This document shows, piece after piece, positions 1 to 34,535 of a stretch of 34,535 nt of DNA. The notes under the pieces are model-generated. The model was not told the DNA's origin. It saw only the letters and a list, made by a program, of their open reading frames with translations, and did not search any database. Made by a program: the position numbers and the translations under genes. Source of the stretch: Gemmatimonadota bacterium (lineage in GTDB: Bacteria > 4572-55 > J002). The DNA is taken from contig RFFQ01000135.1 in the NCBI GenBank assembly GCA_003697105.1, positions 1-34,535 of the forward strand. The letters run 5' to 3'. How positions within the stretch are numbered: position 1 is the stretch's first letter; the number at the start of each line of letters is the position of its first letter.

Positions 1-176
1 AATCAAAAACCATCTCTCCGGAATTGGCGCTATTCATACTGCCTAAAAGGTCACTTTTGGCGAAGGTATTGGCAGTTGTTTGAATTTATCGACCTATAAG
101 TCGGTGAATGGGGTAGGACGAATAAACCAAAATAATACGCTGGGCGGTTTACAGAAAAGTTTCAATTAGTTCAAAT

Positions 177-210
177 AAACCCTTAGGATATAAAAACATC
201 CTAAGGGTTT
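177..210 (-). terminator. Hairpin terminator after the TIR-WD40 gene
   Basis: A perfect 13-bp inverted repeat (177-189 pairing with 198-210) encloses an 8-base loop. Both arms carry AAACCC / GGGTTT ends, so the transcript on either strand ends the stem in U residues. It lies 11 bases past the stop of the leftward TIR-WD40 gene, so it most likely ends that operon. The symmetry means it could also stop transcription entering from the left edge. The 176 bases to its left show no supportable gene. Confidence 0.75.
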
Positions 211-221
211 CGTCTATTTCA

Positions 222-3200
222 CTATGGAGATTGGCACAAAGTTCGGTCTTCTGTGCTGACACGAGGGTTGTAGCGAAGATAATCTGCAACCCAATTACAT
301 CCCCATTCTAGCAACGCATCCAATCCGTCCTCTTTGCCCAGAGCGGGGTGTAGGATATTTTCTAAATTCCAAATTTTGACCTCATCTTCACTGGCAGAGG
401 CGATGGTCTTATTGTCGTTGCTGAAATTGATGTCCATGATTTTCGTATGATGTCCGGTAAATGTTGTCACTTTTTCCCCATTGGTTCGCCACAAAATGAT
501 TTGGTTATCCGTACTCGCGGAGATAATCAGGTTGCCATCAACACTGAACCCGACGCTGGTCACTTTGGATTGGTGACCGCGAAAGGTGCGAATGAGATTG
601 CCCTCCACATCCCACAACTGGATTTGATGGTTGACATTCCCCGTCAAGATATGACTGCCGTCTGGGCTGAAGGCAATTGCCGATAAACTCGTTTGGGGGT
701 CCCCAAATGAGCGGATTTTATCCCCCTTGATATTCCACAATGTGACATAACCATCCCAACCCGAGGCTGCAAGTATTTCACCGCTGGGATGAAAGGCAAC
801 ACCGGTCATTTCGTCGGGATGGATTAAGGTGCGGAGCAGTTTGCCCGTTTTGCTCCACAGTTTTATCGTCTGGTCAACACTGGCAGAAGCCATCAGGTTT
901 CCATCCGGGCTGAAAGCGACATCCCAAATCCAGTCCTGGTGCCCACTCAATGTTTTTAGCAGCTTGCCGGTGCGACTCCATATTTTCATGGTTTGATCTG
1001 CGGAAGCGGTGATGAGCTGGTCGCCGCTGGGACTGAATGTGACATGGTAAATCACATCTGAATGAGCTTGCCAGGATCGTAATGGTTTGCCGTTGGCTTC
1101 CCACAGTTGAACGACTCCTTGTTCGGTGGCAGTGGCGAGCCGGTTGCCATCGGGACTGAAAGTAACACTGGTTAAATGCGGTGTCTCCGGGAACAATCGG
1201 TTTTGTTCGGTTACTTCTGCGGCGAGTTCTTCCAACATCTGTTGAACCTTTTGTTGTAGCTCTAGGGGAATTTCGGCTTGCGAGAGCCGTTGTCCCGCCT
1301 TAATAGCGGCAATTAAGGCGCCGAGTTGATCCATGGCGTCACGGTGTTGCTTGGCTTGGTCTAATAATATCTTAATTTGTCCCTGTACCGCTAAATTCCG
1401 CTGTTCCTCCGCAATTTTTTTTTGCCGGAGGGCTTCTTGTTTGTTTTGAATGGCGATTTCGCGCTCTTGTTCGGCGATGGCTTTCTGCCGGAGGGCTTCT
1501 TGTTTGTTTTGAATGGCGACTTCACGTTCTTGTTCAGCGATGGCTTTCTGCCGGATGGCTTCTTTTTCGTTTGCCTCGGCGATTGCTTTTTGTTTGATGG
1601 CCTCTTGCTCATTGATGACGGCAATCTGCCGTTGCTTCACCGCTTCTGCTCGCTGGAACAGGGCAATAACCGCCAGACACGAGACGATGACCGCTACGGC
1701 GATCACGGCTCCCATCATAATTTTACGGCGTCGCTCTTTGGCACGGAAGGCGGCTTCAATAGCATCTTTGCTGGTTTGGATGAATTCCTTTTGGATGGCG
1801 GTGGGAGCAGGTGTTTTATGGTGCTCTATGGCTTCTGTCAGCCACATTTCTGCCGCCGTAAATTCCCGCCCGCGCAGGAGCAAATCCCGACTTTTTTCGT
1901 GGGCTTCCCATTCAATGGCGCGTTGCGACCACTTCGTATGGCTTTTCACATGTTCGCGATCGGTATCAAGCGTCCGTACCAATTCGCTGAATGCGGCTTG
2001 AAAATCGCCGCGACGGCTCTCAAAATCGATCCACTGTACCGATTTTAAGCCCTCCGGCAATCTATCCTGCTCCACGGAGCGATATAATACCGGAATAATC
2101 CGCTTATTTAACTTCTGGGCATATTCTACCTCTTCTACACAGAATTCCGATTCCACGGCATGGGGTGAAATCACAAAAACGATGTTGTCGGAGGATTCAA
2201 TCCCTTGAAAAATTTCACTTTGAAAATCCGACCCAAAATCGATACTTTCTTGATCGAACCAGGTGATTTTTCCTTGCAGTTGTAACTGCTCGTTGAGAAG
2301 GCGGCAAAAATCTCCATCCGCCCGTGAATAGGAGAGGAAAACATCCGCTGTCGTATCTGGGGGTTGGTTTTCACTCTCTTCGATGAATTCTTTATGGATC
2401 GGTAGCATCGGGTGGTCAGGGTGCTTATCCGCTAACCGTACCCATGCCTGAGCATTTTTGAGTTCATGTCCCCGTAATAAGATACCCGGATTTTTATTTT
2501 GGCGTTCCCAGCGTAACGCCTTGACCAACAGCATCTTATGTTGATAGTAATAATCCCGATCCCGGTGTAGTTCGTAAAGGAGTTTGTCGATACCCTTGTA
2601 ATAGGTTTCATCCGCATCATCTTCAGATTTGGGGAGAATATCAATAAATTGTACTTTTCGGATTTCGGGCGGCAGGGTGTTCAAGTCGGTGGGTGCCACC
2701 ACCAACATGATAATTCGTTTTTTCAATTGTGTCGCATAGGCTAATTCTTGTTGGCAATATTCGGATTCCAAAGAGTCGGGGGAGAGTAGAAAGACCACAT
2801 TGGTCGTTTCTTCAATTCCTTTGTTAATTTCTTCCTGAAATTCTACGCCGGTGCGGATATCGGTGAGGTTTGTCCAGACGGTCAGACTGTTGCGCATTAA
2901 GGATTGCTTGATCTTTTCCATCATTTCTGTATTCTGGGTGGAATAGCTCAAAAACACGTCTGTAACCAATCCTTGTGCATTTTTGATGCTCTCGGTGATG
3001 TACTCCGCATGGAGCAAGGTTGGTTCGCAGGGTGCTTGCTGGGTGTCAAAGCGTTGTTTTAACCACTTTTCCGCCTGAATCCGGTTTTCTCCAGTGAGTA
3101 AGTATTCGACGCGTTTTTGGTGCCGTTCCCAATAAAGCGCTTGGGTCAGGATTTGGGTATGCAACTTCACATAATCTTCATGCCGGTGCAAAAGTTCCAC

Positions 3201-3638
3201 AAGTCCTGAAAACGCCTGCTCGAAATTATCCACCGCTTCGTATTGATCTTGAGGTACCTCCGGATCGTACTTTTCGCGCATGTAAATCCAGTTGATCTTA
3301 CCAATTACCGGATGGATGCTGTCCCACAACCCTTCGGGTTCTACATGCAAAATGGGGATGATGCGCTTGTTACGCCGCACGGCTAATTCGATTTCTTTTA
3401 AGCAATATTCGGATTTCACCGAGTGCGGCGCTATTATGAAAATAAAATTATGAGCTTTTTCGATTCCATCATCAATCTGATTTTGAAAATCAACCCCCAA
3501 CGGGATGTCATTCTGATCAAACCAAACTTGGAAGCCACTTTCCTGCAACCGGTTGTGTAATTTCGTCGCAAATGCTTTGCTTTCTGCACGACCGTAAGAA
3601 ATAAACACATCATTATGCCCAATCAAATTTTCCATCAT
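222..3638 (-). CDS. Triple-TIR, single-membrane-segment, WD40 repeat protein
   Basis: 1138 residues. Three TIR domains start near residues 10, 227 and 431 (each opens with V-F-x-S-Y) and each is followed by a similar helical linker ending in an LL-x-G ... W-L ... P ... EFI/EYI pattern, so the TIR-plus-linker unit of about 210 residues was triplicated. All three keep a Glu three residues after a Cys (C79/E82, C295/E298, C500/E503), the place of the catalytic Glu in NAD-cleaving TIRs. A basic patch (R637-K639) precedes one hydrophobic segment (about 640-661), then a coiled coil with 21-residue repeats (about 664-760), then seven WD40 blades (about 820-1091) and a Cys-containing tail (GCNW, residues 1113-1116) that I have seen on other bacterial WD40 proteins. 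The first ATG sits behind AGAGGT with good spacing and overlaps the stop of the upstream pseudouridine synthase gene by 4 bases (ATGA). TIR proteins are often NADase or signalling effectors in defence; function here is inferred. No STAND NTPase domain is visible. Confidence 0.9.
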   Translation of the reverse strand: MMENLIGHNDVFISYGRAESKAFATKLHNRLQESGFQVWFDQNDIPLGVDFQNQIDDGIEKAHNFIFIIAPHSVKSEYCLKEIELAVRRNKRIIPILHVEPEGLWDSIHPVIGKINWIYMREKYDPEVPQDQYEAVDNFEQAFSGLVELLHRHEDYVKLHTQILTQALYWERHQKRVEYLLTGENRIQAEKWLKQRFDTQQAPCEPTLLHAEYITESIKNAQGLVTDVFLSYSTQNTEMMEKIKQSLMRNSLTVWTNLTDIRTGVEFQEEINKGIEETTNVVFLLSPDSLESEYCQQELAYATQLKKRIIMLVVAPTDLNTLPPEIRKVQFIDILPKSEDDADETYYKGIDKLLYELHRDRDYYYQHKMLLVKALRWERQNKNPGILLRGHELKNAQAWVRLADKHPDHPMLPIHKEFIEESENQPPDTTADVFLSYSRADGDFCRLLNEQLQLQGKITWFDQESIDFGSDFQSEIFQGIESSDNIVFVISPHAVESEFCVEEVEYAQKLNKRIIPVLYRSVEQDRLPEGLKSVQWIDFESRRGDFQAAFSELVRTLDTDREHVKSHTKWSQRAIEWEAHEKSRDLLLRGREFTAAEMWLTEAIEHHKTPAPTAIQKEFIQTSKDAIEAAFRAKERRRKIMMGAVIAVAVIVSCLAVIALFQRAEAVKQRQIAVINEQEAIKQKAIAEANEKEAIRQKAIAEQEREVAIQNKQEALRQKAIAEQEREIAIQNKQEALRQKKIAEEQRNLAVQGQIKILLDQAKQHRDAMDQLGALIAAIKAGQRLSQAEIPLELQQKVQQMLEELAAEVTEQNRLFPETPHLTSVTFSPDGNRLATATEQGVVQLWEANGKPLRSWQAHSDVIYHVTFSPSGDQLITASADQTMKIWSRTGKLLKTLSGHQDWIWDVAFSPDGNLMASASVDQTIKLWSKTGKLLRTLIHPDEMTGVAFHPSGEILAASGWDGYVTLWNIKGDKIRSFGDPQTSLSAIAFSPDGSHILTGNVNHQIQLWDVEGNLIRTFRGHQSKVTSVGFSVDGNLIISASTDNQIILWRTNGEKVTTFTGHHTKIMDINFSNDNKTIASASEDEVKIWNLENILHPALGKEDGLDALLEWGCNWVADYLRYNPRVSTEDRTLCQSP
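1424..1549. repeat. 63-bp tandem repeat inside the coiled coil of the TIR-WD40 gene
   Basis: Two near-identical 63-bp units begin at 1424 and 1487, and a more diverged third begins at 1550. They encode 21-residue units of the form RQKAIAEQERE-V/I-AIQNKQEAL at residues about 696-716 and 717-737. The repeat is in frame, so unit gain or loss would change the length of the coiled-coil stalk without breaking the gene. Confidence 0.85.
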
Positions 3639-4390
3639 TTCTGACCTCTGAATTTACTTTTTCTTTCTGGGTCTGACAACCGGAGATGCCGCCGAAGTTG
3701 GTTGACCTCAGGGCGCGTCAACGGTCGAGATTCTCCGGGAGATAAATCTCCCAATGATAGTGTTCCAAATTGGGTGCGCTTGAGTGCGATAACAGGATGC
3801 CCGATAGCTTTACACATGCGCCGTACCTGCCGTTTACGTCCTTCATGGATGACAATTTGGAGGCACGTCGTGTTCGTATTTTTCTGGAGGATGCTCACGG
3901 TGGCGGGTGCCGTCCACCCATCTTCCAACAACAGACCTTGCCTCAACCGCTGTAAATCGGTCTCCGCCGGTTGTCCTTCTACTTCCGCAATGTATGTTTT
4001 TTCGACACCATATTTAGGGTGAGTCAAGTGATAGGTCATTTGACCGGAATTTGTGAACAACAGCAAGCCTTCGGTATCCCGGTCCAGCCGCCCGACCGGA
4101 TACAACCGGTACGGCATATCCGGCAGTAGCTCCATCACTGTGGGGCGTCCTTGCGGATCAGAGACGGTGGTGACGTACCCCATCGGCTTGTTGAGCATGA
4201 TGAAAAGCTCGGTTTCCGGCAACAAGACCGGTTGGTGATCCACTTCAACCCGGTCGGTCTCCGGGTTGACGGTGTACGAAAAATCGGTGACCGTTTTTCC
4301 ATTGATTTTAACCCGCCCCGTTTTGATGTATTTATCACATTTACGGCGAGATGCTAAACCCGTTTGAGCTAAAAATCGGTTTAAACGCAT
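3635..4390 (-). CDS. rluB: 23S rRNA pseudouridine synthase, RluB/RsuA family
   Basis: 251 residues. An N-terminal S4 RNA-binding domain (about 1-60, beginning MRLNRFLAQTGLASRRKCD) is followed by the RsuA/RluB catalytic domain. The family signature GRLDRDTEGLLL (100-111) holds the catalytic Asp at D103, and the C-terminal HEGRKRQVRRM motif is intact. The enzyme converts a uridine of 23S rRNA to pseudouridine; the exact target (RluB versus RluE/F or RsuA for 16S) cannot be fixed from sequence, but length and S4 domain suit RluB. It starts 7 bases after the STAS gene stop and its TGA overlaps the ATG of the TIR-WD40 gene, so all are probably on one transcript. No strong Shine-Dalgarno precedes its ATG, which suggests coupling to the gene before it. 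Confidence 0.9.
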   Translation of the reverse strand: MRLNRFLAQTGLASRRKCDKYIKTGRVKINGKTVTDFSYTVNPETDRVEVDHQPVLLPETELFIMLNKPMGYVTTVSDPQGRPTVMELLPDMPYRLYPVGRLDRDTEGLLLFTNSGQMTYHLTHPKYGVEKTYIAEVEGQPAETDLQRLRQGLLLEDGWTAPATVSILQKNTNTTCLQIVIHEGRKRQVRRMCKAIGHPVIALKRTQFGTLSLGDLSPGESRPLTRPEVNQLRRHLRLSDPERKSKFRGQK

Positions 4391-4397
4391 GATGTTA

Positions 4398-5318
4398 TTA
4401 TGATTCCGGTGTGTTGGTGCCTTCGACTGTTGTGGTTTCTACATCAACTACTTTGAACCCTAAATGCTCAAAGGCTTCCAGCAGACCCCGTTGTAGCGTA
4501 CTGCGCGTGATGACACCGGTTAAGTCGATGCCAATTTGGACAATCGTTTGGGCAATTTGCGGGCTGATACCCACGATAATACATTCTGCCCCTAACAGCC
4601 GCACGGCTTCCACGGTTTTGATCATGTGATTGGCAACTTCGGTATCCACCAGCGGTACACCGGTAATATCCAAAATCACGATTTGTGCTTTGTGATCGAC
4701 AATGCTTTGCAGGATATTTTCCATCACCTGATCCGCCCGGCGACTATCAATTGTGCCGATTAAGGGCAGGGTTAGCACCCCTTCCCAAATTTGGATCACC
4801 GGAGTGGAAAGTTCCAGCATCAAGGCTTGTTGTTCTTCAATGTATTTGATTTGCTCGGTGAGCTGGGTTTCGATGGCATGCCGTTCCGCTGCGAACGTTT
4901 CGTACTGGATTTTCTGGATTAACACATCAATATCATTCCGTAAATGCCCAAATCCGCGATACGCCGCCTCCAACTTGAGGAGCAACTGGTCAACCGGCTC
5001 ATCGTGTTGCTGTTTGATGCAGGCTAATGTGGAATCTTGCAAGACCAACACAGATGCCTGAATACCGTCCAGAGGTTTGCCGAGATCAAGATAGGTTTCG
5101 ATCATGTCCCGAAAATAATCTTCCGGTAAATAGTTCTCGCTTTTGAAAGCGGCGATCAGATCGGTCATGAATTCATCAAAGCCGCGACGCAGATCGGCTC
5201 GGTCTCGCGCCGCATGACTGGCGTTGACGGCATCACGGTGTTCGTAGTAGCTTTCAAAAATCGCGTCCAGATGGGTGGTCATAAATTCGGCTAATTCTGC
5301 CAATCCCTTTTGGCTCAT
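4398..5318 (-). CDS. RsbR-like stressosome protein (RsbRD N-terminal domain plus STAS)
   Basis: 306 residues. The N-terminal half (about 1-135) is all-helical and resembles the RsbRD-type sensor domain (H17, Y24-Y25 region, R39-R45 basic cluster). A helical linker leads to a C-terminal STAS domain (about 173-285) with the typical LPLIGTID, LDITGVPLVDT and GISPQIAQTIV strings. By recalled alignment to B. subtilis RsbRA, the two RsbT-phosphorylated threonines correspond to S192 and T226, 34 residues apart as in RsbRA; the first is Ser here. Such proteins build stressosomes with RsbS and are phosphorylated by RsbT; neither partner is in this window. AGAGG precedes the ATG by 5 bases. It lies 19 bases after nnr and 7 bases before rluB, inside the same leftward operon. 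Confidence 0.85.
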   Translation of the reverse strand: MSQKGLAELAEFMTTHLDAIFESYYEHRDAVNASHAARDRADLRRGFDEFMTDLIAAFKSENYLPEDYFRDMIETYLDLGKPLDGIQASVLVLQDSTLACIKQQHDEPVDQLLLKLEAAYRGFGHLRNDIDVLIQKIQYETFAAERHAIETQLTEQIKYIEEQQALMLELSTPVIQIWEGVLTLPLIGTIDSRRADQVMENILQSIVDHKAQIVILDITGVPLVDTEVANHMIKTVEAVRLLGAECIIVGISPQIAQTIVQIGIDLTGVITRSTLQRGLLEAFEHLGFKVVDVETTTVEGTNTPES

Positions 5319-5337
5319 AGTAACCTCTTGTCATGGG

Positions 5338-6915
5338 TTATGAAGGTGAATCTGTCAGACTCATAAATACTTTCGGTATCGATTGAATTATATCTGAGGG
5401 AATCAAACTGCGTTCACCCTGTAATGTTCGCGCCATATCACCGGCGAAACCATGCACAAAAACGCCTGCTTGTGCTGCGGAGCTTGCCGGTAACCCTTGC
5501 GCTAGAAAGGTAGCGATGATACCGGTGAGCACATCTCCTGAGCCCGCCGTTGCCATCCCCGCATTGCCGGTGGAATTAATCGAAACCTGCCCGGTGGGGG
5601 AGGCGATAATCGATCCTGCTCCTTTAAGAACAATTGTGACACCCCACTCTTGGGCCTTTTCCCGGGCGATTTCCAGCCGGTTGGGGTGGATGTCGGCTAT
5701 CGAACGTCCGATCAACCGCGCAAACTCACCGAGATGAGGTGTTAATACCAGTTGTTTGCTTTTTTTGTGTTTCAAAACGGTCATATTTGTGGTAAGGGCG
5801 TTTAAGCCGTCGGCATCAATAATCAGGGGTTGCTCGACCGTTTCGACCAAGTGGTGGATGAGGGTTTGCGTTTCCTTATCCGTGGAGAGCCCGGGACCCA
5901 CCGCGAGGCTATCGGCGTGTTGTGCCAACCTCAGAATTGGATCGTGTGCCGTGGGGTGTAATGCTCCGGTTTGGGTGGGGGGGAGTGCTGCTTTGACCAC
6001 TTCGGTCAGTTTGATTTCCATAATATCGCGGATGGTTGCCGGCATCGCTAACGTAACATAACCTGCGCCTGCACGGTATGCTGCCTGACATGTCAGCGTC
6101 GCGGCGCCGGTCATTCCCGGCGAACCTGCAACAACCAACACTTTGCCGCAGGACCCTTTGTGCGCGTCTAGTGGGCGGGAGGGTAACAACCGGCGGATAT
6201 AACCGGAGGTTAGCCAATCGATGGTAAGGTTAGGGTCTTCCGTTAATGAGCGAGGAAAGCCAATATCTAAAATATGCAAGTGACCCACATACATACTGCC
6301 CGGTGGAATCAATTGCCCAATTTTGGGGAGTCCCATCGTGCAGGTGAGGTCTGCCCGCACGCAGACACCTGCCACTGCGCCGGTATCGGTGTTGAGTCCC
6401 GATGGCACATCGACCGCCACAACCGGTTTTTGGCTCGTGTTTATCCATTCAATTATCTCGGCGACAAACCCGCGCACCGCCCCTTTAATACCGGTACCAA
6501 AAATGGCATCGACCAGCACATCGGCTGGGGTTAGATCGGTTTGCGGAAGTGACTCGGGGGTAAGGACTTCCATTGGTATCTGCAATTGGTGGCAAATGTC
6601 CGCATTCAAGCGGGCATCGCCGCGGAGTTGATCGATTGGGGTGAGCATCAGCAATTTGACCGTCCACCCCCAGTTGTGCAGATGCCGGGCAATGACAAAG
6701 CCATCCCCGCCATTATTCCCTTTGCCGGTGAAAATGTACGCAATTCTACCGGTAAATTCTGCGTGGATGATTTGGGCCGTGAGGTGTCCGGCATTTTCCA
6801 TCAGCACCGCACCGGGGATGCCAATCTCGTTGATGGTTAGGGCATCGATCTGCTGCATTTGAACGGCAGAGACCACCTTATAATTGCTACCAGATGGGGG
6901 GATGTAATGTTTCAT
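5338..6915 (-). CDS. nnr: Bifunctional NAD(P)H-hydrate epimerase / ADP-dependent dehydratase
   Basis: Two-domain repair enzyme for damaged (hydrated) NADH and NADPH. The N-terminal YjeF_N epimerase domain has GKGNNGGDGF (64-73 counting from the chosen ATG) and a DVPSGLNTDTG loop. The C-terminal ribokinase-like YjeF_C dehydratase domain (from about residue 245) has VVAGSPGMTGAA, LTPHLGEF and the nucleotide/catalytic motif AGSGDVLTG with D461. Length of 525 residues fits the fused family. The reading frame extends 8 codons upstream to a TTG at 6939, but that has no ribosome-binding site, so ATG at 6915 is preferred, with modest support (weak AAGA upstream). It is the first gene of the leftward operon that ends with the TIR-WD40 gene. 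Confidence 0.92.
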   Translation of the reverse strand: MKHYIPPSGSNYKVVSAVQMQQIDALTINEIGIPGAVLMENAGHLTAQIIHAEFTGRIAYIFTGKGNNGGDGFVIARHLHNWGWTVKLLMLTPIDQLRGDARLNADICHQLQIPMEVLTPESLPQTDLTPADVLVDAIFGTGIKGAVRGFVAEIIEWINTSQKPVVAVDVPSGLNTDTGAVAGVCVRADLTCTMGLPKIGQLIPPGSMYVGHLHILDIGFPRSLTEDPNLTIDWLTSGYIRRLLPSRPLDAHKGSCGKVLVVAGSPGMTGAATLTCQAAYRAGAGYVTLAMPATIRDIMEIKLTEVVKAALPPTQTGALHPTAHDPILRLAQHADSLAVGPGLSTDKETQTLIHHLVETVEQPLIIDADGLNALTTNMTVLKHKKSKQLVLTPHLGEFARLIGRSIADIHPNRLEIAREKAQEWGVTIVLKGAGSIIASPTGQVSINSTGNAGMATAGSGDVLTGIIATFLAQGLPASSAAQAGVFVHGFAGDMARTLQGERSLIPSDIIQSIPKVFMSLTDSPS

Positions 6916-6970
6916 AATGATTTTATCTTGTTGTTTCAAACGTTGTTTGTTGCTGACTGGGGGGACTTGC

Positions 6971-6992
6971 CGTGTATAATTCGTGTATAATT
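6971..6992. repeat. Two direct 11-bp repeats in the divergent intergenic region
   Basis: CGTGTATAATT occurs twice, head to tail (6971-6981 and 6982-6992), about 60 bases upstream of the nnr start. Each unit contains TATAAT on the plus strand and TTATAC on the minus strand. The 11-bp step is one helical turn, so it could be a binding site for a dimeric regulator or a doubled -10 element. No -35 at standard distance is obvious for either unit. Confidence 0.5.
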
Positions 6993-7244
6993 AAGGTTAT
7001 TTGGTGATCCGGCAATCAGTAAGAGATTTGCTGACATGCCGTTTACATGCGATGATGTCCTTTGTGAACGTGTACCATCGCATCTCCTCTAGCCCGCAAG
7101 CGGGTAATGGTACCAAAATCCACAGTGCCCGGAACTGGTGCTTACATTATGGCAAACTTAGACCCGTTTTGCAAGGTAAAAATGAATGGGATTCTACCTG
7201 CCGGCAGTTCCGTCTGAAAACTACGGATTGTTCTCAAAAAAGGG
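6993..7244. other. Non-coding divergent spacer between nnr and the TPR gene
   Basis: No convincing gene lies between the direct repeats and the TPR promoter. Visible structure: a short hairpin CCCGC-AA-GCGGG near 7093-7104, a 10-bp palindrome CTGCCGGCAG at 7198-7207, and an 8-bp inverted repeat CGGAACTG / CAGTTCCG (7130-7137 with 7205-7212) that would close a structure of about 80 bases. I do not recognise a known riboswitch or small RNA family. A TTG-initiated frame of 102 codons (7001-7309) crosses it but runs over the promoter and was rejected. Confidence 0.45.
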
Positions 7245-7273
7245 TTGATTTTTTGAGATTTTTCGGATATAAT
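7245..7273 (+). promoter_or_regulatory. Sigma-70-type promoter for the TPR-hpf-hprK-HPr run
   Basis: TTGATT (7245-7250), 17-base spacer, then perfect TATAAT (7268-7273). Transcription would start near 7280, about 43 bases before the ATG at 7323, leaving AAGGA (7308-7312) as ribosome-binding site. No terminator is evident between the TPR gene and hpf, so it may serve those genes too. Confidence 0.75.
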
Positions 7274-7322
7274 GCCAGACAGAACTCAGATTTGACCTCC
7301 CTGATATAAGGACAGCCTTGAC

Positions 7323-10300
7323 ATGGCAGATGCGGAAAAAATCATCCGAAAAGCCCTTCGTTTTAAAGAAAATAAGCAATTCGATAAAGCCACTGAAACC
7401 CTCCGTGATTTTCTCAAAGACCATGGTCATCATTTTGACGTCCTGTGGGAACTTGCCGCCATTTACTTTGAAAGTGGGCGGGAAAAATCCGGTGTGACCA
7501 CCTTACGGCAGGTTTTAAAGTCGTATCCCAGTAAAATTCAAGCCGTTTCTGCATTTTTGGAACGGGAATGGAAACATGCCCGGGATCCAGAATCATTGCT
7601 CTGGTTTTTGTGGGAAAATCAGATTCACCAGCGTGACTTTGATGAAGCCAATCGGGTGCTGGAACGGCTCGATACCCCCGCCATTCAAGAGCAATTAACG
7701 CACTATCGGGAAAATCTGCGTCACATTGAGGAATATAAAGACCCGACGAATTACGATGATAATGACATCGATACCTTCTATTATCTCGCGGAATTGCAAC
7801 GCCACCTCGGTCAGACGGAAGAAGCGTTGATCTCCATCCGCAAACTAATCGATCTCCGCCCCGCCGAGACCCAAAATATCAAGCAAATTTACGAAAAAGA
7901 ATATCACCGTAACCGGGAAGATGAACATACTAAGTCCATTCTCGGTGAAATCTATATGATGACGGATGATATTGAGAGTGCGGTGGAAGTCTTTCTTGAA
8001 ATTCCAGATAAAGATGCGAACCGGTTGCAGGACGCGGTGCATTTGCTGGAAAAAATGCTCCTCGATAAGCCCGATAATCCAGAGCTGCTCAAAGGGATGG
8101 CAAAGATACATCTAAAATTGGATAACATCTCTGGTGGCTTGGAGTATCTGGTCCGGGCGGCAATGATTGCCCCAGAAGCCGGTGAGGAAGTTCTGCTGGA
8201 ACTCGATAAACTGAATGGTGACCATGAGGTGGGTGTGTTGTATGCCCGCGGTCAAATTTACCAACTGCAAGGGAAGTATCAAGCTGCCATCGATGCCTAT
8301 CAGACTGTTTTAGAACGCGACCCGGCTTATGAAGCGGAAGTCTTAGCCAAACTGGCTGAAATTGCCGATCAAGATAACCAGAATTTAAATGCCTTGTTGA
8401 ATATGAGCGAGCTGGAGATTCAACGGGGTGAGTTTTCAAAAGCGTTACGTTGGCTCGACAAAGCCCGCCGGTTACGTCCGGACGAAATGGATGAGATCAT
8501 CCGCCAGCTCTTGAAAATTTTGCAGGTCGATGAAAGCCATCTGGAAGCACACCGGCGGTTAGGTGACATCTATACCGATCAGGGCGATTATGAGCGTGCA
8601 GTTGCTACCTATTTGCATCTAGCGGAAACCAATCCCGCCGAGGAATGCCGGGCGGTTGTAATCAAAGGTTTAGAGACGATCCACACCAAAAAGCCATCCC
8701 ATACAACCGTTTCATTGGAACTCGGTAAATTATATATCCGCCAAAAAAATTACCAAGAAGCCATCATGCGCCTGAGCGATGTCTTAAAGTATGCACCGGA
8801 TCAACTGAATGCCGTCATGCCGTTGATTACGGAAATCCTAAATAAAGACCGTAAGCAGGCAAGTATCGTAGCCCGAATGTATGAAAGTGTGGCACTGAAA
8901 ACGGGTATTGATGATACGTTGGTCGCATTGGCTTTGGCAAAAGCCTATGTTTACGAACGCCAATACGAACGGGCTACCCAGCAGTTGGAACGTGTGCTGG
9001 CACTTGATGAGAGCTACACGGATGCCGTAGTTCCTGTGTACCAGCAGATTTTGGATGAGAATCCTTCCCACCACGAAAGCCGACTCGCATTAGCCGATTT
9101 GTATATGCGCCAAGGGCAGTATCCGGCGGCAGTGGATGTTTTGCGCGCCGCCGCCCGTCACAACCAGAGCAGTTCCCAAATCATTGAGTTGTTTTATAGG
9201 ATTTTGGATCGAGAGGATAGTGATTATACCCGCCAAGCCTTGATCGAGACCCTCCACGAACGCAAATTAACCGACTTGACGATTCAAGAGTGCGAAAAGG
9301 TGATTCAAAAATCACCGGAGGCGGCTTATGCCTACGAAATCTTGGCGGATGCCCTGATTGAAAAGGGACATTTCACCCAATCCGTGGACCGGATGTATGC
9401 CTTGATGGCAATGGATGCCTCCACAGTGGATGTGGTCTTGGAAAAATGTGACCGTATCCTCAGTATTGATGAGACGAATGTTGCCGCCCGCTATTGCCGG
9501 GCAGAAGCCTTCATTAAAAAAGACCGTCTCGCAGATGCCGTTGATGAATTTATGCGGGTGCTGAAATATGATTCAGACCGGATTGAGGCGGTAATCGATC
9601 ATCTCAAGCGGGTGATTTCCCTCCAGCACACGAATGTGGACGCTCATCTGGCGTTAGGGGAAGTTTATCTCCAGAAAAATGATTACAATGAAGCCTCGCG
9701 GGCTTTCAGTACGGCACTGGAGCTTGATAGTGACCGGCTGGGGGAAGTGATTCGCAAATATTATCAAATTCTGAAACTCGATCCGGTGAATGTTACGGCG
9801 CATTTTATGCTGGGCAAAGCACTTATCAAAAAAGAAGAATATGCCAAAGCGGTTGAGCACCTTGATATGGCGCTGGAATTGGATTACCAGTTCATGGAGC
9901 CGGTCATGCGGGAGTACCAACGCGCGCTGGAACAGGACGCGAGCGTCCCGCAAACCCACTTGGCATTAGGCCAGATTTATGCCCAGAAAAATTTATATTC
10001 CTCGGCTATCGAACATTTCACCAAAACCTTGGAGTTAGATGCCAGTTTGGCAACACAGGTGATCGACCAGTATCAGGCAATACTCCTGAAGTCACCGGCT
10101 CAAGCCAAAGTCCGGTTCGCTCTAGGTAACGCATATATCGTGGATCAGGATTATCCGGCGGCAATCGAACAGATCGAAACTGCATTAAAGACCGACGAAA
10201 AATTACTGCCCCAAGCGATTGAAGCGTATGAATCCATCTTAGTGCGCGACCAGCAGAATGCGCGCGCATTATTGGCGCTGGCAAAAGGCTATGTTCAGCA

Positions 10301-11147
10301 GGGCAATTTTGAAAATGCGGCAACGCATTTGGTGCAAGTGGCCGATTTAGACCCGAATCAGACGGAAGCTATCATCGAAGGCTTGGAGATGATTTTGGAT
10401 GCAGACCCCAGTCAGGTGACTTCCCGTTTGTATCTCGGTGATATGTATTCCCGTAAAGGAGCGTATTCCAACGCCTTGGAGGAATTTCATAAAGCGTTGG
10501 ACCAAACGGAAGATGTCCACCAACGCGTAGAGTTGTATCTTCATATCGGCAATACCTATGTGGCATTACAAGATGACGCGCGGGCACGTCAGGCGTTTTT
10601 AAGTGCTCGTGAACTTGAACCCGAAAATAGTACCTTATACCAGCAGTTGCGTGAATTGTATTCCAAACGCACCGTCACACAGATTCAACTGTTGCGTAAG
10701 CAATTAGAAGCCATGCCTACCGATCCCGCTACACGGTTGGAGTTAATTCGGCGATTGCGTGAAGCTCATCAATATGATGAAGCGATTCAAGTGGCTCAAT
10801 TTAAGGGTATTGACGCCTCGACAGAAGCTCAACGGCTACTGGAATTAGGGCGTTGCTTTTTAGAAAGAGGTGATTATTATACGGCTATTGAGGTACTCTC
10901 AGGTGTGCCGGTTGAGGGCGCATATTTAGACCGTACCGCCTTAGCCCGATTGTATTATCAGGCGATCGCGTATGAGCGCGTTGGTCTCTATCAACACGCT
11001 ATTTCCCTGCTGGAACACATCCAGCGGGTGGATATGGCGTATGCCGATGTACCGGATCGAATCCAACACAACTTTCTTCAACATGCCAAAGGGCATGTGA
11101 AAACAGTTGACTATTCGATTCAAATCATACCAGCAACAATACCCTGA
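7323..11147 (+). CDS. Giant TPR-like repeat protein with a 52-residue period
   Basis: 1274 residues, almost wholly helical repeats, without signal peptide or membrane segment, so probably cytoplasmic. From residue 670 to 1034 the repeat start (LG/LA-x-x-Y pattern, e.g. AHLALGEVYL at 774) recurs at exactly 52-residue steps (670, 722, 774, 826, 878, 930, 982, 1034); earlier units begin near 305, 357, 409, 463, 534 and 586. Each unit has a normal TPR helix pair (LG-x-x-Y ... Y-x-x-A ... L-x-L-D) plus a third helix of the form E-V-I-x-x-Y-x-x-I-L-x-x-D-P. Residues 1-300 and the C-terminal 170 are more irregular TPR-like helices. Such solenoids act as protein-binding scaffolds; the partner is unknown. 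AAGGA lies 10 bases before the ATG. It is divergent from nnr and 79 bases ahead of hpf. No enzymatic domain is visible. Confidence 0.88.
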   Translation: MADAEKIIRKALRFKENKQFDKATETLRDFLKDHGHHFDVLWELAAIYFESGREKSGVTTLRQVLKSYPSKIQAVSAFLEREWKHARDPESLLWFLWENQIHQRDFDEANRVLERLDTPAIQEQLTHYRENLRHIEEYKDPTNYDDNDIDTFYYLAELQRHLGQTEEALISIRKLIDLRPAETQNIKQIYEKEYHRNREDEHTKSILGEIYMMTDDIESAVEVFLEIPDKDANRLQDAVHLLEKMLLDKPDNPELLKGMAKIHLKLDNISGGLEYLVRAAMIAPEAGEEVLLELDKLNGDHEVGVLYARGQIYQLQGKYQAAIDAYQTVLERDPAYEAEVLAKLAEIADQDNQNLNALLNMSELEIQRGEFSKALRWLDKARRLRPDEMDEIIRQLLKILQVDESHLEAHRRLGDIYTDQGDYERAVATYLHLAETNPAEECRAVVIKGLETIHTKKPSHTTVSLELGKLYIRQKNYQEAIMRLSDVLKYAPDQLNAVMPLITEILNKDRKQASIVARMYESVALKTGIDDTLVALALAKAYVYERQYERATQQLERVLALDESYTDAVVPVYQQILDENPSHHESRLALADLYMRQGQYPAAVDVLRAAARHNQSSSQIIELFYRILDREDSDYTRQALIETLHERKLTDLTIQECEKVIQKSPEAAYAYEILADALIEKGHFTQSVDRMYALMAMDASTVDVVLEKCDRILSIDETNVAARYCRAEAFIKKDRLADAVDEFMRVLKYDSDRIEAVIDHLKRVISLQHTNVDAHLALGEVYLQKNDYNEASRAFSTALELDSDRLGEVIRKYYQILKLDPVNVTAHFMLGKALIKKEEYAKAVEHLDMALELDYQFMEPVMREYQRALEQDASVPQTHLALGQIYAQKNLYSSAIEHFTKTLELDASLATQVIDQYQAILLKSPAQAKVRFALGNAYIVDQDYPAAIEQIETALKTDEKLLPQAIEAYESILVRDQQNARALLALAKGYVQQGNFENAATHLVQVADLDPNQTEAIIEGLEMILDADPSQVTSRLYLGDMYSRKGAYSNALEEFHKALDQTEDVHQRVELYLHIGNTYVALQDDARARQAFLSARELEPENSTLYQQLRELYSKRTVTQIQLLRKQLEAMPTDPATRLELIRRLREAHQYDEAIQVAQFKGIDASTEAQRLLELGRCFLERGDYYTAIEVLSGVPVEGAYLDRTALARLYYQAIAYERVGLYQHAISLLEHIQRVDMAYADVPDRIQHNFLQHAKGHVKTVDYSIQIIPATIP

Positions 11148-11226
11148 TGTTGGCTATCATGCTCCCATCACGGGTGTTGTTTTTACGTTCAACCATTTAC
11201 ATTTTTGGAAAAGAAAGGGTGTATTC

Positions 11227-11787
11227 ATGGAAACAATCATCACGGCGAGACATTTTGAATTGACCGATGAACTTCGGTCGCATGTGGAATCTGAGATGGA
11301 ACGGTTGCGTAATCATTCGCGAAAGTTGCACCGTGCCCATGTGATTTTGGAGATCGAACCTCATGGAAATCGTCAAATTGCCGAGATCAATCTGCATGCG
11401 AATTCCACGCAATATGTCGCCAAGTCAGAATCTCATGATATGTATGTTTCCATTGATGAGGTATTGGAAAAATTGAAGCGTCAATTGGAAAAACACCGGG
11501 ATAAAGTGATAGACCACCGGCATCGGGGTGCACATACCACGAAAGATTTAAAAGAAGAATATGCACCGGAGATGTATGATTATTCCGAATACGATACCGA
11601 CCTACCCGAAATTGTGGAGGTAGAGTACGATTTGCAGAAACCGATGTCCATTGAAGAAGCCGCATTACAGCTTAAGATGAGTCCGAATTTGTTTTTGGTG
11701 TTTATGAATGCTAAAACGGGACGGTTGAATGTTATCTTTCGCCGTAAAGATAATACCTTTGGGTTGATCCAACCGCAACGGCATTAA
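11227..11787 (+). CDS. hpf: Ribosome hibernation promoting factor, long form
   Basis: 186 residues. The N-terminal HPF/YfiA domain (about 1-100, beginning METIITARHFELT) binds in the 30S decoding region. After a charged linker the C-terminal domain (about 128-184, with KPMSIEEAALQLKMS and GRLNVIFRRKDNTFGLI) is the dimerisation module that joins two 70S ribosomes into 100S particles in long-form HPF. The frame is open 40 codons further upstream, but GAAAGGG sits 8 bases before this ATG and the family N-terminus starts here, so this start was chosen. In many bacteria hpf lies near PTS-regulatory genes and hprK; here hprK and HPr follow directly, after a hairpin. Confidence 0.95.
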   Translation: METIITARHFELTDELRSHVESEMERLRNHSRKLHRAHVILEIEPHGNRQIAEINLHANSTQYVAKSESHDMYVSIDEVLEKLKRQLEKHRDKVIDHRHRGAHTTKDLKEEYAPEMYDYSEYDTDLPEIVEVEYDLQKPMSIEEAALQLKMSPNLFLVFMNAKTGRLNVIFRRKDNTFGLIQPQRH

Positions 11788-11810
11788 ACAAATGTGTTCA
11801 TGAAAATAAC

Positions 11811-11841
11811 ATCGGGAATCAGATTACTCTTGATTCCCGAT
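11811..11841 (+). terminator. Hairpin between hpf and hprK
   Basis: An 11-bp perfect stem (11811-11821 with 11831-11841) has a 9-base loop and is followed by GTCTGTTTG, a weak T-run. It lies 23 bases after the hpf stop and 23 bases before the hprK ATG. Given the poor T-run it may be a partial terminator or an RNA-processing or stability element that lowers hprK-HPr expression relative to hpf. Confidence 0.6.
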
Positions 11842-11864
11842 GTCTGTTTGAAAAAGGCAAAATC

Positions 11865-12875
11865 ATGATAAATTATGAAGCGTCGGATTCACCGAGTGCT
11901 TTTTTTGCTAATGTAGAGCAGGAAGAGGTGTTCACCGTTGGCGATATGTATAACCGCTGGGGTAATACGCTCAAGCTCCGATTGTTGACCAATCAGGGGG
12001 GCTTAAAAAAACGAATTGTAAATAGTGAATTGGATCGACCCGGTCTGGCGCTCAGTGGGTATATTGAACGGTTTGCCTATCGTCGTATCCAGATTTTAGG
12101 GCAAACGGAGATGTCCTTTCTGTATAGCTTACCCCCGGAAAAGCAACGGCAAGCTGTTTATAATATTGTCCGCTTTCCGGCAGTACCGTGTATTATTGTT
12201 TGTAAAAAACTACATGTACCTTCTAAAATTTTGGAAGTGGCGAACTCACAAGGTACCGCCATCTTGCAAAGTGAACTTTCGACGGTTGACTTACAGGATC
12301 AACTCCAAAAACATCTGGAGTTTATCTTTGCGAAGCAGATACTTATTCATGGCGCTATGGTGGACGTTTACGGGGTCGGTATGTTGATTACCGGTGACGC
12401 AGGAGTCGGCAAAAGCGAATGTGCACTTGATCTGGTTGAACGAGGACACCGGTTTGTGGCGGATGACGTCGTGGTAGTTAAAAAACTGCAATTAAATACC
12501 GTCACGGCATTTGCCAATTCCCGTATCAAGCATTATATGGAAATTCGGGGATTGGGTATTATCAATGTCAAAGATTTATTCGGTATTTGGGCGGTACGAA
12601 CCCAAAAAGATGTCGATATTGTGATGAATTTATTTCGGTGGGATGGCATGAGCAATATGGACCGGGCAAACGTTGACCATAAAGTCCAAATGATTTTGGA
12701 TGTTCCCATTCGGAAGATTAGCATCCCGGTGACCTCCGGGAAAAATATGACGGTCATCTCGGAAGTAATTGCCATGAATTTCTTACGTGAAAAAATTGAA
12801 GGTATTAGTACTTCAGATGAATTTTCTAAGAATTTAACCCGAAATATGGAACACCAACGAGCGATGCAATGGTAG
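11865..12875 (+). CDS. hprK: HPr kinase/phosphorylase
   Basis: 336 residues. The N-terminal domain (about 1-145) is followed by the catalytic domain with P-loop GDAGVGKSE (177-185), VADD (198-201) and the HprK signature EIRGLGIINVKDLFG (226-240). The enzyme uses ATP or pyrophosphate to phosphorylate Ser46 of HPr and can remove it, linking carbon or energy state to regulation. An AAGG-type ribosome-binding site lies 7 bases before the ATG. Its last codons overlap the HPr start by 7 bases, so enzyme and substrate are translationally coupled. Confidence 0.96.
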   Translation: MINYEASDSPSAFFANVEQEEVFTVGDMYNRWGNTLKLRLLTNQGGLKKRIVNSELDRPGLALSGYIERFAYRRIQILGQTEMSFLYSLPPEKQRQAVYNIVRFPAVPCIIVCKKLHVPSKILEVANSQGTAILQSELSTVDLQDQLQKHLEFIFAKQILIHGAMVDVYGVGMLITGDAGVGKSECALDLVERGHRFVADDVVVVKKLQLNTVTAFANSRIKHYMEIRGLGIINVKDLFGIWAVRTQKDVDIVMNLFRWDGMSNMDRANVDHKVQMILDVPIRKISIPVTSGKNMTVISEVIAMNFLREKIEGISTSDEFSKNLTRNMEHQRAMQW

Positions 12876-13135
12876 AACTCACCGCAATTATTCAAAACCG
12901 AATGGGTATGCATATGCGACCCGCCGATCAGATTGTTCGTACGGCTTCCAAATATGATTCCACAATTAAGTTGATTAAAGATGGGGTGGGAGTAAATGCC
13001 AAAAGTATTTTGGGAGTGTTGATGCTGGAAGCGGGCAAAGGTTCGGAAATTACCATTCAAGCAGATGGGGTTGACGAGCAAGATGCGGTTGACGCCATCA
13101 AAGAATTGATCGATAACAAATTTTATGAGGAATAA
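12869..13135 (+). CDS. ptsH: Phosphocarrier protein HPr
   Basis: 88 residues. Both regulatory sites fall at their textbook positions: His15 in NRMGMHMRPA (10-19) and Ser46 in NAKSILGV (43-50). His15 is flanked by Met on both sides (usual form GLHARPA), a mild variation. The ATG lies inside the end of hprK (7-base overlap). No enzyme I (ptsI) or EII gene is present in the window, so whether His15 phosphorylation occurs cannot be judged here; the Ser46/HprK arm looks complete. Confidence 0.95.
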   Translation: MVELTAIIQNRMGMHMRPADQIVRTASKYDSTIKLIKDGVGVNAKSILGVLMLEAGKGSEITIQADGVDEQDAVDAIKELIDNKFYEE

Positions 13136-13146
13136 TATTTTTCAGT

Positions 13147-13974
13147 ATGGGTCTGCGATGGGGCTATAACACGAATGGTTTTGCGAACCATACGCTGAAT
13201 GCGGCATTGGATATTATCGCTGATTTGGGTTATGCGGGTGTGGCACTGACACTCGATAATTATCATTGTAATCCCTATGCACCGGACGCCGCTACCCAAA
13301 TCCAACAGACGAAAGCTCAACTTCAGCGGCGCCAGTTGGCGTGCGTGATTGAAACCGGTGCCCGCTTTTTATTGAACCCTAAACAAAAACATGAACCCAC
13401 GTTGATTAGTTTGGTGGGACGCGAACAGCGTATTGACTTTTTAAAAGCGGCGATTGATTTGGCAGTGACCCTAAACGCCGAAGCCGTTTCCTTTTGGTCG
13501 GGTGCGAATCATGCCCAGCTACCGGAAGATCAGGCGTGGGATTTGCTCGTTGAAGGATGCCGGCGGGTCGCACAATATGCGTTGGCACGGGATGTGACCC
13601 TCGGGTTTGAACCTGAACCGGGCATGTTTATTGAAACCCTTGAGCAATATAGCCGACTCGCGGCGGAAGTGAATACTCCTAACTTCCGCTTAACGCTTGA
13701 TATTGGTCATATTTTTTGTACGGAGACCGATGCTGCTCCAAACCTGATCCGCCAGTATGCCGGTCACATTGTCAATATTCATATTGAAGATATAAAAGAT
13801 CGGGTTCACCAGCACTTGATGTTTGGTGAGGGTACCATCCCGTTTGAACCGGTTCTCCAAACCCTGAATGAGATTGGCTATGCCGGTTTAGTTAATGTGG
13901 AATTAAGCCGGCATAGCCACATGGCACCCGTGGCGGCAGAACGAGCTATTCATTTTTTGAATCAGTTTATATAA
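13147..13974 (+). CDS. Sugar phosphate isomerase/epimerase-like TIM-barrel protein
   Basis: 275 residues of the xylose isomerase / AP-endonuclease-2 superfamily. Likely divalent-metal ligands are E155 (FEPEPG), D185 and H188 (LTLDIGH), H212 (NIHIED) and E252 (NVELSRH), in the order usual for this fold. There is no signal peptide. The substrate cannot be assigned; family members isomerise or epimerise sugars and sugar phosphates. It begins 11 bases after HPr and is probably in the same transcript, which hints at carbon metabolism. The GAGG upstream is rather distant (16 bases). The next gene has its own strong promoter, so this is probably the last gene of the TPR-hpf-hprK run. Confidence 0.8.
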   Translation: MGLRWGYNTNGFANHTLNAALDIIADLGYAGVALTLDNYHCNPYAPDAATQIQQTKAQLQRRQLACVIETGARFLLNPKQKHEPTLISLVGREQRIDFLKAAIDLAVTLNAEAVSFWSGANHAQLPEDQAWDLLVEGCRRVAQYALARDVTLGFEPEPGMFIETLEQYSRLAAEVNTPNFRLTLDIGHIFCTETDAAPNLIRQYAGHIVNIHIEDIKDRVHQHLMFGEGTIPFEPVLQTLNEIGYAGLVNVELSRHSHMAPVAAERAIHFLNQFI

Positions 13975-14008
13975 TCTTTTTCATTGAAAGTTTGGGGAAA
14001 TCTTTTTC

Positions 14009-14037
14009 TTGACAAGGGCTAGAATTGCAGGTATAAT
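14009..14037 (+). promoter_or_regulatory. Consensus sigma-70 promoter for the hydrolase pair
   Basis: TTGACA (14009-14014), spacer of exactly 17 bases, TATAAT (14032-14037): a perfect match at both hexamers. Transcription would start near 14044, about 46 bases before the ATG at 14090. This shows that an upstream in-frame TTG at 14009, which is the -35 box itself, is not the translation start of the following gene. Confidence 0.88.
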
Positions 14038-14089
14038 CGTTTTAGCCTATTCCTCTCGACAATTGTTCTTGTTAAAGGTCGTTGCGCTG

Positions 14090-15001
14090 ATGTACGTTAA
14101 ATTTTGGGGTGTTCGTGGATCATATCCAATTGCCCGGCCCGATAATACCCACTTTGGGGGAAATACCCCCTGTATTGAAATCAAAACGAAATCCGGTGGT
14201 CACATCATTATTGATGGCGGTACCGGTATTCGCCCCTTGGGTAAGGAGTTGGTCAAAGCCGGCCCCTTTCGGGACGGTAAAGGCAGTTTATCCATCCTAA
14301 TGAGCCATACCCACTGGGACCATATTGTCGGTTTCCCGTTCTTCAAACCGTTTGATTTGGTGGGGAATACTTTCACAATTTATGCCGCTCGCCTCGATTT
14401 TATCACGCTGAAAAGTATTTTTGAAGGCTTCCAGAATTCGGTCTATTTCCCCGTTCCATTTGAGACCCTTTCCGCTTCCATTCAATTCAAAGAGATTCGT
14501 CCAGATATGACCTTTAAGGTCGAAGGTGCAACCGTAACTACCATGCAATTGAATCACCCGAATGTGACGTTGGGCTATCGCATTGATGACGGGGAGCATG
14601 TGTTTACCATTCTTTCCGATAATGCACGGATTGAGGCGGTTCAGCAAGGACAAGGTCGAGAAAATATTCCACCGGATAAATTAGATGCCTTTAAGCAAGC
14701 ATTTCGGGCTCAGATGATCGATATGGCATGGGAAGCTGACGTGCTCGTTTACGATACCATGTTTACCAAGGAATCCATCAAAGGACGGGAACATTGGGGA
14801 CATTCCAGCCCCGAAGATGGTGTTTCCGTCGGTGAAGCGGCGAAGTGTAAACGGCTCATTTTGTTCCATCATGATACGGAAGAGAATGACGAAGCCGTTC
14901 GCCGTAAAGAGATTGATGCGAATTTGTTGAGTACAGACAACCTGACGGTGTACGCCGCTTATGAAGGCATGGAATTTCGGCTTGGGAAAGGGTCCGGATG
15001 A
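14090..15001 (+). CDS. Metallo-beta-lactamase-fold hydrolase, first of a tandem pair
   Basis: 303 residues from the chosen ATG. It opens with MYVKFWGVRGSYP and FGGNTPCIEI, typical of the MBL subfamily related to class-II cyclic-nucleotide phosphodiesterases and RNase Z-like enzymes. Metal-site candidates are H73, H75, D77 and H78 (SHTHWDH), H156 (LNHP), D177 (LSDNA) and H260/H261 (LFHHD). A WGHSSPEDG motif lies at 236-244. The substrate is unknown; cyclic nucleotide hydrolysis is possible but unproven. No signal peptide is visible. The start was chosen because the frame upstream overlaps a consensus promoter. The stop overlaps the next gene by 4 bases (ATGA). Confidence 0.85.
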   Translation: MYVKFWGVRGSYPIARPDNTHFGGNTPCIEIKTKSGGHIIIDGGTGIRPLGKELVKAGPFRDGKGSLSILMSHTHWDHIVGFPFFKPFDLVGNTFTIYAARLDFITLKSIFEGFQNSVYFPVPFETLSASIQFKEIRPDMTFKVEGATVTTMQLNHPNVTLGYRIDDGEHVFTILSDNARIEAVQQGQGRENIPPDKLDAFKQAFRAQMIDMAWEADVLVYDTMFTKESIKGREHWGHSSPEDGVSVGEAAKCKRLILFHHDTEENDEAVRRKEIDANLLSTDNLTVYAAYEGMEFRLGKGSG

Positions 15002-15834
15002 TGAAGATCAAAGTATGGGGCGCTCGAGGTGACATCGTTGCGCCCGGACCGGAAACCGTAAAATATGGTGGAAACACAACGTGTATTGAAGTGCTATCTT
15101 CTACGGGAGAGCGGCTGATTCTGGATGCGGGCATTGGGATTACCCGGCTCGGACTCCACTTGATCCCCCCTAAAGATACCACCGAACCCAAAGATTTCCA
15201 TATTTTACTCTCGCATTCCCACATTGATCACATCCAAGGGTTCGTCTTTTTCCCACCAATTTTTTCACCCCATAGCGTGATTTATCTTTATTGCCCACAA
15301 GGCTCACACCGCACCTTGTCAAGCGTTATTAGAGGTCTATTTGCGACGCAATATTCCCCGTTGGAAGATGTTTCCAATCTGCCCTCTAAAATTCAGTTTA
15401 TCGAAGAGACATCCGCCTTGATCCATATCCCGCCATTTGAAGTTGAACAAATTCGGGTGGACCACCCCGGGGATTGTTATGCTTACCTAATTAAAGAAGG
15501 GGAGACCGCAATCTTGTTTGCCACAGATCATGAGGCTCGGGATAACGAGATCAATAAAAATCTAATTGAAAAGGGAAAAAACGTAAACCTGCTGTTGCAT
15601 GACGCTCAACTAACCCCTGCTGAGTATCAACAAAAGATAGGTTGGGGGCATAGTTCGTACCCGAATGCCGTCGAAAATGCTCGCCAAATGGGCGCTAAAA
15701 AACTCATGTTGATTAGCCATGACCCCGATCGTACGGATAATGAGATGGACCAAATTGTGATGGATGCCAACCGGTTGGCAAATGGTGAATTTGAAGTTGT
15801 CGCGGCAATGGAAGGACATGTGTACAAGGTTTGA
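14998..15834 (+). CDS. Metallo-beta-lactamase-fold hydrolase, second of a tandem pair
   Basis: 278 residues, a diverged paralogue of the preceding gene. The metal motif residues fall at the same numbers: H73, H75, D77, H78 (SHSHIDH), H156 (DHPGD), D177 (ATDHE), then H241 (ISHDPD), with WGHSSYPN at 216-223. It keeps a more typical ATDHE motif where the first copy has LSDNA, and is about 25 residues shorter, mainly between D177 and the WGHSS motif. It begins on an ATGATG inside the stop of the first gene, so the two are translationally coupled and may form a heteromer. The substrate is not known. Confidence 0.85.
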   Translation: MMKIKVWGARGDIVAPGPETVKYGGNTTCIEVLSSTGERLILDAGIGITRLGLHLIPPKDTTEPKDFHILLSHSHIDHIQGFVFFPPIFSPHSVIYLYCPQGSHRTLSSVIRGLFATQYSPLEDVSNLPSKIQFIEETSALIHIPPFEVEQIRVDHPGDCYAYLIKEGETAILFATDHEARDNEINKNLIEKGKNVNLLLHDAQLTPAEYQQKIGWGHSSYPNAVENARQMGAKKLMLISHDPDRTDNEMDQIVMDANRLANGEFEVVAAMEGHVYKV

Positions 15835-15858
15835 TCGTCGCACTGAATATGGATGGTC

Positions 15859-15904
15859 ACGCTCAAAATACCGTTGTAACATTAGCTGGTTTTTGAGCGT
15901 TTTT
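15859..15904 (+). terminator. Rho-independent terminator after the hydrolase pair
   Basis: ACGCTCAAAA (15859-15868) pairs with TTTTGAGCGT (15891-15900) and is followed by TTTTCATTTTT. The 22-base loop can add a short ACC/GGT pairing. It starts 25 bases after the second hydrolase stop and lies before nadE, so nadE probably has its own promoter or depends on read-through. Confidence 0.75.
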
Positions 15905-15929
15905 CATTTTTAAATGGAGATCATGACAA

Positions 15930-17840
15930 ATGCGCTTAATTAAAATCGGAATTGGGTGTGTCAATTCTAAAGTAGGTGCTTTTCGGGAAAATACCCGCGC
16001 TTGTATCGATCTCATTGAGCGTGCTCAGCGGGAAAATGTCTCCGTATTAGTCTTGCCAGAGTTGGCACTTTGTGGTTATAACCCGGATGATCTGAGCTTG
16101 TGGGTCGATTTTGTGGATGCCAACTGGGATGCGGTACACCAACTGGTTCCCCACACGGAAGGTATGTTTGTATCTGTGGGGTTGCTTATCAATTTTGAAA
16201 ATAAGACCTACAACGCGGCAGCGGCTATCCATGATCGGAAGTTGATCGGGGTTGTGCTTAAAGAACAACTGCCCAACTACGATGTGTTTTATGAGGGACG
16301 AACCCTCGCCCGTGGATTTGAGAATTTCCGGATTGATTTGAATGGCGTTCCTGCGGGTGACCTGATCTTCCACACGGATTGCGGGGATATTGCACTGGAA
16401 ATTTGCGAAGACCTCTGGACACCCGATGGACCAAGCAAACGCCGGGCGTATGCCGGAGCAGAACTCATCTTGAACTCTTCGGCATCACCCTTCCGGGTGG
16501 GTGTAAAAGCGATCCGGGAGCACATGCTGGCCACACGTTCCGCCGATCATGAGTGTATTTATGTCTATAGCAGTTTAGTGGGCGGTAATGACCGGTTGGT
16601 GTTTGATGGTGGGGGGTTTGTCTATCAAAATGGAAGACAGGTTTTGGATGCTCCCCGTTTTGAAGAAGGGCTGTTTTGTGCCACCGTTGATGTGGGGCAC
16701 ACGATGCGTATCCGGCGGGAAAATACCACCTGGCGGAATAATGTGGAACGGTTTTATCGCTCCACACAGATGCCACACGTCATCACCTCCCCCGGAAAAA
16801 CCACCGGCCGGGAAAAGTTGATCTACCCGTTACCCTCATCCAAGAATTTTTTCTTGCCGGATTTAGAACCGCTTTCTCACAAAACGGCGGAACAACGGGT
16901 TTATGAAGAATTGCTCAATGCACTTATTTTGGGCACTAAAGATTATTTTGAAAAGACCGGTGCTTTCAAAAAATTTGTGGTGGCGCTCAGTGGCGGCAAG
17001 GATAGCGCGTTATGTGCGTTTATTGCCCAACAGGCAATCCGTTGGCGCTATCCGGATTTAGATGAGGCGGCACTCCGGGAAAAAATACGAACCGAACTGA
17101 CCTGTTTTTATCTGCCTACTACCGCGTTCTCTACCAAAAGTACGGAGAATGCCGCGGCGCAATTAGCCGCAGAACTGGGGGCAACTTTTAAAATTGTTTC
17201 CATCCAAGATGAATTTGAAATTGCCCTGAAAAAACAAGAAGAAATGTTGCTGGATGGTGAAAATATCAGCGACCTCTCTCGCCAAAACACACAAGCCCGG
17301 ATCCGTGGTTCCTGGATGTGGAATTACTCCAATTCCACCGGCGCGATGATCCTCATCACCAGCAATATGAGTGAAGGCGCTGTTGGGTACACCACACTGG
17401 GTGGGGATGAAGAAGGGTGTTTTGCTCCGTTGCTTAACGTCCCCAAAACGATGATCATCAAATTACTGGATTATGCGGCAGAAACTTACCACCTGCCGGC
17501 TTTGCGATCCGTCAACGAATTGCCTCCATCGGCAGAACTCGCGGCAGACCAAACGGATGAGGTGGATTTGATGCCTTATGACATTCTCGATGTCATTTTA
17601 TACCTTTTTGGGGAAGAAAAGCTCGATGCGGAAGAAATTTTACAGGTGCTGATTCAACACTTCCCAGAAATACCTGCCGCTACCCTAAAACAGTACGTAG
17701 ATAAATTTATCAAACTGTTCTTCCAAAATCAGTACAAACGAGAACAATTCGCGTTAGGTATCAAGCTTTACGGGTTGGATTTGGAACCGAAAACCGGTTT
17801 TCGTTTTCCGGTCGTGCAGTCTAGTGAGTGGGCACGTTAA
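15930..17840 (+). CDS. nadE: Glutamine-dependent NAD+ synthetase
   Basis: 636 residues, the two-domain form. The N-terminal nitrilase-type glutaminase domain carries the Glu-Lys-Cys triad E44 (LPELALCGY), K111 (LKEQLPNYDVF) and C159 (EICEDLW). The C-terminal synthetase has the PP-loop SGGKDS (354-359) and the conserved TSNMSEGAVGYTTLGGD stretch. It amidates nicotinic-acid adenine dinucleotide using ammonia from glutamine and ATP, the last step of NAD+ synthesis. GGAG lies 9 bases before the ATG. It stands alone between two terminators. Confidence 0.95.
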   Translation: MRLIKIGIGCVNSKVGAFRENTRACIDLIERAQRENVSVLVLPELALCGYNPDDLSLWVDFVDANWDAVHQLVPHTEGMFVSVGLLINFENKTYNAAAAIHDRKLIGVVLKEQLPNYDVFYEGRTLARGFENFRIDLNGVPAGDLIFHTDCGDIALEICEDLWTPDGPSKRRAYAGAELILNSSASPFRVGVKAIREHMLATRSADHECIYVYSSLVGGNDRLVFDGGGFVYQNGRQVLDAPRFEEGLFCATVDVGHTMRIRRENTTWRNNVERFYRSTQMPHVITSPGKTTGREKLIYPLPSSKNFFLPDLEPLSHKTAEQRVYEELLNALILGTKDYFEKTGAFKKFVVALSGGKDSALCAFIAQQAIRWRYPDLDEAALREKIRTELTCFYLPTTAFSTKSTENAAAQLAAELGATFKIVSIQDEFEIALKKQEEMLLDGENISDLSRQNTQARIRGSWMWNYSNSTGAMILITSNMSEGAVGYTTLGGDEEGCFAPLLNVPKTMIIKLLDYAAETYHLPALRSVNELPPSAELAADQTDEVDLMPYDILDVILYLFGEEKLDAEEILQVLIQHFPEIPAATLKQYVDKFIKLFFQNQYKREQFALGIKLYGLDLEPKTGFRFPVVQSSEWAR

Positions 17841-17933
17841 GCGGTATAATACTTGTGGGTAGTCCTGCTGAAGTAGTGATTTGTTTAAGAGTTTAGTTTT
17901 CTTAGACATAATTTTATTATAATGGTGAATGAA

Positions 17934-17953
17934 ATACCGGGTAGCCCCGGTAT
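17934..17953. other. GC-rich hairpin downstream of nadE
   Basis: ATACCGGG (17934-17941) pairs with CCCGGTAT (17946-17953) around a TAGC loop. No T-run follows, so it is not a standard terminator, and the real one is probably at 18063-18096. A TATAAT at 17918-17923 lies just upstream but has no good -35. The rest of the 220 bases between nadE and the terminator shows nothing I can name. Confidence 0.35.
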
Positions 17954-18062
17954 GATGCTCTAATTTCTTGGAAAAGGCTAGTGTTTTCCTCCCAGCGGAC
18001 AAGACCTCATAATTCCTCTTATCGAACTGCCCTCCCCCTGATGGCGCACCATCGCTGTTATA

Positions 18063-18096
18063 AAAAAGGCGCTTCCAGTGGGAGGAGCGCCTTTTT
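18063..18096. terminator. Bidirectional terminator between nadE and the LRR gene
   Basis: AAAAAGGCGCT (18063-18073) pairs with AGCGCCTTTTT (18086-18096) around a 12-base loop whose TCC/GGA ends can also pair. The A-run/T-run ends serve both strands. It sits between convergent genes: nadE from the left and the leucine-rich-repeat gene from the right (32 bases past its stop). Confidence 0.88.
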
Positions 18097-18127
18097 GAAT
18101 AGAGCCGGATGAAATCCCCCGGATATG

Positions 18128-18427
18128 CTATTCCGAACCCGGATTATTATCAAACCAGACCACTTTTAGGTTGGGCATTTGTTCCAGCAGGTAGGGGCGA
18201 CGTTGAAATTGATTGCTACCTAAATTTAACTCCTGCAAATGAACCAGTTCTTTTATCTCTTTGGGTAACGTGCGGAGTCGATTGCGGCGTAAATTCAGAA
18301 TTTCCAGATGTGTCAATTCGCCAATTTCGGGGGGTAACTCTGTGATCCCGCGGTCAGATAAATCCAATTCGGTGAGTCGATGTTCTTTAGCATATTGGAT
18401 AATGTTTAGCAACTCTTCCCGTGTCAT
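18128..18427 (-). CDS. Small leucine-rich-repeat protein
   Basis: 99 residues, nearly all LRR. After an N-terminal helix (EELLNIIQYAKEH) come about four repeats: LTELDLSDRGITELP, LEILNLRRNRLRTLP, LQELNLGSNQFQRRP and a last half-repeat LKVVWFDNNP. These are of the roughly 23-residue bacterial type with the L-x-x-L-x-L-x-x-N core. There is no signal peptide, so it is probably a cytoplasmic protein-binding module. It lies 15 bases after the acid phosphatase gene in the same direction, so it is probably co-transcribed. AGGA precedes the ATG. Function unknown; it could be a remnant of a larger LRR protein, but start, ribosome-binding site and stop are all in order. Confidence 0.8.
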   Translation of the reverse strand: MTREELLNIIQYAKEHRLTELDLSDRGITELPPEIGELTHLEILNLRRNRLRTLPKEIKELVHLQELNLGSNQFQRRPYLLEQMPNLKVVWFDNNPGSE

Positions 18428-18442
18428 AATCCTGCTCTCCGG

Positions 18443-19261
18443 TTAATACGAGGTCAACGCGGCTTTGCGTTTTTGTGCTTTTTCGGGGTTTGTGAGATTC
18501 CAATTGTACTGGTACACGGCACCTTCCCACGCACCGTACATTGGATTGGGCAGAACGATAAAACGCTGACCGAATTCATCTTTGAGCTGATCAACCGCCG
18601 CGGCACGGTCTGCCGTTGATTTTCCTTCAAACACTTCCGCTAAATCATTCAGATTATCACCCATCAGAAGAACAATTTCATGAGTTTCTGCAATTTTCTG
18701 CCGGCGGGGTTCTTTACTGGACTCATCTGCTCGCAAATAAAGATGATCGGTGGTTTCGACTTGTGGAAAACCTTTCGCTTTTAGATTTTTCCAGGTGCCA
18801 TCCATCAGAAAATCCTTGCGATTGGTGATATAAAATACATCCACGCCATTATCCACCGCATAATTGAGGAACTCCACCGCGCCGGGTACAGGCTCCGCCT
18901 GTGCCAGATTGCACCAGTCATCCCAACCCACCGGATATCCTTCGTAAATCTCAATCGCTTTTGCCTGAAACGGGCTGTTATCCAGTACGGTTTCGTCCAC
19001 ATCAACGACCACCGCTAATTTCTCACCGGAAGTTCGTTCGGCTAACCGCTGATCCAACTGCCATCTGGCGATGTTAAATGCCTGATAATACAAAGCACGG
19101 GCTTCCGCAGAGGCTTGGTACCAGAGGGTGCTCATTACGTTTTGCTCGTAAATTAAGCCGTCGGGCGGTACCGTGGAACGCGGAGACATCTTGCCGGCAC
19201 AACCGCTGAACATCACCAAAATGGCGAACACATATCCAACATAATATAAGGGTCTAATCAT
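18443..19261 (-). CDS. 5'-nucleotidase / class C acid phosphatase lipoprotein, e(P4) family
   Basis: 272 residues. A signal peptide ends in the lipobox FSGC with the lipidated Cys at C21. The HAD-type catalytic motifs are intact: VVDVDET with nucleophile D87 and D89, TNRK at 146-149, K183, and MGDNLNDL with D202 and D206. The WDDWC and WKNLKAKGFP strings match the e(P4) family, outer-membrane lipoproteins that dephosphorylate nucleotides such as NMN so that the nucleoside can be taken up. AAGGA lies 6 bases before the ATG. It is divergent from mutS across a 188-base spacer. A role in NAD-precursor salvage is known for H. influenzae e(P4); here it is only suggested. Confidence 0.9.
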   Translation of the reverse strand: MIRPLYYVGYVFAILVMFSGCAGKMSPRSTVPPDGLIYEQNVMSTLWYQASAEARALYYQAFNIARWQLDQRLAERTSGEKLAVVVDVDETVLDNSPFQAKAIEIYEGYPVGWDDWCNLAQAEPVPGAVEFLNYAVDNGVDVFYITNRKDFLMDGTWKNLKAKGFPQVETTDHLYLRADESSKEPRRQKIAETHEIVLLMGDNLNDLAEVFEGKSTADRAAAVDQLKDEFGQRFIVLPNPMYGAWEGAVYQYNWNLTNPEKAQKRKAALTSY

Positions 19262-19449
19262 TTCTTGTCCTTATGTTAAGTGCTACAGGAATTTGAATAA
19301 AACGGATGAAATCGGCTTAAAAACTATGGTTTTCCAACCGGTCTGTCAACAAAAAACAACCTTGCCTAAGCAATGGTTTTACTATAAGTTGAGGGCTACT
19401 CATTTTTGCTTTTTGACCCTTAAACATTGAAGTTGGTACCCCCTAAGTT

Positions 19450-22212
19450 ATGGCAAATAAATCTCACTCGCACGATACCCCGATGCTACGCCAATTTTGG
19501 CGAATTAAAAATGACCATGAGGACGCCATTTTGTTCTTCCGCATGGGCGATTTTTACGAGACCTTTTTTGAGGATGCCAAAATAACCTCCCAAGTGCTGG
19601 GGATTGCGCTCACCTCGCGCGGAAAAGATAAAGAGGGGCGCGATATTCCCCTCGCGGGGATTCCCTACCATGCGCTCGATTCCTATCTGGCAAAGATGGT
19701 CAAAGCCGGCTATCGGGTTGCCATTTGCGAACAACTGGAAGACCCGAAAAAAGCGAAAAAGCTAATCAAACGGGGCGTTACAGAGATTGTCACCCCGGGA
19801 ACCACCACCTCCGAAACCATTTTAGAGGAAAAATCCAATAATTACTTGGCGTCAATCTTGGTGGATAAACAACTGACGGGCTTTGCCTTTGTTGACCTCT
19901 CCACCGGAGATTTTGCCGTGACAGAATTTACCACCGACCGGGACGCCCTGAAAGATGCCATCGAGCGCGTTCATCCCGCTGAAATCTTGCTCCCCCAAGA
20001 ATTTGATAGCGGTGACCTCTTCATCGAAACCCCCGGTATCGCCATCACCCGCCGTGAAAAATGGTTATTTGACGTGGAATATGGACGGCAAACCCTGCAA
20101 GACCATCTGAACGTGGTCTCTTTGGATGGCTTTGGCTGTGAGGATATGACCGCCGGGATTGGCGCTGCCGGTGCCTTGATGACGTATCTCCAAGAGACCC
20201 AAAAACGTACCTTACCCCATATCAACCGCATCCGAGCATACCGGACGAGCCAATTTTTGATTCTCGACCGGACAACACAGCGTAATTTGGAACTTATTCG
20301 ACCGATGCGCGCCGATCAGCGTACGGGCACCTTGGTTTCTGTTCTCGATGCAACGCTTACGCCCATGGGGGGACGCTTGTTGAAAAATTGGATTTTACAT
20401 CCCCTGATGGATGTTGCCGCTATTAAAAAGCGCCAACGTGCGGTACAAGAATTCGTTGAAGATACCTATTTCCTAAACGATGTCCGCGAAATCTTGAAAA
20501 ATATTGGGGACTTAGAACGGCTTTCCACAAAGATCGCCACGGGGCGGGCGAATGCACGAGACCTCATCATGCTGGCATCTGCTTTGGAACAACTCTCCCC
20601 TTTGCATTCGCTCTTGCGGGATCACCAGTTCCATAATCGCAGTGGTCTCTTTCGGGCAGTGGAAGTTCCCACCGCGAAGGATGCCCCACCCGACCCCTTA
20701 GGTGAGATGCCGCCCAAAGAAGCTACCCCGCCGCCGTTTGGTGCCGAGTATCTTCTTCAACTCACCCAACAATTGCAACCCTGTGATGACATCACCGCTC
20801 GTATTCGTTCCACAATTGTCGATAACCCCCCCTTGGTGTTGAATGAAGGCGGCTTGATTCAGGATGGTGTCCATCCGGAACTGGATGAACTCCGCCATAT
20901 TTCCCGTAGCGGCAAACAGTGGATTGCCGAATTGCAAACCCGAGAACAAGCCCGGACCGGCATCCCGAATCTAAAGGTTAAATTTAACGGTGTTTTTGGC
21001 TATTTTATTGAGGTCAGTAAAAGCCATTTGGCAAAAGTGCCGGAGAATTACGTCCGTAAGCAGACCCTCACCAACGGCGAGCGGTATATCATCCCGGAAT
21101 TGAAAGAATATGAGGAAAAAATACTCAATGCGGAAGACCGGATACGCGAAATTGAACGAGACTTGTTTAATGACGTACGGGATGCTACGGCGCAAGAGAC
21201 CCCGCGCATCCAAAATGTGGCTCGTGCGGTTGCCATTTTGGATGTCCTCGCCTGTTTGGCAGCAGTGGCGGTGCGCAATGATTACTGTTGCCCTGAGGTC
21301 AATGAGGGCGATACCATTCAAATTCAGGAGGGGCGCCATCCGGTGGTGGAAAAACTACTCATCGGGGAGGCATTTGTCCCCAATGACCTCAAAATCAGCA
21401 ACCGCAGCGATAAAATCCTAATTATCACAGGTCCCAATTTTTCTGGAAAGTCGGTGTATCTCCGGCAAACCGCCCTGATCTCCATCATGGCGCAAATGGG
21501 GTCTTATGTGCCGGCTCGTAAGGCAACTATCGGTCTGGTAGACCGGATTTTCACCCGCGTGGGTGCTTCTGATAATTTAGCCGCCGGACGATCTACATTT
21601 TTGGTGGAGATGCAGGAAACCGCCAATATTCTAAATAATGCCACGCCAAAGTCCCTGATTTTACTCGATGAAGTAGGGCGGGGTACGAGTACATTTGATG
21701 GACTCTCCATTGCGTGGGCAGTGACGGAATATTTGCACAATCACCCGCAGGTCGGGGCAAAAACCCTTTTTGCGACCCACTATCATGAACTCACTGAACT
21801 CGAATTAACCTTGCCGCATGTAAAAAATTACAATGTCAGTGTGCGCGAAGCCGGCGATCAAGTGATTTTTCTCCGCAAGATCATCAAGGGTGCGGCCAGC
21901 CAAAGTTACGGGATTCATGTGGCAGAGTTAGCCGGTTTGCCCAAAGCAGTGATCGAACGGGCAAAAGAAGTGCTGGCGAATCTGGAAAACGAAGCACTCA
22001 CGGCAGATAACACCCCTAAATTGGCAAAAAGCCGCAAAATGAAAAAACCGGCTCAACAAATGGGGTTGTTCTCCCTGCCAGAGGAAAGTGCCCCCTCGCC
22101 AACACATCCCGTTATTGAAGAATTACGCCGTATCGTTACGGATGGGATGACCCCCCTAGAAGCCTTGAATGTGCTCGATAAACTTGTCAAAAGGGTAAAA
22201 CATGAATACTAA
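19450..22212 (+). CDS. mutS: DNA mismatch repair protein MutS
   Basis: 920 residues. The N-terminal mismatch-recognition motif GDFYETFFEDA has the F-x-E pair at F35/E37. The ATPase domain has Walker A GPNFSGKS (661-668), where GPNMAGKS or GPNMGGKS is usual, plus LLDEVGRGTSTFDG (Walker B and signature) and the THYHEL switch. The C-terminal TPLEALNVLDKLVKRVK helix is the dimerisation helix of MutS1. A proline-rich insertion (about residues 404-432) lies in the core/lever region, which makes the protein longer than E. coli MutS (853). No clear Shine-Dalgarno precedes the ATG. mutL is not in the window. Its last codons overlap the histidine kinase gene by 11 bases. Confidence 0.96.
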   Translation: MANKSHSHDTPMLRQFWRIKNDHEDAILFFRMGDFYETFFEDAKITSQVLGIALTSRGKDKEGRDIPLAGIPYHALDSYLAKMVKAGYRVAICEQLEDPKKAKKLIKRGVTEIVTPGTTTSETILEEKSNNYLASILVDKQLTGFAFVDLSTGDFAVTEFTTDRDALKDAIERVHPAEILLPQEFDSGDLFIETPGIAITRREKWLFDVEYGRQTLQDHLNVVSLDGFGCEDMTAGIGAAGALMTYLQETQKRTLPHINRIRAYRTSQFLILDRTTQRNLELIRPMRADQRTGTLVSVLDATLTPMGGRLLKNWILHPLMDVAAIKKRQRAVQEFVEDTYFLNDVREILKNIGDLERLSTKIATGRANARDLIMLASALEQLSPLHSLLRDHQFHNRSGLFRAVEVPTAKDAPPDPLGEMPPKEATPPPFGAEYLLQLTQQLQPCDDITARIRSTIVDNPPLVLNEGGLIQDGVHPELDELRHISRSGKQWIAELQTREQARTGIPNLKVKFNGVFGYFIEVSKSHLAKVPENYVRKQTLTNGERYIIPELKEYEEKILNAEDRIREIERDLFNDVRDATAQETPRIQNVARAVAILDVLACLAAVAVRNDYCCPEVNEGDTIQIQEGRHPVVEKLLIGEAFVPNDLKISNRSDKILIITGPNFSGKSVYLRQTALISIMAQMGSYVPARKATIGLVDRIFTRVGASDNLAAGRSTFLVEMQETANILNNATPKSLILLDEVGRGTSTFDGLSIAWAVTEYLHNHPQVGAKTLFATHYHELTELELTLPHVKNYNVSVREAGDQVIFLRKIIKGAASQSYGIHVAELAGLPKAVIERAKEVLANLENEALTADNTPKLAKSRKMKKPAQQMGLFSLPEESAPSPTHPVIEELRRIVTDGMTPLEALNVLDKLVKRVKHEY

Positions 22213-24163
22213 GGTTTGCGATCTAGAAGCTCAACTCGCTTTGGCAAATGGCGCCCAGCGGATCAACTTGCTGAACGAACTCGGTCATGAACTCCGCTTT
22301 ACAGACCCTGCACGGGCACTTTCCTTAGCGGAAAAGGCGGCTCAATTGGCAGAAAAAACATCCGATCTGGCGGGAAAAGCACACAGTTTGCGTTTACAGG
22401 GGTGGTGCCATTACCAACTTGGCGAGTTGAAGAAGGCGTTGGCGTTTAGCCAACAGGCGTTAGCACTTGCTATCGAGCTAAATGACAAAAAATTGCAATC
22501 TAAAGCGCTTAACACCATCGGGGTCGTTCATAAGTCGCAGGGGCAATACCCGCAAGCACTGGAAAACTATCACCGTTGCTTGGATTTACAACGGGAAATC
22601 GACGATCTGCAGGGGATTGCCAACTCCCTCAATAATATTGCGTTGACCTACTTTACGCTCGGAGATTATCCGCAAGCATTGGACTATCTCCAACAAAGTT
22701 TGTCACTCTACCAACAGATTCAAGACCCTTCGGGTGAAGCACGGGCTTTGATGAATCTTGGCACTGTTTACGGCGAATTAGAGATGTATGATAAAGCACG
22801 AGAGTCTTTTCAGAAAAATCTTGAATTTCGGCGTTCTCATTTAAATGACCGCCGGGGGGAGGGCTTGGCGCTACATAATTTGGGGATTATTTGTTCTGAA
22901 TTACAGGAGTATGACCAGGCACTGGATTATTACCGCCAAAGTATTGAAATATCACAAGTTATCGGCGATACCTTTCTGGAAGCGGTTTCTCGCCATAACA
23001 TGGGAAACACCTTGCGTGACTTGCGCCGGTTTGATGAAGCATTAGAAGCGCACCAGCACAGCTTAAATCTACGGCAGCAGATGGGGGACCTGGATGGATT
23101 AAGCTATAGCCTGCAAAATCTGGGGGAATTATATGGCAATCCTGAGGTTGAATTTTATGACCCGGTTACGGCGCTGGATTATCTCTATCAGGCACTTGCT
23201 ATTGCTCAGGAGCAAGGGTCATTGTCACGTCAGTGCGAAGTTCATCTTGTCTTTTCAACGGTTTACCAACATGTTGGGGACATCGACCATGCCTTTGAGC
23301 ATCACCAAAAATATCACCAGCTTTGGGTGCAGTTGCATAATGAGAAAAGTACTCAGGCGCTTGCCAATTTACAGGCGGTACATCAAACGGAGCAAGCAAA
23401 GAAAGAAGCTGAAATTTACCGGCTCCGCAACGTGGAATTAGCCCAACTGGTGGAGCAATTGCGCGAGTTAGTCCACGAAAAAACCGAAATTATGGGCATT
23501 GTATCCCATGATCTCAAAAATCCACTGGCGGCGATTATGGGATTAATCGATATGCTGTTGCGAGATGATTTTCAATTGTCTGCCGAAAAAGAACGTGAAT
23601 GTAAACAGAATATCAAAAAAATTAGTAAACGGATGTTGGAAATGATTGTTCAACTCCTCGACGCCAATCAGCTTGATACGGGACAGATGGAATTAACCCC
23701 CACGCCGTTCGATATTATCATGACGCTGCATATGAAGGTCGAAGAATTTCGTCTTAGGGCGGCGGAAAAGTCCATTGAACTGCAATTTTTGCCGGAGTGG
23801 GGGGGGGTTGAGGTCTATGCGGATGAAGCCGCTGTTGAACGGGTTCTTGATAATCTCATATCCAATGCGATCAAATATTCCCCGCCAGATACAACAGTGA
23901 CCGTTCAGGTAAAACCCGGAACGGATACGGTTTGTATCAGCGTACAGGATCAAGGACAAGGGCTTACGGAAGCAGACCAACAGAAACTTTTTGGTAAATT
24001 TCAGCGGCTTAGCGCCCAACCCACCGGTGGGGAACATTCCACGGGGTTAGGTTTGTCGATTGTCAAAAAGCTCGTGGAAGCCATGGGGGGTCAAGTTTGG
24101 GCGGAAAGCGCGGGCAAAGATCAAGGGAGTACCTTTTTTGTGGAGTTACCGGCGGCGAAATAA
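22202..24163 (+). CDS. Soluble TPR-sensor histidine kinase
   Basis: 653 residues with no membrane segment. Tetratricopeptide repeats of the 40-residue type (about 25-380, e.g. NIALTYFTLGDYPQAL) are followed by a coiled coil (about 380-430), a HisKA domain with phospho-acceptor H436 in IVSHDLKNPLAA, and an HATPase domain with N-box NLISNAIKYSP, a DQGQGL G1 box and GLGLSIVKKLVEAMGG. It should autophosphorylate and pass phosphate to a response regulator, none of which is in the window. The TPR array is likely the input surface for protein partners. The ATG lies inside the end of mutS (11-base overlap), so expression is coupled to mutS. Confidence 0.92.
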   Translation: MNTKVCDLEAQLALANGAQRINLLNELGHELRFTDPARALSLAEKAAQLAEKTSDLAGKAHSLRLQGWCHYQLGELKKALAFSQQALALAIELNDKKLQSKALNTIGVVHKSQGQYPQALENYHRCLDLQREIDDLQGIANSLNNIALTYFTLGDYPQALDYLQQSLSLYQQIQDPSGEARALMNLGTVYGELEMYDKARESFQKNLEFRRSHLNDRRGEGLALHNLGIICSELQEYDQALDYYRQSIEISQVIGDTFLEAVSRHNMGNTLRDLRRFDEALEAHQHSLNLRQQMGDLDGLSYSLQNLGELYGNPEVEFYDPVTALDYLYQALAIAQEQGSLSRQCEVHLVFSTVYQHVGDIDHAFEHHQKYHQLWVQLHNEKSTQALANLQAVHQTEQAKKEAEIYRLRNVELAQLVEQLRELVHEKTEIMGIVSHDLKNPLAAIMGLIDMLLRDDFQLSAEKERECKQNIKKISKRMLEMIVQLLDANQLDTGQMELTPTPFDIIMTLHMKVEEFRLRAAEKSIELQFLPEWGGVEVYADEAAVERVLDNLISNAIKYSPPDTTVTVQVKPGTDTVCISVQDQGQGLTEADQQKLFGKFQRLSAQPTGGEHSTGLGLSIVKKLVEAMGGQVWAESAGKDQGSTFFVELPAAK

Positions 24164-24227
24164 ATGCCGAGCTTTATATCGAAATCGATTCAATCAAACT
24201 TATTTCCTCTAACGATGAGCGTATATT

Positions 24228-27200
24228 ATGCCGACAGAACGTGAACGCTATTCCTCGTTATTTCAGTTCACAACTACACGTCCGGTCGCCGTATTGATGA
24301 TCACTGTGGCGGCGTTGGTTTTTGGCTGGGTTTCCTACCACCGGCTTTCGATGAATCTTATGCCGGACATTTCCTATCCTAGCTTGACAATCCGCACGGA
24401 GTATTCCGGTGCCGCTCCAGAAGAGGTGGAAACCGTCGTTTCCCGTCCGGTGGAGCAAGCTGTGGGCGTTGTGAGCAATTTGGTGGCGATGAGTTCGATC
24501 TCCAAAGCGGGGGTCTCCGATGTTGTCCTGGAATTCGGCTGGGATACCGACATGAATGACGCCACCCAAGATATCCGCGAGAAGTTGGATCAAGTATTTT
24601 TACCGGATGAAGTTGATCGCCCGTTAATTCTGCGATATGACCCCTCGCTGGACCCCATCTTGCGGCTGAGTTTGTACGGCGATAAAAATATGTTTACGTT
24701 GCGTCAGATTGCCGAGGATGAGATCAAGCGCTCGCTAGAAGGGACTCCGGGCATCGCGGCGGTGAAAGTCAAAGGAGGGTTGGAAGAAGAAATCCGGGTG
24801 GAATTGGATGAGACGAAATTGACCCTCTTGAAGCTCGATATTCAGCAGATCAACAACCGGTTAAGCGGGGAAAATGTCAACCTTGCCAGCGGGCTACTAA
24901 AAGAGGGTGAAACCGAATATCTGGTGCGTACCCTCAACGAGTTTCAATCCATTGATGATATTGGAGACCTAATTGTTGCCGTGCGCAACGATAAGCTGAT
25001 TCGCATCCGGGACATCGGGCGCGTCTATAAAACCAATAAACAACGGGAACTGATCACCCGCACCAACGGTCAGGAAAGTGTCGAGATCGAGATTTACAAA
25101 GAAGCCGATGCGAATATTGTGGCGGTGGCGGATAATGTGCGGGAAATGCTCTTTGGTAAAACGGGGATCGACAAAGCCACCGGTAAAACGGAAGCAGAAC
25201 TCAAGGCAGAAGCGGAAAAAGCAGAAGCACTTGCCACGAAAAAGCGCGGCAGAGGTGGGCAGCGGGGCGCTCCACCGCCCGGAATCGCCAAAAAAGCGGC
25301 ATGGGTTGACCAGCTAGACCCCGGCGTCACGCTGGAAATTGTCGCCGACCAATCCCGTTTTATCAAAAGTGCTATCCAGGAGGTCAAAAATACGGCAATT
25401 ATGGGCGGCATCCTGGCGGTGATTATCTTGTTTGTGTTTTTGCGCCGTCTGTCAAGCACCGTTATTATCGGGGTGGCAATTCCCATCTCAATTATTGTCA
25501 CGTTTGCCCCGATGAACATCTTTGATGTGACCCTCAATATTATGTCGTTGGGTGGGCTGGCATTGGGGGTCGGGATGCTGGTGGATAATTCTATTGTCGT
25601 GCTGGAGAGCATCTTTCGTTGCCGGGAAGAAGGGGATGACATTGTCGCCGCGGCGGTACGTGGCACGTCAGAGGTTGGGGGCGCCGTCTTCGCCTCTACT
25701 TTGACCACGATTTCCGTTTTTTTCCCGATTGTATTCGTCCAAGGCATTGCCGGACAAATTTTTGGGGATATGGCGCTGGTGGTGGTCTTTTCGCTTATGG
25801 CGTCTTTGCTGGTGGCACTCTTTTTAATCCCAATGCTGGCATCCCGAAATCTCGGTGAGGACACTCCCTTTACCCCAGAAGCCGGAGAACAACCCTCGTT
25901 CCGGCAACGCATCCAGTCGGCACCGATTTTCCGGTTTATCTCCACCTTGGATTTTCGCACAGACTTAGACCGGCATGTGTCATTATTTAACATCCCGCTT
26001 CGTTGGCTGCAAACGCTCCTGTTATTGCCGCTGGAGTGGCTCTTTAAGCTCCTGATTCTCTTCTTATCCGCTATTTTGGTACTGCTGAAAGGGAGTATCA
26101 CCTTTCTGCTAGGGCTATTCTATCCGCTTCTTTTCAGATTGCCGTATTACCGCTTGCGAGAGCAGGACGATCATTTTTCGGTTATCGAAGCCTATGCTTT
26201 AGCGGATCAATTTTTTACACTGAAAATCAGCCATGCCGTTCTTCCTAAGCTCCTTTGTTTTGATTCGATTTTGACCTACACGTTGCGGATGCGTCACTTT
26301 TTTAAGAGTTTTGCAGGGCGCCGTTTGGGATGGCAGGTTTTGCAAGGGCTGTTTACTCCGTTCGCCCTGATCTATTTTACCCTTCAATTTGGGTTGTTGC
26401 ATCTGTTTCAGATCGGAGTGAAACTGATTCAATTGATCGGCGTAGGGGTTGGGGTCATACTAATGGGGGCTTTTTGGTTGGTATTACTGGTACTTATGCC
26501 GGTGATGGGTATCATTTTAGGACTGTTTTTACTGATTTTTGGTGCCATCGAGCGAGCCTATCCGCGGTTGCTCAAATGGTCACTTCACCATTCCTTCACC
26601 GTACTCATGTTAGCGGTGCTCCTGCTGGCAGTTTGCTGGTTTTATTATCTGCCCCAAATTGGCTCGGAGCTGATTCCCCAAGTACATCAAGGTGAATTCA
26701 CGGTGGAGATCGAACTCCCCGTTGGGTCTCCACTGGAACAAACAGACCGCAAAATTCAGCCAGTTGAGGCGCGCCTGAACCAGATCGAAACCGTGCAGAG
26801 CATTATTACCACTATCGGTGCAGAACGGAGTACCGATGCGGACTCCGATAAAGGGGAACATACGGCGGAATTACTGGTGCGGCTTAAACCCAGTTTAAAT
26901 GTCGCTCAAACCGAAACCGCTACAATTCGTCGCATCCGCGAAGAATTGGCTAATTTCGCTGGAATATCGGTCAAAATTACGCCCCCGGAATTATTCAGCT
27001 TTAAAGCCCCGATAGAGGTGGAACTGAAAGGATACAATCTGGATATTCTACGGCGTCTCAGTGATCGCATCGCGGAGAACCTGAGCCAGATCGATGGGTT
27101 GACCGACGTCAAAACGTACCTTCAATCCGGCAATCCAGAAGTGCAGATTGTCTATGATCGCGAACGGTTAGCAGCGTATGATCTGGATATTTACGCGGTG

Positions 27201-28064
27201 GCATCGCTGGTCAAAAACAAAGTTCAGGGTGATGTACCAACGCGCTACCGTGACGAAGAAGAACGGATCGATATTTTGGTGCGAGCCGTGGATGCCGAAA
27301 CGGCTACGCTCGAACAACTCAGGCGGATCATCATCAATCCGGGCGCGGAAGTGCCTCTGCCGTTGGAAGCCGTCGCCACAGTGCTTATCCGGGAAGGTCC
27401 CAGCGAAATCCGGCGAGTAAGCCAGCAACGCACCGCGCTGTTGACGGCAAATGTCAACGGGATTTCGCTCAGTGATGCGACCCAACGGATCGAACACGCG
27501 CTTGCCCGTGTGGAAATGCCGCGCAATTTTACCTATGAAATCACCGGGCAACAGCGCGAAATGCAAACCTCCTTGGATAGCTTACTCTTTGCGCTCGCTT
27601 TGGCGATTTTCCTTGTTTACGTGGTGATGGCGTGTCAATTTGAGTCGTTATTGCACCCGTTTGTGATTCTGTTCAGTATGCCACTCGCGGTCATTGGGGT
27701 GATTCTTGCCCTCGCCTGGACGGGTACTTCATTTAGCGTCGTGGTGTTTATTGGGTTCATTGTTCTGGCGGGAATTGTAGTCAACAATGCGATTGTGCTG
27801 GTTGATTATATCAATCGTTTGCGCGGGCGCAACCTAAGCAAAATGGAGGCGATCATTCAAGCCGGTAAGGTTCGCTTGCGTCCCATTTTGATGACGACGG
27901 CGACGACGGTACTCGGTCTCCTGCCGATGGCGTTGGGTTTCGGAGATGGTGCGGAAATCCGCACACCGATGGCACTAACGGTCATTGCCGGGTTACTCAG
28001 CTCAACTCTATTGACCTTGCTGATTATCCCCACCGTTTACGCCGTCTTTGATCGCGGAAAATAA
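24228..28064 (+). CDS. RND-family efflux permease with a large hydrophobic insertion
   Basis: 1278 residues, about 230 more than AcrB-type permeases. The N-terminus (FTTTRPVAVLMITVAALVFG, NLMPDISYP, GAAPEEVE), the TM4 motif GMLVDNSIVVLES (D453; the second Asp of AcrB is Asn) and the C-terminal half (FIVLAGIVVNNAIVLVDYI, RLRPILMT) are typical of the hydrophobe/amphiphile and related RND groups. Two insertions stand out: a charged, Ala/Lys/Gly-rich stretch (about 308-363) in the first periplasmic loop, and about 230 residues (543-773) with several hydrophobic segments between TM6 and TM7. Substrate unknown. No membrane-fusion (HlyD-type) or TolC-type partner is adjacent. It begins 64 bases after the histidine kinase. 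Confidence 0.9.
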   Translation: MPTERERYSSLFQFTTTRPVAVLMITVAALVFGWVSYHRLSMNLMPDISYPSLTIRTEYSGAAPEEVETVVSRPVEQAVGVVSNLVAMSSISKAGVSDVVLEFGWDTDMNDATQDIREKLDQVFLPDEVDRPLILRYDPSLDPILRLSLYGDKNMFTLRQIAEDEIKRSLEGTPGIAAVKVKGGLEEEIRVELDETKLTLLKLDIQQINNRLSGENVNLASGLLKEGETEYLVRTLNEFQSIDDIGDLIVAVRNDKLIRIRDIGRVYKTNKQRELITRTNGQESVEIEIYKEADANIVAVADNVREMLFGKTGIDKATGKTEAELKAEAEKAEALATKKRGRGGQRGAPPPGIAKKAAWVDQLDPGVTLEIVADQSRFIKSAIQEVKNTAIMGGILAVIILFVFLRRLSSTVIIGVAIPISIIVTFAPMNIFDVTLNIMSLGGLALGVGMLVDNSIVVLESIFRCREEGDDIVAAAVRGTSEVGGAVFASTLTTISVFFPIVFVQGIAGQIFGDMALVVVFSLMASLLVALFLIPMLASRNLGEDTPFTPEAGEQPSFRQRIQSAPIFRFISTLDFRTDLDRHVSLFNIPLRWLQTLLLLPLEWLFKLLILFLSAILVLLKGSITFLLGLFYPLLFRLPYYRLREQDDHFSVIEAYALADQFFTLKISHAVLPKLLCFDSILTYTLRMRHFFKSFAGRRLGWQVLQGLFTPFALIYFTLQFGLLHLFQIGVKLIQLIGVGVGVILMGAFWLVLLVLMPVMGIILGLFLLIFGAIERAYPRLLKWSLHHSFTVLMLAVLLLAVCWFYYLPQIGSELIPQVHQGEFTVEIELPVGSPLEQTDRKIQPVEARLNQIETVQSIITTIGAERSTDADSDKGEHTAELLVRLKPSLNVAQTETATIRRIREELANFAGISVKITPPELFSFKAPIEVELKGYNLDILRRLSDRIAENLSQIDGLTDVKTYLQSGNPEVQIVYDRERLAAYDLDIYAVASLVKNKVQGDVPTRYRDEEERIDILVRAVDAETATLEQLRRIIINPGAEVPLPLEAVATVLIREGPSEIRRVSQQRTALLTANVNGISLSDATQRIEHALARVEMPRNFTYEITGQQREMQTSLDSLLFALALAIFLVYVVMACQFESLLHPFVILFSMPLAVIGVILALAWTGTSFSVVVFIGFIVLAGIVVNNAIVLVDYINRLRGRNLSKMEAIIQAGKVRLRPILMTTATTVLGLLPMALGFGDGAEIRTPMALTVIAGLLSSTLLTLLIIPTVYAVFDRGK

Positions 28065-28102
28065 CGTGAGCAGTTTGCAGGGGGTAGTTTTCAGTGTACA
28101 AA

Positions 28103-28198
28103 AACTCCCAAACTCATAAAACTCACGAACTCCCAAACTCATAAAACTCCCAAACTCCCAAACTCCCAAACTCATAAAACTCATAAACTCTCAAACTC
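28103..28198. repeat. Array of 12 AACTC units directly before birA
   Basis: AACTC occurs at 28103, 28111, 28120, 28128, 28136, 28145, 28153, 28161, 28169, 28178, 28186 and 28194, that is at steps of 8 or 9 bases. Units alternate between AAACTCCC and AAACTCAT forms. The array fills the space between the RND gene and birA and ends two bases before the birA ATG, leaving no Shine-Dalgarno sequence. On the other strand it reads as GAGTTTGGGAGTTT, a GT-rich simple repeat. Confidence 0.85.
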
Positions 28199-28200
28199 AA

Positions 28201-28929
28201 ATGGAAATAAAAAAGTATAAATCGGTGACTTCGACCAATGATGTGGCGAAAGAACTCGCCCGAAGTGGTGCCGCAGAATGGACGGTTGTTCTGGCGAACG
28301 AACAAACGGGCGGGCGAGGGCGTAAAAATCGGGTATGGTATTCCCCGCCGGATGTGGGGTTGTGGTTTTCGGTTATCTTGCGACACCGCATTCCGGTGAT
28401 TGATGCCGCTAAAATCGGTCTTGTAACAGCGTTAGGGGTGGCGAATACCCTGCGTAGTGAACTCAGTTTGGCGGCACAGATTAAGTGGCCCAATGATGTG
28501 TTGATCGGACAACGTAAGGTCTCCGGCATTTTGTTGGAATCGATTTCATCAGGGGGCAAATTGGAGGCACTGATTGTTGGGATAGGGATCAATGTCAATC
28601 AGACGGCATTTCCAGAACCTATCGCTCAGACCGCTACCTCCTTGCGTTTGGAGTTGAACCGGATTGTCCCGCGGGACATCCTCTTGCCTCGTTTGCTGGA
28701 AGAATTACAACGCCAATTTGACCGGTTTCGACAGGGTAACTTTCATCATCAGATGCGTGAATGGCGGCGCTTATGCCCCATGCTGGGCAAACCGGTTACC
28801 CTTCATACCACTGGGGGGAATATTACAGGTACTGCCGTCGATGTGGGTGATGAAGGTGCGCTGATTGTGCGCAAACCGGATGGAGTACACCTGCGTTTCT
28901 TTGCCGGTGATGTCAGTATCTCGTTGTGA
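28201..28929 (+). CDS. birA: Biotin-[acetyl-CoA carboxylase] ligase, monofunctional
   Basis: 242 residues. It begins at the catalytic domain (SVTSTNDVAKELA) and lacks the N-terminal helix-turn-helix of repressor-type BirA, so it is probably ligase only. The biotinyl-5'-AMP loop GGRGRKNRVW (37-46) and KWPNDVLIG with the catalytic Lys K95 are present, as is the C-terminal SH3-like domain (GTAVDVGDEGALIV). It activates biotin with ATP and attaches it to the carboxyl carrier protein. The ATG follows the AACTC array with no ribosome-binding site; the STN motif close to the N-terminus makes a much later start unlikely. The next gene starts 10 bases after its stop. Confidence 0.93.
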   Translation: MEIKKYKSVTSTNDVAKELARSGAAEWTVVLANEQTGGRGRKNRVWYSPPDVGLWFSVILRHRIPVIDAAKIGLVTALGVANTLRSELSLAAQIKWPNDVLIGQRKVSGILLESISSGGKLEALIVGIGINVNQTAFPEPIAQTATSLRLELNRIVPRDILLPRLLEELQRQFDRFRQGNFHHQMREWRRLCPMLGKPVTLHTTGGNITGTAVDVGDEGALIVRKPDGVHLRFFAGDVSISL

Positions 28930-28939
28930 AAGGCGCAGA

Positions 28940-30187
28940 ATGAGAGAGGAAGGCTTTATTACAACGAACGTGTTCGTTGGAGTGATCCTTTTGATCCTGA
29001 TGGGGGGCCTCGGAAGGGTAACGGCGGATGATTTTGATCGCCAAATTCAGGATCAGACCCGAAAATTAGACCGCATCGCTCAAGAACTCCAAAAAAAACG
29101 AGCCGAACGGAAATCTTTACAACATCAGGAAGCCGGTATTTTGGCGCAACTTCGTGCTAGTGAGGAAGAACTGGAACTCACGGAGACCTATCTGAAAGCA
29201 TTGAATACCCAAGAAGACCAATTGCAGCACCGGATCGAACTCACCACGCGGGAACTCGCCGCCGCAGAATCATTACTTGCCTATCGCCAGCAAATTTTAG
29301 AACGCCGTTTGGTCGAAATTTATAAGTTTGGAAAATATAATCCCCTCGAAGTGCTGTTGACGGCAAATTCCTTCACGGATATGATCGAACGCTATCGTTA
29401 CATGCAACTTATCGCCGCCCAAGACCGGGCGCTGTATAATGAGATTGAGGCACAAAAACAGGTGGTGGCGGCACGAAAAACCGAGTTGGAACACCAACTG
29501 ACCGAACTTCAGCGAACCATTGACCTCAAAGTGGCGGAAAAAGCCACATTGGAGCAAGAACGGGAGCGCCGGAAAGCTCTATTACAGAAGATTCGCACCC
29601 AAAAAAATAGCTACGAGCGCGCCATCCGCGAGTTGGAACAAGCCCAACAAGAAGCGCAAAAGATCATCGACCAACTCATTGCCGAACGAGAACGGCAACG
29701 CGCCGCTGCGGCAAAAGCACACGCTACAGATGATCTTTCCCTCGGCCCAGATTCCAAATTGCCTGAACGCAGTGGAAACCACTATTTTGATAAACAGCGG
29801 GGGAAAATCAACTGGCCCGTGCAAGGTAAGTTGCTCAAAAAATTTGGGCGAGAAAAACACCCTCGCTTTGGCACAGAAACGTTTAATCAGGGTATCCAAA
29901 TTCAGGCGGAAGCCGGTACGCCTATCCGGGTGATTGGGGACGGCGAGGTGATTTATCGCAGTGTTTTACGGGGATATGGCAAATTTTTGATTGTCGATCA
30001 CGGAGAGGGATACTATACTCTTTATGCCCATTGCCAATCCATTGAAGTGGAAATTGGACAAATCGTACACCGGGGAGACCGGATTGCCACCGTAGGCGAA
30101 ACCGGTTCAATAGGGGGTCCCAGCCTCTATTTTGAAATCCGTTCCTTTGGTGAACCCGTTGACCCGTTGTTGTATCTGAAACGTTAA
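28940..30187 (+). CDS. envC: EnvC-like murein hydrolase activator (degenerate LytM/M23)
   Basis: 415 residues from the chosen ATG. An N-terminal hydrophobic signal segment (about 11-29) is followed by long coiled coils (about 32-260) and a C-terminal LytM/M23-fold domain (about 288-412). Zinc and catalytic residues of active M23 peptidases are missing: the HxxxD site reads N316-x-x-x-Q320 and the HxH site reads S395-L-Y397; only H364 (YAHC) remains. That is the EnvC pattern, in which the domain activates amidases at the septum without cutting peptidoglycan itself. The frame is open 25 codons upstream inside birA, but AAAGG lies 6 bases before this ATG and the signal sequence begins here. FtsEX and the amidase partner are not in the window. 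Confidence 0.9.
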   Translation: MREEGFITTNVFVGVILLILMGGLGRVTADDFDRQIQDQTRKLDRIAQELQKKRAERKSLQHQEAGILAQLRASEEELELTETYLKALNTQEDQLQHRIELTTRELAAAESLLAYRQQILERRLVEIYKFGKYNPLEVLLTANSFTDMIERYRYMQLIAAQDRALYNEIEAQKQVVAARKTELEHQLTELQRTIDLKVAEKATLEQERERRKALLQKIRTQKNSYERAIRELEQAQQEAQKIIDQLIAERERQRAAAAKAHATDDLSLGPDSKLPERSGNHYFDKQRGKINWPVQGKLLKKFGREKHPRFGTETFNQGIQIQAEAGTPIRVIGDGEVIYRSVLRGYGKFLIVDHGEGYYTLYAHCQSIEVEIGQIVHRGDRIATVGETGSIGGPSLYFEIRSFGEPVDPLLYLKR

Positions 30188-30206
30188 TTTTCGTGGAGAT
30201 TTTACG

Positions 30207-30851
30207 ATGACTATCGATCTTTCTGAATTACGCCGGGTATATTCTGAAAACCCATTGACAAAAGCGGATGTGGACCCAAATCCATTCTGCCAATTTCGCC
30301 GCTGGTTCGGCGAAGCCCTCCAAGCGGATTTTTATGAACCGAATGCGATGGTTCTCTCGACGGTCTCTGCGGAAGGTAAACCGTCTGCCCGGACGGTATT
30401 GTTGAAAGGGTTTGATGAGCGCGGATTCGTTTTTTACACCAATTACCATAGCCGGAAGGGGCGCGAATTAGCCCAAAATCCCTATGTTGCCCTGACCTTT
30501 TATTGGGATGTGTTGGTGCGGGATATTCGGATTGAAGGGAAGGTGGAAAAAGTTCCACCGGAAGTCTCCGATATGTATTTTCAAAGCCGCCCACGAGGGA
30601 GCCAGTTGGGGACATGGGTATCCAATCAGAGTGAAATTATCGAAAGCCGCCAGGTACTCCTCGACCGGTTACAGCAATTGGAGGTACAATACGCAGATGC
30701 TCCGATTCCCCGACCCCCTTATTGGGGCGGTTACCGGGTGTCTCCAACAGCTTTTGAATTTTGGCAAGGCGGCGAAAACCGGCTCCATGACCGGATTTTG
30801 TACACCTTGACGGATGATGGCGTCTGGACAATCGCACGGTTAGCGCCCTAA
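30207..30851 (+). CDS. pdxH: Pyridoxamine 5'-phosphate oxidase
   Basis: 214 residues, the usual family length. FMN- and substrate-binding strings are intact: ARTVLLKGFDERGFVFYTN (61-79), SRKGRELAQNP (82-92), RIEGKVEKV (108-116), YFQSRPRGSQLGTWVSNQS (124-142) and the C-terminal FEFWQGGENRLHDR. It oxidises pyridoxine or pyridoxamine 5'-phosphate to PLP with FMN and oxygen, so the cell meets oxygen at least at times. GGAG precedes the ATG. It lies 19 bases after the envC-like gene and abuts the next gene without a gap. Confidence 0.96.
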   Translation: MTIDLSELRRVYSENPLTKADVDPNPFCQFRRWFGEALQADFYEPNAMVLSTVSAEGKPSARTVLLKGFDERGFVFYTNYHSRKGRELAQNPYVALTFYWDVLVRDIRIEGKVEKVPPEVSDMYFQSRPRGSQLGTWVSNQSEIIESRQVLLDRLQQLEVQYADAPIPRPPYWGGYRVSPTAFEFWQGGENRLHDRILYTLTDDGVWTIARLAP

Positions 30852-31841
30852 ATGATGGAATGGACACAAACCATGACAAATGAAATTCCGATTTTGATTC
30901 TGGGTAGCGGCATCTCCGGCTTGATTGCCGCCTATTATCTAAGCCAACACGGTGTCGGTGAACCGGTTGTGCTGGATAAAGGAACGGTTGCCGGGGGGCG
31001 GTTGGCTACCTGCCACTTTGCCGGGGGTGTCTTTGATTATGGTGCACCGTTTTTTTCCGCTCGTCATCCCGATTTTAAAGCCGTGGTGCAGGAGTGGTTA
31101 GAACGTGGCATCATCAAACTGTGGTATTCTCATACCGAAAGGGAAATGGAATCACCGCGTTATTGCGGGGTTTCGGGAATGGAGGCTATCCCCAACTATT
31201 TGGCAAGCCATTTTCGGGTGAAACAGCAGATTTCGATCTCCCATATCTATCAAATTGATCAGCACTGGGAATTGGAGGATGAACAGGGTACTTATTACGC
31301 CACTTCCAACTTGATATTGACCCCGCCGGTGTCACAATCGCTTCATTTGCTCAATCGAGGTGGGTTTCGCTTGCTATTGAGCCGGCGGGCACTTTTAGAA
31401 TCCATCCACTACCACCCCTGTTTGGTCGTATTAGCCCGGTTGAGCGAACCCAGCCATTTACCCGCGCCGGGTGTGTTGCTCCGTCCCCACCCTCTCATTG
31501 CGTGGATGGGCGATAATCAGCAAAAAGGCATTTCTACCGTGCCCGCCGTGACCCTTTATGCCACACCGGAATTTAGCGCCCGCTTTTATGATGCCTCCGA
31601 TCGCCACATTGCGGATCAACTCCTGAATGCGGTACGCCCGTTACTCGGTGTGGACGTGGAAGCATGGCATATTAAACGCTGGCGATATAGCTTGCCCCAA
31701 CAGACCTTTCAGGGGCGCTGTTTTGTTGCCTCCGAATCCCCCAAACTGATTCTTGCCGGCGATGCCTTCGGGAGTTCGCGGGTGGAAGGGGCTGTACTCT
31801 CCGGCTTAGCGGCGGCAAAACGAATGCTGGAAAATGTTTGA
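30852..31841 (+). CDS. Renalase-like NAD(P)/FAD-dependent amine oxidoreductase
   Basis: 329 residues. The N-terminal FAD-binding Rossmann motif GSGISG (18-23) is followed by the acidic D42 and AGGR (47-50), and the C-terminal AGDAFG (about 301-306) with EGAVLSG completes the cofactor site. The layout matches the renalase / FAD-dependent amine oxidase-like bacterial family. The substrate is unknown. The first ATG directly follows the pdxH stop but has no Shine-Dalgarno; an internal ATG 21 bases later (MTNEIPIL) is an equally possible start. No signal peptide is seen, so it is cytoplasmic. Confidence 0.85.
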   Translation: MMEWTQTMTNEIPILILGSGISGLIAAYYLSQHGVGEPVVLDKGTVAGGRLATCHFAGGVFDYGAPFFSARHPDFKAVVQEWLERGIIKLWYSHTEREMESPRYCGVSGMEAIPNYLASHFRVKQQISISHIYQIDQHWELEDEQGTYYATSNLILTPPVSQSLHLLNRGGFRLLLSRRALLESIHYHPCLVVLARLSEPSHLPAPGVLLRPHPLIAWMGDNQQKGISTVPAVTLYATPEFSARFYDASDRHIADQLLNAVRPLLGVDVEAWHIKRWRYSLPQQTFQGRCFVASESPKLILAGDAFGSSRVEGAVLSGLAAAKRMLENV

Positions 31842-31921
31842 TCTTGCCTTTTGAGGTGTGCTATCATTGGGGGGTTGATGGTTTATTCTCAATTTACCAC
31901 GAGTCCAGAGGAGGTGTTATG

Positions 31922-33733
31922 ATGTCCATTCGCTATGGGGTTTTGATTTTGCTAATCTCTTTTTTTGTAGTAAGTTGTAGTGATTTGCCGGACAATATCC
32001 CTCCGGAACCATTCCGCTTGCTGACACCCGCCAACTCACAATTGATTTTTCTCAGTCCGGCTCAAACGATCCCGTTTAGCTGGGAAGAAGCCATCGACCC
32101 AGATGGCACCGATCAGGTGACGTACCATTTGATTATTTCTCAAGTGGATTCCACGGGTAACCTCGGACAAGATGTCTTCCGCCGCCGTGGTTTGGTGACA
32201 ACCTACCTCATGATTGACGCTTCTGAACTGGATGCCAGCGTTTGGGCACAAGATAGCACGCAACTGGTTTGGCAAGTAATCGCGACCGATGGGGAGGCGG
32301 AAACACCTTGCGAACAACCCTTTTATCTAACGGTGAGCACGCTCAACCAAGCTCCCCGCCCGTTTGATCTGCTTTCGCCGGCGGATAATTTTCAGTGGGT
32401 GTTTTCAACGGTGGAGGAGGTTATTGAGTTACGGTGGCAGCGGACAACCGACCCCAATGGAGATGATGTCACTTACACCGTGGTGATCGACGATAACCCG
32501 ACATTTGATTCTCCTGAACTGCGGATCGATCATCTGACCGATAACTTGCTGGAATTGACAGGGGCAATGTTCCATTTGACCCTTCTACCACCGGAAACCG
32601 GCGGTGCTTTTTACTGGCGGGTCATGGCGACGGATGGTGAACTGGATGCCACTAGCTCTCAAACATTTATGCTTTCGGTGCAAAATAATATTCCCAATCA
32701 GCCGCCAGCGGCGATTGAACTGCATTCGCCGGTGGAAGGAGCTTTGGTGGAGATTACGTCAACGAGTGGGAGTTTGACTTTCGATTGGTCGGCGGCAACG
32801 GATCCAGAAGGCGAAGCCGTTCAGTATCAGTGGATTTTAGCCAATGACCCCAACTTGACCTCGCGTTTACTAACGGTTGATACCGGAACGGATACCGTCA
32901 TGTCTCTTGCCAATTCGGAGATTGTCAATTTGGTTTTGGTTCAAGGTTCACCGTCGCTATTCGGCTTTTGGGGTGTAATTGCCTCCGATGGAGTTAAAAC
33001 GACGCAAAGTGACGGCTTCGGTATTGAACTGGTGTTAAACATTCCTCCACGACCGTTTGATCTGCTTTCGCCGGTGGATAACAGCCGGCTGTTTATTCAT
33101 CGCCGCTCCGAAAGTTATACCATGACGTGGGCGGCAAGCTCCGATCCGGATGGGGACCTGGTACTCTATCGCTGGTTGCTCGACCAGCCGGGCGGAGATT
33201 TTCAGTTACCGGTTGCCAATCGATCTACCGGAACCGAGACCTCCATCAATTTGGCGGCAAATTTTTGGATCAACTTGTTGGTCGCCCAGCAACAACCGGA
33301 TATGAATTTTGATTGGAATGTTCGCGCTGTCGATGTGGATGATAACATGCGATTGGCGAACGCGCCCTTTAGCGTCCGGGTGACGCTGGATTTGTGGGGG
33401 GATTTCCAGTTGCAATCCCCAGAAAATGAAGTGATTTTAACCGATCCGGGGGCAAGGGTTCTGTTTGATTGGGCAGAATCCACCGATTTTAATGGGGATC
33501 GATCTTATGACCTGCGGTTTTCCTCCGGCGGCTCATGGGATGATTTTCATCCTGCGTTGGCATCCGTTAATGCCGGAACATCCACACAAGTACAACTGAC
33601 CGTGGCAGAACTGGAAACGGCACTGGGTGATAATTTTACCGGTTATTGGACGGTGTATGCGGTTCCAACAGACCAACCGCTGTTGGCATATCGTAGTGCC
33701 GATGTATTCTATATTACCATAGATACACCTTAA
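31922..33733 (+). CDS. Lipoprotein with five tandem FN3-like domains
   Basis: 603 residues from the chosen ATG. A signal peptide ends in VVSC with the lipidated Cys at C19. Five Ig/fibronectin-III-like units follow, with anchor motifs L-x-SP/TP at residues 33-36, 150-153, 267-270, 381-384 and 497-500 (period 114-117) and a Trp about 18-21 residues later (W54, W172, W289, W403, W517) in F-x-W ... DP-D/N/E-G-D. No catalytic domain is visible. It is likely a surface or periplasmic binding or spacer protein. AGGAGG lies 7 bases before this ATG and 4 before an ATG one codon upstream; the open frame continues further up but lacks a signal peptide at the right place. It is the last gene before the shared terminator. 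Confidence 0.85.
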   Translation: MSIRYGVLILLISFFVVSCSDLPDNIPPEPFRLLTPANSQLIFLSPAQTIPFSWEEAIDPDGTDQVTYHLIISQVDSTGNLGQDVFRRRGLVTTYLMIDASELDASVWAQDSTQLVWQVIATDGEAETPCEQPFYLTVSTLNQAPRPFDLLSPADNFQWVFSTVEEVIELRWQRTTDPNGDDVTYTVVIDDNPTFDSPELRIDHLTDNLLELTGAMFHLTLLPPETGGAFYWRVMATDGELDATSSQTFMLSVQNNIPNQPPAAIELHSPVEGALVEITSTSGSLTFDWSAATDPEGEAVQYQWILANDPNLTSRLLTVDTGTDTVMSLANSEIVNLVLVQGSPSLFGFWGVIASDGVKTTQSDGFGIELVLNIPPRPFDLLSPVDNSRLFIHRRSESYTMTWAASSDPDGDLVLYRWLLDQPGGDFQLPVANRSTGTETSINLAANFWINLLVAQQQPDMNFDWNVRAVDVDDNMRLANAPFSVRVTLDLWGDFQLQSPENEVILTDPGARVLFDWAESTDFNGDRSYDLRFSSGGSWDDFHPALASVNAGTSTQVQLTVAELETALGDNFTGYWTVYAVPTDQPLLAYRSADVFYITIDTP

Positions 33734-33755
33734 AATATGGGATTTTCATCCAGAA

Positions 33756-33792
33756 AAACGCCCTCAACAAACTAATGATGTTGAGGGCGTTT
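33756..33792. terminator. Long bidirectional terminator hairpin
   Basis: A perfect 14-bp stem (33756-33769 with 33779-33792) encloses a 9-base loop. AAAACG / CGTTT ends give T-rich exits on both strands. It lies between the convergent lipoprotein gene (stop 22 bases before) and the DinB-family gene (38 bases on). Confidence 0.9.
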
Positions 33793-33830
33793 CATTTGGG
33801 ACTTTGGGACGATGATACTATCTTACTAGC

Positions 33831-34325
33831 CTAGGGCATGTCCCAATCATCACCGGTAGGTCCATACACGCCCGGCACTTTTGCACCCACTTGCCGCAAG
33901 ATAACGCTCATCTGTCCCCGGTGATGGATTTCGTGGGCGATGTAACCACTGAGCATTTCTAAAGCCGTGGGATTCCAGACAACCTCGCCGTTCATTTCCA
34001 TAGGGATATGGGCATTTAATTGCTCGTCGGTCAATTGCTGGATGCGCGTTTGGGCATCTTTTACGGCGGCTTTATATGCCGCCACCAGACCAGCGACATC
34101 ATCCACGGGGCCACCTTCCGCTCCAAATACGGCGTTCCCTTGTTCCAATGAATTGGCTAAATCGGTAATCGAACCGGTAATGTGGGCGGCAAGTTCACCG
34201 AGTGTACGAACGCGCTCATGCACTTTTTCGGTAACTTTATCGGCAGGAATTGCTTCCATCATGCGAGTGGTGCCTTCTACTTCATTATTCCACCAGCCCA
34301 TTAACGCTTGCAAATGAGGGTTCAT
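33831..34325 (-). CDS. DinB-family putative metal-dependent hydrolase
   Basis: 164 residues, the usual size of DinB/YfiT-like four-helix-bundle proteins. The metal-binding His triad fits H48 (ELAAHITGS), H131 and H135 (AHEIHHRGQ). Some relatives are thiol S-transferases or stress-induced enzymes, but the substrate of most is unknown. AAAGGATG precedes the ATG. It is a single-gene unit read leftwards from its own promoter and ended by the shared hairpin. Despite its name the family has nothing to do with the DinB DNA polymerase. Confidence 0.85.
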   Translation of the reverse strand: MNPHLQALMGWWNNEVEGTTRMMEAIPADKVTEKVHERVRTLGELAAHITGSITDLANSLEQGNAVFGAEGGPVDDVAGLVAAYKAAVKDAQTRIQQLTDEQLNAHIPMEMNGEVVWNPTALEMLSGYIAHEIHHRGQMSVILRQVGAKVPGVYGPTGDDWDMP

Positions 34326-34390
34326 GCGGTCATCCTTTCTAAAAAGAGGTGTTTTAGAATAAGTTGATTTATGACGCTGGATACTGTATA

Positions 34391-34419
34391 AGTTTACAGA
34401 TAATATACGAGCTTGTCAA
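34391..34419 (-). promoter_or_regulatory. Candidate promoter for the DinB-family gene
   Basis: On the minus strand TTGACA (34419-34414) is followed after exactly 17 bases by TAAACT (34396-34391), a 4-of-6 match to TATAAT. An inverted repeat AGTTTAC (34391-34397) / GTAAACT (34422-34428) brackets both hexamers and could be an operator. The 107 bases beyond it to the window edge are AT-rich and show no gene. Confidence 0.6.
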
Positions 34420-34535
34420 GAGTAAACTCTCTGTACCAGCCCTAACGAATGTATATCTGTAATAATCTACGGTGCGTCATAGAAAGTATTACAACAGTCT
34501 GCGAAAAAATATTTTTTTGGCTAGCCTCAAATCTG

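Follow-up and report, generated by a model that had tools for sequence, protein, structure and literature searches.

Few repeat folds have been studied as thoroughly as the TPR, whose unit of 34 residues and two helices is treated as nearly fixed. The armadillo repeat has about 42 residues and three helices, two of which are tightly joined. TPR lengths of about 34 and 42 residues are given in a 2024 review of alpha-solenoids, as are Sel1 (36-44 residues) and PPR (31-36 residues) repeats, helical solenoid relatives of the TPR (PMC11514114). TPRs of 42 residues, e.g. those of kinesin light chain, represent a known variant of non-standard length (PMC11514114, PMC5642895).

The array described here consists of 52-residue units, each containing a TPR-like pair of helices (A and B) and a third helix (C). 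It differs from the 42-residue TPRs, in which helices A and B are lengthened and the unit stays two-helix, whereas here a third helix is added. It also differs from Sel1 and PPR repeats, whose units are two-helix and of different length; neither profile is included in the Pfam matches listed (25 of 27).

The 52-residue array of the window

The gene for the 52-residue-repeat protein is located at positions 7323-11147 on the plus strand of the window (the whole stretch of 34,535 nucleotides that was analysed; GC content, 48.4%) and specifies 1274 amino acids by translation. A sigma-70-like promoter match (TTGATT-17-TATAAT; 7245-7273, plus strand), assigned by consensus match only, is present upstream of the gene.

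The unit profile places starts at residues 670, 722, 774, 826, 878, 930, 982, and 1034, and every spacing is 52 residues, as the earlier note had read from the sequence. Residues 661-1090 had mean BLOSUM62 self-scores of 1.00 (lag 52) and 0.98 (lag 104), whereas the maximum obtained from 500 shuffles at lags 20-109 was -0.30. The eight starts correspond to seven full units and one A-B pair. The full units, all on the plus strand, comprise residues 670-721 (9330-9485), 722-773 (9486-9641), and 982-1033 (10266-10421), identified by the unit profiles, and residues 774-825 (9642-9797), 826-877 (9798-9953), 878-929 (9954-10109), and 930-981 (10110-10265), identified by the profiles and AlphaFold2, each scoring about 71-80 bits with the window's own profile and 35-48 bits with the profile of the 52-repeat family. 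At the eighth start (residue 1034; 10422-10523, plus strand), the profile match extends only through helices A and B, the typical third helix is absent from the AlphaFold2 model as well, and ordinary TPR spacing follows.

The array is longer than had been noted. About nine further, more divergent 52-residue units were identified upstream by the family profile, seven of them starting at residues 151, 203, 255, 305, 357, 409, and 463 (7773-8864, plus strand; helices modelled from residue 305 on) and two at residues 534 and 586 (8922-9233, plus strand). The C-terminal part of the protein (residues 1041-1274; 10443-11144, plus strand) consists of ordinary TPR-like helices according to AlphaFold2 and the ortholog alignment, and is among the better conserved stretches when lineages are compared.

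The units of the window share about 25% protein identity and 41% DNA identity, with 27% identity at third positions, and Tandem Repeats Finder detected no repeat over the array. Judged from these identities, the array is an old repeat whose register has been kept by protein-level selection; recent tandem duplication as its origin is ruled out by the low DNA identity between units.

Composition of the unit and its distribution among lineages

When counted over ten members of the 52-repeat family and seven units, the unit has the pattern A-x-L-A-L-A/G-x-I-Y/L-I-x-x-G-x-Y/L-x-x-A-V-x-x-L-x-x-A-L-x-L-D-P-x-L-x-E-x-V-I-x-x-L-x-x-I-L-x-x-D-P-x-N. Positions 1-30 are a textbook TPR, and the conserved TPR positions of the A/B pair are all present (positions 5, 6, 9, 18, and 22, position 25, and D-P at 29-30), so that helices A and B carry the L-A/G-I-Y ... 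A-V-L-A-L-D-P signature of the described TPR models (Pfam TPR_1, TPR_2, TPR_16, and TPR_19; CTPR). In positions 31-48, the helix B pattern appears again with a shift of 18 residues and closes with a second D-P at positions 47-48. Helices B and C share the same one-faced hydrophobic pattern, whereas helix A is two-faced. The spacing of the two D-P motifs and this shared pattern indicate that helix C is half a TPR, and the unit, in which an 18-residue third helix follows a canonical 34-residue TPR pair, can thus be described as one and a half TPRs. Sequence matches in the PDB agree with this description, in that consensus TPR proteins align either to A-B or, without gaps, to C-A-B, which is then matched by their B-A-B. 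The closing motif I-L-x-x-D-P, which had been assigned to the third helix of each repeat, summarises this helix fairly, but a literal D-P is found at this place in just three of the seven window units.

Pfam TPR profiles recognise the protein with scores far above their cut-offs (261.6 bits against 25 for TPR_19; 219.9 against 27 for TPR_2). Among the listed Pfam and NCBIfam matches, there is no model of a three-helix, 52-residue unit, and the listed Pfam matches include no true armadillo or HEAT model; the matches named 'ARM_TT21' are to models of TTC21, which is a TPR protein. A 52-residue or three-helix TPR was likewise not found in the open-access literature searched. Because the profiles and motifs are those of the TPR while the unit length and helix number are not (lag 52 dominates rather than one of about 34 residues, and three helices per unit are predicted rather than two), the unit was filed as a variant of the TPR. 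The earlier suggestion of an undescribed repeat class is therefore retained only in this narrower form, since A-B is canonical and C is half a TPR. The 52-residue unit is a real and apparently undescribed variant within the TPR superfamily, 'undescribed' referring to the open-access literature searched.

The earlier note had proposed a profile search for other carriers of the unit, and this search identified full-length orthologs in other phyla. They are single-copy and about 1260-1313 amino acids in length. G001, a close relative in the same phylum, has a 1268-amino-acid homolog that aligns end to end at about 21% identity. A profile survey at E <= 1e-60 detected orthologs in at least 9 of 386 sampled genomes. 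Counted by phylum, they are present in 2/2 genomes of the window's own phylum and in 10/10, 1/1, 1/1, 4/8, and 3/3 genomes of the others, where absences are soft because the first-look candidates per genome were limited. One genome of the phylum with 10/10 has its ortholog split over two contigs. The protein thus occurs in six verified phylum-level lineages and in at least one more, as G031 and G173 fall outside those six. A query of the genome contigs with the alignment retrieved only G001 (a relative in the same class) and one ordinary TPR protein, and a single-protein query of genome and viral contigs retrieved no close relatives.

We defined the 52-repeat family by a size of about 1260-1310 amino acids, a dominant lag of 52, a fixed C-terminal array, and a four-cysteine coiled-coil TPR partner, and the window protein shows the size, the lag, and the array and has the partner in its genome. 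The register is strict across the family: a run of seven 52-residue spacings recurs in several lineages, and six of eight orthologs are free of indels relative to the window protein over residues 670-1040, at roughly 12-25% identity. In 95 fetched TPR-like ORFs, the commonest lag was 34, and lag 52 exceeded the threshold only in members of the 52-repeat family.

Predicted structure and alternative readings

AlphaFold2 modelled residues 290-1274 (985 amino acids; two sequences) as helices in threes at an exact 52-residue spacing, with a block pLDDT of mostly about 90 across the array. The four-unit segment 774-981, modelled with 17 ortholog sequences, reached a mean pLDDT of 97.2 and a pTM of 0.88, and the pair-plus-extra-helix composition that had been proposed for each unit is borne out in this model. 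Helices A, B, and C contain 13, 14, and 17 residues, respectively (as in unit 826-877), and are joined by 3 residues (A-B), 1 residue (B-C), and 4 residues (C to the next A).

In Foldseek searches of the PDB, both models retrieved TPR proteins with significant E-values and poor superposition. For the four-unit segment, the TM-score by query was 0.33 or less and the rmsd was 10-20 angstrom in the best 50 rows; the ranking follows a sequence-and-structure alignment, and a better superposition may exist below these rows. The best matches of the 985-residue model were TTC21B/IFT139, SKI3/TTC37, and CTR9, which resemble it as long, all-helical TPR arrays of similar size but differ in that the TM-score is about 0.1 and the rmsd about 28-44 angstrom. 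The viral-structure fit yielded generic TPR, Sel1, and similar proteins. The armadillo repeat resembles the unit in its three helices, two of which meet at a tight joint, but the 52-residue sequence is TPR-derived, and neither armadillo nor HEAT structures occur among the best fold rows of either model. The combination of significant TPR E-values and poor superposition suggests that the TPR character is local and that the global path of the array differs; on the predicted models, this path appears to depart from the TPR superhelix. The different twist anticipated by the earlier note is supported to the extent that the best-ranked PDB matches superpose poorly, whereas the packing of helix C and the handedness, pitch, and shape of the superhelix were deduced rather than read from coordinates. 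The unit exceeds the TPR by 18 residues and one helix (52 against 34 residues, three helices against two), and its B-C joint is a single residue.

Two other readings of these data have to be weighed. The protein might be an ordinary TPR protein in which TPR pairs are separated by an 18-residue linker and the geometry is nothing special. The very strong E-values of the Pfam TPR models, TPR_16 spanning the unit by an 18-residue insertion, and the fact that the PDB sequence matches are TPR proteins over A-B or C-A-B are in accord with this reading. The 18 residues, which do correspond to half a TPR, are however a folded segment, forming the 17-residue helix modelled with a pLDDT of about 97; this helix is amphipathic and conserved over units and lineages, and the indel-free array of most orthologs and the restriction of lag 52 to this family among the TPR-like ORFs also argue against a linker. 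We therefore consider this explanation unlikely.

A second reading, which we regard as equally improbable, assumes a continuous, two-layer TPR-like solenoid in which the three-helix sequence repeat is out of phase with a two-helix structural repeat, so that equivalent helices would swap between the inner and outer layers every 104 residues and form a nearly straight rod. Two units of 52 residues make 104, close to the 102 residues of three TPRs; such an alternation would be unavoidable if neighbouring helices are antiparallel and each unit has three of them; and a rod would fit curved TPR superhelices poorly, as was found. Against this reading, the B-C joint, at a single residue compared with 3-4 residues at A-B and C-A, looks more like a kink than a regular antiparallel turn, and lags 52 and 104 score equally, with no sign of a two-unit period.

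The four-cysteine partner, the gene neighbourhood, and the proposed role

In three unrelated lineages (L081, L117, and L118), the repeat gene is immediately followed downstream by a gene for a protein of 411-534 amino acids. This protein carries the motif CPF...C-x4-C...C at its N-terminus, a middle part that is variable and coiled-coil-like, and four ordinary 34-residue TPRs at the C-terminus. The cysteine motif corresponds to no Pfam family above the cut-off and to no NCBIfam family; its cysteines probably bind zinc. The partner is present in 17/17 genomes checked that carry the 52-repeat protein, and 16 of these 17 partners contain the cysteine motif, the exception running off a contig end. 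In a partner search of 19 genomes, a match extending beyond the TPRs was obtained in every genome with the repeat protein, whereas G397, G093, G231, and G398, which lack it and belong to the phylum where it is patchy, gave only generic TPR matches to the partner profile. The genes are non-adjacent in several lineages and in the window genome, where the partner (505 amino acids) is encoded on a separate contig, C46 (L155:4923-6440, minus strand), beside a 140-amino-acid gene that other lineages do not share.

The reverse test, in which the partner profile was run over the 386 genomes, separated true matches (E <= 1e-51) from generic TPR matches (E >= 5e-38). Two of the new matches, G173 and G031, were checked for a repeat ORF (G313 and G178 were left out), and both have one: in G173, a 52-lag repeat ORF is located directly upstream of the partner, making this the fourth lineage in which the two genes adjoin, and in G031, a 52-lag repeat ORF of 1259 amino acids is encoded elsewhere in the genome. 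The evolutionary distances of the repeat protein and the partner are correlated (r 0.92), although much of this correlation is expected simply because the two proteins share the history of their species. The linkage of the genes points to a shared complex.

In the window, the next gene encodes hibernation-promoting factor (S30AE; 11228-11787, plus strand); it begins about 80 nt past the repeat gene and is followed in the same direction by the gene for HPr kinase (11865-12875, plus strand). It is very unlikely that the repeat protein is a hub of starvation or carbon regulation acting with its neighbours in the window (the hibernation factor, HPr kinase, and a STAS protein): hpf and hprK do lie at short distance downstream on the same strand, but in the other lineages that were examined, none of these three genes adjoins the ortholog, and the genes for Yip1, PPK2, CarD, Era, and others are not conserved as neighbours either. 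Because no neighbour other than the partner is conserved, no pathway is indicated, and the single PADLOC match of the repeat protein was weak. Membership as a distant relative in a named TPR family (PrsT, LapB, PilW, SgmX, or GltE) with the same job is hardly credible, as NCBIfam models match at low E-values but only over TPR motifs and with scores far under the curated cut-offs (PrsT, 197/312; LapB, 154/474; PilW, 90/154; SgmX, 33/1800), all named TPR equivalogs falling below cut-off except the promiscuous YbgF model.

The window protein has no transmembrane-like segment (maximum KD19, 1.08); none was evident in the scanned members of the 52-repeat family, nor was a signal peptide evident by eye in the first residues of the window protein. 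A cytoplasmic location is therefore likely. The fixed length, the fixed number of units, and the small number of indels suggest a scaffold whose dimensions matter. On balance, we favour a cytoplasmic scaffold with a core solenoid of '1.5-TPR' units, most likely complexed with the four-cysteine partner. Each unit would comprise a canonical TPR hairpin (A-B), one residue, and a helix C derived from, or mimicking, the TPR B helix. Helix C would pack on the following helix A in the position otherwise held by the B helix before it; the array would be a chain of C-A-B cores linked by tight B/C joints, following a path different from that of the TPR superhelix. Array length and unit number would be fixed by selection, and the complex would unite the protein with the partner, which has its four-cysteine motif (a probable zinc site) at the N-terminus, a coiled coil, and four ordinary TPRs at the C-terminus. 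From gene content and gene order, a two-protein scaffold is probable. More tentatively, and with the balance of probability still against it, a new regular three-helix alpha-solenoid may have arisen from the TPR by the gain of half a repeat per unit, its unit number being fixed across at least seven deep bacterial lineages because it and a zinc-binding, coiled-coil TPR partner would make up a dedicated machine of two proteins.

A regular 52-residue, three-helix TPR derivative maintained at about 20% identity and nearly free of indels shows a route from a two-helix to a three-helix solenoid unit and adds a new, regular building block for protein design. The partner makes an otherwise anonymous TPR protein a testable two-component system in barely known lineages.

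TPR proteins with 52- and 54-residue spacing

A few units spaced by 52 residues are interspersed with ordinary TPRs in TPR proteins that do not belong to the main 52-repeat family, i.e. those encoded at loci L048 (3927-8762, +), L090 (3877-8754, +), and L089 (7983-10442, +). The first two are about 1610-1625 aa long, and that of L048 also carries FG-GAP and Ser/Thr kinase domains. Other TPR proteins form a second class, separate from the 52-residue class, with a 54-residue period (L091:5281-8415, L092:5621-7960, and L093:3496-6426, all -); a lag of 54 also occurs at loci L035, L044, L069, L074, and L020. This unit apparently consists of two TPRs sharing a middle helix.

Other features of the window

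The 1138-aa protein encoded at 222-3638 (-) has an unusual multi-TIR layout, with a WD40 propeller placed after three TIR domains, and is matched by several TIR defence models. A histidine kinase fused to a TPR array (22202-24163, +) is encoded directly after mutS, and imperfect AAACTCCC/AAACTCAC repeats form an array (28102-28199) between the genes for a biotin ligase and an AcrB-type transporter.

The four-cysteine partner proteins

The 52-repeat protein co-occurs with proteins that share an N-terminal four-cysteine motif (CPF..C-x4-C..C), a coiled-coil-like middle region, and C-terminal TPRs. Their genes are located at L155:4923-6440 (-; the window genome), L156:5519-6697 (-), L081:5845-7326 (-), L117:4471-5706 (-), L118:9167-10771 (+), and L154:2083-4326 (-). 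Near the partner gene of genome G105, an ORF (L154:5583-6428, -) carries an SMC-like ATPase C-terminal signature (LSGGEK). The four-cysteine/coiled-coil-like/TPR partners represent an undescribed protein family.

Follow-up and report, generated by a model that had tools for sequence, protein, structure and literature searches.

Why does a biotin ligase gene (birA) start two nucleotides past a tandem array of short repeats, with no Shine-Dalgarno (SD) sequence in front of it? The question arises in a Gemmatimonadota genome of 4.18 Mb in 199 contigs (GCA_003697105.1), where birA is separated from an acrB-type gene by a 136-nt gap that holds 12 AACTC units. The window, i.e. the whole stretch of DNA analyzed at this locus, comprises 34,535 nt of contig RFFQ01000135.1. 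The features around the gap are as follows.

24228..28064, + strand: AcrB/D/F-type RND transporter gene, upstream (Pfam PF00873)
28065..28102, + strand: rest of the gap, 38 nt (cgtgagcagtttgcagggggtagttttcagtgtacaaa), from the acrB-type stop to the first AACTC (sequence, by eye)
28103..28198, + strand: array of 12 AACTC units with linkers of 3 or 4 nt (sequence; family and boundary comparison)
28201..28929, + strand: birA-type biotin ligase gene, starting 2 nt past the array, without SD (Pfam PF03099, PF02237; homologue alignment)
28940..30187, + strand: M23/PcsB-type (EnvC-like) gene behind birA (Pfam PF01551, PF24568; gene call)
30207..30851, + strand: pdxH-like (PNPOx) gene (Pfam PF01243, PF10590)

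The array is as the first-pass annotation had described it: the units follow one another at steps of 8, 9, 8, 8, 9, 8, 8, 8, 9, 8 and 8 nt, the last ends 2 nt upstream of the birA ATG at 28201, and the 20 nt preceding this ATG (tcataaactctcaaactcaa) contain no SD. The assignment of the three genes as biotin ligase, envC-like and pdxH was borne out by Pfam in each case. With at most one mismatch, AAACTCNNAAACTC occurs nine times in the window, eight of them inside the array, compared to 0.21 expected from shuffles, so that the array is not explained by chance; it also contains higher-order periods of 17, 25 and 33 nt. A birA start well downstream, with a ribosome-binding site of its own, had been named as the result that would speak against this description. 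Instead, the alignments with BirA homologues from genomes G010, G002 and G015 start at BirA residues 2, 3 and 4, respectively, and the + strand of the array contains no ATG, GTG or TTG, which makes the start at 28201 plausible. Words resembling cagtgtacaaa were seen by eye left of several other arrays, as in the birA gap. Elsewhere in the window, a tandem 63-bp unit (1419-1572; 2.4 copies, 91% match) lies within a long ORF on the - strand (222-3638) and is probably a protein repeat.

The birA array is one of many. Genome-wide, AAACTCNNAAACTC has 109 matches, compared to a single match for the reversed control pattern, and at least 47 arrays with three or more units were identified in 44 stretches (43 fetched stretches and the window), with at least one more at C150; the earlier guess that the GAGTTTGGG form belongs to a dispersed family was thus correct. 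Of these 47 arrays, 11 are no more than 20 nt away from a contig end and may be longer than the lengths read. In the class relative G001, no AACTC array was detected, its two isolated pairs being the same as for the reversed control, and the three-unit pattern was present in 3 of 60 genomes, this genome counted among the 60. Two arrays of this genome are associated with unusual reading frames: at L077 (C121:1-420), a 64-aa ORF of no known family lies between GAGTT and AACTC arrays, as if another passenger of inverted arms, and at L083 (near C160:24900), a predicted ORF seems to run through the entire array, which would encode its C-terminal tail. In Prevotella-type loci (including L096-L098, L100, L105, L114 and L115), AAACTCCY arrays often follow a conserved word resembling TATTGTCTA or TATCGTCTA, perhaps an element end.

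When read in the AACTC orientation, the arrays stop preferentially at gene boundaries on one side. Of the 40 arrays with a known right flank, 22 have their right end no more than 3 nt from a coding boundary, compared to 2 of the 41 left ends with a known flank (Fisher p = 5 × 10−7); for distances of up to 25 nt, the counts are 37/40 vs. 10/41 (p = 2 × 10−10), with the genes of this genome taken from a home-made codon-score caller. In other genomes, a boundary is found no more than 10 nt from the right end in 25/104 arrays and from the left end in 4/99 (115 stretches among the matches listed). The polarity is not absolute, given that one array shows the reversed orientation at the start of a cyanobacterial gene (ruvA by eye). 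A further rule, whereby arrays would be G-rich outward on both sides, had been suggested by head-to-head arrays (L260, L263, L269) and was rejected: among 40 arrays whose left segment could be measured, the value was above zero in 18 and below zero in 21.

The right ends face starts in 20/40 arrays and stops in the other 20/40. The arrays are therefore not a start-codon signal as such, and a role in translation initiation is inapplicable at half of them. Among the 20 start-facing arrays, 11, including that of birA, leave only 0-4 nt before the nearest in-frame start, in each case without an SD; taking the nearest in-frame ATG or GTG as the start biases these distances towards short values, and with the caller's own starts, 10/20 are within 3 nt. 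Seven of the 20 end 10-22 nt from the start, five of these with an SD by script, and two have no nearby start (137 and 226 nt); at L078, an SD was recognized by eye ahead of an ATG further on. Of 177 ATG starts sampled across the genome, 97 are preceded by an SD (10% in shuffled sequences) and 80 are not; no match to 16S rRNA was found in the genome, and thus the SD scoring is not referenced to the host's anti-SD. A start without an SD is, by this count of 80/177, ordinary in this genome. The claim of the first-pass annotation that the array replaces the ribosome-binding site of birA accordingly holds in that birA has no SD, but many genes lack one in any case, and five start-facing arrays (six by eye) end just 5' of an SD.

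These observations bear on the possibility that the repeat is regulatory, i.e. a binding site or spacing device before starts that is tuned by the number of units, as suggested by the first-pass annotation from the birA array read in one genome and, for its own repeats, by the paper on TAACTGA repeats (PMC4679880, consulted in part). The RNA of the array and the first birA codons is predicted to be almost unstructured (-1.0 kcal/mol vs. -4.9 kcal/mol in shuffles), unusually so for a leader, which is consistent with such a role, as is the abutment of 11/20 start-facing arrays (10/20 with the caller's starts) on the start codon. However, half of the arrays face stop codons, starts without an SD are common anyway, and no sigma-70-like promoter was found in 27900-28400; we consider a regulatory repeat improbable. 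The available passages of PMC4679880, the nearest description of such arrays, report that in Beggiatoaceae, cyanobacteria and Bacteroidetes, dispersed, intergenic TAACTGA direct repeats end a few nucleotides from starts, usually without an SD, whereas in some sets an SD follows 2-25 bp past the repeats. Of the 170 sets, 147 are directed at starts and 12 at stops. Similarly, birA and ten other start-facing arrays are 0-4 nt from the start and none has an SD. Unlike the TAACTGA repeats, the AACTC arrays have another motif and a period of 8 or 9 compared to 7, and face starts and stops in equal numbers (20/20 of 40), with no predominant orientation toward starts.

The genes that adjoin some of the arrays point to a different origin, namely, as the simplest account of the observations taken together, that the array in front of birA is the one arm left over from a selfish, IVS-like element of the S23/IVP type, dispersed in the genome and living in gaps between genes. 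We lean, if only slightly, towards this reading. The S23 family (PF05635), termed functionally uncharacterised and related to Avd in the consulted parts of PMC11270868 and PMC10053308, is present in 115 of 290 genomes and has three matches in this genome, two of which adjoin an AACTC/GAGTT array; the chance that a random gene is so close to an array is roughly 0.6% per gene. At C49, an intact S23 gene, with 2GSC and 2RLD as solved relatives of its protein, has a GAGTT array directly upstream and no downstream arm before the contig end. At C101, a degraded S23 gene is preceded by 32 GAGTT units, the first of them 1 nt away from a stop codon, and followed by only two AACTC units that adjoin a start codon (lplA by eye). 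The third gene, at C113, has no array within 3.3 kb. The class relative G001, which has no arrays, has no PF05635 match either. Among the 115 array stretches outside this genome, S23 was found in only three, in two of them about 120 nt or less from the array. In G055, an S23/IVP gene between livH and livM (by eye) is framed by GAGTT and AACTC arrays, the right one of which lies inside the S23 ORF and codes its C-terminus. At L369, L375, L382, L383 and L285, the right arm codes the last S23 residues (e.g. ...NSILNSDS), so that arm and gene overlap.

Most arrays have no such neighbour. Within 450 nt of the 47 arrays, S23 remnants were detected only at L054 and L072 (2/47); none is present near the birA array, and there is no GAGTT partner arm to its left. 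That there are only three S23 genes for at least 47 arrays counts against the solo-arm reading. The same excess speaks for the main rival, a self-spreading microsatellite exploited by S23 elements: slippage, template switching and gene conversion would generate an autonomous repeat and disperse it through non-coding DNA, selection would halt its growth at coding sequences or an SD, and S23 elements would land in or acquire the repeats. We rate it as a serious but somewhat doubtful possibility. Other simple-repeat families fill gaps likewise (TTAGGGATTAGG, 23 matches; AAGGATGAAGG, 98 matches), units seem to have been duplicated within the birA array, judging from its 17-, 25- and 33-nt periods, and arrays end at an SD or at the codon, all of which would fit. 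By itself, however, a microsatellite leaves unexplained the one-sided polarity at stop codons, as well as two observations described below, the complementary flanks of S23 genes and the retention of one arm together with an S23 fragment at a site where other records have no insertion.

Among the other repeat families of this genome, arrays of TTAGGGATTAGG are found head to head with arrays of CCTAATCCC, with no gene between them, at L260 (14436-14550), L263 and L269; they could be arms-only elements belonging to a different motif family. At L274, L276, L277, L279 and L281, whole gaps are filled by GAAGGATGAAGG arrays, often from the stop codon on (TGA followed directly by AGGATG); this family has 98 matches genome-wide.

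To compare the two flanks of S23 genes, the 250 nt following each gene were reverse-complemented and aligned with the 200 nt preceding it. Of the 41 S23 loci fetched, 34 were used, these being high-scoring matches and not a random sample; seven (L288-L294) were dropped as the gene was not located by motif. Inverted complementarity with z > 3 was observed for 20/34 S23 genes, compared to 8/34 in the direct orientation, 4/99 mock positions, 1/149 sample genes and 1/34 neighbouring genes. An RNA-duplex variant of the test gave z < −3 in 13/33, and 8-39 pairs between the flanks were predicted in 12 folded elements (at least 29 in nine of them) vs. 0, 10, 22 and 24 in four control genes. Neither the S23 loci of this genome nor that of G055 passed the inverted-arm test (L283, z = -0.8, with a downstream flank of only 98 nt; L286, 0.9; L285, -0.8). 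Upstream flanks are G-rich in 32/34 S23 genes vs. 19/49 control genes; downstream flanks show no C-richness beyond the control (18/34 vs. 30/49). The arm motifs differ from genome to genome: a pattern derived from the arms in G145 and G225 has 224 and 23 matches, respectively, in these genomes and none in eight genomes without S23, and the G141 arm pattern has ten matches, eight at its S23 gene and two elsewhere.

Plasmids provide the comparison of occupied and empty sites. S23 was detected in 26 plasmid records, of which 24 are cyanobacterial; a phage collection yielded no S23 match. Eight of the 26 records were fetched and seven gaps were read, the two Calothrix plasmids representing one context. 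An upstream repeat arm is present in 7/7 gaps and a complementary downstream arm, by eye, in 6/7 (weak in Anabaena 90); in Calothrix, the downstream arm is inside the next annotated gene. The plasmid elements sit between protein genes, at stop/start junctions. At a site in a conjugation operon, represented by 12 records, seven records show no extra length, three contain the full element, one a relic and one arms only (7/12 were read base by base and the rest judged by span). The full elements add 428, 428 and 414 nt, the 14-nt length difference between near-identical elements being one arm unit; arms can thus change length, which is a point in favour of a repeat tuned by unit number. The relic, in Nostoc C052, consists of one arm and 36 S23 codons (75% identical), and the arms-only copy is a hairpin in Brasilonema. 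GTAA, which contains the upstream stop codon, is found by eye at both ends of the full element at this site, and TTCTA at both ends at a second plasmid site; such possible short target duplications are not evident at the other sites.

Four further plasmid sites have empty counterparts, with a gene spacing of -1 to 3 nt at three of them and 52 nt at one, where an arms-only copy exists as well. Calothrix NIES-4105 has no S23 between nrdB and nrdA, and Dolichospermum has none between cas6 and cas4, but a different 245-nt gap. It was only at plasmid sites that an insertion present in one relative was seen to be missing from another. Two plasmid elements at unrelated sites are 78% identical over 419 nt. 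In two cyanobacteria, a plasmid-borne CRISPR-Cas locus (L366 and L370; type I-D in Anabaena 90) carries S23 between its cas6 and cas4 genes; given that the repeat arms differ, these are probably separate insertion events. A telomere-like fusion of ends had been entertained as an origin of the arrays and was dropped because the plasmid sites show simple insertions. The mobile S23 element itself is well supported, and the S23 connection, which goes beyond the interpretation in the first-pass annotation, is likely.

How do these elements relate to known systems? Passages of PMC4990558 describe intervening sequences (IVS) of 23S and 16S rRNA as an S23p (PF05635) ORF bordered by complementary terminal sequences, sporadic in distribution and termed selfish or parasitic, and report that a 28-bp terminal stem of one such IVS is cut by RNase III in vitro. 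The elements described here share with rRNA IVS the S23 ORF with complementary borders and the sporadic distribution; unlike them, they are located between protein genes, have simple-repeat arms that differ by genome, and decay to solo arms. The birA array itself lies outside an rRNA gene, in the acrB-type/birA gap, with neither S23p nor a complementary terminus; elsewhere, S23p accompanies 2/47 arrays and complementary termini 20/34 S23 genes. MITEs and Correia-type miniature elements are short and non-coding, with inverted arms. The arms-only plasmid copies resemble both (for MITEs, see the passages in PMC4853749). The difference is that here the arms are tandem simple repeats and the full element encodes S23 in place of a known transposase; no mobility enzyme was identified. 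Cyanobacterial short tandemly repeated repetitive (STRR) sequences are dispersed, intergenic arrays of the heptamer type. Arms resembling STRR are carried by S23 elements on cyanobacterial plasmids, and a link between STRR and S23 is proposed here, from no previous paper. The main text of PMC4679880 makes no mention of S23, and PMC10053308, as far as consulted, describes Avd of diversity-generating retroelements as structurally related to PF05635 proteins. In the open-access literature, mostly titles and abstracts, we found no account of S23 genes in operon gaps with repeat arms, which is weak evidence of novelty, and nothing on such arrays under telomere-like repeats, octamers or small dispersed repeats.

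The origin of the birA array from an S23 element, the way in which such an element moves, the fate of its arm stem and any influence on birA are inferred. A complete element would consist, between an upstream stop codon and the next start codon, of a G-rich simple-repeat arm, the S23 ORF encoding a four-helix bundle, and the complementary arm. It would enter at stop/start junctions, and the arm stem could be excised by RNase III, as in rRNA intervening sequences. After loss of S23 and one arm, the other arm would persist as an array occupying the gap as far as a start codon, SD or stop codon. At birA, the remaining arm would form an unstructured, G-poor leader without an SD, and translation would probably rely on the lack of leader structure.

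More generally, S23-coding mobile elements would be a widespread class of intervening-sequence elements beyond rRNA, residing at operon stop/start junctions with genome-specific arms, and many intergenic short-repeat arrays (AACTC, perhaps TAACTGA and the cyanobacterial arrays) would be their solo arms, a generalization that we regard as evenly poised. If the generalization is true, contact with a start codon would, on its own, be poor ground for calling an array a regulatory leader. In that case, moreover, the plasmid sites of culturable cyanobacteria would allow a direct comparison of empty, full and decayed states, the S23/IVP family would gain a setting in mobile elements that reside in the gaps between genes, and one origin would be available for the dispersed short tandem repeats reported piecemeal across several phyla.
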